A stretch of 64,000 bases of DNA. Origin: Gracilimonas mengyeensis (lineage in GTDB: Bacteria > Bacteroidota > Rhodothermia > Balneolales > Balneolaceae). The stretch's first letter is position 1; each line of letters opens with the position of its first letter. The position numbers and the translations under genes are program-made. Under the pieces are notes generated by a model, which did no database searches, was not told the DNA's origin, and saw nothing but the letters and a program-made list of their open reading frames with translations. The stretch spans positions 62,001 to 126,000 of the forward strand of contig NZ_FXTP01000007.1 of the NCBI RefSeq assembly GCF_900182705.1. The letters are read 5' to 3'. Positions 1 through 64,000 of this stretch are shown piece after piece.

Positions 1-3000
1 ACTCAAGCCATACAGCTCATACACCAGTTGGTCAATTTCGGCTTCCAGTTTGCTGGTGTCGGTTTCGGGGTTTTCTTTTTTGGCCGCGAGGATTTTACTG
101 ACTAAATCACTCAACTCCTCTTGAGATTTAGAAACTTTGATAGGTAAAGTTTTAAATTCACCTACTCTTATTTTCGGGAATAAATCGTCAAACTCATTTC
201 TTTCATACCTGAAAAACCAAACCATCAATTTAGATCCAAGTATTCCTAAGACATATTTTGGATCAACCTCTTTCTTAATTGGTTTTGCTATGTATAAGCT
301 TCTATCAATTATTATATCATCCTCCAACAAAGTACAAATAAACCGATCTCCTAAAATCTCTCTCATCACTATCCTTTGACCAGTAAAAAATTTAGGATCT
401 CTTGGGGCAGCAAGCCATTCACCGTAACTTATAAAGTGTTTTTTGTCCCACTTGGTAACAAACCAATCAATGTGTTTACCTCTAATTTCAGGTACAAAAG
501 TTTCATCTTTTGCGTGATCGGAATGATACACTTTGTTCTTTATTACATGTTGGGACTGCCCTGTGTATTTATCATAAGGATTTACCCCTCTTGTAATATC
601 AAACAATTCTTCAATATTTTTGCTCTCACTCCTAATTTTATCTAAAATCTTTTGAGCAAATTCGCTTACTAAGACATTAAATATCAGACCTTCGTTATTT
701 GCAAATCTTAAAGAGTTTATTTCATGATTAATAGTTACCTCCTCTTCTTTGAAGTGCCAAACTTTTAAGGACTTCTCTTCTTTGGACTTTTTTCCTAAGA
801 ATATTAAGGTATCTACTGTAGCCTCTTCAAAAGCGTTTGAGATATTGGGATTAACTGAGATAAGGGGAATATTATCTAATACGAATTTTCTACATTTTGT
901 CATGGTCATGTTTTTCAACCATGAATTAGGTGTAATAAAACTTATATATGCATTCTGTTTAATTAAGTTTGCTCCTCTTTCAATGAAGAAAACATATAGA
1001 TCTAATTGATATTCAGCAGTCTCAAAATTTGAACGTAAGTAATCTTTTTGCTCTGGCACGTTTGTTCCTGATAAATAAGGCGGATTCCCAATCACCACAT
1101 CAAAGCCAATATATTTGCCCTCTTCATCCAGCACTTCCGGGAACTCGAAGCGCCATTCAAAGGCCTGGTTATAAAACGCCCCGCTTTCTTCATCGGCTTT
1201 CTGCTCCTCCAGTTTTTCTACTTTCTTTTTCTGCTTTTTAATGTCCTTTTTGGTGAATTTCTGCTCGCCAAACAGGTCGGCATTTTGCATTAGCTCCAGC
1301 CTGCCCCGTTCTTTGGAGAGCTTTTTGTTAATGGGACGGATATTGGTCAGCGTGGTGGTGTATTCTTCCTTAATCTCACCAATGAGGTTCTGAAGTCGCT
1401 TTTTTTCGGAACGGTCACCCGTGTGTTTGTAATTGCGCACGGCTTCCTTATAGTCCTCCAGCGAATGATCGCTATCCTTGAACACCGAAGACAGATCACT
1501 GTCCAACTCAAACCGGCTGACCAGCGAATTACCCTGCTTAATGTTAATATCAATATTGGGCAATACTTCCAGTTCCAAATACTCGCTTCCTGGCGTGTAA
1601 AAGGCTCGCTTCAGCAGTTCGATCCACAGCCGCAGCCGGCATATTTTCACTGAATTGGAATTGATATCTACCCCAAACAAACAGTTCTCAATCAGGAATC
1701 TCTTTTCGTGAAAAAGCGCCTGCTGTATGCGCTGTCGCTCGGAGGCTATTTTTCGAGAAGCCAGTGTTTGTCCCTGCCAGGTGTGAGACACATCATACTC
1801 AAACAATTCATCATCCCCGTAACTGACAATTAACTCATCATTTTCGACCATCACGTTCAGGTCCCGAAACGCTTTGCCGTCCACATCACATAAAATCCCC
1901 AAATCGGATTTTATGGCCAGCAGCTCATTCAAACACGACACCAAAAAATGACCGGAACCCACAGCCGGATCACAAATAGTAATGGAATTAACGATCTCAT
2001 TAGCCTCTTTAATAGAGACGGATCGGTTCGGGCCAATATGATTATAGAGATCTGAAATAGTAAGCTCTTCCCCGTTTTCAATCCCTCCGTACTCAATAAA
2101 TTTATCAACCACGGCTTTTCTTAAGGTCTCTCGTGCCATGTATTCGGTAATGAATCCCGGCGTATAAAACGAGCCGTCCTTATAACCGTTTATCTTTTCA
2201 AAGATCAGTCCCAGCACCGAGGCATTAATAAGCGATTTACGTTCGCTTCGGATTTCCTCTTTTCCTTCCGCAGAAAAGTCAAAGGCTTCCAGAAACCGGA
2301 AAAGATAATCAAGAGTTGAAAGCTCGTTCCCTCGCAACTCATTCAATACGCTGCGATTGTACACCGGCATGGTGGTATCGGTTAGACCGGAAATGCGGGT
2401 TGTATCATGCTCCAGGTCCGAGACATCAAACAACGAACTGTTCAGGTACGGGATATGGCCGAATTTCTCCTTTATGGCCTCACTACGCTCCTCCGTTCTG
2501 CGGGCAAGCACCTGGAAGAACAGGGTATTCAAGGCATCAAAGCCAGCCAATTCTTCACTGTTCAGGAATTTGAATTTCTTGTCCCCCCGGTGATAGCGGA
2601 ATAGCTGGGCTTCCAACAGCTTCAGGAACAGCACCCGGTTCATCCACGTAATGCAAAGTTCCAGGGCTACACCGAATAATTGATCATCTTTGTCTTCCCC
2701 GTAATTTTTAACAGGTTCGCTAAGCGTACTCAAATGATCTTCCGCATCCAATATGCGAATAGTGTTTTCGATCATGGAGCCGGGATTTCGATGCTCTTCG
2801 CTTACCCGACGAATGTAGCGGGTGTTGCCTTCTGTGGTCTCTTCCAGCCCAAGGATATATAGCAGTTCGCGATAGAATTCCCGGTTCAGGCTGTTGCTGT
2901 CATTGGCAAACGATTCTTTCAGCAGGTGAATGGGAGTAAACAGCTTGAAAAGCGGAATGAGTTTCTTTTCGTAATCGCTGCCTTCTTGTCCACCCAATAA

Positions 3001-3636
3001 TTTCCGGGTTTTATCCAGCGGAATGTACAAACCTGTTATAGACGTATCCTGTTGGTCTATATATTTCGCGATTTCATTGTACATGAAATCATTGTTGGAG
3101 GACACTTTTTGGTCGGCCTTCCAGCTTTTCCACGTTTTTCTAAGCACAGACGGTTTGTAGAAACAGCGTTCAAATTCCTGTGCATCAAAAATAAACCAAT
3201 CGTGCATGTTGGTGATGATGACATGCTTTAGATCGGTGTTCCCTTCCTCAATGCGCTGCTCCAGGTAATACAATACCGCTTCATGCAGAGCTTTTTTGTT
3301 GAAGTTATCCTTGGTGATCATCTCCGCTTTATTCCCCGGACGCTTCACCTCCATTAGCACACCTACCGGATCATTCTTTTTAGTGCCGGTATAAATGGCT
3401 AAATCAATGCGCCCACTGGTATTGATCTTGTGATCATCAAAGCCAAGTGCTTTAAAAAAGGGTGGCAAAAGGTTTTTCAGATGTTCTTCATGCTCATCTG
3501 CTTCAACTGCATGATCTATTTGATCCAGTACCCCTGATAAGACATTCTTAAAATTATCAAACTCCGGTCGCTCTACCGGTTCTTTTAGAAAAGCTTTATT
3601 GATCCCCTGCCGAACTGTTTTTGTCTGTAGCTGCAT
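1..3636 (-). CDS. Type IIG restriction enzyme/DNA methyltransferase (Eco57I-like), 3' end cut by window edge
   Basis: Single open frame of 1,212 codons from an ATG at 3636 to the window edge, with GGAA upstream of the start. It probably recognises one DNA target and both methylates adenine and cuts nearby. Visible order: an N-terminal PD-(D/E)xK nuclease (D78, then E96-V-K98 in LMEVKRP), a long helical linker, SAM-binding motif I DPAVGSGHFLVS at residues 556-567, catalytic motif IV NPPY at 851-854, then a C-terminal recognition domain. The last visible residues EIDQLVYELYGLS are the usual extreme C terminus of this family, so only a few codons are missing. Nothing suggests a separate specificity subunit. 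The part beyond NPPY (window 1 to about 1075) is clearly AT-richer than the rest, suggesting exchange of the recognition domain. Family call is firm; target site unknown. Confidence 0.9.
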   Translation of the reverse strand, partial: MQLQTKTVRQGINKAFLKEPVERPEFDNFKNVLSGVLDQIDHAVEADEHEEHLKNLLPPFFKALGFDDHKINTSGRIDLAIYTGTKKNDPVGVLMEVKRPGNKAEMITKDNFNKKALHEAVLYYLEQRIEEGNTDLKHVIITNMHDWFIFDAQEFERCFYKPSVLRKTWKSWKADQKVSSNNDFMYNEIAKYIDQQDTSITGLYIPLDKTRKLLGGQEGSDYEKKLIPLFKLFTPIHLLKESFANDSNSLNREFYRELLYILGLEETTEGNTRYIRRVSEEHRNPGSMIENTIRILDAEDHLSTLSEPVKNYGEDKDDQLFGVALELCITWMNRVLFLKLLEAQLFRYHRGDKKFKFLNSEELAGFDALNTLFFQVLARRTEERSEAIKEKFGHIPYLNSSLFDVSDLEHDTTRISGLTDTTMPVYNRSVLNELRGNELSTLDYLFRFLEAFDFSAEGKEEIRSERKSLINASVLGLIFEKINGYKDGSFYTPGFITEYMARETLRKAVVDKFIEYGGIENGEELTISDLYNHIGPNRSVSIKEANEIVNSITICDPAVGSGHFLVSCLNELLAIKSDLGILCDVDGKAFRDLNVMVENDELIVSYGDDELFEYDVSHTWQGQTLASRKIASERQRIQQALFHEKRFLIENCLFGVDINSNSVKICRLRLWIELLKRAFYTPGSEYLELEVLPNIDINIKQGNSLVSRFELDSDLSSVFKDSDHSLEDYKEAVRNYKHTGDRSEKKRLQNLIGEIKEEYTTTLTNIRPINKKLSKERGRLELMQNADLFGEQKFTKKDIKKQKKKVEKLEEQKADEESGAFYNQAFEWRFEFPEVLDEEGKYIGFDVVIGNPPYLSGTNVPEQKDYLRSNFETAEYQLDLYVFFIERGANLIKQNAYISFITPNSWLKNMTMTKCRKFVLDNIPLISVNPNISNAFEEATVDTLIFLGKKSKEEKSLKVWHFKEEEVTINHEINSLRFANNEGLIFNVLVSEFAQKILDKIRSESKNIEELFDITRGVNPYDKYTGQSQHVIKNKVYHSDHAKDETFVPEIRGKHIDWFVTKWDKKHFISYGEWLAAPRDPKFFTGQRIVMREILGDRFICTLLEDDIIIDRSLYIAKPIKKEVDPKYVLGILGSKLMVWFFRYERNEFDDLFPKIRVGEFKTLPIKVSKSQEELSDLVSKILAAKKENPETDTSKLEAEIDQLVYELYGLS

Positions 3637-3834
3637 GTGCAATAATTTCCTCTATTATTAACAATGGATTATAGGGAAAGCGGACCATTAAGAAAAGGAA
3701 AGTTGTGTGTTCAAAAAAGCTCGGATTAAAAGGTGTATGTATATGAATTAATTGCAGGAAGTAGAAACCTAGCCATTCAACATCAAGATCATTATGCCAA
3801 TGTGAAAAGGTGAGGCTACCACATCTTAACACTA

Positions 3835-5754
3835 TCATTTCATCCACTTTAATCTCATCCCATTCAAGATCACTAACATTACTGAAAGCTCGTGAATGAG
3901 CATTCCGCCGGCCATGTGAACTTCCCCGGCAAATACGCCGGTAAGCAGTGCCGCAACGGTAATGAGTGCTATCACCACGTTTTGGCGGATGTTTCTTAGG
4001 GTGAGTTTGGAGATGCTCAGCGCTTCGGGAATTTTGGTGAGATCATCTGCCATCAAGGCAATATCGGCCGATTCTATGGCTACATCGGTTCCGGCAGCTC
4101 CCATCGCAATGCCGATGTCAGCATCGGTAAGTGCCAGTGCATCATTGATGCCATCACCTACCATCGCCACACGGTGTCCGTCTGCTTTTAGCTGCTCAAT
4201 GATCTTATGTTTGTCCTCGGGAAACATGCGAGAATAAATGGTTTTGATGCCCACTTCTTCAGCAATGCTTTGGGCGGTTGAATCAGTATCTCCGGTTAAC
4301 ATGACCAACTCCTCTATGCCAATTTCACGAAGTTTTCGAATAGCAGAAGGAGCATCGGGGCGGATGGTATCAAACAAGCCAAGTCCACCGATCAACTCTC
4401 CGTTTTTTGCTACCAGCACCACCGTTCGTCCTTTCCCTGAAAGTGCTTCGATATGCTGAAGCGCCTCATCATCCACCCTAATATTCTTTTCTTTCATGAA
4501 TGATGGATTGCCTACCAAGATTTCATTTTCCAAATAGCCTGCAGATACACCAAATCCGGTGTACGACTGAAACGAATCCGCCTCAGGGACTTCTTGCCTG
4601 TTTCGGGCTTCCTCCAAAATGGCTTTTGCCAACGGATGTTCGGAACCGGATTCGGCAATACCGGCCCAATATAAAACTTCATCTTCAGTAATTTCAGACT
4701 CAACTTCTTTCTCGAAACCGTCAGGTACTTTTTTGGATTGAAGACTAAATACTTCAGTCACTTTTGGCTTGCCCTGAGTCAGCGTTCCGGTTTTATCGAA
4801 CGCCAAAGCCGAGATCTTTCCGGCATTCTCCAAATATTCTCCTCCCTTAATGAGGATGCCTTCTTTGGCTGCCCGACCAATTCCGGTAATCACGGAAATG
4901 GGCGTAGAAATAACTAATGCTCCCGGACATCCAATCACCAACAAGGTAATCGCCAGTTCAATATTTTGGGTAATGATGAAAGAGATCACACTTAACCCCA
5001 CAATACCGGGTGTGTACCAGCGAGCAAAACGTTCGATAAACCGCTGTGTAGGTGCTTTGGCATCCTGGGCTTCCTCCACCCTGCGGATGATCTTGGCCAG
5101 CGTAGTATCCGCTCCGGCTTTGCCTGCCCGCACAAAAATGCGTCCGTTTTGGTTGATGGTTCCTGCAAATACCTTCGAGCCCTGCTTTTTGTCGACGGGA
5201 ATGGATTCCCCGGTGATGGCGCTTTCATCCACCGAACTTTCCCCCGATTCTACCTTTCCATCCACCGGAATTCGGCCTCCGGGTTTTACCTGGACCAACA
5301 TATCTTTTTCTACTTCTTGCGCCGGGATAGTCTCTGTTTCATCTTCACGAACTATCGTTGCTGTTTCCGGAACCAATTCCACCAGGTTTTTCAAGGTTTT
5401 GCGGGTATTCTGAAGAGTTCGGCTCTCCAACCATCCCCCCAGCAAAAACAGGAAGGTGACGGCCGCCGATTCCCAGTAGATCCCAATTAAAAGTCCACCG
5501 ATGGCCGCAATACTCACCAGCAGCTCGATGTTGGTTTGACGGTTCTTCAGTCCCAGCCAAGCTTTTTGGATGATCTCATAACCGGCAACTAAAGCCGCTA
5601 AAATCATCAAAGCATTGCCAGTGAATGTAGCCTCCATCACCCCAAAAAAGAACCAGCCTGACAAGATTGATATACCACTAACAATCAGCAGTATCTTTTT
5701 GCGGGATGTTGGGTTTTTGAACATGGAAGTAAATTGGCTGAAAAGTGTCATCAT
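3835..5754 (-). CDS. Heavy-metal translocating P1B-type ATPase (Zn/Cd/Co-like)
   Basis: Inner-membrane metal exporter driven by ATP. Visible motifs: actuator TGES, membrane metal-site CPG (in GCPGALVIS), phosphorylation site DKTGTLT, and the GDGINDA hinge near the C terminus. About 639 aa from the chosen ATG at 5754. An ATG at 5793 is in frame but sits in the 3-base loop of a terminator-like hairpin (5776-5808), so it is probably not used. There is no N-terminal HMA domain; a free-standing HMA protein is encoded just upstream (5823-6050), so the two probably work together. The membrane motif is CPG instead of the common CPC, which leaves metal specificity open; the STPIS context resembles CadA/ZntA-type pumps more than CopA. 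Confidence 0.9.
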   Translation of the reverse strand: MMTLFSQFTSMFKNPTSRKKILLIVSGISILSGWFFFGVMEATFTGNALMILAALVAGYEIIQKAWLGLKNRQTNIELLVSIAAIGGLLIGIYWESAAVTFLFLLGGWLESRTLQNTRKTLKNLVELVPETATIVREDETETIPAQEVEKDMLVQVKPGGRIPVDGKVESGESSVDESAITGESIPVDKKQGSKVFAGTINQNGRIFVRAGKAGADTTLAKIIRRVEEAQDAKAPTQRFIERFARWYTPGIVGLSVISFIITQNIELAITLLVIGCPGALVISTPISVITGIGRAAKEGILIKGGEYLENAGKISALAFDKTGTLTQGKPKVTEVFSLQSKKVPDGFEKEVESEITEDEVLYWAGIAESGSEHPLAKAILEEARNRQEVPEADSFQSYTGFGVSAGYLENEILVGNPSFMKEKNIRVDDEALQHIEALSGKGRTVVLVAKNGELIGGLGLFDTIRPDAPSAIRKLREIGIEELVMLTGDTDSTAQSIAEEVGIKTIYSRMFPEDKHKIIEQLKADGHRVAMVGDGINDALALTDADIGIAMGAAGTDVAIESADIALMADDLTKIPEALSISKLTLRNIRQNVVIALITVAALLTGVFAGEVHMAGGMLIHELSVMLVILNGMRLKWMK

Positions 5755-5775
5755 TCTAAATTCTTTGGTTAAAAA

Positions 5776-5808
5776 AGACCTGTCAGGTTTCATAAACCTG
5801 ACAGGTCT
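5776..5808 (-). terminator. Perfect 15-bp hairpin with T-run, terminator/attenuator between HMA gene and ATPase
   Basis: AGACCTGTCAGGTTT at 5776-5790 is exactly complementary to 5794-5808, with a 3-base loop. Read on the minus strand the stem is followed by six T, the form of a Rho-independent terminator after the HMA gene. It may set the HMA:ATPase expression ratio. A related hairpin lies at 15721-15748. Confidence 0.75.
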
Positions 5809-5822
5809 GACTTTGAGTTGAT

Positions 5823-6050
5823 CTAAAACGGAGAAACCGTAGCCGAATAGCCCGACTGCTGAACAGCAGCTAATAGGTCATCTTCGGTTACTAATTCCGG
5901 GTTGTGATCTACTTCGATTTTGCCGGAATTGAATTTCACGGTTGCTTTTTCAATGCCCTCCATGCTGTTCAAATTGGATTCGATGTTGTTCACGCAAGAG
6001 GGGCAATTCAGTTCGTCACTTCTTAGGATGGTTTTAGTTAGTGTCTTCAT
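5823..6050 (-). CDS. Heavy-metal-associated (HMA) domain protein, CopZ-like
   Basis: 75-aa single-domain protein with an HMA fold signature: metal-binding LNCPSCVNNIE near residues 15-25 and the typical SGYSA end. The CxxC cysteines bind a soft metal ion in the cytoplasm and could hand it to the ATPase encoded 69 bases downstream, which lacks such a domain. Same strand as the ATPase and separated from it by a terminator-like hairpin, so the small protein is likely made in excess. The CPSC variant and the CPG-type ATPase leave the metal (Cu, Zn or Cd) undecided. Confidence 0.88.
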   Translation of the reverse strand: MKTLTKTILRSDELNCPSCVNNIESNLNSMEGIEKATVKFNSGKIEVDHNPELVTEDDLLAAVQQSGYSATVSPF

Positions 6051-6141
6051 GGTTATTGATTGTTTGTTTTATTAGAAATTATCAGTTGGAATAAACATTG
6101 ATATGTGTAATCTCTATTCCCGAAAAATCGGAATTAAGGAA

Positions 6142-6172
6142 GAGCGCCCCGAGGATTTTACCTCGGGTGCTC
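6142..6172. terminator. GC-rich hairpin between DUF6448 and HMA genes
   Basis: GAGC-CCCGAGG at 6142-6154 pairs with CCTCGGG-GCTC at 6161-6172 with one bulge. It lies just after the stop of the DUF6448 gene. No clear T-run follows, so terminator function is only probable. Confidence 0.4.
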
Positions 6173-6186
6173 CGAGTTTAAGATCC

Positions 6187-6780
6187 TCAATGGCTATGTG
6201 GGGTTGCGTTTTCAGCTTTAACTGCTTCATAAACCGGCTCCACATAATGCATGAACTTCACATATTTGTGCACAAACTCGCGGCCGGCCTCTATGTTTTC
6301 AGGATTGTAATCTTTGGCTTCAATCATTTCATCAAAATGCTTGTGAAGTCCTTCTTCAAAGGTTTTCACAATGAGGTTTCGTACTTCTTTTAATGAACCG
6401 GTTTCAAGGGCATTATCTCCGGCGGGAATGGCAGGTCCAAAATCGGTGCCGGCTGGCTTTAATCCGGTATATGGTGCACCTTCAGATTCGCGATGCAGGC
6501 GAACCAAGGTTTCAAGGAAATGGCGATCGGCGACTTTCCGTACCTTCTCATTCATATCCCTGATTTCCAGAGTTTCACTAAATGTAGTTTGGACTTCCCT
6601 TTCTTGTTCTTCGGTGATCCACTTGAGTACCGGGGTGATATCGCCGTTTTCAAGAGCGATTTGAGCGTCTTGCACTACCGGACCATCCATGCTGTCGCAA
6701 TGAGCCTGCGAGAGGATGGGGGTTAATGAAAAGAGGGTTACAAGTAGGAGTGTAAGTAATGTTGATATTTGAGTATTCAT
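6187..6780 (-). CDS. DUF6448 family secreted protein
   Basis: 197 aa with an N-terminal signal peptide ending near SQAHC, so exported. The mature part starts with HCDSMDGPVV and contains PAGDNALETGS, features I associate with DUF6448 proteins; histidines are frequent, including a PHSH tail, which would suit metal or heme binding, but no function is known. It starts 65 bases downstream of an Fnr-type box (6845-6858), a fitting distance for activation, and sits between the metal-export genes and the P450/heme-copper pair. Expression under low oxygen or NO is inferred from the box. Confidence 0.75.
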   Translation of the reverse strand: MNTQISTLLTLLLVTLFSLTPILSQAHCDSMDGPVVQDAQIALENGDITPVLKWITEEQEREVQTTFSETLEIRDMNEKVRKVADRHFLETLVRLHRESEGAPYTGLKPAGTDFGPAIPAGDNALETGSLKEVRNLIVKTFEEGLHKHFDEMIEAKDYNPENIEAGREFVHKYVKFMHYVEPVYEAVKAENATPHSH

Positions 6781-6844
6781 AACTGTTAGTTTTTGGGGTT
6801 CTTGATTTTCATCCCCAATCTAACAGTAAGAGGTGCGCACTAAA

Positions 6845-6858
6845 ATGATGTAGATCAA
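6845..6858. promoter_or_regulatory. Fnr-type box upstream of DUF6448 and P450
   Basis: ATGAT-GTAG-ATCAA fits the TTGAT-N4-ATCAA consensus with one mismatch. A 22-base stretch here (6837-6858) matches 21 of 22 bases at 18068-18089 upstream of the PrpD/ComA genes. It lies between the divergent DUF6448 (minus) and P450 (plus) genes and could serve either. Confidence 0.6.
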
Positions 6859-6995
6859 TCAGACTACTTCAGTTTTAAGAGTCTTTACTCTTAAAATATA
6901 TACCTCTATTTTGGATAATCCATCTATTTCCTTGGTTAACAAACTAAAGGCATTTTTCAAACTTCTTTCTGAATTAGAATTACGTTCGTACAAGC

Positions 6996-8147
6996 ATGAC
7001 AAACAGCAGTAAGAGTCAAACCATCAACCAGAATTTCCCCGACGATATGCGCAAAAGTTTCGACAAACTACGCAACCAATGCCCGGTTGCCAAGGATGCA
7101 AGCGGCCACTGGCAGGTAATGGACTACGCAACCGTGGAACGAATCTTGGAAGACCCTCACACTTTTAGCAACCAAGTTTCAAGTCATCTTTCAGTACCCA
7201 ATGGAATGGATCTTCCTGAACACACCAAATACCGTGTACTGATTGAACCCTATTTTTCAGAGAGTGTAATTAATCGGTTTGAAGATGATTTCAGGAAAAC
7301 GGCCCGTAAGCTCATCAGTAATGCAAAAAAGCAAGATGCAGCTGAACTCATGGGAACCCTTGCCCGGCCTTATGCAGGGCGCGTACAATGTGCTTTTCTC
7401 GGATGGCCGGCTTCCCTGGCAGATACGCTCATAAGCTGGACGATGGAAAATCAGCATGCGGCCCGTATTAACAACCGTGACCGGTTGGATGAACTCGGGC
7501 AGGAATTTGAGGAGCTGGTTGCAGAAATCATGGAACAGCAGCGTTCATCCTTAAAAAATAATGCGCCTTCAACCCTTACGCAGTCGCTGATGAACGAAGA
7601 AGTAGACGGGCGCAAATTAACCACTGAAGAACTCACCAGCATATTACGTAACTGGACAGTTGGAGAAGTAGGATCTATTTCAGCTTCTATTGGAATCATA
7701 ATACATTTTTTGGCCCATCATCATGAAGTGCAGGAGCAGCTTCGGAATCATCCCGAAAAAATAACAGACGCCACTGATGAAATTCTTCGCATCCACGGGC
7801 CACTTGTATCAAACCGAAGAAAGACCACCTGTCCCGTACAGCTAAACGGCGAAAAAATTGAGAAAGGTGAAACTATATACCTCAACTGGATATCTGCCAA
7901 CCGAGATGAAGCCGTATTTGAAGCACCTGATGAATACCGGGAAGATCGTGATTCCAAAAAAAATCTTTTATACGGGAAAGGCATTCACGTTTGTCCTGGT
8001 GCACCGCTGGCCCGCATGGAGCTTCGGATATTCCTGGAAGAATTGTTTGCGCAAACCCAGGTTATTTGTCCCTCACCCGGCTCCAACGAATGCTACGAAA
8101 CCTTGCCCGCCAGCGGATTTTCATACCTGCCCTTAACCTTTAGATAA
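6996..8147 (+). CDS. Cytochrome P450, atypical I-helix
   Basis: 383 aa, bacterial P450 length, no membrane anchor. Heme-thiolate loop YGKGIHVCPGAPLAR with Cys333, K-helix ExxR as EILR (262-265), PERF-region equivalent near residue 312. In the I-helix (about 219-232, WTVGEVGSISAS) the acid/alcohol pair that normally delivers protons to bound oxygen (E/D-T) is replaced by Gly-Ser. That argues against an ordinary monooxygenase and fits NO, peroxide or other unusual chemistry, but this is inference. The next gene, 13 bases downstream, is a heme-copper-oxidase-like protein, and the pair lies next to an Fnr-type box. No dedicated ferredoxin is adjacent; one exists at 23.3 kb. Confidence 0.88.
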   Translation: MTNSSKSQTINQNFPDDMRKSFDKLRNQCPVAKDASGHWQVMDYATVERILEDPHTFSNQVSSHLSVPNGMDLPEHTKYRVLIEPYFSESVINRFEDDFRKTARKLISNAKKQDAAELMGTLARPYAGRVQCAFLGWPASLADTLISWTMENQHAARINNRDRLDELGQEFEELVAEIMEQQRSSLKNNAPSTLTQSLMNEEVDGRKLTTEELTSILRNWTVGEVGSISASIGIIIHFLAHHHEVQEQLRNHPEKITDATDEILRIHGPLVSNRRKTTCPVQLNGEKIEKGETIYLNWISANRDEAVFEAPDEYREDRDSKKNLLYGKGIHVCPGAPLARMELRIFLEELFAQTQVICPSPGSNECYETLPASGFSYLPLTFR

Positions 8148-8160
8148 TGCGGCCCATATC

Positions 8161-9558
8161 TTGACCACTAAGCAGCCACAAAATATTCTAACTGGCTTAC
8201 ATTTAAGAATTAGCCCGAGACAACTGTCGCAGGCATGGATTCTGTTCAGCATTTTCGCGCTAATTTTAGCCGGATTTCTTTCCCTATTCATAATGTTGGG
8301 GCGCGCTCCGTACATCAACGATTGGATGTTTGGCACCGAATGGATGCGACGCATCCTAGTAGTGCACGTCAATCTCGCCCTTACAGTCAGCTTTTATGCT
8401 TTCATCACGGGGCTGTTCTTGATGATTCCATCCTCTCAAACCTTCATAAATAAAAGGCAGCTTCTATCTTTTGGAATGGCATTGGCAAGCACTCTTGTAC
8501 TTACCATCAGCGGCTTCATTCCGATTGGGGAACCTATTTTATCAAACTATGTGCCCGTTATTGACCATCCCATTTTTATTGTCGGTCTTTGTTTTTTTGC
8601 ATTGTCGCTAATCCTCACGTATTGTGATGAACGCTTGCTACCGAACTTTGTAAGATATACATATATCAGCGAATTCAACTTTCCGGTTTCGATCATTCCA
8701 ATACTACAGTCGGCCGTTATAATCCTTGTTATCGGTGTACTTAATTTTCTCCATGCCTGGGTGATTACTCCTGCAGAATTATCCCCGGAAGTCTATTTTG
8801 AATTAGTACTTTGGGGCGGTGGACATGTACTACAGTTCACAAATATGGCTGCTGGTGCAGCAATTTGGGGATTGCTTTTCCACAGTACAACTCAGAAACA
8901 TTTTATGTCTTATCGCACCAATTTCATTCTTTTTGGACTATACGCATTACCCCTGTTTTTTACACCTTTTTTGCTGCTCGAAGGCACAACTACCGCTTTG
9001 TATATCACAGGGTTTACCCGTTATATGCAGTGGGGCATTTTTCCGGTTATTACGGTTGTAACAGTGATTGTAATTATTAGGATGATCCAGAACAGGACCT
9101 TTTTTAAGCTCAAAACCATCCTGTCTAACCCGGCCTATACGGGACTTGTTTGGAGTCTATTTTTAACTATTTCCGGCTTCATCCTCGGGGCAATGATTCG
9201 AGGTTCAAATACGATGGTGCCCGCTCATTATCATGCAACACTTGGAGCTGTTACCATAGCCTTTATGGCTGGTACATATGAACTTATGGGGTATTACGGT
9301 TATCCGTCGCCATCATGGAAAAGTAAAAAGCAGGAAGCTATTCAATTACTTATTTTCGGTGTTGGGCAGACTATTTTTGTAAGTGGACTTGCCGTGGCCG
9401 GAACGTATGGATTGGCACGCAAAGTTTTTGGGGAGGAGCAACTTATATTATCTCCAGAAATTTATGTCGGTCTTGGTTTACTGCTCGTTGGTGGCTTAAC
9501 TGCTATTTTGGGTGGAATTCTATTTCTAAAAAATATACTTGCATATATTCGCCCATAA
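8161..9558 (+). CDS. Divergent heme-copper oxidase subunit I-like membrane protein (candidate NO reductase-like)
   Basis: 465 aa, about 12 membrane segments, TTG start 13 bases after the P450. It keeps the heme ligands expected for subunit I: His69 in helix II (VVHVNLAL), His222 in helix VI (GGGHVLQF), and His356/His358 in helix X (PAHYHATLG). The HisHis pair of helix VII that normally completes the CuB/FeB site is absent; no HH dipeptide occurs anywhere in the protein. The active-site metal must therefore be bound differently or be missing. Context with a P450 and, further on, NnrS, RIC, DUF2249 and Fnr-type genes suggests NO chemistry. No cytochrome c subunit or CuA subunit is adjacent. Family level is reliable, the reaction is not established. 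Confidence 0.75.
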   Translation: MTTKQPQNILTGLHLRISPRQLSQAWILFSIFALILAGFLSLFIMLGRAPYINDWMFGTEWMRRILVVHVNLALTVSFYAFITGLFLMIPSSQTFINKRQLLSFGMALASTLVLTISGFIPIGEPILSNYVPVIDHPIFIVGLCFFALSLILTYCDERLLPNFVRYTYISEFNFPVSIIPILQSAVIILVIGVLNFLHAWVITPAELSPEVYFELVLWGGGHVLQFTNMAAGAAIWGLLFHSTTQKHFMSYRTNFILFGLYALPLFFTPFLLLEGTTTALYITGFTRYMQWGIFPVITVVTVIVIIRMIQNRTFFKLKTILSNPAYTGLVWSLFLTISGFILGAMIRGSNTMVPAHYHATLGAVTIAFMAGTYELMGYYGYPSPSWKSKKQEAIQLLIFGVGQTIFVSGLAVAGTYGLARKVFGEEQLILSPEIYVGLGLLLVGGLTAILGGILFLKNILAYIRP

Positions 9559-9577
9559 ACCTTAAACACAATCTACT

Positions 9578-10276
9578 TTACTTGGTCCAGTAATACAGTA
9601 GATTGTAAAGAAGCACTTCTCCCCTCTTCGAAGCCTCTTCCGATTTAAGAAGCATTTGTTCAGCACTTTGCACATGATCCCCGGATTCCCGATATCTCCC
9701 CCAATTATTGATCATTGCCTGTACTTCTGGGCGTCCTATTTCAAGATGAAACTGCAAGCCGATAATATTTTCGTTCACAACAAATGCCTGATTGGTACAA
9801 AGTTCAGTGGAGGCCAAATGTACGGCTCCTTCAGGTAAATCAAATGTATTGCTATGCCAGTGATATACCATCGGATCTTCCCAGTGTTTAGTCGCGGGGT
9901 GAGTTTTACCTGTCTCTGTAAGGTTGATAGGATACCACCCAATTTCATGATCTTTTGCCGGATGCACAGATTTACCCATAACATGAGCAATCAGTTGTGC
10001 CCCAAAGCAAATTCCCAAAACCGGTTTTCCCAAACCTATCATCTTTTTGATCAATTCTTTTTCACCGGTTAACCATGGATACTTTTCCTCATCTTCAATA
10101 TTCATGGGCCCACCCATCACAATTAGATAATCCACATCATCCACAACAGGAAGTGAATGATCATCATAGAGATTGATCTTTTGAAGCATAAAACCCTTTT
10201 CCTCAAGGTAAGTCTCAATCATACCAGGCCCTTCGAAAGGAACGTGCATAAGGCAATAGAAAACTGGATTAGACAT
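9578..10276 (-). CDS. Class I glutamine amidotransferase-like protein (GMP synthase GATase-type)
   Basis: 232 aa. Catalytic triad residues visible: nucleophile Cys in GICFGAQLIA, His in LQFHLEI followed by Glu two residues on. Contains the MGGPMN oxyanion-region loop typical of stand-alone GATase proteins related to GMP synthase and of gamma-glutamyl hydrolase-like enzymes. The partner synthetase domain is missing, so it may act on free gamma-glutamyl compounds; substrate unknown. It ends convergently with the heme-copper-like gene (19-base gap) and follows the SDR gene by 22 bases on the same strand. Confidence 0.85.
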   Translation of the reverse strand: MSNPVFYCLMHVPFEGPGMIETYLEEKGFMLQKINLYDDHSLPVVDDVDYLIVMGGPMNIEDEEKYPWLTGEKELIKKMIGLGKPVLGICFGAQLIAHVMGKSVHPAKDHEIGWYPINLTETGKTHPATKHWEDPMVYHWHSNTFDLPEGAVHLASTELCTNQAFVVNENIIGLQFHLEIGRPEVQAMINNWGRYRESGDHVQSAEQMLLKSEEASKRGEVLLYNLLYYWTK

Positions 10277-10298
10277 TATTGGAGGTATTGAATTTAGG

Positions 10299-11006
10299 TT
10301 AAGACCTAGGATCGAGTGGACGGACTGTCATATCGTTTACAAGAAAATTATCCGGTGTTTGTAAAATGTGAACTATCATTTCAGCAAGATCATCCGGCTG
10401 CAACATGTTAGCATGTGATTCGATTCCTGATTCTTCAAAAAAATGAGTGTCTATAGAACCTGGGTTGAAACACGTTACTTTGATATTGCTAAAGCGCAGT
10501 TCTTTGAACAGAGCCTCACTAAATCCCTGTACGCCAAATTTGGTAGTACTGTAGGCCGATTTCGTCATGCCGGAGGTTTTTCCGAGGATGGAACCCACGT
10601 TAATGATATGGGATGACTCGGCATTGGCTTTCATCAATGGCACGACCTCCCTTGTTAAAAAATACATTCCGTTTATATTGGTATCCATCATTTGCTTCCA
10701 CTGCTCAAGAGGCAGTTCCTCAATTTTACCAAATATCCCTGCCCCCGCGTTGTTGATGAGGATATCTGGACTGTATCCATCGTTGAAAGTCTGGCCAAAC
10801 CATTCCGAAACAGCCGCTTGATTGGTAATATCCAGGGTAACTGGAAAAAATAAATTTCCCAGCTCTGTTTCCATTTTATTCAATTTTCCGGATGAACGTG
10901 CCAATCCGAAAACCCGAACCTGAAGTTTGGTTAACTGACGTGCGATAGCGGCTCCAAGCCCACTGCTGGCGCCGGTAACAATAGCTGTTTTATTTTCTAA
11001 AAACAT
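10299..11006 (-). CDS. Short-chain dehydrogenase/reductase (SDR)
   Basis: 235 aa classical SDR. NAD(P)-binding TGASSGLGAAIA near the N terminus, NNAGAG after beta-4, and catalytic Ser-Tyr-Lys with Tyr-Ser-Thr-Thr-Lys (YSTTK). Substrate cannot be read from sequence. Begins 12 bases after the end of the SdhC-like gene, so probably co-transcribed with it. Confidence 0.9.
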   Translation of the reverse strand: MFLENKTAIVTGASSGLGAAIARQLTKLQVRVFGLARSSGKLNKMETELGNLFFPVTLDITNQAAVSEWFGQTFNDGYSPDILINNAGAGIFGKIEELPLEQWKQMMDTNINGMYFLTREVVPLMKANAESSHIINVGSILGKTSGMTKSAYSTTKFGVQGFSEALFKELRFSNIKVTCFNPGSIDTHFFEESGIESHANMLQPDDLAEMIVHILQTPDNFLVNDMTVRPLDPRS

Positions 11007-11018
11007 GTATACTGATAT

Positions 11019-11717
11019 TTATAAAGTTGATAATAATACTCCCTCTCCTCCAGTGAAATAGATGTATAACGGTATGAAGAGAAAACCAATAGCCAACAGA
11101 ATGGCGAAGAAGATGCTGAATACATAGAACAAATCAGAGAATCTTCTTCTCTGCATGGAAAGAGAGGTTAATGCACTCCAGAATCCATGAGCCAGGTGAG
11201 CAGCGAGAAATAGCATCACCGCCGTATATCCAAAGGCGTGCCACGGATTTTGAAAGGTCGAAATGACCAAAGATTTCAGGTCCCGAACTTCTACCCCATT
11301 CAGCGTTATCATTTCCACCGGACCGAATTTGAAATCGTTGAGATGGACAATCAAAAACAAGAATAGTACAATACCGGAAATTGCTTTGGTCCGTGCATGC
11401 CAGGTATTATGTGCAGGCTCTCCTCTGGTTTGATAGGTATCATATCTATCCGAACGCGCTCGTTTCCGTTTTCTCCAAATAGATATACCTACGATGGCAT
11501 GTACCAAGAATGTAAGTGCCAGAAGGAATTCAAGGATATATAAAATCCATCCCAAACTTTCCAATTGATAGGTGTATTGGTTAAACGCATTTTCGGGGCC
11601 AAACAGGGTTAGGTTTCCCGCCAAATGTACCACTACAAAACCGACAAGTGCCAAACCGGTAGCACCATTTAACACCTTCCTCCCGACCTGCGATCGTAAT
11701 ACTTTCATTAATTTCAT
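11019..11717 (-). CDS. Succinate dehydrogenase/fumarate reductase cytochrome b subunit (SdhC-type), orphan
   Basis: 232 aa, five membrane helices, His residues in helices as expected for heme b ligation (VVHLAGNL, LVHAIVG, LIVHLND, AHLAHGFW). Matches the SdhC/FrdC type used by Bacteroidetes and Bacillus. GGAGA sits 8 bases before the ATG. No SdhA or SdhB lies next to it; its neighbours are an SDR and a small hypothetical gene. Either the catalytic subunits are elsewhere or it serves another partner. Confidence 0.85.
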   Translation of the reverse strand: MKLMKVLRSQVGRKVLNGATGLALVGFVVVHLAGNLTLFGPENAFNQYTYQLESLGWILYILEFLLALTFLVHAIVGISIWRKRKRARSDRYDTYQTRGEPAHNTWHARTKAISGIVLFLFLIVHLNDFKFGPVEMITLNGVEVRDLKSLVISTFQNPWHAFGYTAVMLFLAAHLAHGFWSALTSLSMQRRRFSDLFYVFSIFFAILLAIGFLFIPLYIYFTGGEGVLLSTL

Positions 11718-11931
11718 TTGAAATCTCCGGTTTGATATAAAATTAAATATGTGAACCCATAGACAATAGTGTCTATTCTATGGATTCACAAACCTGTCGC
11801 CTGTATATTTAATCAGGTTTGATAAAAAAATTATTCGTGAATTAACTAACTTTGCTATAAGTTTAATGGAGTTTTGGGTTATGCAAAGTTTTTTTCAATA
11901 AGATCAATCTCTTTAATCCACAGTTTAAAAT

Positions 11932-12201
11932 TTAACAAACCTTTCCTGATTTCGGATCGATGTAGCATCCGTCCCCGCTGAGAGATCGCTGCCAGTTGAG
12001 GTCTGCTTCCAGCTCCCGGAGCCATACTTCGATTTCTTCATCTCCTGAAATAACTGAATCACCATCGTATATTTTCGGGAGATGATTCTCACTGGATCCA
12101 TTTTCAAGTACTTCCGTTTTGTATGATAGAACCAAATCCTTGAACCGGGATTCAATTTCATCCGCTTTTGGATCATTAGGCTGCCTGATGAGTTTGATCA
12201 T
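11932..12201 (-). CDS. Small hypothetical protein, possible thioredoxin/GST-N-like fold
   Basis: 89 aa, not confidently recognised. The layout (MIKLIRQPNDP start, a middle helix, then KIYDGDSVISGDEEIEVWLREL) recalls the N-terminal thioredoxin-fold domain of GST/glutaredoxin proteins, including a DGD-x-VISG turn, but the CxxC motif is absent (NDP instead). Ends with a short Cys-containing tail. It lies 20 bases downstream of the NDH-2 gene on the same strand, so it is likely in that transcript. Confidence 0.6.
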   Translation of the reverse strand: MIKLIRQPNDPKADEIESRFKDLVLSYKTEVLENGSSENHLPKIYDGDSVISGDEEIEVWLRELEADLNWQRSLSGDGCYIDPKSGKVC

Positions 12202-12221
12202 AGCTGATGTATGCTTAATGT

Positions 12222-13550
12222 TTAATGTTCATATTCTGAAAATTCGATTTCCGGTGATTCCGGAAAGGTTGAAATTCCTGTTTCTCCACAGTATTTGCAG
12301 TCAAGGCGGTCAGTGATAAGCCTTACCCCGCGTTTGAAGGTAAAATAGTACCACATCCATTCTACAAACACCCGAATTTTATTGTGGAAGCACAATAAAA
12401 ACAATATGTGTACAAAGGACCACATGAACCAGGCGGGGAAACCGCTTAATTTTAAGCCATGAATATCTGCAACGGCTTTAGCCCGACCAACAGTAGCCAT
12501 CATGCCTTTATCTTTGTAGATAAAAGCTGGCTTTACTGAAGAGGTATCGCCATGTATAATCTGATCAGCTACAAACTTCCCTTGCTGCAAAGCCACGGGT
12601 GCCAGGGCTGGAAGCGGGTTTCCTTCTTTATCTTCAACATACGCCGCATCTCCTATTACAAAAATTTCGGGATATTCCGGTACGCTCAGGTTTTGATTCA
12701 CCTTAACCCGGCCTGACCGATCTTGTTCTGTTCCCAGCGAATTCACCAGTGGTGAAGCCGATACCCCGGCAGCCCAAATTATATTGGGCGTTTCTATAAA
12801 GCCTTCTTTGAAATGGATCTTATTTTCTTCAATATCTGTTACCGGTGTATTTAAAAGAACTCTCACTCCCATATCCTCCAGCATTTGCCGGGCTTTTTCA
12901 GACAGTTCATCGGGGTAGCCATTCAAAATCTTGGGTGCAGCTTCTACCAAAAATACTCGGGTTTCGTTAGCGGAAATATTCTGGAAATCACGCATCAACT
13001 GACGTTTGGCAATTTCAGCAATGGCACCAGCCATCTCCACCCCGGTGGGTCCTCCTCCTACAATCACATAAGTAAGATAAGGTTCCCGCAATGCCGGATC
13101 CTCAATCTGTTCCGCTTCTTCCAGCGAAAGTAAAATACGTTCCCTGATGTTTAGGGCATCCGAGATAGATTTCAATCCGGGTGCGTGGTTTTCCCACTGT
13201 TCGTTTCCAAAATAATTGTATTTGGCCCCTGGAGCCAGCACCAAACGGTCGTATGTTACGGTGCGACCATCATGCAATAGCAATTGTTTTTGCTCCGGTT
13301 TTACCTTTTCTACTTTTCCCATGAGTACTTGTATACCGGAATCTTCTCCCAACACGGCTCGGATGGGAGCGGCAATATCGCCGGGAGAAAGTGCTGCCGT
13401 GGCCACCTGGTATAGTAACGGCTGGAACAAGTGATGATTAGACTTATCAATGAGGGTAACTTTACAGGATGATTTCCTCAGCTTCTTAGCGGTCGCAATC
13501 CCGCCAAAGCCTCCGCCTACAATTACAATATGTTCCTGACTCTTATCCAT
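12222..13550 (-). CDS. ndh: Type II NADH dehydrogenase (NDH-2)
   Basis: About 442 aa from ATG 13550 (GGTGAG just upstream; a GTG at 13559 is the alternative). Oxidises NADH and reduces quinone at the membrane without pumping protons. FAD-binding VIVGGGFGGIATA at the N terminus, NADH-binding VIVGGGPTGVEMAG in the middle, and the FVIGDAAYVE FAD-proximal motif. A hydrophobic C-terminal stretch (PAWFMWSFVHILFLL) fits membrane attachment, and a CKYCGE pair near the C terminus is an uncommon extra. Precedes the 89-aa gene and follows DUF488 on the minus strand. Confidence 0.93.
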   Translation of the reverse strand: MDKSQEHIVIVGGGFGGIATAKKLRKSSCKVTLIDKSNHHLFQPLLYQVATAALSPGDIAAPIRAVLGEDSGIQVLMGKVEKVKPEQKQLLLHDGRTVTYDRLVLAPGAKYNYFGNEQWENHAPGLKSISDALNIRERILLSLEEAEQIEDPALREPYLTYVIVGGGPTGVEMAGAIAEIAKRQLMRDFQNISANETRVFLVEAAPKILNGYPDELSEKARQMLEDMGVRVLLNTPVTDIEENKIHFKEGFIETPNIIWAAGVSASPLVNSLGTEQDRSGRVKVNQNLSVPEYPEIFVIGDAAYVEDKEGNPLPALAPVALQQGKFVADQIIHGDTSSVKPAFIYKDKGMMATVGRAKAVADIHGLKLSGFPAWFMWSFVHILFLLCFHNKIRVFVEWMWYYFTFKRGVRLITDRLDCKYCGETGISTFPESPEIEFSEYEH

Positions 13551-13569
13551 AATTCTCACCTCTACTTTT

Positions 13570-13929
13570 TTATATCAACTCATCTAAAAATTCTTTCAGT
13601 ACAATGGCATGATTGTGTGTTTCATCTTTGGCCGCATACAGCAGTGTTAATTTTTGGCCCTCTGCATTTTCGAAGAGTTCATCAATCACAGCCTCGCGAT
13701 CGGCCAATTCTGTTTTATACCGTTTTTTGAATTCCTCGAACTTTTCCGGATCGTGATCGAACCATTTTCGGAGCTCAGGCGAGGGTGAAATCCTTTTATT
13801 CCACTCATCTAACTGAGCCGCTTCCTTCGACACGCCTCTCGGCCACAGCCGATCTACCAGTACCCGGTAACCGTCGTTTTCAGATACATCTTCATAAATT
13901 CGTTTTATTTGTATGGATTGAACTGCCAT
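13570..13929 (-). CDS. DUF488 family protein
   Basis: 119 aa. Recognised by RLWPRGVSKE, the W..ISPSPELRKWFDHDPEKF block and the TLLYAAKD segment, all typical of DUF488 (YeaO-like) proteins. Function is unknown; the conserved acidic/Arg/His residues have suggested nucleic-acid or metal-related roles. It ends 19 bases before the ATG used for NDH-2, consistent with one transcript. Confidence 0.85.
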   Translation of the reverse strand: MAVQSIQIKRIYEDVSENDGYRVLVDRLWPRGVSKEAAQLDEWNKRISPSPELRKWFDHDPEKFEEFKKRYKTELADREAVIDELFENAEGQKLTLLYAAKDETHNHAIVLKEFLDELI

Positions 13930-13987
13930 AATAAAAATTCGTTGTTGTGTTAATATTTTGAGTCACATTGTTGATAACCTTTAATCC

Positions 13988-14452
13988 CTATTTCGCCAAC
14001 TCCGGTTTATACGTTCCGACCTCATTTCCGAATCCTATAGCCAGTCGGTTCCAACCGTTAATGGCAACAATGGCCGTAGTCAATACCACCATTTCCTGCT
14101 CTGAAAAATGCTCGCGAATCTCCATAAAAAATTCATCTGTGATGTCATTTTCTGAAATACGAGTCAGGGCTTCGGCCCATGCCAGTGCCGCTTGTTCTCT
14201 TTTAGAATAAAAAGGTGTTTCACTCCAGGCACTAAGGCCGTAAATACGTTGTTCGGTTTCGCCGGCTTCGCGGGCATCCTTGGTGTGCATATCAATACAA
14301 TAAGCGCATTGATTGATTTGGGAAGCCCGAATCTTCACCAGTTCAATCAGAGAAGATTCTATTTCCGAGTCTTTCACATAACCCTCCAGCTCCTGCATTC
14401 CCTTTACAGCATTTTGGTCTATTTCGTAATAATTAAGTTTCTCTTTTCTCAT
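13988..14452 (-). CDS. Carboxymuconolactone decarboxylase family protein (AhpD-like)
   Basis: 154 aa. Contains the redox-active CAYCIDMHTKDA motif (CxxC...H) of AhpD-like alkylhydroperoxidases, a helical bundle that reduces peroxides or reactive electrophiles. The W-S-ETPFYSKREQAALAWAEALT block is typical of this subgroup. Second of two CMD-type genes in a row (17-base spacing to the other), downstream of an acyl-ACP thioesterase gene. Role in oxidative or nitrosative defence is inferred from the family. Confidence 0.88.
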   Translation of the reverse strand: MRKEKLNYYEIDQNAVKGMQELEGYVKDSEIESSLIELVKIRASQINQCAYCIDMHTKDAREAGETEQRIYGLSAWSETPFYSKREQAALAWAEALTRISENDITDEFFMEIREHFSEQEMVVLTTAIVAINGWNRLAIGFGNEVGTYKPELAK

Positions 14453-14469
14453 TATTTGTGAATGTTAGT

Positions 14470-14814
14470 TTACTCCTCCAATTTATCCATCTCATCAATG
14501 GCTATGGCTGCGTGCGCATAAGCCGCACCGGCACGCATTTCGGAGGCCACCCAAATGGCTTCCATGATTTCCTCATTAGATGCCCCTTTTTGTTTGGCTT
14601 GCTTGGTGTGACTTTTAATGCAATACGGGCACTGCGTGATGTGAGCCGATGCTACAGCTATAAGCTGCTTGGTCTTTTCGTCCAGCGCACCTTCCTTAAA
14701 AACTTCCTTACTGAAATTCCGGAACGCACTTACCTGATCGGGAGCCAGATCGGCACGCTTTTTAGACATTTGTGGGGTAGCGGGTGGAAAAATAGTTTGG
14801 TCTTTGTTACTCAT
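14470..14814 (-). CDS. Carboxymuconolactone decarboxylase family protein, short form
   Basis: 114 aa with HITQCPYCIKSHTKQA, the CxxC-x3-H active-site motif of CMD/AhpD proteins, followed by the Ala/Glu-rich helix EEIMEAIWVASEMRAGAAYAH. Probably a thiol-dependent peroxidase-like or disulfide-linked reductant of unknown substrate. It lies between the other CMD gene and the thioesterase gene, all minus strand with about 20-base gaps. Confidence 0.88.
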   Translation of the reverse strand: MSNKDQTIFPPATPQMSKKRADLAPDQVSAFRNFSKEVFKEGALDEKTKQLIAVASAHITQCPYCIKSHTKQAKQKGASNEEIMEAIWVASEMRAGAAYAHAAIAIDEMDKLEE

Positions 14815-14835
14815 AATGCTGTCCTGTTTTGTTTG

Positions 14836-15573
14836 TTATTTACGATTCTTCCAGACTGTTTTAGCCGTTGAAAAAACTTGTTTGTTATACTGGTCTTGTA
14901 AAGTGTGATTAAATGTTTTTCCCGTGTCAGCAGGATCTGTCAGTGACTCTACCGTTTGCCCATATTGTGCTTCTCCTACAAAATTACCGTCAATGGTATG
15001 CAGGTAGCAGGTATCCACGATTTCATCAGGGATGGATTCCATAGCCCACTGTAAATATCTCAAATTGTTTACATGCTCATTTGAATCCATATCAAACCGA
15101 TGAACTGAAAAATGATTGCTGTAGATAGCCTCCTCAATTGCTTCAATCTTAATTTTTTCCATTTGGATGGATTCTTTCGGATTGATAGTCCACTGTTCCA
15201 CCATTTCCTTGAAAATCCGTGCCGGCCTTCTTCTTTTAATATCAAAAAACAACCAAAATCCTTTAGCCCTCCCAATAATGGAGCCGGCCTCATCTAAAAT
15301 GAGATTTTTCCTTGTCCCCCTGAATGTGGTCAATTCCGACAGCCAGGTTTTTATGGTGATTTTTTCTTTATACGCGGGATACCGCTCCATCACCATACGG
15401 CCCGACAGCAGCACCCATCCGATTCCACTTTCAAGTAAATCATATAAACTGTGGCCAATAGACAGGCAATGATCTGCCGCCGTTTCTTCCAACAGCGTCA
15501 GGATTGTAACAGGGGTTGCTTCTCCATGAACTCCCATTTCGAAGTATCTTAAATCAAAGGTATTTTTAAACAA
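14836..15573 (-). CDS. Acyl-ACP thioesterase
   Basis: 245 aa with two hotdog-fold halves. Start FDLRYFEMGVHGEATP and the block ETAADHCLSIG are typical of the plant/bacterial acyl-ACP thioesterase family; the second half has FSVHRFDMDSNEHVNN, where the DMDSNEHVN block carries the catalytic Asn/His region. Releases free fatty acids from acyl carrier protein. First gene of the minus-strand run that continues into the two CMD genes. Confidence 0.88.
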   Translation of the reverse strand: MFKNTFDLRYFEMGVHGEATPVTILTLLEETAADHCLSIGHSLYDLLESGIGWVLLSGRMVMERYPAYKEKITIKTWLSELTTFRGTRKNLILDEAGSIIGRAKGFWLFFDIKRRRPARIFKEMVEQWTINPKESIQMEKIKIEAIEEAIYSNHFSVHRFDMDSNEHVNNLRYLQWAMESIPDEIVDTCYLHTIDGNFVGEAQYGQTVESLTDPADTGKTFNHTLQDQYNKQVFSTAKTVWKNRK

Positions 15574-15720
15574 AATTTTGTAATTATTAGTGGTTGTTAT
15601 CTATATATTTTTTAGTAACATAAGCATGGAATTATTAACAAATGCGACAGTTCCAGGCGGGTCGCCAAGTGGCGAATTAAGATTACTTATTGTTACTTCT
15701 TAAATCTTTAAGTGATCAAA

Positions 15721-15748
15721 ACCTGCCGGACTTTTACATCCGACAAGT
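15721..15748 (-). terminator. Hairpin terminator after ComA-like gene
   Basis: ACCTGCCGGA (15721-15730) pairs with TCCGACAAGT (15739-15748) with two G-T wobbles and an 8-base loop; on the minus strand TTTTG follows. It ends the ComA/PrpD transcript and resembles the hairpin at 5776-5808. Confidence 0.6.
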
Positions 15749-15766
15749 CTTGTCGATCACTCCAAT

Positions 15767-16591
15767 TTAACCTTTATAGGTTAATACACGGCCCCAGAGG
15801 CTTTTGGTGCCCCAGATGCCACGGCGCAGGGTCTCAAGTTGCACTATCTGACTATGGTCAACAAATACATTTACTTCCGGACCGTAGTTTTTAATGTACC
15901 AGGCAAACACTTCGGGATCGGCTGCCTCAAACATCAGTTTTTCCAGCCCGATCTCATTGATGAATTGTGCCGGAACATCGGTTCTCCATGGATCAGCATT
16001 TTCGGTGATACCTTCTGATTCTATCATAATCATGTAGGCCCCGGCATCCACAAAGCGCTTGGCTTGTTTTACCGCATAGCCGGTATCCAGTGTGCCTTCG
16101 CTTTCCAGTTCGCCTTTGGCCGTATCACCGCCGGCACCAAACTGAATGCCGATTTCCGGTTTCGCCTTTAGCCCAGCCTCTTGTACTTTCTCGATCAGCC
16201 GCAGCCAATCATCAGTAGGCAAGGTGATGAATCCTGCTGAGAGCTCAATGATATCAAAACCATAATCTTTGCAGGTTTCGATGTATTGATCTACTGCTTC
16301 TTTGCCCTGGGTAAGCACATACTCCATGAATCCACCGGTAGAAACCAGCACATCATGGTCATGGGCAATCTCAATGAGTTCCTGTACAGACTTTTTGGGC
16401 ATCAGCGAAAAGGAACCCCCTGAGAATTTGAGAGCATCTACATGCTCTCCCATGGTTTCCATGATATCTTGCAAATAGCGTTTACCCATCACGGCATAAT
16501 ACGGGCCGCGGATTTCGGTAACTCCTGTTTTTCGTGGTTTAGATTCTCGTTCGTTCTTATTTAGAAAATCGAATGTTTTCTCTTTAGGCAT
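15767..16591 (-). CDS. Phosphosulfolactate synthase (ComA) family protein
   Basis: 274 aa TIM-barrel. Conserved pieces of the ComA family: GVTEIRGPYY, VDALKFSGGSFSLM, VLVSTGGFMEYVL, KPEIGIQFGAGGDT, IMIESEGI, FVDHSQIVQLE, and the RGIWG C-terminal block. ComA makes phosphosulfolactate from PEP and sulfite in coenzyme M synthesis. Homologues also occur in bacteria and plants that make no coenzyme M, so the reaction here is uncertain. It overlaps the MmgE/PrpD gene by 8 bases, implying coupled translation and a shared pathway. An Fnr-type box precedes the operon. Confidence 0.88.
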   Translation of the reverse strand: MPKEKTFDFLNKNERESKPRKTGVTEIRGPYYAVMGKRYLQDIMETMGEHVDALKFSGGSFSLMPKKSVQELIEIAHDHDVLVSTGGFMEYVLTQGKEAVDQYIETCKDYGFDIIELSAGFITLPTDDWLRLIEKVQEAGLKAKPEIGIQFGAGGDTAKGELESEGTLDTGYAVKQAKRFVDAGAYMIMIESEGITENADPWRTDVPAQFINEIGLEKLMFEAADPEVFAWYIKNYGPEVNVFVDHSQIVQLETLRRGIWGTKSLWGRVLTYKG

Positions 16592-17987
16592 AGTAAACCT
16601 CTTCTGTTTTTATATTGACATTATTTGCGAGCTGAACAGCATTTAGCAACTTCATCAGGTCTCTCACAGTATGCTGTTCAAAATTCTGGACCGTCTCTAT
16701 AATTTTGTTTCTTAATTCCTGTGAGGTGTAAGGTTCAGCCAACTGCTCAAATTTTTGGATGATGGTATTCCAGTCGGCCGGACGAGTATGAAAACCTTCA
16801 TAATCCATTTTGTTGATGGAAAACTTGTCGCCGTTTCTCAAATAAACAGTCAGCGTGGCCGGCATTTCATCCGGGAAGCGGTCACTATATTCCTGCTTGG
16901 GAGACACCTCAATTTTCTTCATTAGATTCTGGATGTCGTCGGCTTCAATACGCTCTTTTTTGTACTGATCCGGAAGTACTTGTCCATCTAACAAAGCAGC
17001 AGCAACCATATATTGCAGGCTGTGGTCGGCTTCCTCTTTCGTTCGAACGATGGTTTTATCACCTTCCTCTCCACCACCGATGATGTGATACGCCACATCA
17101 AATATGTCAGTGGTGATTTTCTCTACTTCATCCGCCGTGAATTCGTGTTCTTTCTTCAGCTCAAGTATTCCCTCGATAGAAGATTGCGAATGAATTTCTG
17201 CGTTGTATTTTTTGATGATGGTATTTGTGACCCGTTCCAAGTCTTCATTTTCCCAGTCAATGGTAAATGACCCGGCAATGGCATCCATAAATCCTTTATT
17301 GCCTTCAAATACAGCAGGCGGACCGGTAATTCCATATTTGGCCAGATAGGCCGCATGAGTACCACCAAAAGCTGTGTGCGGATAGGCAAGTCCTTTCCAG
17401 TTAGACAGAGCGCCCGTTCGTGTTACACGAAGTGCATTTAGTGCCGTTCCTGCAATAGATAGGGCATTTGCGGTTTTATCTTCATTCAGTCCAAGCGCTT
17501 TCGATACTCCTGCCGCCACGGCATAAGAGCCTTGTGTAGTATGATCAAATCCCTTGTCGCGCACCGGGGCTTCATCACTCAATCGACACTGCACCTGGTA
17601 AGCAAGGGCGAGGGCGGTCAGGAAAGTCTTGCCACAAATATCGTTATGTTCACCAGCAGCCAAAATGGAGCCGATGTTGTCGCTGGGGTGGCCCGTTTCG
17701 CCTTTGGCCAGGTAGCTGTCGTTATAATCAAGATAGCGTACCAAGGCGCTATTGTAGAGAGCTGCACGGTCTGGAGTGGTTTTTCCGCCACCAATCAGCG
17801 AGCTGAGTCCGGTTCCACCGAAGTCCCCGATCATCCTTCGAATAGCTTCTACCGGGGTTCCCTCTATGGCACCAATGGCCGTGCCCAGTGAATCTAGCAA
17901 TCGTATTTTTAGTTGTTTTTTGGCTTCCTCTGAAAGGTCTTCGAATGTAGCGTTTTGAATAAATGACGCGAGTTTTTGTGCAATCAT
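16584..17987 (-). CDS. MmgE/PrpD family protein
   Basis: 467 aa. PrpD-type fold signatures: LLDSLGTAIGAIEG near residue 30, YLDYNDSYL, GHPSDNIGSILAAGE, then the KGLAYPHTAFGGTHAAYL block and DHSLQYMVAAALLDG. Family members include 2-methylcitrate dehydratase and itaconate/aconitate-type enzymes acting on tricarboxylates; substrate here is unknown. GGAGA lies before the ATG. The gene starts about 95 bases from the centre of an Fnr-type dyad (18068-18097) and is translationally coupled to the ComA-like gene. No methylcitrate synthase or lyase is nearby, so a propionate role is not supported. Confidence 0.9.
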   Translation of the reverse strand: MIAQKLASFIQNATFEDLSEEAKKQLKIRLLDSLGTAIGAIEGTPVEAIRRMIGDFGGTGLSSLIGGGKTTPDRAALYNSALVRYLDYNDSYLAKGETGHPSDNIGSILAAGEHNDICGKTFLTALALAYQVQCRLSDEAPVRDKGFDHTTQGSYAVAAGVSKALGLNEDKTANALSIAGTALNALRVTRTGALSNWKGLAYPHTAFGGTHAAYLAKYGITGPPAVFEGNKGFMDAIAGSFTIDWENEDLERVTNTIIKKYNAEIHSQSSIEGILELKKEHEFTADEVEKITTDIFDVAYHIIGGGEEGDKTIVRTKEEADHSLQYMVAAALLDGQVLPDQYKKERIEADDIQNLMKKIEVSPKQEYSDRFPDEMPATLTVYLRNGDKFSINKMDYEGFHTRPADWNTIIQKFEQLAEPYTSQELRNKIIETVQNFEQHTVRDLMKLLNAVQLANNVNIKTEEVYYA

Positions 17988-18067
17988 GATGGGTCTCCTT
18001 GAATATTATGAGTCCAAAACTCAATGTTTTGATTTCCAATTCATCTAAGAATACCAAATCATCATCT

Positions 18068-18097
18068 GCACTAAAATGATATAGATCAAGTTAGTGC
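18068..18097. promoter_or_regulatory. Extended Fnr-type dyad upstream of PrpD/ComA
   Basis: ATGAT-ATAG-ATCAA at 18076-18089 fits TTGAT-N4-ATCAA with one mismatch, and an outer pair GCACTAA (18068-18074) / TTAGTGC (18091-18097) shares exactly the same centre. It lies between the end of the Crp/Fnr gene and the PrpD start, so it likely drives PrpD-ComA. Near-copy at 6837-6858. Confidence 0.65.
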
Positions 18098-18112
18098 TGC
18101 TCATCTTGGAGT

Positions 18113-18859
18113 CTAATCCTCTATAATGGTTCTAAGCTTCTTAATATCCTTTAAAGCCACCCATTGCCGGCCGGTTTCTATGATTCCTTCTTTTTGAAAA
18201 TTGCTCATTACGCGGCTGGCCGATTCCGTAGTTGTTCCGGCCATGTCTGCCAGGTCTTTGCGGGAAAATGGGAGTTGGATCAGCGTTCCTTCTTTTTTGT
18301 TTTCACCAAACTTCTCAGTGAGGGTTAGTAAAATATTGGCAATGCGTGTTTCCACCGGCTCTGTGGTAAGCTGTTTGATCTGCTCTTGAGAAGATCGCAG
18401 TTTTTCAGCGCTAACCTCAAGGATGGCTATGCCAACGGAGGGATATTCCTGCAAGATCTCTCGAAAATCCTTCAGTCCAACAGAGAGAATACAGCAGCCG
18501 CTTTGGGCCACGGCCGATTCGGTATAAACATCACTGCCCAAAAGTTTGAGTGAGCCAAAATAACTTCCGGGTTCTAATATATCAAGCACGACATCCTTGC
18601 CCTCATCGGTATATCGAAGCAATTTAACGGCACCATCTACTACCACACGGAGATAATTCGCAGGATCTCCCTGGTAATAAATCTCAGCTCCCTCCCGATA
18701 ATGTGTAGCCGAAAACCGTTTTACGATCTCGTCCAGATCTTCCTGCTTTAGATCACGGAAAAAGGAGACCATCCCCAGTTTCGACGTTTTCAGCTCCAGC
18801 GAACAGTGATGTCCATCGGGGGCATAATCTTTAAGCGGAGTGGTCTTTCGTTTTCCCAT
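18113..18859 (-). CDS. Crp/Fnr family transcriptional regulator
   Basis: 248 aa: N-terminal cNMP-binding-type beta-roll (about 30-150), dimer helix, and C-terminal winged helix with recognition helix TTESASRVMSNFQ. Glu212, Ser215 and Arg216 match the E-xx-SR pattern by which Fnr proteins read TTGAT half-sites, and two such boxes occur in this window. It has only Cys19, Cys122 and Cys123, not the four-Cys set of oxygen-sensing Fnr, so the signal may be NO via heme (NnrR/DNR style) or something else. Upstream gene is the triple DUF2249 protein, 15 bases away, in a minus-strand run with nadA. Confidence 0.9.
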   Translation of the reverse strand: MGKRKTTPLKDYAPDGHHCSLELKTSKLGMVSFFRDLKQEDLDEIVKRFSATHYREGAEIYYQGDPANYLRVVVDGAVKLLRYTDEGKDVVLDILEPGSYFGSLKLLGSDVYTESAVAQSGCCILSVGLKDFREILQEYPSVGIAILEVSAEKLRSSQEQIKQLTTEPVETRIANILLTLTEKFGENKKEGTLIQLPFSRKDLADMAGTTTESASRVMSNFQKEGIIETGRQWVALKDIKKLRTIIED

Positions 18860-18874
18860 AACTGACTACATTTT

Positions 18875-19633
18875 TTATTCGGGTTTCAGCTTCATCACCT
18901 TCACTTTCCATTCCTCAGGCATTACTTCCAGGTACTCCCAGTTAAACGGAACATCGTTTTCAGCTTCCATCTGGTAATATAACGGTTTGGGGTCGTGATC
19001 ATTAATGAACACGAAAGCCTCTCCGGGTTTTAGCTCATCAAAAGCCTCAAAAACCATGTCATGGCGTTTGGCCGGTGGGTAGGGGCGTACATCAAATTTA
19101 TTCACTACGCTGATGTCGGTGGTGTCTACATCATTTTCGGCGTTTTTGGTTACGTGAACCACGTACTCACCTTCGTATTTCTTTTTATATTCCCAACTGT
19201 GCTCGCCATCAAATTTCTTTTGGAAGATCTGATGGATTTCTTCAGGATCTTCTGCTGCCCGAATCTCCATTACGTCATTGGGCAACATCATTCCATATCG
19301 GTGGAAGATGGTGTATTTCCAATCCTTCTTTTCGGCTTTCCGCAGATCAATTAGTGTGGAAACGCCGGAGCTTTTGCTGCCTTCAGAGGCTTCGGTTCGG
19401 GTGACCCGCACTTTCCATTCTTCGGGATCTCGTTTCAGGTATTCCCAGCCTACCACGTCTCCAAAAATAGAGCGGAATTCGTAGTACAGCGGCTTTGGAT
19501 CATGATCATTAATAAAGACAAAGCTCTCCCCGGCAGGAAGATCTTTGAATAACTTCAACAGTTTCTCATGTCTTTTGATAGGAATGAGTGTTCGTACGTC
19601 GAGTTCTTTTTCAGTTATTTCAGACATTTTCAT
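18875..19633 (-). CDS. Triple DUF2249-domain protein
   Basis: 252 aa made of three DUF2249-like units. Units 1 (about 10-80) and 3 (about 178-250) carry the family signature LDVRTLIPIKRHEKLL / FDVRPYPPAKRHDMVF and FVFINDHDPKPLYY. The central unit (about 100-162) keeps only the WKYTIF start, spacing and WEYKKKYEGEYVVHV end and has lost HDPKPL. DUF2249 proteins are small, TusA-like in fold and common beside hemerythrin and NO-related genes; biochemical role unknown. A single-unit relative is encoded at 23693-23932. It lies between nadA and the Crp/Fnr gene on one strand. Confidence 0.88.
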   Translation of the reverse strand: MKMSEITEKELDVRTLIPIKRHEKLLKLFKDLPAGESFVFINDHDPKPLYYEFRSIFGDVVGWEYLKRDPEEWKVRVTRTEASEGSKSSGVSTLIDLRKAEKKDWKYTIFHRYGMMLPNDVMEIRAAEDPEEIHQIFQKKFDGEHSWEYKKKYEGEYVVHVTKNAENDVDTTDISVVNKFDVRPYPPAKRHDMVFEAFDELKPGEAFVFINDHDPKPLYYQMEAENDVPFNWEYLEVMPEEWKVKVMKLKPE

Positions 19634-19676
19634 CTTATTTATAGTTAAAATTTTTAGCTTTTAGCTGACAGCTTCC

Positions 19677-20615
19677 TCACCCAATCGCCATCATGCGCTC
19701 AATAGGTTTGATTGCTCGCTTAGCCAGTTCTTCCGGCACTTTCACATCATACCGATCGTATTCGAGAGCTTCATACAAGTTTTGCAGATTGATCTTCTTC
19801 ATGAACTCACACACCGATTCTTCGTTGGCCGGGATGAATTTCTTGCCGGGGTTTTCCTTTTCCATCCTATGCAAAATGCCCGTCTCCGTAGCCACCACAA
19901 ATTCTTCGGCTTTAGATTCTTTCACAAAATCGATCATCCCGCCGGTGGAATAGATGTGTGCGTCTTTACAATCGTGATAAAAGGTAGAATTCAACATACA
20001 ACTGGTGGAGCAGCCGCATTCTGGATGAATGAGGATTTCGGCTTCGGGATGCTCTTTCTGTTTTTCACCCAGATTCAGATCTCCGATCTTTTCGTGAACA
20101 TGACAAGCACCATCCCAGATATGCATATTCTCCCGGCCGGTCATCAACTGAATGTAACTGCCCAAGAATTTATCGGGACCGAACAGGATTTCCTTATGCT
20201 CGGGAATCGAATTGATTACATCCATAGCGTTCGATGAAGTGCAGCAATAATCGGTTTCGGCCTTCACTTCAGCCGTAGTGTTTACATACATCACCACCGC
20301 TGCACCGGGATGTTCAGCTTTCCACGCCCGAAGTTGATCAGCCGTAATGGTATCCGCCAGCGAACAACCGGCTTCTAGATCGGGGATCAGTACTTTCTTA
20401 TCAGGCGAGATAATGGAGGCTGTTTCCGCCATAAAATGCACGCCACAAAAAACAATCAGTTCGGCATCGGTTTGGGCGGCTTTGCGGGCCAACCCCAGGG
20501 AATCACCAATATAATCTGCAACATCCTGCACTTCAGGAACCTGATAATTATGCGCCAAAATAATGGCGTTCTTCTCTTTTCTAAGCTCGTTGATACGGTT
20601 ATTAAGTTCTTCCAT
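19677..20615 (-). CDS. nadA: Quinolinate synthase NadA
   Basis: 312 aa. Makes quinolinate from iminoaspartate and dihydroxyacetone phosphate for NAD synthesis and needs a [4Fe-4S] cluster. Recognised by AIILAHNYQVPEVQDVADYIGDSLGLA at the start, FCGVHFMAETA, HPECGCS and the C-terminal MAIG. Cluster cysteines are in FCGVHF, the GACHVH/HPECGC region and near the C-terminal domain (EESVCEFM). nadB and nadC are not nearby; its place among Fe-S and NO-response genes rather than in a nad operon is notable, since the cluster is sensitive to oxygen and NO. Confidence 0.95.
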   Translation of the reverse strand: MEELNNRINELRKEKNAIILAHNYQVPEVQDVADYIGDSLGLARKAAQTDAELIVFCGVHFMAETASIISPDKKVLIPDLEAGCSLADTITADQLRAWKAEHPGAAVVMYVNTTAEVKAETDYCCTSSNAMDVINSIPEHKEILFGPDKFLGSYIQLMTGRENMHIWDGACHVHEKIGDLNLGEKQKEHPEAEILIHPECGCSTSCMLNSTFYHDCKDAHIYSTGGMIDFVKESKAEEFVVATETGILHRMEKENPGKKFIPANEESVCEFMKKINLQNLYEALEYDRYDVKVPEELAKRAIKPIERMMAIG

Positions 20616-20660
20616 TCTTCTTTTTAGTTAACAAAATCAAAAAGCATACATCTCAAATCA

Positions 20661-21287
20661 TTAATCGATACAATACGTACACGCGAAATCACCATCGGCG
20701 ATGTAGCTCGTTCTTTCCACCTCTTTCCCAAATACTCTTTGGTAAAATTCCTTTTCAAGTTTACAGGGCAGTTTTGTCACTTTAATGATCTCCCGAAACG
20801 GACAATTACACTCTTTCATCATCAGCTTTCCGGAATCCTGATCATGTCCATATTCTGCCATAAATCCTTCTTCATCCAGCATTTGGCGGGTAACCCGGGC
20901 TTTATCTTTTTCGGATTTTACATTTTCCTCTTCCAGCATAAGTTTCAATTTCTCATACCGACGATCCCAAAATTTTTGGAAAAAAACCTCCAGTATTCGA
21001 TGCTCTCCCTCCGTCTGCAGATAGCGAATAAATTCACGCATCATCTCCGGTTCATACGAAGGATACAAACCATTCCCTTTTTTGGTGAGCTGAAAGCGGA
21101 GGCTTGGTCGTCCCCGTCCTGACCGCTCGTAACTTCGCTCAATGTATTCGTCCTTCTCTAATTGGGTAAAATGCTCGCGAACCGTTGTCTTTGCCAGATC
21201 CATTTTCTCAACAGCATCATCTATAGTTATTTGCCCTTGATGTTTGGTCAGGTCTAGTAACTCTTTTTTGGGGCCGGTTATGGTCAT
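20661..21287 (-). CDS. SufR-like Fe-S-binding transcriptional regulator
   Basis: 208 aa. N-terminal winged helix (TTVREHFTQLEKDEYIERS, then GRGRPSLRFQLT, the DNA-binding wing of the DeoR/ArsR-like SufR group). The C terminus is rich in cysteine: Cys160, Cys162, Cys175, Cys203, Cys206, with ECNCPF and LPCKLE segments as in SufR, which represses Fe-S assembly genes when its cluster is intact. It probably senses cluster damage here. It follows the RIC-like gene by 11 bases and precedes nadA, suggesting an Fe-S status-controlled unit. Confidence 0.85.
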   Translation of the reverse strand: MTITGPKKELLDLTKHQGQITIDDAVEKMDLAKTTVREHFTQLEKDEYIERSYERSGRGRPSLRFQLTKKGNGLYPSYEPEMMREFIRYLQTEGEHRILEVFFQKFWDRRYEKLKLMLEEENVKSEKDKARVTRQMLDEEGFMAEYGHDQDSGKLMMKECNCPFREIIKVTKLPCKLEKEFYQRVFGKEVERTSYIADGDFACTYCID

Positions 21288-21298
21288 AAATTAGATAT

Positions 21299-22036
21299 TT
21301 AGCTGATCTTAATTTCCGATTTAATTCTGGAAATGAGATACTGTTCCTCCAGAAAGTGATGCTTTTCCAGATCATCTTTCAGGTTTTTCAGAGTAGTATA
21401 AAGCAATCTAAATGTCGTACAGGCCTCATTTGGTGGTTTAAAGCTATCCGTAAGCTCCGCAATCCGCCCAATCTGATATTCTATTTCCTCCTGATCTTTT
21501 TGAATGAGCATGATCTGGTTTTTCAAAGACTGTACAAGACCATCACGTGGTTCCCCGTTCTGACTGAACAGCTTCAAAACTGCCGGAAAAAATTTTTCTT
21601 CCTGAAATTTCAAATGAAACTCTAGTTTTTCCTTCAACTTCTCAAAGTACCAGCGCACCTGATTTAATTCAGGATATTGGGTTCCGTGAACATCATAGGT
21701 ACGATGCTCGAAACCGGTGGCATCTTCTATCAAGGACCGCGTATAGGCATGATGTTCTTCCTCCAAATAATGCACCACTAGCTCGGGTGACCACCCAAAA
21801 ATTCCTGAAGGATATTCAAAACCTTTTCCATTACCCAATCTCAGAAGAGCATCTAAAACCTCGTCTTCATTTTTCTTCTGAGCCGTGCAAACTTCCATCA
21901 CTGATTTTTCTTCATTTCCTTTAATAGGCAATCCAAGGTTTTTCAATACATCCGTTGCCCTGCTCTCTTGTTCCAACAATTCCGATACGGTCATTGCTAA
22001 AAGTCGGGATTCTGTTTTTTCCATGATCTCTGCCAT
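21299..22036 (-). CDS. RIC/ScdA-like protein with hemerythrin-type C-terminal domain
   Basis: 245 aa. The N-terminal third (MTVSELLEQESRATDVLKNLG ... VMEVCTAQ) matches the ScdA_N (DUF542) layout of iron-sulfur repair proteins, but the usual vicinal cysteines (FCCGG) are replaced by LPIKG. The rest is a helical bundle with hemerythrin-like HxxxE elements (EEEHHAY, EFHLKFQEE, EKHHFLEEQYL) that could hold a di-iron site. RIC proteins restore Fe-S clusters hit by NO. First gene of the minus-strand run with sufR-like and nadA, divergent from ctaA. A paralogue is at 29177-29929. Confidence 0.85.
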   Translation of the reverse strand: MAEIMEKTESRLLAMTVSELLEQESRATDVLKNLGLPIKGNEEKSVMEVCTAQKKNEDEVLDALLRLGNGKGFEYPSGIFGWSPELVVHYLEEEHHAYTRSLIEDATGFEHRTYDVHGTQYPELNQVRWYFEKLKEKLEFHLKFQEEKFFPAVLKLFSQNGEPRDGLVQSLKNQIMLIQKDQEEIEYQIGRIAELTDSFKPPNEACTTFRLLYTTLKNLKDDLEKHHFLEEQYLISRIKSEIKIS

Positions 22037-22202
22037 AATTAGGGTTAATCACTCAAAATTTCATCTGATTCAGTAACCTCTACAATGATAGGCATAGAAT
22101 TTACTATTTTCAATAAAAACGGTAATAATAGTTTAAAATATTGTAAGTCAATTTAAAGCCTCTTACTTTTATTCCCTTTGAAATCACCAAATACTCCAAA
22201 AA

Positions 22203-23222
22203 ATGAATTACACCTTTCACCGGTCGGTATATGTATGGCTTTGGACAGGCATTATTTTGATTTCCCTAATGATCATCATAGGTGGAGTCACCCGTCTAAC
22301 TGATTCCGGACTTTCCATGAGCGACTGGAATCTGATCATGGGCTCAATCCCTCCAATGAATGAAACCGATTGGCAGCAGACCTTTGAGCGCTACAAAGAA
22401 TTTCCACAGTACCAACAGCTCAATGCCGGTATGAGTTTGGAAAAATTTAAAGGCATCTACTTTTGGGAATATCTGCACCGGGTTCTCGGGCGTGTAGTTG
22501 GCATCGTATTCCTGATTCCTTTCGGGTACTTTTGGGCCAAAGGGTATTTCGACTCCAGATTATTGAAACGTATGTTTATTCTCCTGGGATTGGGAGCCCT
22601 GCAAGGTGCCATGGGTTGGATCATGGTAAAAAGTGGCTTGGTGGATATTCCCTATGTAAGCCATTATCGGCTTGCAGCACACTTTATGTTGGCTTTTATC
22701 TTGATTGGATTTTGCCTTTGGTACGCATTGGATCTCAGGAATAGATCTATACAGGTTCTTCAAAAATCAATTCTTAGGAAATGGCTTTCGGTCGTTGGAG
22801 TTCTATTTATAATTCAACTCATTTATGGAGCTTTCACTGCCGGACTCGATGCCGGATACATCTATAATACGTTTCCAAAAATGGCTGGGCAGTGGATTCC
22901 ACCAACCCTCGCTGCTTTAGATCCCTTTCTGCTAAACCTGATTGAAAATCCCGGAACCGTTCAGTGGATTCACCGGGTTACCGGAACGCTTCTTTTGATA
23001 TCCGTAGTCATATTCTGGTGGAAGTCTGCTGTTCAACAATCAAAAAGTAAATGGCTGCAAGCGATGAGCGGAGCTTTGCTTACTATCATACTACTGCAAT
23101 ACCTCGTTGGTGTTCTCACGCTTGTAAATCATGTCCCAATTTCGCTGGGAGTTCTTCATCAAGGCATTGCTATCCTCTTCTGGATCATCTTCCTGACGAT
23201 TGCACATCGCCTAAAATATTAA
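22203..23222 (+). CDS. ctaA: Heme A synthase (COX15/CtaA)
   Basis: 339 aa, eight membrane helices in two similar halves. Signature VTRLTDSGLSMSDW and the FKGIYFWEYLHRVLGR block, plus QWIHRVTG in the second half with paired His ligands. Converts heme O to heme A for aa3-type oxidases. First gene of the plus-strand run that continues with ferredoxin, DUF2249, DUF59, NnrS-like and CopD-like genes; CtaB and oxidase genes are not in the window. Confidence 0.93.
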   Translation: MNYTFHRSVYVWLWTGIILISLMIIIGGVTRLTDSGLSMSDWNLIMGSIPPMNETDWQQTFERYKEFPQYQQLNAGMSLEKFKGIYFWEYLHRVLGRVVGIVFLIPFGYFWAKGYFDSRLLKRMFILLGLGALQGAMGWIMVKSGLVDIPYVSHYRLAAHFMLAFILIGFCLWYALDLRNRSIQVLQKSILRKWLSVVGVLFIIQLIYGAFTAGLDAGYIYNTFPKMAGQWIPPTLAALDPFLLNLIENPGTVQWIHRVTGTLLLISVVIFWWKSAVQQSKSKWLQAMSGALLTIILLQYLVGVLTLVNHVPISLGVLHQGIAILFWIIFLTIAHRLKY

Positions 23223-23317
23223 AATCTAATTTAGCCGTTTTTATTATTGATAATCAGTTCACGGCTTTCTACCTTTGGGACAGATTAGTTGACATCAATA
23301 TTTAATCGTTCAACCAC

Positions 23318-23656
23318 ATGGCATACGTAGTCACCGAGAATTGCATTAACTGTAAGCACACAAATTGCGCAGCCGTTTGTCCGGTGGACGCTTTCCGGGA
23401 AGGTCCGAATTTCCTGACTATCGATCCCTTTGAATGTATCGATTGCGATGCCTGTGTTTCCGAATGTCCTGTGGAAGCTATTTATCCCGATGATGAAGTC
23501 CCCATGAAGTGGGAGCATTACATTGAGTTGAACGAACAACTTGCTGAAGAATGGTCAGACAGGATCATCAACGAAGCAAAAGAGCCATTGCCCGAGGCTG
23601 AAAAATGGGCCGACAAATTTCCTAAACTTAATGAGTTGATCAAAAGCTGGAGTTAG
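23318..23656 (+). CDS. FdxA-type ferredoxin (7Fe)
   Basis: 112 aa. First cluster motif ENCINCKHTNCAAVCPVDAF and second CIDCDACVSECPVEAI, with the long C-terminal tail typical of FdxA. Expected to carry [3Fe-4S] and [4Fe-4S] clusters and act as a soluble electron carrier. Could serve the P450 at 7.0 kb, which lacks a dedicated partner, but this is only a possibility. 36 bases before the DUF2249 gene. Confidence 0.93.
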   Translation: MAYVVTENCINCKHTNCAAVCPVDAFREGPNFLTIDPFECIDCDACVSECPVEAIYPDDEVPMKWEHYIELNEQLAEEWSDRIINEAKEPLPEAEKWADKFPKLNELIKSWS

Positions 23657-23692
23657 TTTCAGCTAAAATTTTTAACCTTAAATAAGACAAAA

Positions 23693-23932
23693 ATGTCTGA
23701 TATAGAGCAAGAATTGGATGTGAGAGTAATTCCTCCTCCACAAAAACACCCGACAATTTTTAAAACCTTCGAAAACCTGGACGAAAACGAAGCCTTCATC
23801 CTGGTAAATGACCACGATCCCAAGCCACTGCGTTATCAGATGTCAGCTATGCTGGGAGACGATGTTTTTCACTGGGAATATCTTGAAGAAGGTCCTGAAA
23901 TATGGAAGGTAAGAATAGCTAAAACTGCATAA
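23693..23932 (+). CDS. Single DUF2249-domain protein
   Basis: 79 aa with LDVRVIPPPQKHPTIFKTF and FILVNDHDPKPLRYQM, the same signature as units 1 and 3 of the protein at 18875-19633. Ends with WEYLEEGPEIWKVRI. Sits 14 bases before the DUF59 gene. Role unknown; proximity to ferredoxin and Fe-S assembly genes suggests a redox or sulfur-related function. Confidence 0.9.
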   Translation: MSDIEQELDVRVIPPPQKHPTIFKTFENLDENEAFILVNDHDPKPLRYQMSAMLGDDVFHWEYLEEGPEIWKVRIAKTA

Positions 23933-23946
23933 CGGAATTGAATTTC

Positions 23947-24264
23947 ATGACCGAAAAACGGCGCCGGGTAGCCCGAAAATTAAAAGAGGTGATAGATCCC
24001 GAGTTGGGAGTAAACATCGTGGATCTTGGGTTGGTTTATGACATACTTATTAAGGATGGGCATGTCATAATAGTATATACAACCACCACTCCGGGCTGCC
24101 CCATGCGTCGTTATCTACAACAACAAATTGATAAGGCACTTACCGAAATCGAAGGCATCGAATCGGCCGAAAGCAAGCTGGTAATGGAACCTGAATGGAC
24201 AGTAAATATGATCGTACCTGATGTTGAATTTTTCGCTGTCCCACCTCCCCAACTCAATCAATAG
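23947..24264 (+). CDS. DUF59/MIP18-family metal-sulfur cluster assembly factor
   Basis: 105 aa from ATG 23947 (GGA upstream; a TTG at 23938 is in frame but less likely). Contains DPELGVNIVDLGLVYD and the TTPGCPMRRYL loop with the conserved Cys, as in SufT/PaaD/MIP18 proteins that help mature Fe-S proteins. The C-terminal tail FFAVPPPQLNQ is extra. Four bases before the NnrS-like gene, so translation is likely coupled. Confidence 0.9.
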   Translation: MTEKRRRVARKLKEVIDPELGVNIVDLGLVYDILIKDGHVIIVYTTTTPGCPMRRYLQQQIDKALTEIEGIESAESKLVMEPEWTVNMIVPDVEFFAVPPPQLNQ

Positions 24265-24268
24265 CCGG

Positions 24269-25348
24269 ATGCAAGCTTTTCGATTTTCGAACAAATTATT
24301 GGCCGGTTTTATGGCCTTTGCAGCCCTTGGATTACTCACCGGTTTATTTGCAGGGCTCGCCAAATTGGGTTTTCTGAGAGATGTAAACCTGCACATCCCC
24401 GGCGGACTCCATGGCCCTCTGATGATCAACGCTTTCCTGGGAACACTCATCGGCCTGGAACGCGCGGCTGCTTTAGAAAAACGATGGACGCTCTCCGGTC
24501 CCTTTTTGATGGCAGCTTCTGTGATCTTCATGCTATTTGTGGATCTACAGTACGGAAGCTGGTTATTTACGACCGGTAGTTTTTTCGTGACCCTCACCCT
24601 GTTACACATCTGCATCATTCAGCCAAAGATCTATCACTACATCATGGCGATAGGCGGGGCTTCTCTATTCATTGGAAATCTTTTGTTCACAATGGGAGCA
24701 CCGGTTTTCGAGATCGTGATCTGGTGGATGGGCTTTCCCGTACTCACTATTTTTGGAGAGCGTTTGGAGCTAAACCGAATTATGCGTCCGCCTAAAAAAG
24801 CGCAGTGGGCTTTTGTGGCATTCATTTTCGTTTGGATATTGGGAACCGCCTTACTTCATGTGAATCGTGTGCACGGCTGGCATTTGGTGATGGTTTCTAC
24901 GCTCGCTACAGCCATCTGGCTTATCAAATACGATATTGCGCGAAAGACCATAAAATCCGTGCAATGGACCAAGTACAGTGCCTGGTGTCTGCTCAGTGGG
25001 TATGGCTGGCTTATTCTCACCGGAATTTTTGGATTGATATACGGCCTTTCCGCAGCCGGACCTATTTATGATGCGTTGCTCCACATGGTATTCGTCGGCT
25101 TTGTATTCAGCATGATATTTGCTCACGCCTCGGTTATCATTCCGTCCCTTTCCGGGAAGATCATTCCCTGGAGCCGCTATTTTTATCTGCCGTTAGTGTT
25201 GCTTCACGGTTCCCTTGTTATCCGGATTGCCGGAGACTTTTTGGGCTTTTATTCTATTCGATCTATCGGCTCATGGATCAATGTGTTGGCTATTTTGATG
25301 TTTTTAGGCGGTGTTCTCGTGCAAATTGGAAAAAACCGTTCAAAATAA
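24269..25348 (+). CDS. NnrS-like multi-pass membrane protein
   Basis: 359 aa from ATG 24269, 4 bases after the DUF59 stop; an upstream ATG at 24221 would overlap DUF59 by 44 bases. About ten membrane helices. The LHGPLMINAFLGTLIGLERA block and VFGFAHASVIIPSL-type region are shared with NnrS-like proteins, heme/copper-containing membrane proteins linked to NO stress in denitrifiers. Recognition is at family-resemblance level. Adjacent to a CopD-like gene, 12 bases on. Confidence 0.75.
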   Translation: MQAFRFSNKLLAGFMAFAALGLLTGLFAGLAKLGFLRDVNLHIPGGLHGPLMINAFLGTLIGLERAAALEKRWTLSGPFLMAASVIFMLFVDLQYGSWLFTTGSFFVTLTLLHICIIQPKIYHYIMAIGGASLFIGNLLFTMGAPVFEIVIWWMGFPVLTIFGERLELNRIMRPPKKAQWAFVAFIFVWILGTALLHVNRVHGWHLVMVSTLATAIWLIKYDIARKTIKSVQWTKYSAWCLLSGYGWLILTGIFGLIYGLSAAGPIYDALLHMVFVGFVFSMIFAHASVIIPSLSGKIIPWSRYFYLPLVLLHGSLVIRIAGDFLGFYSIRSIGSWINVLAILMFLGGVLVQIGKNRSK

Positions 25349-25360
25349 CGGACTGTAATT

Positions 25361-25852
25361 ATGTACTATATCTCCCTCTTCATTCACATTCTATCAGCTA
25401 TTTTCTGGGTCGGCGGAATGCTATTTACGGTCGCGGTTTTGGTTCCTGCTTCACACCATAAGATCATAGCGCCAAACCGGGGAACGTTTTTTAAGATCAT
25501 CGGTGAAAAATTCAGTCGCATTTCCTGGATGTTGTTCTTGATCTTGATCATCACCGGTATTACCAATTTGACTACTCGTGGGTTTGACTGGCGTTTATTT
25601 TTCTCCCTTGATTTCTGGCAAGCCGGTTTCGGCTATTACCTCGGGATCAAGCTTATCATTTTCAGTATCGTCCTCATCATCAGCGGACTTCATGATTTTT
25701 ACTTCGGCCCCAAAGCTGCTGAGTTGATGGAATCGAATCCAGACTCACCCCAAACCCAAACCTTTCGGAAGGTCTCAAGCTGGCTGGGGCGACTTAACCT
25801 GGTCTTCGGATTGATGATTTTGTACTATGCCATCAGAGTAGTTCGGGGATAG
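25361..25852 (+). CDS. CopD-like / DUF2269-type membrane protein
   Basis: 163 aa, four membrane helices. Starts YYISLFIHILSAIFWVGGMLF, the HxxxA-x-WxGG pattern of CopD-family proteins, with another His in ISGLHDFYFGP. These four-helix His proteins often bind heme or copper. Last gene of the ctaA-to-nnrS-like run, followed by a 145-base spacer with no recognised feature. Confidence 0.82.
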   Translation: MYYISLFIHILSAIFWVGGMLFTVAVLVPASHHKIIAPNRGTFFKIIGEKFSRISWMLFLILIITGITNLTTRGFDWRLFFSLDFWQAGFGYYLGIKLIIFSIVLIISGLHDFYFGPKAAELMESNPDSPQTQTFRKVSSWLGRLNLVFGLMILYYAIRVVRG

Positions 25853-25997
25853 CTGTGGCTTCACAAAAATAATCCAATTATCTCTTATAGATTCCTCCTA
25901 TATATTATAGGTATGGGCTAAACATAAAATACCTGAGTTTGCTCATATTAATACTTAGCTTTGCTATCTTTTTAATAAGTTATTACTAGCTAAGACA

Positions 25998-27386
25998 ATG
26001 AAAAAGTTTTCGATCCCTTCTTTCTTGCAAGCTCCTGGGCGGTCAAAGGAGAATCGTTTAATGCCCTATGGTCAAACAATTTTGTGGGCCGTAATAATTG
26101 GTCTTTTGGGTGGGCTTATTGCTACTATATACTACGGAATTCTTGCTGGCGGACTCTATGTTATTTGGGATGTTATACAACCAGCCTTACAGGCTGGTTT
26201 CAAAGTAAAGGGTGCAGAAATGTTTTCAATTGTACTTTTGACAACAATCGGTGGAATAATAGTAGGCTTTTTAATGAAATATCTGCGTACGCCAGGTGAA
26301 ATTTCAGCGGTTGTAAATAATATTCATGTCAAGCAAGGCCGCATGGATCCCAAACAAAATCCATCCATGTTTATTAATTCACTAACGAGTATTGTATTTG
26401 GAGGAAGTGCAGGACCAGAAGCTCCACTCGTACAATTAATAGGTAGTAGCGGTAGTAAACTAGGAGAAAAGTTAAAGCTACATGGGGATCTAATCCGAAC
26501 GTTTACTTTTTGCGGAATGGCTGCTGCTTTGGGAGCTTTTTTTGGTGCCCCAATTGGAGGAGCCCTTTTTGCTCTCGAAATCCCTCATAATCGCGGGCTT
26601 GAATATTATGAAGCACTTATCCCATCTGTTATTTCTGCAATAGCTGCATTTGTAGTTTTCCGCTTGTTCATTGGTTATGAAGGAGCTTTATATCAATTAC
26701 CCCAACTCACTGACATGTCTATGCTATTCGTATTTGAAGGTATTGGGATGGGAATAATCGGAGCCGGAATAGCCATACTTTTTATTATTATTTTTAGAAG
26801 AATAGACAAACTACTTTTTCCACTTAAAAAATATCCTGTTCTACTCGGATCTGTTGGAGGAGTAACAATAGGGCTATTAGCTATAACTATTCCTGCCAAT
26901 TTTATTACTACACCATTATTCTGGAGCGAGTTTCAAATTATTGATTTAATAAATGGTATCTCTACACTCCAGTTAAACTACAGCCTTTGGGGCGCTGTAG
27001 GTTTATTGGTGTTACTTGTTTTTGTGAAGATGCTATCAATCAGTTTTACACTCCATAGTGGTTATCGTGGTGGTTTTATATTTCCATTATTCTTTATTGG
27101 TGCAAGCAGTGGCATCGCTATTTCATTAGCAACCTCCCAATTCATTCCCATGCCTGTAGCTATTATTGGATTAATGGCAGCTGTGAATGTAGGAGTAACA
27201 AAAACACCCATCAGTACTAGTATTATCTTAATTAGCCTAACCGGTGGAGCTTTATTTCCTGTTGTCGCCGCAGCAAGTGTTACAAGTTATATATGCACTG
27301 AGCGAGTTCGTCTTATTAATACACAACAACATCGAAAAGATAATTCCTCACCAATGCATCGGGTTTGGAGGTGGAAAGAGCACTGA
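25998..27386 (+). CDS. ClC-type voltage-gated chloride channel family protein, divergent
   Basis: 462 aa, about 10-12 membrane segments. ClC motifs seen: GGSAGPEAPLVQ (GxxGPE selectivity region), AAALGAFFGAPIGGALFALE, and SGYRGGFIFPLFF (GxFxP-like). The first selectivity motif GSGIP is not evident. No CBS domains. Base composition is AT-rich compared with neighbours (a hand-counted 60-base line at 26761 has 17 G+C), and a gene remnant plus an IS follow, which suggests recent acquisition. Another ClC, with CBS domains, is at 34311-36086. Confidence 0.87.
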   Translation: MKKFSIPSFLQAPGRSKENRLMPYGQTILWAVIIGLLGGLIATIYYGILAGGLYVIWDVIQPALQAGFKVKGAEMFSIVLLTTIGGIIVGFLMKYLRTPGEISAVVNNIHVKQGRMDPKQNPSMFINSLTSIVFGGSAGPEAPLVQLIGSSGSKLGEKLKLHGDLIRTFTFCGMAAALGAFFGAPIGGALFALEIPHNRGLEYYEALIPSVISAIAAFVVFRLFIGYEGALYQLPQLTDMSMLFVFEGIGMGIIGAGIAILFIIIFRRIDKLLFPLKKYPVLLGSVGGVTIGLLAITIPANFITTPLFWSEFQIIDLINGISTLQLNYSLWGAVGLLVLLVFVKMLSISFTLHSGYRGGFIFPLFFIGASSGIAISLATSQFIPMPVAIIGLMAAVNVGVTKTPISTSIILISLTGGALFPVVAAASVTSYICTERVRLINTQQHRKDNSSPMHRVWRWKEH

Positions 27387-27562
27387 TTTGGAAAGGCAAA
27401 GCATTTACATTGTTACCCTGACAATAGCATACTGATACTAGGGTGATGGCCACATCAATATTTTTGCCATTGCTGCTGTACTATATATACTATATCATTT
27501 TTTGTTTATGATGATCGACAAGGCAAATATGAACTCGAACTTTAAAAAGCTAGGCTGACAGT

Positions 27563-27742
27563 ATGAAAAGTACGTCTGAACAACTTGTACTTGCAGAACA
27601 GATCCGCAATGCCTGCATCAAAGTCGCAAGGGAAGGATTTATGGATGCCTCCATGAGTGGACTTTGCACAGAAGGAGCTATGGAGGCGGCCATCAGTGCC
27701 ATGCAATCTTTGGATATAGAAAAGATAATTGAGGAAATTTAA
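27563..27742 (+). CDS. Small conserved-looking 59-aa protein
   Basis: 59 aa from ATG 27563: an EQIRNACIKVAREGFMDAS segment, then MSGLCTEGAMEAAISAMQSL and an acidic end. The pattern of two helices around a SGLC-x-EGA turn is one I have seen in short bacterial proteins, but I cannot name a function. It is directly followed, in the same frame after the TAA, by remnants of an HTH gene. Lies in the accessory patch upstream of the IS. Confidence 0.55.
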   Translation: MKSTSEQLVLAEQIRNACIKVAREGFMDASMSGLCTEGAMEAAISAMQSLDIEKIIEEI

Positions 27743-27751
27743 AATCTAGTT

Positions 27752-27875
27752 AAATCCCCTGCTGAGCAGGCTAAAGTGTACAGCAAATTGCTGGACTCAG
27801 GAAAGGTAAAAAAACAAAGCTGCTCTTGCCCGGAAATTTGGGGTTAGTCGGGCTTGGGTTACTAAGGTTATGTGA
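27752..27875 (+). pseudogene. HTH protein remnant, frameshifted and cut by IS
   Basis: Reading KSPAEQAKVYSKLLDSGKVK then, after shifting out one base in a run of seven A (27808-27814), NKAALARKFGVSRAWVTKVM. This is a typical helix-turn-helix end seen in resolvases and ParB-like proteins. The IS481-like element inserts after GGTTATG (27866-27872); beyond the IS the duplicate GGTTATG continues into AAC CAT CAT TAA, giving the original end VTKVMNHH. So the gene had a 1-base frameshift and was then interrupted. Confidence 0.7.
27866..27872. repeat. Left 7-bp target-site duplication GGTTATG
   Basis: Identical to 29145-29151 on the other side of the IS, showing transposition into this site. Confidence 0.85.
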
Positions 27876-27900
27876 AGTAGTCACGATGAAATCTGACAGT
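27873..27900 (+). repeat. Left terminal inverted repeat of IS
   Basis: 28 bp ending ATCTGACAGT; matches the complement of 29117-29144 at 21 of 28 positions. Confidence 0.85.
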
Positions 27901-27949
27901 TTAGTTAGATTAGAGTAAGCAAAACCTAATCACTAAACCCAGACTCACC

Positions 27950-29110
27950 ATGACTACACAAGACAAAATAATCAAAACCAAGTTAGGATTACTACAATTA
28001 GCGACTCATTTAAACAATGTGTCTCAAGCCTGTCGCACGATGGGCTACTCCCGTGACAGTTACTACCGGATCAAAGAGCTGTATGACACCGGTGGCCAGG
28101 CGGCCCTTCAAGAGCTTTCCAGGCGTAAACCCAATCACAAGAATCGGGTAGATCCCGCTATCGAAGAGCAGGTGGTTGCTATGGCACTTGAGTACCCCGC
28201 TTATGGGCAACAACGTGCCAGTAATGAGCTAGCCAAACGAGGCGTTACCATTTCTCCCGGCGGCGTACGAAGCATTTGGCTGCGTCATGATTTGGAGACC
28301 TTCAAAAAAAGGTTGGCATCGTTAGAGGCCAAAGTAGCCCAGGAAGGGATTATCTTAACCGAAGCACAGTTGGTGGCCTTAGAGAAAGCGAAAGAGCAAA
28401 AAGTGGCTCGCGGAGAAATCGAGACCCATCACCCCGGATATCTGGGAGCTCAGGACACCTACTATGTGGGTACGATAAAAGGCGTGGGACGCATCTACCA
28501 GCAAACCTATATCGATACGTATTGCAAAGTCGCCCAAGCGAAGCTTTATAACGCTAAGGATGCCATTACCGCTGCCGATCTGCTCAATGACAAGGTGCTT
28601 CCGATGTATGAGGAGCAGGGTATTCGCCTGTTGCGAATCCTCACCGACCGGGGCACCGAATACTGCGGAAAACTCGAGAATCATCCGTTCCAGTTGTATT
28701 TGGATCTGGAGGATATCGACCACACGCGAACCAAAGCCAAGTCCCCGCAGACCAATGGAATTTGCGAACGGTTTCACCGAACCATTCAAGAAGAGTTCTA
28801 CTCGATCATCTTTCGTAAGAAAGTCTTCCGGAGCATCGAGGAGTTGCAGGCTGAATTGGATGAGTGGATCAGTTGGTATAACACCGAACGAACCCATTCC
28901 GGCAAGTATTGCTACGGCAAAACACCGTGGCAGACGTTGGAGGACAGCAAACATTTAGCTTTGGAAAAACAGGTGGACGAGTTACCTTGGCAGAACAGCA
29001 ATCAGGAGGGAGAACCGGTAGATTCTCCCCTCGAATTACGTGCGGAAATTCAAAGCCAACAAGCGCCAAATTTGGACGAGAGGAACCTGACAACAAAAAC
29101 AACTTTCTAA
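27950..29110 (+). CDS. IS481-type transposase
   Basis: 386 aa. N-terminal helix-turn-helix ([31 protein letters not shown]), a coiled linker, and a retroviral-integrase-like DDE core: Asp in [10 protein letters not shown], Asp in ILTDRGTEY, Glu in [30 protein letters not shown] follows, as in IS481/IS3 transposases. Single open frame with no frameshift, which separates it from typical IS3. Antisense ORFs across it are shadows. Confidence 0.93.
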
Positions 29111-29116
29111 CCAGTG

Positions 29117-29144
29117 ACTGTCAGATCAAGTCGTGGCTATTACA
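29117..29144 (-). repeat. Right terminal inverted repeat of IS
   Basis: Starts six bases after the transposase stop; complement begins TGTAATAG and ends ATCTGACAGT. Confidence 0.85.
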
Positions 29145-29151
29145 GGTTATG
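29145..29151. repeat. Right 7-bp target-site duplication GGTTATG
   Basis: Direct copy of 27866-27872. The interrupted HTH gene resumes here and ends at TAA 29161-29163. Confidence 0.85.
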
Positions 29152-29176
29152 AACCATCATTAACAAGTTTTGAAGT

Positions 29177-29929
29177 TTATTTTAATTTCGAAAGTAAATA
29201 TTTTTCTTGCTTAAAGTAATGTTTTATTAGATCCTCATCTAACTTTAAGAGCGTAAAATATAACATCCGTAAGGTAGTACATGCTTCACTAGGTGGGGTA
29301 AAATCATCAGTCAGATCATGTATTCTCTGAAGGTAATCCTTAATTTCTTCCTGATCTTTCTCGATGATCTTAGCTTGTTTTTTCAGCGTCTCAACTATTT
29401 CATTCGAGGCTTCACCATTCAAGTCAAATAACCTGAGCATCATTGGAAAGAATTCTAGTTTTTCAAAATTCAGGTGTGTTTCAAGCTTTTCTTTCAGTTT
29501 CTGAACATACCATTTTACCTCATTCAACTTCGGATACTGAATGCCATGAACCTCCCACGCTCTTTCACCGTATTCTTGCGCATCTCGGATGAGTGAACAG
29601 GTGTACTCGTGATGTTCCTCTTTCAGGTATTGAATTACATGCTTCGGCAACCAGCTAAAAAACCCCTCGGGATAATCAAATTCAGGTTCTTTCTTCAACC
29701 GTTCAATTTCTTTAATCACCTCATCTTCGTTACGCTGCTGGGCTGTGCAAACTTCCATTAGCGTTTTATGTCCATTTCCCTGTGCCGGAATGCCTAACAC
29801 TTGCAATAATTCGGAGCCTCTCTTCTCTTCCTGCAAGAAATTCGTAATGGTCATTTTTAAAACATTTGTCGATTCATTTTCTTCGATATCCTCCAAAATT
29901 CCCTCCGTTTCTAAAAAAAGCCGTTTCAT
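29177..29929 (-). CDS. RIC/ScdA-like protein with hemerythrin-type domain (paralogue 2)
   Basis: 250 aa, alignable along its length with the protein at 21299-22036: MTITNFLQEEKRGSELLQVLG, LMEVCTAQQRNEDEV, LKEEHHEYTCSLI, ETHLNFEKLEFFP, PPSEACTTLRMLY. As in the paralogue the FCCGG cysteines are missing (IPAQG). Candidate di-iron ligands are the EEHHEY, EKLETHLNFE and KHYFKQEKYL segments. An internal ATG at 29854 lines up with the paralogue's core start and would remove the overlap with the upstream GlsB-like gene. Probably repairs or senses NO-damaged iron centres. Confidence 0.83.
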   Translation of the reverse strand: MKRLFLETEGILEDIEENESTNVLKMTITNFLQEEKRGSELLQVLGIPAQGNGHKTLMEVCTAQQRNEDEVIKEIERLKKEPEFDYPEGFFSWLPKHVIQYLKEEHHEYTCSLIRDAQEYGERAWEVHGIQYPKLNEVKWYVQKLKEKLETHLNFEKLEFFPMMLRLFDLNGEASNEIVETLKKQAKIIEKDQEEIKDYLQRIHDLTDDFTPPSEACTTLRMLYFTLLKLDEDLIKHYFKQEKYLLSKLK

Positions 29930-30182
29930 GACTAATCATATTTGCTGTTTCATGGCTAAAAACATTCACCGTAAATAAAATACAGAGAGCCCCAATTCCG
30001 GCATAAAATGCAGCGCCTGCCACGTCTATAATTAGAACGATGCCCATTCCTGCTAAAGACCCGAGCACACCAAAAGCTAAACTGGGAATCATGGCAACAC
30101 CCCGGTCTTTGGTGATGATTCGGCTCAACCACCCAATGATAATTCCAATTGTGATGTATCCAAGTATTGTCATGAGTGTCAT
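29874..30182 (-). CDS. GlsB/YeaQ/YmgE-type small membrane protein
   Basis: 102 aa, three membrane helices with Gly zippers: MTILGYITIGIIIGWLSR, FGVLGSLAGMGIV and AGIGALCILF. This family is stress-induced and of uncertain role. The C-terminal tail after TVNVFSHET overlaps the next gene's start by 56 bases if the long start of that gene is used. Both are on the minus strand. Confidence 0.7.
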   Translation of the reverse strand: MTLMTILGYITIGIIIGWLSRIITKDRGVAMIPSLAFGVLGSLAGMGIVLIIDVAGAAFYAGIGALCILFTVNVFSHETANMISHETAFFRNGGNFGGYRRK

Positions 30183-30445
30183 AGCTTAGCTCCGTCGAAT
30201 TAGATTTGTGGTGAGTAATTATGAAGTCAAGTTGTCCTACCCACTGCCGTAAAGCATTACATAATTATTGTGAAGTGCTGTATATATCACTTAATTATCT
30301 TTTCTTTATTCCGAAAAGCTATTGTTCAAGAGCTCAATCGAACAATATTCAGGAATCCAACCATTGGCGCCTGTTCGTGTAAGGAGTACTACTTCATGCA
30401 AAACTTCTCTATATTTTATAGGTTAATAGTTAACAGAGAGAGATT

Positions 30446-30697
30446 ATGGAAGACAAAAAGTATCAACTCAAGATTAAATTGGATCTATCGGGTGAATCGG
30501 CAAAATATTATAAACTGCAAGAGCGATGGGAAAATGAGGGCGGTTCAACAACAAATCAGCCAGTAACAAAGTCGCTGTCGGAAGCTGAACCACCATTAAA
30601 AACGGGAGATTATTTCCAGGTAGTCGGTGGCAACATCGATTTTATTGGCAATGAAATTTTCTACATAGCCGACATCCAAAAAGTGGATATACAATAA
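30446..30697 (+). CDS. Hypothetical protein, 83 aa
   Basis: Not recognised. ATG preceded by GAGAGAG at a good distance. Composition is hydrophilic with a C-terminal beta-like stretch (GDYFQVVGGNIDFIGNEIFYIADI) and no signal peptide or membrane helix. Stands alone between the GlsB-like gene and the tRNA region. Confidence 0.6.
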   Translation: MEDKKYQLKIKLDLSGESAKYYKLQERWENEGGSTTNQPVTKSLSEAEPPLKTGDYFQVVGGNIDFIGNEIFYIADIQKVDIQ

Positions 30698-30858
30698 TCA
30701 GAAAAAAATGGTGAAGCTGGAAACTCGCGCACAATAATGGAGCAGGTTTGAGAAAAAATTTTTGAGGTAATTTTGTGAAGTTTTCGGAACGGCTCAGACT
30801 ATCCGGTTGGGGAGCTATCGGGAGTGTTGTACTTTTGTTGTACCCACCTAAAAGCAAA

Positions 30859-30897
30859 AAAGCCTTAAACGCATATTTAAATAGCGTTTAAGGCTTT
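30859..30897 (-). terminator. Terminator of tRNA-Asn
   Basis: AAAGCCTTAAACGC (30859-30872) is exactly complementary to 30884-30897, 14-bp stem, 11-base loop; on the minus strand a T-rich run (TTTTTTGCTTTT, counting the end of the stem) follows. It begins 8 bases after the tRNA 3' end. Confidence 0.85.
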
Positions 30898-30904
30898 CGA
30901 AGTG

Positions 30905-30976
30905 CTCCCCGGGTAGGATTCGAACCTACGACCAATTGATTAACAGTCAACTGCTCTGCCACTGAGCTACCGAGGA
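30905..30976 (-). tRNA. tRNA-Asn (GUU)
   Basis: Cloverleaf on the minus strand: acceptor TCCTCGG pairs with CCGGGGA, D-arm GCTC...GAGC, anticodon stem TTGAC/GTCAA-type around CTGTTAA with anticodon GTT, T-arm CGTAGGTTCGAATCCTACC. No CCA encoded. 72 nt. Confidence 0.95.
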
Positions 30977-31027
30977 ATGTTTTAGTGACGTCCCTCCTTC
31001 GAGGGGCGACAAATATAAGTACTTATA

Positions 31028-31786
31028 CTAACTACTTTCAAGAGTTTTTTTAACTTTTTTGTAGAAAATTTCCTGAAGCACTAATCCGCGGGCCGGAGCT
31101 GTGTACGTAGGCGCTTTAAACGCAGTTTTTTCTAAAATTTGCCGGAAAGTTTTTTTTGAAATTTTTCCTTGTCCCACGTACACCATGGTGCCAATTAACC
31201 TCCGAACCATGTTTCTCAGAAACCGGTTTGCGCGAATATGATATTTGAGCACTTCGCCATCAATCTCAAACTCGGATTTTTGAATAGTACAAAGTGTAGT
31301 CCGGTTGTCTTCATTATATTTGGAGAAGCCGGCAAAATCATGTTCCCCCAACAATAGTTCCGCACATTCATGGAGCTTTTCCAGTTCTACCGGTTGGCGC
31401 AATGGCCATGTGTAGCGATGCATCAATGGCATGCTTCGGGTGGTGAGTGTGTATTCGTACTGGCGGGCTATGGCATCAAAACGGGCATGGAAGTCAGCAT
31501 GCACTTTTTGATGGTCAATAATTTGTATATGATCCCCGGCCATCCTGTTTACGGCAGATAATAGCTTCTCCAAATCTGCCTGTTCAGGAAGATCCACATG
31601 AGCCACCTGTCCCCTGGCGTGAACACCGGCATCTGTCCGACCCTGTCCTATTAAGTCGACAGGTTGCTGCAGTACAGTCGAAAAGGCCTCCTCCAGGCTT
31701 TCTTCTATGGTGATGGCATTAGGCTGTATCTGCCAGCCACTGAAGTCGGTACCGTCGTATTCTATCGTTAGTTTATATCGGGGCAT
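31028..31786 (-). CDS. truA: tRNA pseudouridine(38-40) synthase TruA
   Basis: 252 aa. Catalytic Asp in QGRTDAGVHARGQ, start YKLTIEYDGTDFSGWQ, HYHIRANRFLRNMVR-like C-terminal block (KYHIRANRFLRNMVRR). Makes pseudouridine in the anticodon stem-loop of tRNAs. Stands alone just after the tRNA-Asn gene on the same strand. Confidence 0.95.
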   Translation of the reverse strand: MPRYKLTIEYDGTDFSGWQIQPNAITIEESLEEAFSTVLQQPVDLIGQGRTDAGVHARGQVAHVDLPEQADLEKLLSAVNRMAGDHIQIIDHQKVHADFHARFDAIARQYEYTLTTRSMPLMHRYTWPLRQPVELEKLHECAELLLGEHDFAGFSKYNEDNRTTLCTIQKSEFEIDGEVLKYHIRANRFLRNMVRRLIGTMVYVGQGKISKKTFRQILEKTAFKAPTYTAPARGLVLQEIFYKKVKKTLESS

Positions 31787-31842
31787 GTGCTCTTTTAAAA
31801 TGAGCCGGAAGATAGTAAGCCATGAGCTTTTATGCAGTCTTG

Positions 31843-31895
31843 TCGAGGCGAAGCCTCTTTTGGCTTACGCTTTTCAAGTACAACTTGAAAAGATC
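31843..31895 (+). repeat. Double-hairpin repeat unit, copy A (single unit)
   Basis: 53-base unit: hairpin GAGGC-GAA-GCCTC (31845-31857), a 10-base spacer, hairpin CTTTTCAAG-TACAA-CTTGAAAAG (31870-31892), then ATC. Same layout as the units at 36097-36149 and 37312-37364. Lies between divergent truA and the DedA gene. Confidence 0.85.
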
Positions 31896-32052
31896 TCTGA
31901 CAGACAATAATTGAAAATTCGACATTTAGTATTCAAAATTAATCTTACATCTTTAATTTTGGATATTGAATTCCTTATTCCTGTTTATCGTACACTGCCT
32001 TCATTACAAAACCAGAAACAAATCAGAGGAAATATGACTATCATTTTCCACT

Positions 32053-32655
32053 ATGACAGACTGGATACAATCTATTATTGAAAGCGTTGGCTACGCCGGC
32101 ATTGCCTTTTTAACCTTCATCGAAAATGTTTTTCCGCCCCTCCCCTCGGAAGTCATCATCCCCTTTGCTGGCTATGTAACCACCAATGGATCGCTAACGA
32201 TTATTGGGGTAATTATCGCGGGAACTATTGGCTCAGTATTGGGAGCCTTACCTCTGTACTACCTGGGATATTTTATCGAGGAGGAACAACTTAAAACCCT
32301 GGCCGACGAATACGGCAAATGGTTTATGATCTCCCCTAAAGATATTGACCGGGCCTCCTCCTGGTTTGAGAAAAGAGGCGCGCTGGCCGTCTTTGTGTGC
32401 CGTTTGATACCAGGACTCCGTTCCCTCATCTCTATCCCTGCAGGTATCCAAAATATGAGTCTGTTGCCTTTTCTTTTATTGACTACTCTGGGTACGGCCA
32501 TCTGGACGTCTTTGCTTAGCTGGGCCGGAGCTTCACTGGGCAACAACTATTCCAACATCCAAAACTACCTTGATCCAATCAGCTATGTGGTGTTTGGAGG
32601 GATGATTGCTTGGTACCTCTATCACATCTTCAAAAAAACAGTTATTGAAGATTAA
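32053..32655 (+). CDS. DedA family membrane protein
   Basis: 200 aa. ENVFPPLPSEVIIPFAGY and the second-half FVCRLIPGLRSLISIPAG are the two DedA/SNARE-associated signatures, the latter with the conserved Arg residues. Several membrane helices. Family members include polyprenyl- or phospholipid flippases needed for envelope integrity; exact substrate unknown. Confidence 0.93.
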   Translation: MTDWIQSIIESVGYAGIAFLTFIENVFPPLPSEVIIPFAGYVTTNGSLTIIGVIIAGTIGSVLGALPLYYLGYFIEEEQLKTLADEYGKWFMISPKDIDRASSWFEKRGALAVFVCRLIPGLRSLISIPAGIQNMSLLPFLLLTTLGTAIWTSLLSWAGASLGNNYSNIQNYLDPISYVVFGGMIAWYLYHIFKKTVIED

Positions 32656-32749
32656 AAATTTAAGATTGAAGATTGGGACGAAGCTTAATCACCCATTTTC
32701 CATGGTTCTAGCAATTCAAAATTCAACATTTAGCATTCAAAATTAGAAG

Positions 32750-34054
32750 TTACTTAACCAGCATCATCTTACGGGTTTCCATGAAATCACCGGCATTGAG
32801 TTGATAGATATACAAGCCGCTGGAAAGATGGGAGGCATCAAAATGGACATTATGCAAGCCGGGCCCTTTACGGTTATCAATCAGGGTTGCCACTTCTCTT
32901 CCTAAGGTATCAAACACTCTCAGGCTCACTTCGCTGTTAACCGGCAAATGAAAGCTGATTTTAGTGGAAGGGTTAAACGGGTTTGGATAATTCTGAATCA
33001 GGTTAAAAGAGTCGGCTTTATCGATCAGCTCGTTTGAAGTTGCTACCTGATTTTCTATCGTGATGGTTCCCTGGTCCGGTACAGCATTAAATTCCACAAA
33101 CCTTGATCCATCCAGTGTAACTATTCGAGCATCCAGTGATTCTTCATTTTGAGATACCGAAGCAGAATCCCAGTCCTGGGGCAATTCACGACGGACCGTT
33201 AGCGCCACATCATACACTTCATTATCAAGTTCATCTGTCAGCTCCAACTCTATTTGAGATTCACTCGCCGATAGTTCTGTGAAGGATGCCGATTCACGTT
33301 CCTGGCTATATTTGAATACATTTCCAAAACTGCTTACCCAAAACCGGGTATCACCTTCAGCCATGTAGTCAAGATTACCTTTTATTTCCCTGGAAGAGAC
33401 TTCCGAGTAGCCACCTTCTCCGTCTGATCCATGACCTAAGAACACAACCCAGCCTTTTGTACGTGCCGCTGCATTCACCCGGTTGTTGAAATCCTCCGTG
33501 GTTTCATGTCCTTCCGTACCGATCACCATAGAGCTGATGTTCATGGCATTGGAGGGATCATTGGAAACAATCTGACCAGAACATCCGCGGGCAGCGATAT
33601 AATACTGGCTAGTTATATCATTATTGCCAGGAACACAGAATGGGTATGCGATGGTATGTACCGAATAACCGCTAATATTATCCTCTAAAGTCGCCTTGGA
33701 GTTAGCCAACTCTTCTATTTGTTCTTCATCGGACAAGTCAGAAAGATTACGGTGAGTTACTGTATGGCTGCCAATTTCATGTCCCTGTGCAGCCGCCTCT
33801 GAAAGACCTTCATAATTAGCGGAAATAAAAGCATTGGTAAAGGTAAATAAAGTCAGCTGATACCCATATTCATTGAACATAGGAACCATTACATCCAACT
33901 GGTTGCCATAGTTATCATCAAAGGTATAACTTACCGCCGCCTCACCAAAACCTTGCCAGGTGGCAATTTCATAATTATCACCAGCAGATTGAGCTTTAAT
34001 ATGTTGAGTACATAGAAGTGAAAAGAGGATCAGAATAACAGAGGGGTATTTCAT
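32750..34054 (-). CDS. Secreted polysaccharide deacetylase with T9SS-type C-terminal sorting domain
   Basis: 434 aa. Signal peptide to about AQS, then NodB-like domain: YTFDD (metal Asp), GHEIGSHTVTH (HxxxH metal site), AYPFCVPGN. The C terminus has NLIQNYPNPFNPSTKISF and a beta-rich end SGLYIYQLNAGDF...KMMLVK, the type A sorting signal of the type IX (Por) system or its Balneolota/Ignavibacteria relatives. Predicted to be exported to the cell surface and to deacetylate a polysaccharide. Confidence 0.9.
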   Translation of the reverse strand: MKYPSVILILFSLLCTQHIKAQSAGDNYEIATWQGFGEAAVSYTFDDNYGNQLDVMVPMFNEYGYQLTLFTFTNAFISANYEGLSEAAAQGHEIGSHTVTHRNLSDLSDEEQIEELANSKATLEDNISGYSVHTIAYPFCVPGNNDITSQYYIAARGCSGQIVSNDPSNAMNISSMVIGTEGHETTEDFNNRVNAAARTKGWVVFLGHGSDGEGGYSEVSSREIKGNLDYMAEGDTRFWVSSFGNVFKYSQERESASFTELSASESQIELELTDELDNEVYDVALTVRRELPQDWDSASVSQNEESLDARIVTLDGSRFVEFNAVPDQGTITIENQVATSNELIDKADSFNLIQNYPNPFNPSTKISFHLPVNSEVSLRVFDTLGREVATLIDNRKGPGLHNVHFDASHLSSGLYIYQLNAGDFMETRKMMLVK

Positions 34055-34310
34055 CAGTGTTATATTAAGGGATGAAGCATGTATTTAAGCGCCTTGATTA
34101 TAACACTTTATAGTGAACAATTAGTGACCAAATTTTGAGCAAATTTATACCTGCTTCTCTATTCAGCATTAATCAAAAATAATTCAATAGAAAGGGGGTG
34201 CATATCATTACAACTTAAGTTGTGAGGCTAAAATTTATTATATTATGCCTGCTTTTTTCTGGTAACCTGCAAGCTTTCACATGATTAATATGGGTCAAAA
34301 AAGCTCTTAG

Positions 34311-36086
34311 ATGTCACACTCACCAAAAACAGTATTGGGAAGAATATTGGTGTGGCGGGCCCGCCATTTATCCCAGCAGCAATTTGTACTGATTCTTAGT
34401 GTTCTTGTCGGTTTTATTACCGGACTGGTGGCCGTTGTTCTGAAGAACACCACGCACCTGATTCAACAGCTCATAAGCTCCAACAACTTCAGCCAATATT
34501 TTAACCCCTACTATTTTGTATTTCCTATTATTGGTATCGGTATTACCGTGCTTATACGGAGGCTGATCAAAGGGAAAATTGGTCAGGGTATTCCCTCTAC
34601 CCTGTTTTCCATCTTGCGTAAAAATGGGATTCTCCCCACTCACCGGATGTACTCATCCATCATAACCAGTATTTTTACGGTGGGTTTTGGTGGCTCGGTG
34701 GGACTTGAGGCCCCAACCGTAAGTTCCGGAGCTGCCATCGGCTCTAATTTGGGCCGGGTGATGCACATCGATTATAAATCAAGGATTTTGTTGATGTCGT
34801 GTGCCGCAGCTGGGGCTTTGGCTTCCATTTTTAATGCGCCTATTGCAGCTATCATTTTTACCATCGAGATTTTCAGCCTGGACCTCACCCTCACCTCCCT
34901 GATTCCCCTGCTTTTGTCTTCTGCGGCAGGCGTGGTTACCTCCATTTTTATTCAAGGCAACGATTATATTTTTCACCTGGATAAAGTGTCCCCTTTTGTG
35001 GTGGAGGAACTACCTCTCTACATCTTATTAGGAGTGATAACGGCATTTATCTCCCTCTACTTCAACAAAATTTACTTTCGGGTAAGTGCTTATTTTAACA
35101 AGATCAGCACGCAGTTTAGGCGAACATTAATTGGCGGTGGTCTTCTTGGGTTGATGATTTTCTTATTCCCGCCTTTATACGGTGAAGGTTATGAAACCAT
35201 CAATATTTTATTAAACGGTAATGTAACTCAGATTGCCAATTTTGGGATTCTTGAAAGCTTAGACAGCAAAGAGTATTTCATTATCCTGATGCTTCTCTGT
35301 TTGATGATGTTTAAAATCATTGCTACCTCTTTTACCATCGGGGCAGGCGGAATTGGCGGTATTTTTGCACCGGCTCTTTTCACCGGTGCTACCCTTGGTT
35401 ATCTCTACTCCATTTGCATCAACGATGCCGGTATTGCTTCCATAGCGGTTAGTAACTACACGCTGGTAGGCATGACTGGCCTGATGGCAGGAACCTTACA
35501 CGCCCCGCTAACCGCCATATTTATGATTGCAGAGATTAGCGGCGGTTATGAACTTTTTATTCCTCTTATGTTGGTATCGGCAATCTCCTTTCTGGTGTCA
35601 CGGCACTTTATGCCGCACTCCATTTATACAACACAGCTGGCTCAAAAAGGTGACTTACTCACCCATAACAAAGATAAAGCCGTACTCTCAGTTCTAACGG
35701 TGGACAAACTGGTGGAAAAGAACTTTGCGGAGATTCATCCCAAAATGAGTTTGCGGCAACTAATTCAGGTCGTCAAAACCAGCAAACGAAATATCTTTCC
35801 AGTGGTTAGCTCGAGTAGAAAGCTAGTAGGCATTCTTACGCTGGATGACATCCGGGATATTATGTTTGATGAATCCCTGTACGATATCATAGCCGTTGCC
35901 GAGCTCATGACTCAGCCTCCCGATACGATTCAGAAAGATGAGGATATGAAATCGGTCATCCAGAAATTCCGTTCTACCGGAGCCTGGAACCTCCCGGTTG
36001 TTGATGAAGAAACTTATGTCGGGTTTATTTCCAAGTCCAAGCTCTTTTCTGCCTACCGGCGTAAGCTTATCGAGTTTTCTGTTTAG
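34311..36086 (+). CDS. ClC chloride channel with CBS domain pair
   Basis: 591 aa. ClC core with KIGQGIPS (GxGxP-like), GFGGSVGLEAPTV (GxxGxE), GAGGIGGIFAPALF (GxFxP). Two CBS domains in the cytosolic C terminus (about 465-590). Probably a Cl-/H+ exchanger or fluoride/chloride channel, nucleotide-regulated by CBS. The gene ends just before the double-hairpin repeat B. Confidence 0.93.
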   Translation: MSHSPKTVLGRILVWRARHLSQQQFVLILSVLVGFITGLVAVVLKNTTHLIQQLISSNNFSQYFNPYYFVFPIIGIGITVLIRRLIKGKIGQGIPSTLFSILRKNGILPTHRMYSSIITSIFTVGFGGSVGLEAPTVSSGAAIGSNLGRVMHIDYKSRILLMSCAAAGALASIFNAPIAAIIFTIEIFSLDLTLTSLIPLLLSSAAGVVTSIFIQGNDYIFHLDKVSPFVVEELPLYILLGVITAFISLYFNKIYFRVSAYFNKISTQFRRTLIGGGLLGLMIFLFPPLYGEGYETINILLNGNVTQIANFGILESLDSKEYFIILMLLCLMMFKIIATSFTIGAGGIGGIFAPALFTGATLGYLYSICINDAGIASIAVSNYTLVGMTGLMAGTLHAPLTAIFMIAEISGGYELFIPLMLVSAISFLVSRHFMPHSIYTTQLAQKGDLLTHNKDKAVLSVLTVDKLVEKNFAEIHPKMSLRQLIQVVKTSKRNIFPVVSSSRKLVGILTLDDIRDIMFDESLYDIIAVAELMTQPPDTIQKDEDMKSVIQKFRSTGAWNLPVVDEETYVGFISKSKLFSAYRRKLIEFSV

Positions 36087-36096
36087 CTAGTAGTAC

Positions 36097-36251
36097 AAGA
36101 GGTGCAACCTCTTTTGACTGGTGCTTTTCAAGTACAACTTGAAAAGATCCTTTGGTTGGCAGGATTTGATAGTGAAAGCAAGCAAAAAAACATCCAGAGA
36201 TCTTTAGAGGTTGTACCTCTAAAGCACAAGCCATGCAAGGTTGTACCTTGC
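36097..36251. repeat. Inverted pair of double-hairpin units, copy B (155 bp)
   Basis: Left unit 36097-36149 and right unit 36199-36251 are inverted 53-mers around a 49-base core. Hairpins: AAGAGG-TGCAA-CCTCTT, CTTTTCAAG-TACAA-CTTGAAAAG, CTTTAGAGG-TTGTA-CCTCTAAAG, GCAAGG-TTGTA-CCTTGC. The two arms match at 37 of 53 positions and six stem pairs differ by compensated double changes. Between convergent ClC and DUF389 genes. Confidence 0.88.
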
Positions 36252-36267
36252 CTTAAAAGCAAGAAGA

Positions 36268-37269
36268 TTACAAAAATTCAAAATAGATGATAACTGAAAG
36301 ACCAATCAACAGAGCAACCCAAATAAAAATAGCATAGCGGCTCAACTCCTCCCCTTCCCTTTGTTCTACAAAACTGTGCGGTTTTATACCCTGCAGCAAA
36401 AAAGTAACCACGCCTGCTAAATTAATGCAGATGATATACGTCAGAGTTAACAAACCGGCCCCGTACGCAAGTTTGTACATTCCACTACCTAACAACAAGC
36501 CGGTAGCCACCATCGGAGGAAGTAAGGCCACCGCCACCATCACCCCAATAACTGCCGCAGAGATTCCCCTGGTAAACGATAAACACCCAGCCACTCCTGC
36601 TGCAAGTCCCAAGGCGATATCAGCATAACTCACTACCGTTCTCGAGTTGATTTGTGATACCTCTGGGTTAAAATCAATAAGAAGTCCCATGAGGTAAGAA
36701 AGACTGATCCCCAACGTAAAACCAAAAAAGATGGATTTAAATGACCGTTTCAGAAGTGATTTATCTCCCAAAGTAGTAGCCAGTGCCAATCCAACATTAG
36801 GACCCAAAATGGGGGCAATTACCATTGCCCCAATCACCATGGCTGCGCTGTCGCGGATTAATCCATTAGCTGCCACCACACACGATAATGCGATCAGTAC
36901 AAGATAGACCCATGAAAAGTCACTGATCTTATTAATCTCAGAATATAGCTCATCTCTTGAAATACGATGGATCTTCTCATCATTCTCTTTATCAGCCGAC
37001 TTCTCTTCTTCCTCTTCATCTGATTGTGACGGCAAAGTCGCCGATATGGGAAGTAATATGACTCTGTAATCATCCTTACCAGAAAATTTCGTTTCAAGCT
37101 CTCCAAGAATTTTCTCGGTAAGTCCTACGTCAGCCAAAAGATTGATGGATGTCTTTCCACCATCTTCAGATTTATCAATCCAGGAATCAACAATATCCTC
37201 CTCATTGATCAGGCTCTCGAAATCTTCAAACCCTTCAGGCGGTAATATCTTTACAAGTCGTAATGCCAT
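36268..37269 (-). CDS. DUF389 (TIGR00341-type) membrane protein
   Basis: 333 aa. N-terminal cytosolic part ending in an acidic linker (SDEEEEEKSADKEND), then several membrane helices with DSAAMVIGAMVIAPILGPNVG and AAVIGVMVAVALLPPMVATG, both typical of DUF389. Function unknown. Flanked by repeats B and C. Confidence 0.88.
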   Translation of the reverse strand: MALRLVKILPPEGFEDFESLINEEDIVDSWIDKSEDGGKTSINLLADVGLTEKILGELETKFSGKDDYRVILLPISATLPSQSDEEEEEKSADKENDEKIHRISRDELYSEINKISDFSWVYLVLIALSCVVAANGLIRDSAAMVIGAMVIAPILGPNVGLALATTLGDKSLLKRSFKSIFFGFTLGISLSYLMGLLIDFNPEVSQINSRTVVSYADIALGLAAGVAGCLSFTRGISAAVIGVMVAVALLPPMVATGLLLGSGMYKLAYGAGLLTLTYIICINLAGVVTFLLQGIKPHSFVEQREGEELSRYAIFIWVALLIGLSVIIYFEFL

Positions 37270-37311
37270 CCTTTACATATATAGGTGCAAATTTTGTCAA
37301 CAGCAGAAAAC

Positions 37312-37441
37312 CAGAGGCACAGCCTCTTATGGCTCTTGCTTTTCAAGTATAACTTGAAAAGATCCCATGAAAGGAATGGGGTATATTAAAAACCAAGAAA
37401 ACCCTAAAGGGATCTTTAAGTCTTGCAAGCTTATACCTTGC
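37312..37441. repeat. Inverted pair of double-hairpin units, copy C (right unit degraded)
   Basis: Left unit 37312-37364: AGAGGC-ACA-GCCTCT (37313-37327) and CTTTTCAAG-TATAA-CTTGAAAAG (37339-37361), then ATC. Right arm 37404-37441 keeps the outer hairpin GCAAG...CCTTGC, its loop containing TTATA, the exact complement of the left TATAA loop; its inner hairpin is shortened. Ends right at the purB stop. Confidence 0.82.
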
Positions 37442-37442
37442 T

Positions 37443-38738
37443 TTATTCCAATCCTACGCGCTTAAAAATGCGATCTACGTTCCGGGTATGATGTTCCAGG
37501 TCAAAAGCATCATCAATCTCATCCTGACTTAAGGCATTCTGAATAGTTTCGTCTGCCTCCACAATAGGCTTAAACAAGGTCTGCTCTTCCCAGGATTTCA
37601 TGGCAAGCGGCTGTACGGTGTCATAAGCCTTTTCACGAGCCATGCCTTTGTCGATGAGTTTATGAAGCAATCGCTGGGAAAACACAAGTCCCTGCGTCTT
37701 CCAGATGTTGTCTTCCATATTATCCTCAAACACCACCAGGTTTTCAATCACATTTGCAAAGCGGTTCAACATGTAATCCAACAAAGTGGTGGCATCAGGC
37801 AGAATGATACGTTCGGCTGAAGAATGGGAAATATCACGTTCATGCCATAGCGGGATGTTTTCGAAAGATGTCACCATATAGCCCCGCAGCACCCGTGCAC
37901 AACCCGAAATATTCTCAGAGCTCACCGGATTCCGCTTATGTGGCATTGAAGAAGAGCCCTTTTGTCCTTTTCTGAAAGCCTCTTCCGCTTCCCGTAACTC
38001 GCTACGCTGCAGATGGCGAACTTCCACGGCCATCTTCTCCAGCGTAGAGCCAATCAATGCCAGCGTAGACAAGTAATAGGCATGCCGATCGCGCTGCAGG
38101 GTTTGGGTTGATATGGGGGCCGGGGACAGACCAAGTTTCTCGCACGTATATTCTTCTACTTCCGGCGGGATATTGGCAAAAGTACCTACTGATCCAGACA
38201 GTTTTCCAAACTCTACATCAGTTGCTGCTTTTTTGAAACGCTCCAGGTTTCGGTTCATCTCGGCATACCACAGGGCACACTTCAAGCCAAAAGTGGTAGG
38301 CTCAGCATGGATGCCGTGAGTTCGCCCCATCATCACCGTATATTTATGCTCTTTGGCTTTCTCACCTAAAACATTAATGATATGCTCAAGATCGCCTAAA
38401 ATAATTTTGTTAGCCTTTTTCAGGCGAACGCCCCAGGCAGTATCCACTACATCGGTAGAAGTAAGTCCGTAGTGTACCCATTTTTTCTCCTCTCCCAGCG
38501 TTTCAGAAACCGCACGCGTAAAAGCCACCACATCGTGACGGGTCTTTGCTTCAATTTCTTTAATTCGGTCAACGTCAAACCCTGCATTTTCATACAAAGC
38601 ATCTACATCCTCCATAGGAATTTTACCCAGTTTAGCCCAGGCCCAGCAGGCAGCCAGTTCAACATCCAACCAAGCCTGAAACTGAGATTCATCATTCCAA
38701 AGATCAGACATTTCTTTTCGGGAGTAACGCGCAATCAT
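37443..38738 (-). CDS. purB: Adenylosuccinate lyase
   Basis: 431 aa. Fumarase/aspartase-superfamily signature [18 protein letters not shown] with catalytic Ser, plus [11 protein letters not shown] and [14 protein letters not shown] with catalytic His. Acts in two steps of purine synthesis. Stand-alone gene. Length is normal for the family. Confidence 0.95.
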
Positions 38739-39034
38739 GTATAAGAGATTTTATTGATTTCAAAATTTCCGCTCAAAGATAGTGGTTTTCAAGTTGAGGT
38801 TTAAAAGGAATAGCAAACAATTATTTAACTGCACAGCAACTTATTAAATAAACATGGAAGCGATTCCATTACTTAATTTTATGAATTTTAGGTGAATGCT
38901 TTTTTAGTAAAGTATTAAGGGTATTTAATTTAATTAATTTTATTTGATTATTGATTTATCCTAATTATTTTAGTCACGGCTTTAATATCAATCATTAAAG
39001 CTCACTCACTCAACCTTAACTAAAGACTTAAAAA

Positions 39035-40447
39035 ATGAAGTTACGATACGGAATAATACTAACTGTGCTGTTACTCATGTTGGGCACAACGGCTTATGCA
39101 TTTCCTGAAGCGGTGGAAAATGTTTCAGAAAATGCGGAGGTACTCATACAAACAAATGGAAATGAATATACTTCCATGGAGGACTTTGAGGCATCAACCG
39201 ATTACATCATCTTTACGGTAAATAACCTTTGGATTTTAATTGCCGCATTTATGGTATTAATGATGCACTTAGGTTTTGCAACAGTAGAAAGTGGACTTAC
39301 CCAAGCTAAAAATGCGGTGAACGTTATTTATAAGAACGTTTTTATCCTCACCGTAGGAATTCTTCTATATGCCTTGGTAGGTTTTCAGATAATGTATCCC
39401 GGAGATTTTAACGGGTTCTTAGGCTTTGGAGGTTTCGGCATTGGATTCGACCCCTCTAACCTGGTAGGTATGCTAACCCCTGCTTACGGCTTGGACATGA
39501 CCATTTGGACGGACTTTATCTTCCAGGCTATGTTTGCCGCAACAGCTGCAACCATTGTTTCAGGTTGTGTAACCGGACGTATTAAGCTTCCGGCTTTTAT
39601 GATCTTTGGCGTGTTACTGCTTGCTTTCTGCTACCCTGTTACCGGTAGCTGGCACTGGGGCGGTGGCTGGTTGTCAGAACTTGGTTTCTATGACTTTGCC
39701 GGTTCTACCCTTGTACATGCTGTAGGTGGCGCAGCCGGACTTGCCTGCGTACTCTTGTTAGGCCCCCGTTCAGGTAAATATGAAGGTGGAAAAATCCATG
39801 GTATCCCTGCCCACAACATTCCACTTGCCACAGTAGGTGTATTTATTCTTTTCCTTGGCTGGTTTGGATTTAACGGTGGTTCTGTACTGAATGCTGATCC
39901 TGTAGGTGTATCCTATGTATTCGTAACTACTGCTCTTGCTGCTTGCTCTGGTGCAATTGCTGCCATGGTTACCACTCAGATAGTAATGAAAACTCTGGAT
40001 GCCCCTATGGCTCTCAACGGTATTTTAGCCGGTTTGGTAGGTATTACTGCTGGTGCTGATGCTGTTGGCATTATGGATGCCGTATTTATTGGAGCCATTG
40101 CCGGAGTTATCGTAGTATTTTCTATCCTTATGTTTGATAAACTTAAAATCGACGATCCTGTGGGAGCCATCTCTGTTCACGGTGTCGTTGGTATCTGGGG
40201 AACCATTGCGGTAGGAATTTTCTCTCCTGACGTGAGCTTTGGTGTTCAGGTATTAGGAACACTCTCTATTGCAGCTTTTACCTTTGTATTCTCTCTGGCT
40301 GTATTTGGAGCTATCAAAGCTATTATGGGCGTTCGTGTCTCCAAAGAAGTGGAATCCGATGGACTGGATATTTCCGAACACGGGAGCCATGCATATCCGG
40401 AATTTTCTCCAGTTAAAACTTCAGAATTGGGTGCATTCGCAGATTAG
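39035..40447 (+). CDS. amtB: Ammonium transporter (Amt family)
   Basis: 470 aa with a signal peptide (to about AYAFPEA) and about 11 membrane helices. Conserved pore twin-His: HAVGGAAGLACVLLLGPR and VHGVVGIWGTIAVG. Also FATVESGLTQAKNAVN. No PII (glnK) gene beside it, although many Amt genes have one. It is followed by a TorF-type porin gene that could share its transcript. Confidence 0.93.
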   Translation: MKLRYGIILTVLLLMLGTTAYAFPEAVENVSENAEVLIQTNGNEYTSMEDFEASTDYIIFTVNNLWILIAAFMVLMMHLGFATVESGLTQAKNAVNVIYKNVFILTVGILLYALVGFQIMYPGDFNGFLGFGGFGIGFDPSNLVGMLTPAYGLDMTIWTDFIFQAMFAATAATIVSGCVTGRIKLPAFMIFGVLLLAFCYPVTGSWHWGGGWLSELGFYDFAGSTLVHAVGGAAGLACVLLLGPRSGKYEGGKIHGIPAHNIPLATVGVFILFLGWFGFNGGSVLNADPVGVSYVFVTTALAACSGAIAAMVTTQIVMKTLDAPMALNGILAGLVGITAGADAVGIMDAVFIGAIAGVIVVFSILMFDKLKIDDPVGAISVHGVVGIWGTIAVGIFSPDVSFGVQVLGTLSIAAFTFVFSLAVFGAIKAIMGVRVSKEVESDGLDISEHGSHAYPEFSPVKTSELGAFAD

Positions 40448-40777
40448 TTGGTATAGGTATCGCTAGCACTTAAACGTAGCATTCGAGTGGGTAGCCCTGT
40501 GCTGTTATTAACACAGGCAGGGTTCCCCCTCTGCTACCAACAAACAATACAGTGCTAAAAACTACTAACCGATACCATTACCCTATTCTTCTCATTCTTC
40601 CATCAGTTTTGGAGAATGGAACCTTAAACACACATCGAAAAACATATCAGGGATACACAGGTACAAGCATCTCTGATCACAACTAATAAAAATCGCGCCC
40701 TCTTATGCTTATAACCAATACATAGGAATTGGTGCGGGAAAAACTCACTCATTAAACAATTTTACAGGTATATCACT
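40448..40777. other. 330-bp spacer with hairpin downstream of amtB
   Basis: No coding potential seen. CCTGTG (40496-40501) pairs with CACAGG (40512-40517) and neighbouring bases extend it partly; no T-run follows, so it may be a processing or attenuation structure between amtB and the porin gene. Confidence 0.5.
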
Positions 40778-41470
40778 ATGAAAACTTCTACGAAAATATC
40801 AAAACTACTTAAGTCGGGTTTACTTGCTCTGGTTGGAGCTTTTCTGATCAGTTCACTAAACCCTGAAACGGCCAAAGCACAAGAAATTTCCACCGGTGTT
40901 GATCTATACAGTACCTACGTATTCCGAGGTGTTGCATTCTCGGGCCCTGCCCTGCAACCGTATGTTGAAGTAAGTGAAGGCGGCTTTGCCATTGGTGCCT
41001 GGGGATCTCAAGGTATTGATGGGACTACCGGAAGCCTTGGGTTTCAGGAAATGGATCTTTATGCCGGCTATAGCTTCGACTTCGGTTTAAGCTTAGGTCT
41101 TACAGATTACTACTACCCCGGAACTTCCTGGACTGACGAAGATAGCCATGCTTTTGAAATCAATGTAGGCTACTCAATCGAGAATCTATCTCTGGCTGGT
41201 AACTTTATTCTGAACGAAGCCACGGGTGCTGGATCTGCTGGCGAAGACATCTACTTTGAAGCTGGCTACACTGTTGGCGCCGCTGACTTATTTATCGGTG
41301 CCGGTGATGGATGGCACTCATCCGATGGCAATTTCGCCCTCGTAAACATTGGACTGGGAACCAGTAAGGAATTAGTGATTACCGACACTTTCAGCATCCC
41401 GCTGAGTGGTGCCGTAATCTACAACCCTGATTCAGAGCAATTCTACATTCTGGCAGGACTTTCTTTCTAA
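40778..41470 (+). CDS. TorF-type putative outer-membrane porin
   Basis: 230 aa with signal peptide ending near AKAQE. The mature start ISTGVDLYSTYVFRGVAFS and alternating beta-strand pattern ending in a phenylalanine (LAGLSF) match TorF (Gcw_chp) proteins. Predicted outer-membrane beta-barrel. Such genes commonly neighbour amtB, as here. Confidence 0.88.
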   Translation: MKTSTKISKLLKSGLLALVGAFLISSLNPETAKAQEISTGVDLYSTYVFRGVAFSGPALQPYVEVSEGGFAIGAWGSQGIDGTTGSLGFQEMDLYAGYSFDFGLSLGLTDYYYPGTSWTDEDSHAFEINVGYSIENLSLAGNFILNEATGAGSAGEDIYFEAGYTVGAADLFIGAGDGWHSSDGNFALVNIGLGTSKELVITDTFSIPLSGAVIYNPDSEQFYILAGLSF

Positions 41471-41506
41471 GGTGAAATGAGATACTGTTAAGGCTTTTTA
41501 GCTGAC

Positions 41507-41547
41507 AAAGCCGGGTAGCATGAGATGCTGTCCGGCTTTCTTTTTTT
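41507..41547 (+). terminator. Rho-independent terminator of the porin gene
   Basis: AAAGCCGG (41507-41514) pairs with CCGGCTTT (41532-41539), inner AGCAT/ATGCT also pairs, followed by seven T. Confidence 0.88.
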
Positions 41548-42529
41548 AACCGCTAAAGCGCAAAGATCCCAAAGAAATTAGCGTTTATATGCTCGCCCCT
41601 GTCAGAATTCTATTTTGATGTACCGTCAACAATAAGATTCCTGCCTTCTCAGGAATGACCTAACTAACCTCAGTTCGATATAAACCTCCCTATTGCTGTA
41701 GATGTTGGATAATTAGCAGACAGTTTTAGTAATTGTGAAGACCCTGAAAGGGTCCAACATTAATAGCCCCGGGTAAGCTTGTTCAGGGGCCCCGCTTGCG
41801 GGGAGCAAACAGGCGCAACCCGGGGTTTCGGAGATCAAAAAAACCACCTGCACTGAAAGTGCAGGGGTTTGGTTGGAGACTGAAAGTCACGCTTTTTCTC
41901 CACCATCCCGGTCATCCATCCCGAATTACTCGGGACGATGGACCTTGCATTTTGCGGAGCATCTTTAACCAATTTCCTAAACTATATTTCCAGTGGCTAA
42001 AGCGCTGTTGCCATTGGTTGGTTAGCAATCATTTCTTGGCTAAGGTTCTTCAGCGGTAGCTTCAGAATGACCCTATGATCTTAATCTTTAGATTTTTTCG
42101 GAATACTAAAGTGCAGGGTTTTTCACCCTCAGCTGGGACCAATAAACCAATCCTCAATAGGCTACCTGTTCGCCCAGCCCTAGACAAACATTCATGACTC
42201 TATATCAAAAAAGCCTCGGGTTCTTTATTGCTGAAAAGCCACCCCAGGATTGCACCCGCTTAGGCGGTTTTACACTGACGGCTTCAAGTCTGTCTTTAAT
42301 TTAGACTATCAGGCTTTATCAGACTTAACAATCAGACGAGGCATCTGAAATGAAACCCTCATATCAGCAATTAATGTTGCATCAAGGCTGAAATATCGGC
42401 TGAAAGCACCTTGGAATAAATCATCTAGCCTTTAGCCCACACCATCACCCGGCTCATTTGCAAGAAATCATTGCCTGCCTGTTTCGGCTGAACCGAAGGA
42501 TAGGGCTATAGTCTTAATAGCAGAAAATC
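41548..42529. other. About 980-bp gene-free stretch of degenerate palindromic repeats
   Basis: No credible gene. It holds ACCCTGAAAGGGT (41742 region), nested CCCCGGGT...GGGGCCCCGCTTGCGGGG...ACCCGGGG (41767-41825), CCTGCACTGAAAGTGCAGG (41847 region), CCCGAATTACTCGGG (about 41919-41933) and AAAGCCTCGGG-type segments. It looks like decayed intergenic repeats collected between two convergent transcription units. Confidence 0.55.
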
Positions 42530-44020
42530 TTATTGCACCGGGATTTTTATCCTTGTGCCCTCTTCAATAGTATCATCCATATGTACCTGGTTAATAATAG
42601 CAATGTCTTCGGCGGTAATATTCATCGGCAGGTTGTTGGGTATGAAGGAAGAAAACGCCGCCGTTCTGTTTGCTGCTCTGATCTGCAGGCGAACCGGTTG
42701 AACATTGAGGATAGATTCGTCGTGAAGTGAGTCAAATCCACCGGCTATTTCCAAAAAGGCATCGTTGTACTCTTCAAACTGTGAGGCAGTGGTATAACTC
42801 AGGAAGCGATAAATATTTCCATCATAGGATATAGCGCTTATCAACAACTGTAGTTCATTCCCGTTTTGTCCGCTTGCACTGGCTACTGCCTGGTATGCAT
42901 TCAGATTGTTGATGTCACTACTACCCTCTTCCATTACGGTAATGCCTTCCTGAGCCAAAAACTGCTGTACTGAACTTTCCGGTGAACTATTTTCGGAATC
43001 GATGGCAAACTGGGTAATTACATCCTGGGCTTCATTCACTAAGATAACTGCCGAAGGCTGGTTTATAACCTGAAAGCCTGCTGGAACCGGAAATTGAAAA
43101 GCCAGTTCGGGATGATAGAAGGTACCATCGCGTTCAAAGCCTTCCCTGGGGTTCTGCCCGTACATAATCCCTTCAATCATGTTCAGGTATTCGTCTTTAT
43201 CCTCAATGGTCTGTTCGTATCCCTTTTCTCTCCATTTTTCTGCTAATTGAGGGATCGTTTGCTCACGCTCCCCTGGATCGGGGTGACTGGAAAGCAAGGT
43301 TGGAATGCCCCCGCCCTGTTGTTCTGAAATACGTTCTAAGGAAGTAAAGAAGTCAGCACCTTCTGCCGCTTCATAATTTTGCATAGCTGCATATTCAACA
43401 CCCAAAGCATCCGATTCACGTTCATCATCACGCCCGTACTTCAAAAACATGAGCTGAGCTGTTTGGCTGCTGAGCTGCAGGATACTTTGTCCATCATACC
43501 CAAGCGATTCACCTAACACCGCTCCACCAATCACTGCCAGCTGACCAACCTGCTGTTCAACGGCCCGCTGGGAAGCATGCCGGGCAGCCACGTGGCCAAT
43601 CTCGTGCCCTATTACAACAGCTAGCTGTGCTTCATTATTCAAATGTGCAAGCAGTCCCCGGGTTACATACACATACCCGCCCGGCAAAGCAAAAGCATTC
43701 ACCACCGGGCTATCCAGCACACGAAAAGTAAATTCTGTTTCCCGGAACTTCTTGGGGGTATCTTCTCGCCTTAGGTGACTTACCTCCAGCATTTCTTGTC
43801 CCAGAGCTGAGACATAATTGCTGAGTTCCTCATTCTCATAAACGCCGTACTGAGCCGTAATTTCCTTATCAGACTGGGCACCTATCTTTTCTTCCTCTTC
43901 CCAGCTGTATCCAAACGCCCGCTTGTTCCCTGAAACGGGGTTAACCTCAAGCGAAACACAGCTATTAATCAACACTGCAATTAATAAAACAAAAGAAACG
44001 TATCGTGACCTTAATTTCAT
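42530..44020 (-). CDS. M48 family metalloprotease lipoprotein
   Basis: About 496 aa from ATG 44020 (GGAA upstream; a GTG 9 bases earlier is possible). Lipobox LINSC. Zinc site VIGHEIGHVAARH (HExxH) and downstream ERESDALGVEYA, as in M48B/BepA-like periplasmic chaperone-proteases. Zinc His/Glu all present. The C-terminal half is an uncharacterised beta-rich region ending INQVHMDDTIEEGTRIKIPV, a LysM-like binding segment also seen in YfgC-type proteins. Likely outer-membrane quality control. Confidence 0.92.
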   Translation of the reverse strand: MKLRSRYVSFVLLIAVLINSCVSLEVNPVSGNKRAFGYSWEEEEKIGAQSDKEITAQYGVYENEELSNYVSALGQEMLEVSHLRREDTPKKFRETEFTFRVLDSPVVNAFALPGGYVYVTRGLLAHLNNEAQLAVVIGHEIGHVAARHASQRAVEQQVGQLAVIGGAVLGESLGYDGQSILQLSSQTAQLMFLKYGRDDERESDALGVEYAAMQNYEAAEGADFFTSLERISEQQGGGIPTLLSSHPDPGEREQTIPQLAEKWREKGYEQTIEDKDEYLNMIEGIMYGQNPREGFERDGTFYHPELAFQFPVPAGFQVINQPSAVILVNEAQDVITQFAIDSENSSPESSVQQFLAQEGITVMEEGSSDINNLNAYQAVASASGQNGNELQLLISAISYDGNIYRFLSYTTASQFEEYNDAFLEIAGGFDSLHDESILNVQPVRLQIRAANRTAAFSSFIPNNLPMNITAEDIAIINQVHMDDTIEEGTRIKIPVQ

Positions 44021-44094
44021 AGCTTCCACATTAGATTAGAATTAACCCTAAACACAATGTATGGTAGTAAAAAACAAGCTGGAATGTTTCCTGT

Positions 44095-45132
44095 TTATGC
44101 TGTTTTTCCAACCACATTTACTTCAGGTACCAGTGAAATACCGAATTTATCTTCAACAGAGGCCTGAATTCGTTGCGCCAGGCTCCAGATTTCCGAACCG
44201 GTTGCTTCGCCGTAATTCACAATGACTAATGCCTGCATTTTGTGAACGCCAGCATCACCAAAACGCTTGCCTTTCCAGCCACATTGATCGATAAGCCATG
44301 CAGCCGGAATCTTAGCGCCTGATTCAACTGAATAATGAGGGATATCCGGGAAGCGTTCCTTTAATTCATCGAAGATCGATTCTGAAATAACCGGATTTTT
44401 AAAAAAGCTACCTGTATTCCCAATTTCTGCAGGATCCGGCAACTTACTGCGACGAATTTCAATCACGGTATCGCTGACATCTTTTATAGTTGGAGTGGAA
44501 ATACCTTTACTTTCCAGTGCCTCCGACAAAGCCTTGTAAACAGTATTTATTTGTGGATCTTTCTGAAGGCGAAGCGTTACGGAAACCACCACATACTTGC
44601 CACGCGCTTCCTGCTTAAAAATGCTGTCGCGATAACCAAACTTGCACTCATTCTTAGTGAAGGTGTGTATTTCACCGGTTTCAACATTTACTGCTTCCAG
44701 TACATGAAACACATCTACCAGTTCTGTACCATAAGCGCCAATGTTTTGTATAGGAGCTGCTCCCACTGATCCAGGAATCAGGGACAGATTCTCTATTCCG
44801 CCCCAGCCTTTATCCACGCAAAACATCACCAGCTCATGCCAGTTCTCACCTGCGCCGGCTTTCAACAGCACCAGATCATCACTCTCTTGAACTACTTCTT
44901 TACCGGGTATATCCACATGTACTACCAGGCCATCAAAATCATCAATAAAAAGTACATTACTTCCACCGCCTAAAATCCAGCGTTGATTTTCCTGCCAAAT
45001 TTTATCAGCAATAAACTCCTTTAACTGATCAACTGATTTCAGAGAAATAAAATAACGGGCTTTGGCCGCCAGCCCCATCGTATTATAAGGCGATAAATCA
45101 ACATGCTCCCGGATCTGAAAATCACTATTCAT
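44095..45132 (-). CDS. murB: UDP-N-acetylenolpyruvoylglucosamine reductase
   Basis: 345 aa. FAD-binding LGGGSNVLF, catalytic-region IQNIGAYGTEL, GNTGSFFKNPV with catalytic Ser, and PAAWLIDQCGWKG. Type I MurB length. Second committed step of peptidoglycan precursor synthesis. Three bases downstream of the CorC-like gene, so probably co-transcribed. Confidence 0.95.
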   Translation of the reverse strand: MNSDFQIREHVDLSPYNTMGLAAKARYFISLKSVDQLKEFIADKIWQENQRWILGGGSNVLFIDDFDGLVVHVDIPGKEVVQESDDLVLLKAGAGENWHELVMFCVDKGWGGIENLSLIPGSVGAAPIQNIGAYGTELVDVFHVLEAVNVETGEIHTFTKNECKFGYRDSIFKQEARGKYVVVSVTLRLQKDPQINTVYKALSEALESKGISTPTIKDVSDTVIEIRRSKLPDPAEIGNTGSFFKNPVISESIFDELKERFPDIPHYSVESGAKIPAAWLIDQCGWKGKRFGDAGVHKMQALVIVNYGEATGSEIWSLAQRIQASVEDKFGISLVPEVNVVGKTA

Positions 45133-45135
45133 AGC

Positions 45136-46518
45136 TTATTCGGAACCGGATTCTGTTTCTTGGGGATAATTCACTTTAACCCGCACCTTACGAATACGAT
45201 TGTTCTTCACCGAGTGCACGGTGAGTTCCATGTTCTTATAGGTGATACGTTCCCCTACCAAAGGCAAGCTTTCGGTGAGATGATAGATAAGCCCACCAAG
45301 GGTTTCGAATTCGTCTTCATCGGTGGTGATTTCCGTGTCCAGGATTTCTTCCATATCGTCGAGATCCACCCGGGCATCAAAAATATAAATACCACTTTTA
45401 AAGCGGGTATAGAGGGATACTTCTTCTCCGGAATCGTCGGCAATGTCCCCTACAATTTCTTCCAGGATATCGTCCATCGTCACGATCCCTTCCGTCCCAC
45501 CGTACTCATCCACCACAATGGCAATATGGGTTTTCTCTTGTTGAAAGTCCCGAAGCAAGTCATCCAGGCGCTTGGTGGCAGGAATAAATAAGGCCTTACG
45601 GGATACCGTCTTCCAGTTTAAAGTCGGTTCGGCTTCTTCAGCATTCAAATATGGAAGCACATCTTTGGCATACAGCACCCCAATTATGTTATCAATATCG
45701 TTCTCGTACAAGGGCATCCTGGAAAAGCCATTTTCACGAATTTTGCCCAATACATCCTGCAGCGACTCATCCAGCGACACCGCAATTATGTTTACCCGGG
45801 AGGTCATGATTTCCCGAACGCTGATGTTACCAAAGCCAATCACATTTTCGATGATTTCACGCTCGTCTTCTTTGATAGACCCCTCCTGTTCGCTAACCTC
45901 GGCCATAGTGCGAATGTCTTCCGAGGTCATTTTACTGGCTGGTTTGGGGAGATACCGTTCCAGGCTAATGGTGCTATCGGCTATTAATTTGGCAAAAGGC
46001 TTCAGCAGTATGAAAAGCGAATAGATAAATGCACTGTTGGTGCGTGATACCTTAATCGGGTTATTTATAGCAATAATCTTCGGGGTGATTTCGCTCAGGA
46101 TTAAAATCATGAACGTAAGCACTATCACCTCTACAGCAAAAACCAACACTTCTGAGAATCCGTATGCGGCTACAATATCCCCGGTAATAACAGCAGCAAG
46201 CACCGATGCAATGATATTAGCAAAGGTGTTACCGATTAGAATAGTAGCTAATAAACGGCGTGGTTTATCCAGCATTTTGAGAATGCGATCATCGGAGGAA
46301 CCGGCCGACTGATCTTGCTTCAAATCTTCCATCCTCGTTGAGAGAGAAAAGAGAGCCACCTCTGAGCCAGAAAATATGGCTGAGAAAGCCAACCCTAAAA
46401 ACAAAAAAACCAATTCAATGGTAAGTACCACCGGATCGATGGCCGTTTCAGCAAAGCCTCCGGCAGCGGTCATCAACGTATCTTGCACAAAACTGAAAGG
46501 ATCTTCTAAAGTATCCAA
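45136..46518 (-). CDS. CNNM/CBS/CorC_HlyC domain protein (hemolysin-C/CorC family)
   Basis: 460 aa. N-terminal CNNM (DUF21) membrane domain, CBS pair (VREIMTSRVNIIAVS and KTHIAIVVDEYGGTEGIVTMDDILEEIVGDI) and C-terminal CorC_HlyC domain (ARVDLDDMEEILD...LGGLIYHL). Linked to Mg2+/Co2+ efflux or ion homeostasis. Overlaps nothing; three bases to murB. Confidence 0.92.
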   Translation of the reverse strand: MDTLEDPFSFVQDTLMTAAGGFAETAIDPVVLTIELVFLFLGLAFSAIFSGSEVALFSLSTRMEDLKQDQSAGSSDDRILKMLDKPRRLLATILIGNTFANIIASVLAAVITGDIVAAYGFSEVLVFAVEVIVLTFMILILSEITPKIIAINNPIKVSRTNSAFIYSLFILLKPFAKLIADSTISLERYLPKPASKMTSEDIRTMAEVSEQEGSIKEDEREIIENVIGFGNISVREIMTSRVNIIAVSLDESLQDVLGKIRENGFSRMPLYENDIDNIIGVLYAKDVLPYLNAEEAEPTLNWKTVSRKALFIPATKRLDDLLRDFQQEKTHIAIVVDEYGGTEGIVTMDDILEEIVGDIADDSGEEVSLYTRFKSGIYIFDARVDLDDMEEILDTEITTDEDEFETLGGLIYHLTESLPLVGERITYKNMELTVHSVKNNRIRKVRVKVNYPQETESGSE

Positions 46519-46664
46519 TTATCAGGGTTTATTGAGGTTTGAATAAAAATTGAACATACATTTCCATGGAATAAAAATAAAGCATTTTCATGCAGATAGT
46601 AGGGATATTTGATGTTATCGGCCCTTATTTAGAAAAAAGCTTCATTTTCTTTTTATAGATACCA

Positions 46665-46694
46665 TAAAAAAGGCCTGAGGAAATTCCCCAGACC
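46665..46694 (-). terminator. Terminator of ssb
   Basis: On the minus strand GGTCTGGGG pairs with CCTCAGGCC (46672-46694) using two G-U pairs, followed by six T (46666-46671). Confidence 0.85.
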
Positions 46695-46721
46695 ATTTTA
46701 TAAACTGATATTCAACAACAT

Positions 46722-47195
46722 TTAGAATGGAAGATCGTCATCCATATCATCAAAATTGCTGTCCAGTTCCACATTACTGCTCATGGGCTTACTGGCCGGC
46801 TGATTTTGATTGTTGTTTTGCTGTTGTGGCTGTCCTCCACCTTGTGGGCCTTGTGGACCTCCGCTGGCACTATCCAACATAATCATGCGCAAAGCCTTGA
46901 CTTCAGTGGTGTATCGTTTTTGCCCATCCTTGTCTTCCCATTGGCGGGTTTGGATAGGACCTTCAATATACACTTTGGAGCCTTTAGTGAGATACTGCTG
47001 GCAAACTTCAGCTGTTCTGCCCCAGGCTACCACGCGGTGCCATTCGGTACGTTCCTGGTATTCCCCATTGCTATCCTTGAACCGCTCGCTGGTAGCGATG
47101 CTTAACGTAGCCACAGCGGTATTAGATTGAGTGTATCGTACTTCCGGGTCTTGTCCCAGATTTCCTATGATCATTGCTTTATTCAGTGAGCTCAT
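46722..47195 (-). CDS. ssb: Single-stranded DNA-binding protein
   Basis: 157 aa. OB-fold with [18 protein letters not shown] and [20 protein letters not shown], Gln/Asn/Pro-rich linker, and acidic tip DDMDDDLPF that binds repair partners. Stand-alone gene with its own terminator. Confidence 0.96.
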
Positions 47196-47555
47196 ATCGT
47201 ATCGTGTTTTTTTATTGTTTCTTTATAATGTAAGAGTTAGCTCACTCGGATTCCTTACAAATTTATTTCAAAAAAATTTCTTCTTGGAGATTCATAGAGC
47301 TCTTTATTGTTCTCATTAAGAATAATAAACGTTTATTATTTTTAGTCTTACTAAAATAAATTCCAAACTAAATTTCTTAAAAATATTTTGTAGTGAATTG
47401 TAGGTTTCGACTTCAATGTGCGACTGTTCGTTGAAAATCACCCCTACTTCAATTGCCTTAAAGTTCTATAGTTCTTTTAAATCCCCATCCTCCAAAGAGC
47501 AAAAGAAACTGTTCAAGCAATCTTCAGATTTTTATATTGACCTCGAAATAGAAAT
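47196..47555. other. 360-bp AT-rich spacer, divergent promoters region
   Basis: No coding potential. Contains a perfect 20-bp palindrome at 47321-47340, listed separately. Promoters for ssb (minus) and tspO (plus) must lie here. Confidence 0.5.
47321..47340. promoter_or_regulatory. Perfect 20-bp palindrome, possible operator
   Basis: AATAATAAAC followed directly by its complement, no loop. Position between divergent ssb and tspO suits an operator, but no regulator can be named. Confidence 0.4.
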
Positions 47556-47579
47556 TTGATTATTTATATTTTTCCTGTC

Positions 47580-48056
47580 TTGAAAATCCCATATTGGCTT
47601 AAAATCGTCCTCGGTATTATTGTTTGTAACCTGGTGGGCTTGCTGGCAAGTTCGGTTACTCTTCCCGCCATCGAGGGATGGTATTCACAATTACAGAAGC
47701 CTGTTTTCAATCCACCGAACTGGCTCTTTGGTCCGGTCTGGACTACACTTTACACGCTGATGGGAGTAGCAGCGGCGGGCATCTGGCAAGTTGGTTTTCA
47801 GCATAAAGCCGTCAAACACGCCTTGTCTATCTTTGGCATTCAGCTGGCGCTCAATGGGATTTGGTCCTTCCTGTTTTTTGGTTTTCAGAGTCCATTGCTG
47901 GCTTTTATTGAAATACTATTTCTCTTGCTTGCCATACTGATTACGATTAAACGCTTCAGCGAACTTAAAGCCTGGACCGCCTGGCTGCTGATTCCCTACT
48001 TGCTATGGGTTTCTTTCGCCTCAGTACTCACTTTCTCTATTTATTGGTTGAATTAA
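47580..48056 (+). CDS. tspO: TspO/MBR family membrane protein
   Basis: About 158 aa, five membrane helices. Conserved WYSQLQKPVFNPPNWLFGPVW and ALNGIWSFLFFG, WLLIPYLLWVSFASVL. Binds tetrapyrroles and cholesterol-like ligands; in bacteria linked to porphyrin or light response. No ATG is available; TTG at 47580 gives the usual short start, a TTG at 47556 is the alternative. Confidence 0.9.
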   Translation: MKIPYWLKIVLGIIVCNLVGLLASSVTLPAIEGWYSQLQKPVFNPPNWLFGPVWTTLYTLMGVAAAGIWQVGFQHKAVKHALSIFGIQLALNGIWSFLFFGFQSPLLAFIEILFLLLAILITIKRFSELKAWTAWLLIPYLLWVSFASVLTFSIYWLN

Positions 48057-48612
48057 AGCGACAGAATTGGTGAATAAAACAAGTTAGCCAACAAGCTCCA
48101 TTCTCCATTTGGAAAACCGTTGGCTGGAAATAATACAACCATAGCCCACGGGTTTATCCGTGGGAAAAAGAGAACATGCCTTATAAGTCCGAGGCTAAAT
48201 AGCTTTAACAGTAAACCGGTTCCGAGGACGCTTCTCAATGATTTGGTAGTATCTTTAAAAAATTTATAGCCCAATCTTCGGTAATCAGTTTATCCCAATA
48301 GCCTATTTAGGCTCAGATTTTCTCTCTATGATCCCATAAACCCACGGATGAATCCGTGGGCTATAGTAAAATTTTTAAGGATATATTATCTACCAAGCCT
48401 GCCGCAAGCGTCTCGCTTGTGGCCGTTAGACTAAACCTCCCAATATTTAGTAAGGCATTTGAGCCAAAGGCAACCGAAAGGAAACAACTGGCTGTAAAAA
48501 AATCAGGCCAAAAATATTTCCACACCGAAAACTTATAAATGTACTTTTACAAATTTACATCTTTGGCTCAAGTACCTTCAACACATCTTCCCTCAACCTA
48601 AACTTTTACCCT
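48057..48612. other. 556-bp spacer with paired hairpin repeats
   Basis: No gene seen. Two nearly identical hairpins CCCACGG-N6-CCGTGGG at 48145-48164 and 48341-48360, in opposite orientation relative to their ATAGCCC flanks, plus GCCTGCCGCAAGCG...CGCTTGTGGC (about 48397-48424). Typical intergenic repeats of this genome. Confidence 0.6.
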
Positions 48613-50658
48613 ATGCAGCTTAAACGATTCTTTTCTACTCTCGCATTTGCATGGATGCTCCTCAGTATCCCAGCCGCAGCCCAAGTGGACGATTCCTATT
48701 TCGATTATATGGACGTCTTTGAACTTCAACTGGTTGCCAATCCTGAAATCTCCCCGGATGGTAACACGATTATCTATCAACGCCACCAGTTTGATCCGAT
48801 GACCGACCGGAGGTTCGTCAACCTATGGAGTATTTCTTTCACGGGTGAAAATCATGTCCCACTCACCTCTGGAAAAAGCGGTTATGGAAACGTAGCATGG
48901 TCTCCTGATGGCAAAAAACTGGCTTACACTTCCAGTGAAGAAGGTTCCAATCAAATTTTTATCCGCTGGATGGATACCGGCGTTTCCACCTCCATTACCA
49001 ACCTGACGGAAAGTCCGGGCAGCCTGAGCTGGTCGCCCGATGGCAGTATGCTGCTTTTTTCCAAGTTTGTCCCCGGAGCTTCAACAACCGTAAAGCCTCA
49101 GCTTCCAGCTCCGCCCAGTGGAGCAAAATGGGAAGAATCTGCTACCGTAATTGATAAGGCCGTATATCGCAGAGATGGCGGCGGTTATGTAGACGACGGC
49201 TATCGTCACCTATTTGTGATTTCTGCCGATGGCGGTGCCCCCCGACAGCTTACTTCCGGGGATTACAACTACGGCGATCCCACCTGGGCGCCCGATGGCA
49301 AACACATTCTTTTTACCGCCGATCGCTCTGGAAATGCCGATCTCGATCCAAACAATGAGCAAATTTATGAGATGAATATAGAGACCGGTGAAATGGAGCA
49401 AATCACCGATAAGCGTGGCCCGCATAGCAATCCTGTTATTTCTCCTGATGGTGAGCTTATTGCTTATACCGGTTATAAAGACGAATTCCTGGGCTATCAA
49501 CTCACCGATTTATATATCATGAATCGTGACGGTTCTGACCTCCGTAATATTTCCGGGGATGTAGCCAATGATATTTCTTCGGTTACCTGGGCCAGTGATA
49601 GCAAATCGCTCTTTTTTAGATATACGGAAGAAGGCGTGGCTAAAGTGGGCAATATCAAACTAAACGGAGATTATACCGAAATTGCCTCCAATCTTTCCAG
49701 TTCTACTATTGGTCGCCCGTATAGCGGTGGTTCTTATTCTGTAGCTGACAATGGCCGATTCGCTTTTACCGTGGGTTCCCCTGCCCAACCCTCTGAACTG
49801 GCAGCCGGACATTTCCCTACCCGCATGGCCAATCGAACACTCACCGACTTAAACGGACAGCTTCTGAAATCCAAGAAACTTGGAAAGGTGAAAGAGTTTT
49901 GGGTGGATTCTTCAGTAGATGATTTCCGCGTACAGGGATGGATCATTACCCCGCCGGATTTTGATCCTAATAAAGAATATCCCATGATCCTGGAAATTCA
50001 TGGCGGCCCGCATACTGCCTACGGTCCCCAATTTACCCCAGAATTACAGCTGATGGCCAGTCGTGGCTATGTAGTGGTGTATACGAACCCGCGCGGCAGT
50101 ACCAGTTACGGAAAAGAATTTGCGGCCTACATCAATCATAATTACCCCAGCGAAGATCACAACGATCTAATGGATGCTACCGATTACGTGATTGATCAGG
50201 GTTATATTGATGAGGACAATTTATTCATCACCGGGGGAAGCGGTGGCGGAGTACTCTCGGCCTGGGCCATTGGCAAAACCGATCGCTTTGCTGCGGCCGT
50301 GGTAGCCAAGCCGGTAATCAACTGGTACAGTTTCGTACTTACTGCAGACGGCTCTCCTTACTACAGCAAATACTGGTTCACTGAAAAACCCTGGGACGAT
50401 CCCGAGCAATATCTCGAGCGTTCGCCCATCTCTTTGGTTGGCAATGTTACTACTCCAACCATGCTGCTCACCGGCCAGCAGGATTACCGAACGCCTATGA
50501 GTGAAACCGAGCAATATTATGCCGCCCTCAAACTGCAAGGCGTAGATGCCACCATGGTTCGCATAGCAGGCTCCGGTCACGGCATTGCTTCCAAGCCCAG
50601 CAACCTATTTCGTAAAGTAGGATACATTCTCGCCTGGTTTGAGAAGTATAAGAACTAG
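48613..50658 (+). CDS. S9 family serine peptidase, secreted
   Basis: 681 aa with signal peptide (to about AAAQ). N-terminal beta-propeller with repeated WSPDG/ISPDG/WAPDG motifs (TolB-like), then alpha/beta hydrolase with nucleophile Ser in GGSGGG, catalytic Asp in GQQDYRTP and His in GSGHGI. Prolyl-oligopeptidase family, acylaminoacyl- or dipeptidyl-peptidase type. Predicted periplasmic. Confidence 0.93.
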   Translation: MQLKRFFSTLAFAWMLLSIPAAAQVDDSYFDYMDVFELQLVANPEISPDGNTIIYQRHQFDPMTDRRFVNLWSISFTGENHVPLTSGKSGYGNVAWSPDGKKLAYTSSEEGSNQIFIRWMDTGVSTSITNLTESPGSLSWSPDGSMLLFSKFVPGASTTVKPQLPAPPSGAKWEESATVIDKAVYRRDGGGYVDDGYRHLFVISADGGAPRQLTSGDYNYGDPTWAPDGKHILFTADRSGNADLDPNNEQIYEMNIETGEMEQITDKRGPHSNPVISPDGELIAYTGYKDEFLGYQLTDLYIMNRDGSDLRNISGDVANDISSVTWASDSKSLFFRYTEEGVAKVGNIKLNGDYTEIASNLSSSTIGRPYSGGSYSVADNGRFAFTVGSPAQPSELAAGHFPTRMANRTLTDLNGQLLKSKKLGKVKEFWVDSSVDDFRVQGWIITPPDFDPNKEYPMILEIHGGPHTAYGPQFTPELQLMASRGYVVVYTNPRGSTSYGKEFAAYINHNYPSEDHNDLMDATDYVIDQGYIDEDNLFITGGSGGGVLSAWAIGKTDRFAAAVVAKPVINWYSFVLTADGSPYYSKYWFTEKPWDDPEQYLERSPISLVGNVTTPTMLLTGQQDYRTPMSETEQYYAALKLQGVDATMVRIAGSGHGIASKPSNLFRKVGYILAWFEKYKN

Positions 50659-50964
50659 CTATTGACGAATAAGGTGTTGATAAATCTATAAAGGATATGT
50701 CATTGCGAGGACTGCAGCGACCGAATGGGAGCTCTGTCCTCGCAATCTGTTCAATCCTAACAGCATATTTACTAATATCTGTGGCAGTATTACAACCTAC
50801 ATTAACCGTCTTTTTACATATCCATCATTCGATTTTTCCGGGTGATGGTTTTTTTATTTGCATTAAAGACAATTAAGCCACAACTTCCCTGCGAACAAAG
50901 AATTAGGGAGAAATTTATATAGACGTATAATCGCTACTACACTTTTAACTAAACCTAAAAGACC
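50659..50964. other. 306-bp spacer with repeat hairpin and terminator-like hairpin
   Basis: ATTGCGAGGAC (50702-50712) pairs perfectly with GTCCTCGCAAT (50736-50746), a common intergenic repeat type. CCATCA (50822-50827) pairs with TGATGG (50843-50848) followed by seven T, a weak terminator for the peptidase transcript. Confidence 0.55.
50822..50855 (+). terminator. Weak terminator after S9 peptidase
   Basis: Six-base stem with a 15-base loop, then TTTTTTT. 164 bases past the stop codon. Confidence 0.45.
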
Positions 50965-51606
50965 ATGCGATACGTCACTCTATCCCTTCTTGCTATCTTT
51001 TCTATTACCGCTTGTTCAACCGACTCCAACTCCGATCAACCGTCCCCTCCCATTCCACTTGCCATTGGTAACAGCTGGGTTTTTGATATTGAAACTGATG
51101 ACGAGCTTAAAACAGATACCCTAACTGTTATCGGCGACACTTTAATCGGAGCAACCACCTGGTATGAACTACACTCTAAAAATCCCCGTATCCAGGATTT
51201 CTTTGGTGGATATGCCGCCAATCTTGAACAGGGCTATTACAAATACCGCGGAGCTGAGACAGCCAGCGACAACTTGCTGTTGTTCAAAACCGAACCCGAT
51301 CAAAACGAAACCCGCTATATCGATACTGGAAAAGCAGCCTGGCTGAATATTTATGAAGGAGAAGATGCTAATGAAACCTTTAACGTAGTTGCAAACCGAT
51401 ACTCCGTCGTATATGATTATGTCATATCAGGAGAAAGGAGATTTAAATTTGATCAAGAGTATGAGTTTAACCGGCTCATATCCCCTGAGCTTGGATTTAT
51501 TCATTGGCAAGGTGCCTATTTTAGAACGGAAGATGATTCCACCTTAACCCTGTCCTCATATATAAATGTAGATTTGCAGGAATTTATTCCGGGAGAGCAG
51601 CAATGA
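50965..51606 (+). CDS. Hypothetical outer-membrane-type lipoprotein, 213 aa
   Basis: Lipobox ITAC at residue 17 with SPase II pattern. Mature part is soluble and beta-rich, with no family I can name; sequence PLAIGNSWVFDIETDDELKTDT resembles lipoproteins of Balneolota/Rhodothermota beginning 'lplavGnsWvY'. First of four overlapping or tightly spaced envelope genes (next starts inside its stop, ATGA). Confidence 0.75.
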   Translation: MRYVTLSLLAIFSITACSTDSNSDQPSPPIPLAIGNSWVFDIETDDELKTDTLTVIGDTLIGATTWYELHSKNPRIQDFFGGYAANLEQGYYKYRGAETASDNLLLFKTEPDQNETRYIDTGKAAWLNIYEGEDANETFNVVANRYSVVYDYVISGERRFKFDQEYEFNRLISPELGFIHWQGAYFRTEDDSTLTLSSYINVDLQEFIPGEQQ

Positions 51607-51932
51607 GACTGAGCCTGATCCTAATGAGCCTGCTCTTACTGCAGGCTTGTTCCAATTCGGTTTCTACCAAAGAAGACCCAGGCACTACTCATTTACGCAT
51701 AACCCTACCTGAAGATGGCCATGTACATGCCTGGGTTGAGAATGCTTATCAAACAAAGGTTAAAACAGTAGTCAATAGGTATTTGCAGAAAGGCCCATAT
51801 TCTTTTGCTATTAAAATGGAGGACAAAAAGGGCAAGCCTCTGCCCTATGGAATCTATACCTATCATGTTAAAACAGATACATTGAGCCATGCAGGAACGC
51901 TGGTGTATTCCAAGCCAACCAATAATTATTAG
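51603..51932 (+). CDS. Small lipoprotein, possible FlgD-like Ig fold
   Basis: 109 aa, lipobox LLQAC. The mature part THLRITLPEDGHVHAWVENAYQ ... GIYTYHVKTDTLSHAG follows the strand pattern of FlgD/secretion-tail Ig-like domains, but it is too divergent to be certain. Overlaps the previous gene by 4 bases (ATGA) and precedes an OMP-like gene by 5 bases. Confidence 0.7.
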   Translation: MRLSLILMSLLLLQACSNSVSTKEDPGTTHLRITLPEDGHVHAWVENAYQTKVKTVVNRYLQKGPYSFAIKMEDKKGKPLPYGIYTYHVKTDTLSHAGTLVYSKPTNNY

Positions 51933-51937
51933 CCGCT

Positions 51938-52576
51938 ATGAAAGTCTCTCTTATATTTATTCTGTTTGGGGTGATGAGCCTAATATATCAACCACTTAAT
52001 GCTCAGCACCAGTTCAGTGTATCTCTCTTTCCGGGATACAACGTAATCAATAATGATCAACCCACATCCAAAAATAAACAAACCAATTGGGTGTTCGGAG
52101 GAACTATTTCTTTTGATAAGCAGATAAAAAATCAGCCTCTCAGTTTTTCATTAAGCTACTTACAAGGTAAATCTACTATATTTAAGATTCGGACTAATAT
52201 AGGACCAGTTCAACCCAACTACGAAGTCCTTCTCCGCTATCAAACCATTCCCATAGAGGCTTTTTATGTGCATAGCATTGGTCAGAAAACAGAATTGCTG
52301 ACAGGTATAAATTTCACCCCACAATACCGCACACTGCTGTATGAAAGAATCAATATTAAAAACGATCGACTACTAAGTTTAGGCTTCGGTTTATCGGGGA
52401 AGGTTAAAACTGATTTTGCGACTTTTAATGGTGGACAGGGTGTACTTTTCGGAAGCGTGGCTGCCCGGTGGACCGAATTCCTTTTCCATCATGCCAATGG
52501 CCGCAATGTGGATGATTTTAGCCTGCGGCATGTCGTTGTTTCCCCGCAGATTGGGATGTCCTGGAATCTTAACTAA
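51938..52576 (+). CDS. Hypothetical outer-membrane beta-barrel-like protein, 212 aa
   Basis: Signal peptide ending near NAQHQ; the mature part is made of alternating strands (FSVSLFPGYNVINN, LSFSLSYLQG, TELLTGINFTPQYRTLL, IGMSWNLN) with a terminal aromatic-like strand, as in small barrels. No family recognised. Third gene of the envelope operon. Confidence 0.65.
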   Translation: MKVSLIFILFGVMSLIYQPLNAQHQFSVSLFPGYNVINNDQPTSKNKQTNWVFGGTISFDKQIKNQPLSFSLSYLQGKSTIFKIRTNIGPVQPNYEVLLRYQTIPIEAFYVHSIGQKTELLTGINFTPQYRTLLYERINIKNDRLLSLGFGLSGKVKTDFATFNGGQGVLFGSVAARWTEFLFHHANGRNVDDFSLRHVVVSPQIGMSWNLN

Positions 52577-52585
52577 GAGGGTTTG

Positions 52586-53140
52586 ATGAGAGCAGCCATC
52601 CTGAAAGTATTTTTTGTCGGGATACTTTGCAGCTTGAGTTTTTTTGAACACTCTTTTGCCCAAACTGAAGAAACTGTTGCAAAAGAAGATAAAGACCCGG
52701 AGTTCACAGACAACGGATGGTGGACTCTTGGATTCGGCAAAGACCTCAACGGTTCCAAAAATCTTGGAAACTATCTGGCCTTTTCACTTTCCATCAATGT
52801 GGGGAGTACACGTTTTTGGCAGGTCGGCATTTTTGGAAACAGCCCCATATTCGGAAATGAAGGTGCAGCCGCTTTGCACGTAGGACGAGGAATCTCAAAA
52901 CATGACCGATGGAGCAGGGTTTCTGTGGCCGGAGGTCCTTCTATCGTTATGGTTGAAGAAAATCAACCCGGAAATAGAAAAACTAACCGGATTTATACCC
53001 CGGGGTTAGCAGTTAACGCCCAGGCCATCTTTACGCCCGTCATGGAATTAGGTTTGGGGTTAGAGTTCCAGGGAAACCTGAATATCAAAAACCCAATGAC
53101 CGGAATCCGGCTTATTCTTGTTATAGAAGGGATGAAATAA
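52586..53140 (+). CDS. Hypothetical exported barrel-like protein, 184 aa
   Basis: ATG 52586 chosen over an in-frame TTG 3 bases earlier (AGAGGG upstream). Signal peptide to about FAQTE. Contains WWTLGFGKDLNGSKNLGNYLAFSLSINVGS, LHVGRGIS and ending MTGIRLILVIEG, pattern of a small outer-membrane barrel. Last gene of the four-gene operon. Function unknown. Confidence 0.65.
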   Translation: MRAAILKVFFVGILCSLSFFEHSFAQTEETVAKEDKDPEFTDNGWWTLGFGKDLNGSKNLGNYLAFSLSINVGSTRFWQVGIFGNSPIFGNEGAAALHVGRGISKHDRWSRVSVAGGPSIVMVEENQPGNRKTNRIYTPGLAVNAQAIFTPVMELGLGLEFQGNLNIKNPMTGIRLILVIEGMK

Positions 53141-53223
53141 AACAGCTGGTATTACGAGAGCTTTTCATTTGACAAATACCACCACAGGTATAACCTTGTG
53201 TTTTCATTCAAAGACCATCCGTC

Positions 53224-53709
53224 ATGAAAAAACAATTCAGAGCACCTTGGGATCTTTTACTTACTTCGCTCACCGTGATAGTGATAGCGGTATTAATTGG
53301 GATCAACTATGCAACTCCTGGTCTAATAACTACGCTCATCACTTGGGGAATCATTTTAGGTACTGCTGCTTTCGGGGTTTATGGATATAGCGTCCAAAAT
53401 GAAAAATTGAAGATTTTGAGATTGGGATGGTCTAAAGACCTGTCGTTCTCTTCCATCAAAAAAATTGAATACACTCCCAATGCCATGTTGGGTTCTATCC
53501 GCACCTTTGGGGTAGGCGGACTGTTTTGCTATCTCGGCTATTTCAAAAACAGCGTATTGGGCAGCTATAAAGCTTATGCCACACACCGCAAGCGTACGGT
53601 GGTTGTCACAACGCAAGACGACGACCAAATCGTCCTTTCACCGGAGAAGCCTAAAGACTTTGTTGAAACTATTAAAGAAAGAATGGAACAAATAGAGCAA
53701 GAACAATAG
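53224..53709 (+). CDS. PH-like domain membrane protein
   Basis: 161 aa with two N-terminal membrane helices and a C-terminal domain FSSIKKIEYTPNAMLGSIRTFGVGGLFCYLGYFKN...VVVTTQDDDQIVLSPEKPKDFVE, the layout of bacterial PH (DUF-type) proteins. Cytoplasmic domain likely lies on the membrane. Function unknown. Confidence 0.7.
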   Translation: MKKQFRAPWDLLLTSLTVIVIAVLIGINYATPGLITTLITWGIILGTAAFGVYGYSVQNEKLKILRLGWSKDLSFSSIKKIEYTPNAMLGSIRTFGVGGLFCYLGYFKNSVLGSYKAYATHRKRTVVVTTQDDDQIVLSPEKPKDFVETIKERMEQIEQEQ

Positions 53710-53792
53710 CCCGTCCTAAACAAGATTCATCTTCTTAGCTTTTCCTGAACTTTTCTTACCTTCCTGAAAACTATTCAATACAAATTCGCAGC

Positions 53793-54692
53793 ATGAAATA
53801 CCCTGATTTTAATCAGACCATACCTATTGATGAAATTGGTGTGAAAGAACGAGTGGCACGGCTCAATTCCCGAAGCATCAAAAAAGAATCTAAAGTACAG
53901 GCGCTAAAGATGGCGCTGAGTATGATTGATCATACCACACTGGAAGGAAAAGATTCGCCCGGAAAAGTGATACAGCTTTGCAAAAAAGCCCGTCAGCCCC
54001 ATCCCGCGATGCCGGATTTGCCTACGGTAGCTGCTGTTTGCGTGTATCCACGGATGGTGAGCGTGGCAAAAAATGAACTCAAAGACACCGATATCAATGT
54101 GGCCAGTGTGGCAACTTCATTTCCCAGCGGACAGTCTCCCCTTTCCCAGCGTATTGAAGAAACCAAATTTGCCGTAGATGAAGGTGCTGATGAAATTGAT
54201 ATGGTCATCAGTCGCGGGGCCTTTTTAAATGGTGAGTACCAACTCGTGTTTGATGAGATTGCTGCCATCAAGGAAGCCTGTGGCGAAGCGCATCTGAAAG
54301 TGATTTTGGAAACCGGCGAGCTCCACACCCTCGAGAATGTACGCAAGGCCAGCGATATCGCCATGCATGCAGGGGCTGATTTCATCAAAACCTCTACCGG
54401 AAAGGTAAGTCCTGCCGCCACCCAGCCCGTTACCCTTGTGATGCTGGAAGCCATCCGTGACTTTTACTATGAAACCGACAAGATGATCGGCATGAAACCG
54501 GCCGGGGGTATCCGCACGGCGAAACAAGCTATCCAATACCTGGTTATAGTGAAAGAAACCCTGGGTGCTGCCTGGCTGAATAAAGATTATTTCCGCTTTG
54601 GCGCCAGCTCCCTCACCAACGATATCCTGATGCAAATCGTGAAGCAACAAACCGGCCACTACCAGTCGCTGGATTATTTTAGCAATGATTAA
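53793..54692 (+). CDS. deoC: Deoxyribose-phosphate aldolase
   Basis: 299 aa. Class I aldolase with Schiff-base Lys in DFIKTSTG; also ADEIDMVISRGAFL, KVILETGEL and GMKPAGGIRTAKQAIQYL. Splits deoxyribose 5-phosphate into acetaldehyde and glyceraldehyde 3-phosphate. Longer N terminus than E. coli DeoC. Followed by two ALDH-family genes that can take the acetaldehyde. Confidence 0.93.
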   Translation: MKYPDFNQTIPIDEIGVKERVARLNSRSIKKESKVQALKMALSMIDHTTLEGKDSPGKVIQLCKKARQPHPAMPDLPTVAAVCVYPRMVSVAKNELKDTDINVASVATSFPSGQSPLSQRIEETKFAVDEGADEIDMVISRGAFLNGEYQLVFDEIAAIKEACGEAHLKVILETGELHTLENVRKASDIAMHAGADFIKTSTGKVSPAATQPVTLVMLEAIRDFYYETDKMIGMKPAGGIRTAKQAIQYLVIVKETLGAAWLNKDYFRFGASSLTNDILMQIVKQQTGHYQSLDYFSND

Positions 54693-55029
54693 TTGATGTA
54701 TACAATAAGCCAAATACATACTAATACTGGAAGAAATTTCTCCTCTTGGGAGGAGATTAAGAGGTGGGTTATGTCGCAATCTACATCACAGACTTCCCCC
54801 ACATCCACCCTCTCCTTAATCCTCTCCCAGGAGAGGAAACGTTTTGGTGAATTTAGTTCTTTAAAGCAGACACCAACGCTTACTATCAATCACGACAATT
54901 CACTACCGGCCAATAATTTCCCCGCTCGGGCGGGGATTAAGGGGTGGGTAAATGTCCCCAAAGGCACTATGTTTGATACTTGTCCCCCATCACCCCACAA
55001 CAAAGAATATTTGAATTAAGCATACCATT
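54693..55029. other. 337-bp spacer with three copies of a 33-bp hairpin repeat
   Basis: Copies at 54737-54769 (plus), 54807-54839 (minus) and 54917-54949 (plus) share TTTC-stem-loop-GATTAAG...GGGT. Their stems (CTCCTC/GAGGAG, CTCTCC/GGAGAG and CCCCGC/GCGGGG type) differ but remain paired. No gene. Lies between deoC and the ALDH gene, so it may separate their expression. Confidence 0.65.
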
Positions 55030-56532
55030 ATGTCCCACACCGAAACCAAAGAAGCCGCCTACAAACCTACTTCCCCCAACTCCAAGCTGGATTTCCAGTC
55101 GGTTTGGGAATATGCACCGGCCCCGCAGGATGCCGATTTTGCGGAAGTAAAAGAACAATACGACCTGTTCATTGGAGGCAAATTTGTTGAACCTTCCAAA
55201 GGTCGTTATTTCAAAAGCACGAACCCGGCTACCGAAGAGGAAATCACCGAATTTGCCGAGGCTACCCAGAAAGATGTTGATAAAGCGGTGAAAGCTGCCC
55301 GGAAAGCCTATGAAGGTGAATGGTCAAGTATGTCAGGTAAAGAGCGTGGCAAGTACTTGTACCGCATTGCCCGCATGTTGCAGGAGCGGGCTCGGGAGTT
55401 TGCCGTGCTTGAAAGTATGGACGGCGGAAAACCCATCCGCGAATCCCGCGATGTAGACATCCCGTTGGTTGCCGCTTATTTCTTTTACTACGCCGGCTGG
55501 GCCGACAAGCTGGAATATGCTTTTCCCGGTAAGAAGCCAGAACCTTATGGCGTATGCGGGCAAATCATCCCCTGGAACTTTCCGCTGCTGATGTTGGCCT
55601 GGAAAATTGCGCCTGCTCTGGCTACCGGAAATACCGTGGTACTGAAACCGGCAGAAACCACTTCTCTAACCGCTCTCAAGTTTGCAGAACTGGTAAAAGA
55701 TTGTGGATTGCCGGATGGAGTGATTAACATCGTAACCGGTGCCGGACAAACTGGTTCTGAAATTGTGAACCATAAAGATATCGATAAAGTGGCTTTCACC
55801 GGCTCCACCAACGTGGGTAAAATTATCCAAAAATCACTGGCCGGTACGGATAAGAAATACACCCTGGAACTGGGTGGCAAAGGCGCACTGGTTATTTTTG
55901 AAGATGCGCCTATCGACCAAGCCGTAGAAGGCATTATCAACGCTATTTATTTCAACCAGGGGCATGTTTGTTGTGCCGGATCCCGACTGCTGGTACAGGA
56001 AGGTGTGGCTGATAAAGTGATCCAAAAGCTGAAAGACCGTTTGGAGACTATGATTGTTGGCGATCCGCTGGACAAGAATACCGACATCGGCGCCATCAAC
56101 TCCAAAGAACAATTTGAAACGGTAAATAAATACCTGGAGATGGGCGTGGATGAAGGCGCGGACATCTATCAAGCCAAATGCGATATCCCCGAAAACGGAT
56201 ATTTCATTCGTCCTACCCTGTTTACCAATGTGTCGCAATCCAACCGTGTGGTGCAGGAAGAGATTTTCGGCCCTGTTCTCACCGTTCAAACCTTCAGAAC
56301 TGCGGACGAAGGCATCGAAAAGGCCAACAACACACCCTACGGACTTGCCAACGGCGTATGGACTGACAAAGGCTCCAAGATCTTTAAGATGGGAAGCAAG
56401 ATGCGATCAGGAGTGGTTTGGGCCAATACTTACAACAAATTTGATCCCACTTCCCCCTTTGGCGGCTACAAAGAAAGTGGCGTAGGACGCGAGGGCGGAA
56501 TGCACGGACTGGCTGCATACATCAAAAATTAA
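55030..56532 (+). CDS. Aldehyde dehydrogenase, ALDH16-like catalytic part
   Basis: 500 aa complete ALDH. Oxyanion Asn in IPWNFPLL (Asn183), general base Glu280 in LELGGK, catalytic Cys314 in FNQGHVCCAG, and EEIFGPVL, NTPYGLANGVW, PFGGYKESG. Oxidises an aldehyde with NAD(P). Paired with the Cys-less ALDH-like protein downstream; the two together have the size and order of bacterial ALDH16, where they are one chain. Confidence 0.9.
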   Translation: MSHTETKEAAYKPTSPNSKLDFQSVWEYAPAPQDADFAEVKEQYDLFIGGKFVEPSKGRYFKSTNPATEEEITEFAEATQKDVDKAVKAARKAYEGEWSSMSGKERGKYLYRIARMLQERAREFAVLESMDGGKPIRESRDVDIPLVAAYFFYYAGWADKLEYAFPGKKPEPYGVCGQIIPWNFPLLMLAWKIAPALATGNTVVLKPAETTSLTALKFAELVKDCGLPDGVINIVTGAGQTGSEIVNHKDIDKVAFTGSTNVGKIIQKSLAGTDKKYTLELGGKGALVIFEDAPIDQAVEGIINAIYFNQGHVCCAGSRLLVQEGVADKVIQKLKDRLETMIVGDPLDKNTDIGAINSKEQFETVNKYLEMGVDEGADIYQAKCDIPENGYFIRPTLFTNVSQSNRVVQEEIFGPVLTVQTFRTADEGIEKANNTPYGLANGVWTDKGSKIFKMGSKMRSGVVWANTYNKFDPTSPFGGYKESGVGREGGMHGLAAYIKN

Positions 56533-56546
56533 TCTTAGAAATTAGT

Positions 56547-56608
56547 TAATGGTTAATAGTAATTGGTGAACTGTTCTCATAAAACAACCAGTCCCCTATT
56601 AACCATTA
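56547..56608. repeat. 13-bp inverted repeat between the two ALDH genes
   Basis: TAATGGTTAATAG (56547-56559) and its exact complement 56596-56608, 36-base loop. It falls between the catalytic and the non-catalytic ALDH gene and could lower expression of the second. Confidence 0.6.
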
Positions 56609-56629
56609 CACCATTAACCAATACCGAAA

Positions 56630-57499
56630 ATGGCTGAAGAAAGAATTGACGTTAGAAAGACTTACAAAATGTACATCGGCGGTAATTTTCCGCGGACGGA
56701 ATCGGGAAGAACGTATAAAGCCCTCGATTCAGAAGGTAACCTGCTGGCCAACGCCTGCCAGGGTTCTCGCAAAGATTTCCGGGATGCCGTAAAAATTGCT
56801 CGTGGTGCTTTTGATGGCTGGAGCAGCCGCAGTGCCTACAACCGGGGACAAATCTTATACCGCATTGCCGAGATGCTGGAAGACCGTCGCGATCAATTTA
56901 TGAAAGAGCTCGGACCCATTGGCTTTACTACGGCCGAAGCAGAAGCCGATATTAATGCCGCCATCGACCGGTTGATTTATTATGCCGGATGGACTGATAA
57001 ATACCAGCAAGTTTTTGGTTCAGTGAATCCCGTGGCCAGTTCCCACTTCAACTTTAGTATGCTGGAACCAACAGGTGTGGTAGCCGCTTTCGCACCGGAA
57101 AATAGTCCGCTGCTGGGTTTGGTTTCGGTGATTGCGCCTATCATCGCTGGCGGTAATACCTGCATCGTGTTGGCATCTGAAGAATATCCCCTGCCGGCCA
57201 TCAGTTTCGCAGAAGTACTGAACTCCTCGGACGTGCCCGGAGGCGTGGTTAACATTCTTACCGGATTCCGTGAAGAATTAGCGGAACATTTTAGCTCCCA
57301 TATGGATGTAAATGCTATGTGTTACACCGATGATCTTCCTAAAGAGATGAAGAAGACCATAGACGAGAATGCATCGCTTAACGTTAAGCGTATTGTAAAA
57401 CGTCCGGTGGATGATTGGTATGATGAAGAGGCACAGTCGCCTTATTTCGTCACCGATTTCCAGGAAACTAAAACCACATGGCACCCCGTAGGATTTTAA
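56630..57499 (+). CDS. Truncated ALDH-superfamily protein without catalytic domain (ALDH16 second-domain-like)
   Basis: 289 aa. Alignable with the first 250 residues of an ALDH: KMYIGGNFPRTESGRTY, AVKIARGAFDGWS, FSMLEPTGVVAAFAPEN, LVSVIAPIIAGGNTCIVLAS, VPGGVVNILTG. It stops before the region with the catalytic Cys, and the C-terminal 40 residues are unlike an ALDH. Not a pseudogene: the frame is open and well formed. Size and position match the non-catalytic second domain of ALDH16, which helps dimer and hetero-oligomer formation. Confidence 0.82.
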   Translation: MAEERIDVRKTYKMYIGGNFPRTESGRTYKALDSEGNLLANACQGSRKDFRDAVKIARGAFDGWSSRSAYNRGQILYRIAEMLEDRRDQFMKELGPIGFTTAEAEADINAAIDRLIYYAGWTDKYQQVFGSVNPVASSHFNFSMLEPTGVVAAFAPENSPLLGLVSVIAPIIAGGNTCIVLASEEYPLPAISFAEVLNSSDVPGGVVNILTGFREELAEHFSSHMDVNAMCYTDDLPKEMKKTIDENASLNVKRIVKRPVDDWYDEEAQSPYFVTDFQETKTTWHPVGF

Positions 57500-58038
57500 T
57501 GAACTATTTTAAATACCTAGTACTTTCTACTTTTTTGTTGATTGGAATTGCAGGTTGTTCTGCTTCTGAGAAAACTGTCTCTGACGACCAGAAAGGTCCT
57601 CAGGAAGAATACACTATATCTGAGGAAGAGAACTCTTACCTCTCAGATTATCGCAGCCGCCTCTCTGATACATACGCGAACCGGGAGAATGTCATCCCAC
57701 AGAATTTCCAGCGCATTCGAACACAACAGCAAGAAAGGGATCTTTACGAAGGCTATCGCGTCCAAATTTACTCTGGTGAAGAAGTTTCACGGGCTGATAT
57801 GGTCGCAGCAAAGTTTCGACAGTGGGCCGACTCTACCTTTACCGGCTACCAGCCAGAAACATATGTCTTTTTCCGAACGCCCTATTACAGGGTCCATGTA
57901 GGTGATTTTCATGACCGGGACCGTGCATTGGCCCTATCCAACATGATCAAAAAAATATATGAAGATGCCTGGGTAGTCTATGATCGTGTGACCCCGGAAA
58001 AAGTTCCGGCAGACAGCATCCGGATTTCAACCCAGTAA
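57499..58038 (+). CDS. SPOR-domain lipoprotein
   Basis: 179 aa; start ATG 57499 overlaps the previous stop (TAATG), an upstream in-frame start at 57478 being less likely. Lipobox GIAGC. C-terminal SPOR domain GYRVQIYSGEEVSRAD...YYRVHVGDFHDRDRAL, which binds denuded peptidoglycan. Translational coupling with the ALDH-like gene is unexpected and may be just packing. Confidence 0.85.
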   Translation: MNYFKYLVLSTFLLIGIAGCSASEKTVSDDQKGPQEEYTISEEENSYLSDYRSRLSDTYANRENVIPQNFQRIRTQQQERDLYEGYRVQIYSGEEVSRADMVAAKFRQWADSTFTGYQPETYVFFRTPYYRVHVGDFHDRDRALALSNMIKKIYEDAWVVYDRVTPEKVPADSIRISTQ

Positions 58039-58075
58039 ATTTATTTCTACCTGAACCACTTGTTTACTATAAAAA

Positions 58076-58100
58076 AAACGCGGCTCAAAAGGCCGCGTTT
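58076..58100. terminator. Bidirectional terminator between SPOR and EF-G-like genes
   Basis: AAACGCGGC (58076-58084) pairs with GCCGCGTTT (58092-58100), 7-base loop. Minus-strand read-out continues the stem end into a run of eight T; the plus-strand side is weaker. Confidence 0.85.
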
Positions 58101-58140
58101 AGTTCTTAATTGAATATTCAGTGTTTGATATTCAATGTTC

Positions 58141-60267
58141 TTATGCTTCCTCCAGCTCCAGGTTTTCTTTCACTACTCTTTCCTGCACATCATGCGGAAC
58201 TTGCGCATAATGAGCAAACTCACGTGTATAACTGGCACTACCCTGCGTCATTGACTTAAGGCGTGTTGAATAGTGATCGAGTTCTTCCAGTGGTACGAAG
58301 GCTTTGATCTTCTGAATAGATCCTTCCCCATCCATGCCCTGAATCTGTCCGCGGCGGGTACTCAAATCGCTCATCACGTCGCCCATGTAATCAGAAGGTA
58401 CGGTGACTTCGATTTCATATACCGGCTCCATCAGCTGTGGTTTGGCTTTCATAAAACCATCCTTAAAGGCCATTCGGGCTGCGGTCTTAAAGGCTGCTTC
58501 GTTAGAGTCAACAGAGTGCATAGATCCGTCATATACAGAAACGCGGATATCGCGGGCGCGGCATCCACTCATTGGACCATTTTCCATTTTTTCCATGATG
58601 CCTTTTATGATAGCCGGCATGAAGCGGTTGTCAATCACACCACCGACAATACAGTTTTGGAAAACAAGTTTTCCGCCCCAGTCAAGCTCAATCTCCTGCA
58701 CATCCCGGACTTTTAAGTCATCCGGAGTGTCCATGTTTTCTTTAAGAGGCTCAATAAGCAACTGCACCTCGGCAAACTGTCCGGCACCACCCGATTGTTT
58801 TTTGTGCTTATACTGCGTGCGAACCGACGAAGTAATGGTTTCCCGATAAGGTATTTTTGGGGTAATGAATTCCACATCCAGGTTAAAACGATTCTCAAGC
58901 TGATCTTCTATCACACTGAGATGTTCTTCACCCTGACCGTGAATGATCACCTGTCGTAACTCTTGGCTATGTTCGATAACCACAGAGGGGTCTTCGCGAT
59001 GAATCTGGTGCAAAGCATGGCCCAGCTTATCCTCATCGCCTTCTTTGGTAAGTTTTACCGCGGTGCGGATAGTGGTTGGCGGAAACTCGATGCCTTCCAG
59101 TTTTACATCATCTCCTTTTTCATGAAGGGTATCGTTGACTTCACTGTCTTTCAGTTTAACCACCGCACCGATATCACCGGTTTTTATTTCATTGATTTCA
59201 ATGCGTTTGTGGCCTTCAGTAAGGAATAAGTTACCAAGCCGGACTGAGCTGGAATTAGAACTGTTCACCAAATCCATTCCTGGTTGAACCGAACCGTTAT
59301 ACACTTTAAAGTAAATCAAATCCCCAACATGAGATTCCGAGTGGGTTTTGAAAAGAAACATCACCGGCTTGCCATCTGGATCCAATTCAAAGACTTCCCC
59401 TTCTTGCGTTTTAGGCGGATTGCCTTGTAATGGATTAGGCGCAACATCATCCAAAAAGCCCATCACACGGCCTGTACCCATATTAAGTGAGGCACAAGAG
59501 CAAAACAGTGGAAAGATCTGGCCATTTACCAATGAAATATGTAATCCCTTTTCCATCTGTTCTTCATCCAGCTCGCCCTGTTCAAAATAAATATCCATCA
59601 GGGTTTCGTCGTTTTCAGCAATCGTCTCAACCAGTTCCTGGTGAAGTTTTTCGGCCTGGGGTTTCAGTGAATCCGGGATCGGAAGCTTGTCTGGTTTTCC
59701 GCCACCCTCAGGGAATTCGTACATGGTCATACGCAACACATCAATAATAGCATGGAAGTCAGAGCCCTCACTATAAGGAAACTGAACCACGGTAACTTCC
59801 CGACCAAATTGCTCGCGGGCCTCATCCACCGTTTTCCAGAAGTCCGACTGATCGGTATCCAGCTTATTCACCACAAACATGGAAGGAACGGTATACTTCT
59901 GCACGTATTTCCACAGCGAATTGGTAGCTGTCTCCACGCCCTGTTCAGCGTTCAATACAAAAATAGCCGTGTCGGCAATCCGAACGGCTCCAGCTACTTC
60001 CCCGATATAATCCGAGGTGCCCGGGGTGTCAATGAGATTGATTTTATGGCCCCTCCAGTCAAGGTTTAAAAAAGAAGAATAGATCGATTTCTGTTTCTCT
60101 TTTTCTAAATCATGATAATCAGAAACCGTATTTTTTTCCTCTACCGAACCTCGGCGGTTTATAGCTCCGGCTTCGAAAAGCATCGTTTCGGCCAACGTTG
60201 TTTTTCCGGAGCCGGAATGCCCCAGCAGAACTACATTACGAATGCGGGTGGGATTGTATACTTTCAT
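58141..60267 (-). CDS. Elongation factor G-like GTPase (EF-G2 type)
   Basis: About 708 aa from ATG 60267 (GGAG upstream; an ATG 12 bases earlier is possible). G1 GHSGSGKTTLAE, G3 DTPGTSDY, G4 NKLD, then EF-G domains II-V with FVPLEELDHYSTRLKSMTQG. The G1 and G3 differ from canonical EF-G (AHIDAGKT/DTPGHVDF), placing it in the EF-G2/FusA2 group, paralogues of uncertain ribosomal role. Stand-alone gene with a strong terminator. Confidence 0.9.
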   Translation of the reverse strand: MKVYNPTRIRNVVLLGHSGSGKTTLAETMLFEAGAINRRGSVEEKNTVSDYHDLEKEKQKSIYSSFLNLDWRGHKINLIDTPGTSDYIGEVAGAVRIADTAIFVLNAEQGVETATNSLWKYVQKYTVPSMFVVNKLDTDQSDFWKTVDEAREQFGREVTVVQFPYSEGSDFHAIIDVLRMTMYEFPEGGGKPDKLPIPDSLKPQAEKLHQELVETIAENDETLMDIYFEQGELDEEQMEKGLHISLVNGQIFPLFCSCASLNMGTGRVMGFLDDVAPNPLQGNPPKTQEGEVFELDPDGKPVMFLFKTHSESHVGDLIYFKVYNGSVQPGMDLVNSSNSSSVRLGNLFLTEGHKRIEINEIKTGDIGAVVKLKDSEVNDTLHEKGDDVKLEGIEFPPTTIRTAVKLTKEGDEDKLGHALHQIHREDPSVVIEHSQELRQVIIHGQGEEHLSVIEDQLENRFNLDVEFITPKIPYRETITSSVRTQYKHKKQSGGAGQFAEVQLLIEPLKENMDTPDDLKVRDVQEIELDWGGKLVFQNCIVGGVIDNRFMPAIIKGIMEKMENGPMSGCRARDIRVSVYDGSMHSVDSNEAAFKTAARMAFKDGFMKAKPQLMEPVYEIEVTVPSDYMGDVMSDLSTRRGQIQGMDGEGSIQKIKAFVPLEELDHYSTRLKSMTQGSASYTREFAHYAQVPHDVQERVVKENLELEEA

Positions 60268-60481
60268 AGGAGACTCCATTTTTTTGGATTGCCACCTTTA
60301 CGTAATGACACGAAATTTTAATCATATATTTAGGGTTCCGTGCATAAGTGGCATAATGTTACGTATGGTTTTAACTTCAAAAAAGCGCTTACTGCTCGCG
60401 CCATGATTTCAATGAACTGTACTCATTCTCTTTGAATGATATGTGAAGAATAAAAATAAACGGACGCACGAATAAATCAAC

Positions 60482-61480
60482 ATGAAAAAAATACTGCTGA
60501 TACAAACCGGCGGAACCATAGCGATGAATGCCAAAGGAGCCGGCGTAGAGCTGGATCCCGAATCATGGTCAAAGGTTTTATACAAAGAAATACCCGAGTT
60601 ATCCGAGATCGCTGAACTCACTACCATTCCCCTTTTTTTTGAGGATAGTTCTGATTTGAATGCATCCCACTGGAAAAAGCTGGCAAACTGTATCCAGGAA
60701 CACTATGAACAGTACCAGGGCTTCGTAATTCTGCACGGCACCGATACTATGGCTTACTCCGCCTCAGCCCTGAGCTTTGGGCTTAGAAACCTGGCCAAAC
60801 CCGTTATCTTCACCGGCAGCCAGTTGCCCATGAGTTCCATACGAAGCGATGCCCGCCGCAACCTGGTTAATGCCATTGAATTGGCGACCATGAACTTTCA
60901 AGAAGTGGGAATCTGTTTTAACGATGCCCTCTATCGGGGCAACCGTTCTACCAAAATGAGCATTGGTGATTTTGACGCTTTTGGTTCACCCAATTTCAGC
61001 CCACTGGCCGATATTGGCATCAAGATTAAGGAAAAAGTACTGGAAAGCTTTGGCGCTGGTGAATTGAAGAATCTCGCAGATTACTCGGATGAAGTGTTTG
61101 TCCTCACGGTCCACCCTAACCTAAATCCTGCCTTACTTGAAAGCTTACCACTTGAAAGACTCCGGGCTGTTATCATCAGGGCATTTGGCAGCGGCAATTT
61201 TTGTATCAAGGGCCCAAACAGCCTGTTGCCCTTTCTGGACCGGTGCCTGGATGCCGGAGTTGTCGTAGCCGTAGTATCCCAAGCTGATTATGATTCTGTG
61301 GATTTAAGCCAGTATACCGCCGGGCGCGCTGCCCTTGATCACGGGGCCATCAGCGGGAATGACATGACCCTGGAAGCTGCCCTAACCAAACTCATGTTTT
61401 TATTAGCACATTATGGGAACAAAACCGAAATTGAGAAATATTTCCAGCAATCACTGGTCGGGGAATTGACGGAGAAATAG
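60482..61480 (+). CDS. Type I L-asparaginase
   Basis: 332 aa. QTGGTIAM (first Thr nucleophile) and HGTDTMAYSASAL with second Thr and Asp; IFTGSQLPMS also typical. Hydrolyses asparagine to aspartate and ammonia, cytosolic (no signal peptide). Stand-alone gene. Confidence 0.93.
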   Translation: MKKILLIQTGGTIAMNAKGAGVELDPESWSKVLYKEIPELSEIAELTTIPLFFEDSSDLNASHWKKLANCIQEHYEQYQGFVILHGTDTMAYSASALSFGLRNLAKPVIFTGSQLPMSSIRSDARRNLVNAIELATMNFQEVGICFNDALYRGNRSTKMSIGDFDAFGSPNFSPLADIGIKIKEKVLESFGAGELKNLADYSDEVFVLTVHPNLNPALLESLPLERLRAVIIRAFGSGNFCIKGPNSLLPFLDRCLDAGVVVAVVSQADYDSVDLSQYTAGRAALDHGAISGNDMTLEAALTKLMFLLAHYGNKTEIEKYFQQSLVGELTEK

Positions 61481-61484
61481 GTTT

Positions 61485-61557
61485 TAAGGTTCAAGGTGTT
61501 AGCTGCAAGGTTCAAGTAGTTCACTGGATATAAATAACTTGCACCTTGCACCTTTCA
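61485..61557. repeat. Palindromic intergenic repeat upstream of Gfo/Idh gene
   Basis: AAGGTTCAAGGTG...GCAAGGTTCAAG is followed by CTTGCACCTTGCACCTT, an imperfect inverted arrangement. A second copy of this type lies at 62688-62759. Confidence 0.55.
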
Positions 61558-61630
61558 TTTTTTGATTTCTATACCCCAAGCTTTTTTAAGTATCTTCCCT
61601 TTAATCAATCCAAAGAACAAATTGCAGAAA

Positions 61631-62617
61631 ATGGACAAAGTGAAATGGGGTATTATAGGTTGCGGGGATGTCACGGAAGTAAAAAGCGGCCCGGCCTTCA
61701 GCAAGATTGAGCATTCTGAATTAGTAGCCGTGATGCGTCGCAATGCCACAAAAGCCGAGGACTATGCCAAGCGTCATAAGGTGCCCAAATGGTATGCTGA
61801 TGCGGGCGAGCTCATACATGATCCTGATGTGAATGCCATTTATATCGCCACGCCGCCCAACTCGCATGCTCAGTACACCAAACAAGCTGCAGCAGCTGGC
61901 AAGCCGGTGTATGTGGAAAAACCTATGGCCCTCAATTACGCAGAATGTAATGAGATGATCGAAGCCTGCGATGAAGCCGGAGTTCCTCTTTTTGTGGCTT
62001 ATTACCGGCGGGCACTCCCCTATTTTTTGAAGGTAAAGGAGTTGCTGGGTGAAGAAGCGATTGGCAAAGTAAATTCTCTGCAAATCAATCTGTTGCAAGC
62101 TCCCAAACCCGATGACTTCAAATCTCCGGATCAACATAATAACTGGCGTACTAAACCGGAGATTTCAGGAGGAGGATATTTCCATGACCTGGCCTCCCAT
62201 CAGCTGGATTTGGTTGAATTTTTATTGGGGGAAATCAAAGAAGTCTCCGGTCATGCCACCAACCAAATGGGTTGGTATGAAGCCAATGATGTAATTTCTG
62301 CCTGTTTCAAGTTCCAGAATGGGGCAACTGGCAATGGCTTGTGGAATTTCACAGTGCAGCCGGAAGAGCAAAAAGATGAGATCATCATTATCGGGCGTGA
62401 GGGTTCCATTACCTTCAGCACCTTTAATGATGAGAACCCGGTGATCTTGAAGAACGCTTCCGGTAAAAAAGAATTCCAACTGCCTTATCCTCCACATGTA
62501 CAACAGCCGCTTATCCAAACTGTGGTGAATGCATTAAGAGGAAAAGGTGATTGTGCCAGTACCGGCAAAAGCGGCGCCCGGGCCAACCTGCTCATGGATA
62601 GGATTTTGGAAAGCTAA
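61631..62617 (+). CDS. Gfo/Idh/MocA family oxidoreductase
   Basis: 328 aa from ATG 61631 (an upstream in-frame ATG would add a hydrophobic 23-residue stretch with no start signal). Rossmann GIIGCGDVTEVKSGPAF, VYVEKPMALN with the conserved Lys of the EKP motif, GGGYFHDLASHQLDLVEF with the His region. NAD(P)-dependent sugar or polyol oxidoreductase, substrate unknown. Confidence 0.92.
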   Translation: MDKVKWGIIGCGDVTEVKSGPAFSKIEHSELVAVMRRNATKAEDYAKRHKVPKWYADAGELIHDPDVNAIYIATPPNSHAQYTKQAAAAGKPVYVEKPMALNYAECNEMIEACDEAGVPLFVAYYRRALPYFLKVKELLGEEAIGKVNSLQINLLQAPKPDDFKSPDQHNNWRTKPEISGGGYFHDLASHQLDLVEFLLGEIKEVSGHATNQMGWYEANDVISACFKFQNGATGNGLWNFTVQPEEQKDEIIIIGREGSITFSTFNDENPVILKNASGKKEFQLPYPPHVQQPLIQTVVNALRGKGDCASTGKSGARANLLMDRILES

Positions 62618-62687
62618 ATGTTCTGCTCAAAAACAATATAAAGGACCGTTTTCAGCAGTAATGATCCGTTAGAAAATTGAAACAGTC

Positions 62688-62759
62688 ACAAGGTTTTAGG
62701 AGCAAGCTTCAAGGAATCCTTGTCCTAAAACTTGTACCTTGCACCTAAAACCTAACACC
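62688..62759. repeat. Palindromic intergenic repeat upstream of exonuclease gene
   Basis: CAAGGTTTTAGG...CAAGGAATCCTTG...CCTAAAACTTG: AGGTTTTAGG and CCTAAAACTT are inverted, with an inner CAAGG/CCTTG pair; CTTGCACCTAAAACCT follows. Related in style to 61485-61557. Confidence 0.6.
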
Positions 62760-62767
62760 TCCCAACC

Positions 62768-63484
62768 ATGTTTTTCATTTTTGATTTAGAAACCATTCCT
62801 GACATCGAGTTTATTCGCCGGGTACTGAATGACCAGGAATCAGAAGAAGATCTTTTACTTGAAAAGGCCAGTGAAGAGCTGGCCAGGAATTCCTCAGGCT
62901 TCCTTCCTCCCATGTACCATCGAATGGTTTCCTGGGTGGGTTTATGGATTGAAAATACCGGGGGGCCCAAGCAAAAAGTAGCCTGGAGTGGTAAAGATGA
63001 AAAGCAGGGTTTGTTGAAGATTTTTGATGCCATCGGGACTTACAAAGACTTTGGGTTGATCCACCACAATGGCAAAGGCTTTGATATCCCCGTACTCACC
63101 TACCGCGCCATGAAGCACGGACTGCAAATGCCGGTTCGTATGCACGACTATGACATCCGCTACCGCTACAGCCGGCACAATGTGGACCTGGTGGATGAAT
63201 TCAGCAATTACGGGGCCAGCTCGTGGCCTAAACTCAAGCACCTGGGACAGCTCATTGGCATCCCTTTTAAACAAACCGGTGAAGGTAATGAAGTGTATGC
63301 CATGTATCAGCGGGATGAGCTGGACCTGATTGAGCACTATTGTTACGAGGACGTAATGGCCACCTACATCGTTTGGCTATACCACGAGTACACCGCGGGA
63401 CACATTCCCGAAGATCAGTTTGAGAACTTGAGAGACCGTGCCATGAAGAAATTGGAAGAGATTCAGGCTGGTCCACCGAAGTAG
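62768..63484 (+). CDS. PolB-like 3'-5' exonuclease (DEDDy)
   Basis: 238 aa. FDLETIPD (DxE), HHNGKGFDIPVL (second Asp), and YCYEDVMATY with the Tyr...Asp of DEDDy exonucleases. Resembles the predicted 3'-5' exonuclease related to the PolB exonuclease domain. No polymerase domain. Likely nucleic-acid trimming; substrate not known. Confidence 0.9.
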   Translation: MFFIFDLETIPDIEFIRRVLNDQESEEDLLLEKASEELARNSSGFLPPMYHRMVSWVGLWIENTGGPKQKVAWSGKDEKQGLLKIFDAIGTYKDFGLIHHNGKGFDIPVLTYRAMKHGLQMPVRMHDYDIRYRYSRHNVDLVDEFSNYGASSWPKLKHLGQLIGIPFKQTGEGNEVYAMYQRDELDLIEHYCYEDVMATYIVWLYHEYTAGHIPEDQFENLRDRAMKKLEEIQAGPPK

Positions 63485-63523
63485 ACTTGACTAAAATCGA
63501 TAAAGTTCGAAATCTGGTCATAC

Positions 63524-63862
63524 ATGTTACTACCAAACTATCAAAACGCGATCATACCGGATGAAAAGCTTAGAAATTATTGTTTAGATTTTGATCACCG
63601 TACAGGGAAACACAAAGCTATTCTTTTTCAATCAATATTGAATTTTGAAAAGAAGGATTATAAAGAACTAAAGAAACTAATTCTTGAAGGGGTTTCTATG
63701 CACGAAGCCGTACTTAGAAATAAGGATCGGTTTGGAAAGAGATACTTCGTTGACATTTCATTAAATGAAATTTATTCACATATTCTAAGAACAGCATGGA
63801 TTATTAAGAATGAAGAAGAAAATCCTATTCTGACAACCTGCTATCTAAAACAAAAACCATGA
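63524..63862 (+). CDS. DUF6883 family protein
   Basis: 112 aa. The block LPNYQNAIIPDEKLRNYCLDFDHRTGKHKA ... LRTAWIIKNEEENPILTTCYL, with a conserved IPDEKLRNYLL-x-HP-x-GK-type start, matches what I know as DUF6883. Basic, no signal peptide. Its stop overlaps the start of the next gene (ATGA). The pair is often seen together; a toxin-antitoxin-like or mobile accessory role is possible but unproven. Confidence 0.72.
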   Translation: MLLPNYQNAIIPDEKLRNYCLDFDHRTGKHKAILFQSILNFEKKDYKELKKLILEGVSMHEAVLRNKDRFGKRYFVDISLNEIYSHILRTAWIIKNEEENPILTTCYLKQKP

Positions 63863-64000
63863 AATCTTCCCTGAACATATTAGATGTTGTTGCCACTAAA
63901 AAGGCATTCCCAAAGCATCATTTATTAGATGGACAGGTAGGTACTGTAATAGAAATATTGGCAGATGGATTTGTGGAAGTAGAGTTTCATCTAAAAAAGA
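63859..64000 (+). CDS. DUF4926 family protein, cut by window edge
   Basis: First 47 residues visible from ATG 63859: MKSSLNILDVVATKKAFPKH, then DGQVGTVIEILADGFVEVEF, the DUF4926 pattern (LLDVV.. GxxGTVVE). Coupled to the DUF6883 gene by 4-base overlap. Continues past 64000. Confidence 0.7.
   Translation, partial: MKSSLNILDVVATKKAFPKHHLLDGQVGTVIEILADGFVEVEFHLKK

Follow-up and report, generated by a model that had tools for sequence, protein, structure and literature searches.

Does a cytochrome P450 gene that stands 13 bases before the gene of a heme-copper-like membrane protein, on the same strand of the Gracilimonas mengyeensis genome, form with it a new enzyme pair for nitric oxide (NO), as a sequence-only reading had proposed? 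The two genes lie in a 64,000-nucleotide stretch of contig NZ_FXTP01000007.1 (hereafter the window), where the list of open reading frames bears out their spacing (Table 1). The explanation that we favor, with moderate confidence, is that the locus corresponds to a nitric oxide response that later captured the P450.

Table 1. Features of the P450 and membrane-protein locus in window coordinates
Feature	Position	Strand	Description
DUF6448 protein	6187..6780	-	197 aa, predicted exported; Pfam PF20046, E-value 3e-57; divergent neighbor
Fnr-type box ATGATGTAGATCAA	6845..6858		1 mismatch; probably belongs to the divergent DUF6448 gene
Perfect palindrome TTTTAAGAGTCTTTACTCTTAAAA	6873..6896		24 bases, TTAAGA-N8-TCTTAA; candidate operator of an NO regulon
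P450-holding stretch	6935..8134		About 1200 bp; replaces about 22 bp of sister locus L011
Cytochrome P450 gene	6996..8147	+	383 aa; ORF, Pfam p450, residues, family alignment, tblastn
Heme-copper oxidase/NO reductase subunit I paralogue (orphan copy)	8161..9558	+	465 aa, TTG start

Membership of the first protein in the P450 superfamily is given by its Pfam p450 match (E-value of 8e-26, 91 bits versus a cut-off of 22.8), and a residue check located both the heme-ligand Cys333, in the sequence YGKGIHVC, and the ExxR of the K helix (EILR, at position 262), as had been described. The sequence-only reading also held that Gly-Ser replaces the acid-alcohol pair of the I helix, which is half correct. 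In the motif G223-E-V-G226-S227 the acid is lost at Gly226, and the canonical pair of monooxygenases is absent, but Ser227 aligns at the alcohol position, so the alcohol is retained. An alignment that took in proteobacterial, cyanobacterial, and Deinococcus members shows this arrangement family-wide, with Gly at the acid site and Thr or Ser at the alcohol site, and in most members a Glu or Asp is found two positions before the acid site.

The P450 is the single member of its family in 92 Balneolaceae genomes, the next best match in a 296-genome sample of the phylum being 31% identical. Among plasmids, matches of about 40 to 47% identity are clearly separated from the remaining ones. In six proteobacterial replicons, members of the family lie beside narGHJI-narK, nirK, norEF, nnrS, and hemerythrin genes. 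The copies of Paraburkholderia and Caballeronia follow narGHJI and narK, the former with NnrS, hemerythrin, and Rrf2 genes close by; that of Ensifer is accompanied by NnrS, hemerythrin, and genes resembling norE and norF; in Shinella, NnrS is two genes further; and in Ciceribacter, the P450 adjoins a divergent NirK scoring over its NCBIfam cut-off. No such neighbors are present at the more distant cyanobacterial and Deinococcus members of the family, where one locus has only a nitrite/sulfite reductase, nor at four still more distant control P450s. A 136-aa protein is encoded before the P450 in two Burkholderiales loci (L021:6358-6768 and L022:6340-6750); its annotation as ‘ribonucleotide reductase subunit alpha’ seems wrong, and it has no NCBIfam match. 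In the open literature, nothing relevant was found on a P450 in nar/nir/nnrS clusters, and the reported P450 of Hyphomicrobium denitrificans lies in a sulfur-oxidation locus.

The closest known system would be the fungal P450nor (CYP55). The window P450 resembles it in the P450 fold, the heme-thiolate Cys, and a gene context of NO and denitrification; moreover, it lacks the classical I-helix acid, which CYP55 is not known to have either. On the other hand, the window protein is only predicted to bind NAD(P)H and to turn over NO, and no CYP55 entry is found among the best 60 of its 418 PDB matches, the best of which are ordinary bacterial P450 monooxygenases.

For the membrane protein, the residue check placed histidines at positions 14, 69, 136, 198, 222, 241, 247, 356, and 358, with no HisHis dipeptide anywhere in the chain, in agreement with the four heme/metal histidines that had been listed (69, 222, 356, and 358). 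The Pfam COX1 match is under the gathering score (E-value of 9e-6). Aligned with eNOR, caa3, and cbb3, the protein keeps the low-spin heme ligands of helices II and X (His69 and His358), and the proximal His of the high-spin heme in helix X (His356) is kept in 14 of 14 family copies. The CuB/FeB site, which had been supposed to be altered, is incomplete in every one of these copies: the helix-VI His222 is kept and the helix-VII HisHis is missing, two of the three CuB histidines thus being lost. All four histidines are invariant in the 14-member alignment, in which helix VII shows no conserved ligand of another kind. The designation ‘helix-VII-less’ is therefore right about the HisHis and wrong about the helix, which aligns in the 14 members. 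On account of these ligands, the view of the protein as a working NO reductase was rejected. An AlphaFold2 model from a three-sequence alignment is of low confidence (pLDDT of 56, pTM of 0.58); its top Foldseek matches are cbb3, aa3, ba3, and NOR, with TM scores of about 0.6, and because of the low confidence no geometry of the metal site is claimed.

The relatives of the membrane protein point to eNOR, a B-family-related nitric oxide reductase whose characterization is credited to Murali et al. 2024 in a passage of PMC11388526, and which is defined by a Gln at the fourth position past the His of helix VI (Gln-323; PMC8756737). The family comprises 14 copies in 13 of the 92 Balneolaceae genomes, the closest relative being encoded by a Gracilimonas MAG (L011, 79% identity), which is treated with the congener G304 as one genome. 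All the non-orphan copies, eleven of the 14, open an eNOR operon. After them come the genes of a CuA subunit, of another heme-copper protein, of Sco, and of a fusion of cytochrome b with ferredoxin. This other heme-copper protein has the HisHis and the Gln four residues past the helix-VI His, and most of these operons lie beside a divergent Rrf2 gene. NirK and an azurin-like protein are encoded next to the operon in G274 and G298, the NirK of G274 scoring over its NCBIfam cut-off. In the phylum sample, the five Balneolaceae genomes with a close eNOR all carry the membrane protein as well, and eNOR genomes in other families of the class lack it. A dyad of approximately AATAGA-N8-TCTATT, different from the palindrome of Table 1, is seen between Rrf2 and the membrane-protein gene before eNOR operons (L012, L030, L075, and L077), possibly the operator of the local Rrf2 protein.

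Three copies, those of the window, G304, and G299, are orphans outside eNOR operons, and the first two form one long, well-supported branch of the tree. The third (L076:9875-11278), another CuB-less paralogue, has a neighborhood partly common to the sister locus, with no P450, DUF6448, or eNOR adjoining. A comparison with eNOR itself shows a protein of the same superfamily that aligns over its whole length at about 27% identity and retains the low-spin and high-spin heme histidines and that of helix VI. However, helix VII has, for example, TPF for AHH, Phe226 occupies the place of the diagnostic Gln, the C-terminal extension is absent, and the window copy lies outside an eNOR operon. NnrS (PF05940) is likewise a multi-helix membrane heme protein of NO clusters, but it is a separate Pfam family and the window protein matches COX1 instead. 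Judged by these alignments, the membrane protein is a putative CuB-less paralogue of the eNOR-associated heme-copper subunit. No description of such an eNOR companion was found in the open literature, a search in which Murali et al. 2024 was not included. The plasmid search returned no match for this family, and in the window genome the COX1 search retrieved nothing besides caa3, cbb3, and two short fragments, and thus no NO reductase of the heme-copper superfamily.

The regulatory link to NO comes from the palindrome TTTTAAGAGTCTTTACTCTTAAAA, which is identical in the sister locus. The 4.67-Mb window genome has five perfect TTAAGA-N8-TCTTAA sites: two precede a NirK-like gene, one each lies in the promoters of this locus and of Rrf2-RIC(-NnrS), and the fifth is at an unrelated position. 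When the pattern taken from this genome was applied as a prediction to eight congeners, 13 perfect sites were found, of which 12 fell at the NirK-like gene, at Rrf2-RIC, or at the sister of the P450/membrane-protein locus. Over the nine congeneric genomes, the window's included, 16 of 18 precede NirK-like, Rrf2-RIC(-NnrS), or this locus. The site counts are not above those of a reversed-pattern control; it is their placement that is improbable, according to a rough binomial estimate. As in the known NsrR/Rrf2 regulons (Rodionov et al. 2005, PMC1274295), a palindromic operator precedes RIC (ytfE/dnrN), NnrS, and nitrite reductase-like genes, and the regulon includes an Rrf2-family gene. The motif, however, is unlike the published NsrR consensus, gATGyAT-N5-ATrCATc, so it is by inference that an Rrf2 protein is assigned to it; the one Rrf2 protein scored, encoded at a related eNOR operon, falls under the NsrR cut-off. 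By its palindrome, the locus is a predicted member of an NO regulon.

The Fnr-type box to which the sequence-only reading appealed does exist, but it is not the best regulatory evidence for the two genes. About five such boxes per window are expected by chance, and the box follows DUF6448 and not the pair: it lies at −78 from the DUF6448 start in the window genome, G304, and G293, one of which has neither the palindrome nor the pair. It was thus ruled out as key evidence. A second box, ATGATATAGATCAA, almost identical to this one, occurs at window positions 18076 to 18089. DUF6448, whose gene shares the intergenic region with the locus and adjoins the orphan membrane protein in L011 too, contains His; the window genome has a second copy at G000:C7:28249-28815, and in G293, G304, and G211 the gene lies about 10 to 20 kb from NirK-like or eNOR genes. 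Its structure model, built from two sequences, is of low confidence.

Also, other genes of the window genome (G000) deserve mention. The NirK-like copper protein (L044:7598-8731; G000:C2, about 385.6-386.7 kb), conserved genus-wide and with two palindrome copies just upstream, keeps the type-2 ligands and the Asp/His pair, has Gln for the type-1 axial Met, as in stellacyanin, and scores 152 bits versus a cut-off of 296. An NO-stress cluster (L038:5108-8651; G000:C4) encodes Rrf2, a RIC-like di-iron protein, a 418-aa NnrS-like membrane protein, and two small COX1-like proteins of about 140 aa, with palindromes before the Rrf2, RIC, and NnrS-like genes.

How the P450 came to stand here is indicated by the sister locus. 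In a blastn comparison of window positions 6500 to 8500, the segments 6500-6934 and 8135-8499 are each 78.5% identical to L011, where a gap of only about 22 bp separates them; therefore, about 1200 bp with the P450 are absent from the sister. The loci are otherwise collinear, with DUF6448, a P-type ATPase, and a short-chain dehydrogenase in common. Given that no other Balneolaceae genome has this P450, its gain in the window lineage appears likelier than a loss in the sister, and the two genes would have become neighbors only recently. Base composition (GC of 0.467 for the P450 versus 0.438 for the window) is uninformative on horizontal origin, so the insertion claim rests on this comparison.

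The claim of a new enzyme pair is not supported. The co-occurrence survey, which had been named beforehand as a possible refutation, found the P450 and the membrane protein linked in no other of the 92 Balneolaceae genomes, and a conserved pair is ruled out by the absence of the P450 from the other 91, sister locus included. What survives of the proposal, besides the altered CuB site, is the connection of each gene to NO, through the eNOR-associated paralogues, the P450 relatives in NO clusters, and the promoter palindrome.

A dedicated two-protein NO enzyme, in which for example the membrane protein would pass quinol electrons to the P450, is accordingly quite improbable. The 13-bp spacing, the same strand, the common promoter with its NO-type operator, and the absence of a redox-partner gene beside the P450 would fit such an enzyme, but the pair occurs in one of 92 genomes, the membrane protein is encoded without the P450 at the sister locus, no examined P450 relative adjoins the membrane protein, and relatives of the latter are missing from the plasmid records. 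An ordinary P450 monooxygenase that acts on an organic substrate, and that came by chance under an NO-regulated promoter, would agree with the best PDB matches, the recent insertion as a single gene, and the family members outside NO clusters. This is doubtful given that, across the family, the I-helix acid is lost but not the alcohol, and given the repeated, independent placement among nar/nir/nor/nnrS genes.

For the membrane protein, a possibility to be taken seriously, although short of even, is that of a di-heme electron-transfer subunit from quinol to a partner, in which His222, freed from copper, would ligate the second heme together with His356. Four invariant histidines, no other conserved ligand in helix VII, and the upstream position in eNOR operons favor it; nonetheless, electrons could also be delivered by two other products of these operons, a CuA subunit and a cytochrome b6/ferredoxin fusion, and the His222-Fe bond is supported by no structure. 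A role as sensor or sink, binding NO at an open high-spin heme devoid of CuB, seems rather unlikely. The protein retains His356 (proximal) and His222 (distal) and has lost the CuB ligands that enable catalysis, and NO-type operators precede the orphan copies of the window and G304; yet it lacks a signalling domain and has a short C-terminus, and its constant pairing with eNOR suggests a complex and not a sensor.

Returning to an NO response that later captured the P450, the following scheme can be proposed. An NO-sensitive Rrf2 repressor would control the locus promoter. The P450 would be a soluble heme-thiolate enzyme that turns over NO and most likely uses NAD(P)H to reduce it, as fungal P450nor does, and since the window genome has no NO reductase of the heme-copper superfamily, the P450 may fill that gap. 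The membrane protein would bind a low-spin heme via His69 and His358 and would hold another heme through His356, with His222 at the distal side; it would serve as an electron-transfer or NO-binding partner and not as a binuclear NO reductase. Catalytic activity is an inference for both proteins. Joint action of the two is possible and not required, and finds no support outside the window genome. A further reading, which we hold only tentatively and consider unlikely as a whole, is that this bacterial P450 family would be an NO reductase of denitrification clusters, replacing here the missing NOR, and that, in Balneolaceae, the adjoining new CuB-less heme-copper class would be a third subunit without which eNOR does not occur or work.

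Finally, eNOR, NsrR-type regulons, and P450nor are already known; two uncharacterized components, the P450 family and the CuB-less heme-copper relative, now receive a testable role in NO metabolism. The latter would be left out by design from census tools that demand all six histidines, such as the heme-copper oxidase classifier that discards sequences lacking them (PMC3084760), and the palindrome would be a simple marker of NO genes in Gracilimonas-type genomes. Because the locus shares its control sequence with the nitrite and NO genes of the genus, both proteins probably help this marine Gracilimonas-type bacterium to handle nitric oxide. If the P450 does reduce NO, the N2O-forming P450nor of fungi would have a counterpart in bacteria, and gene surveys would have missed a source of N2O.
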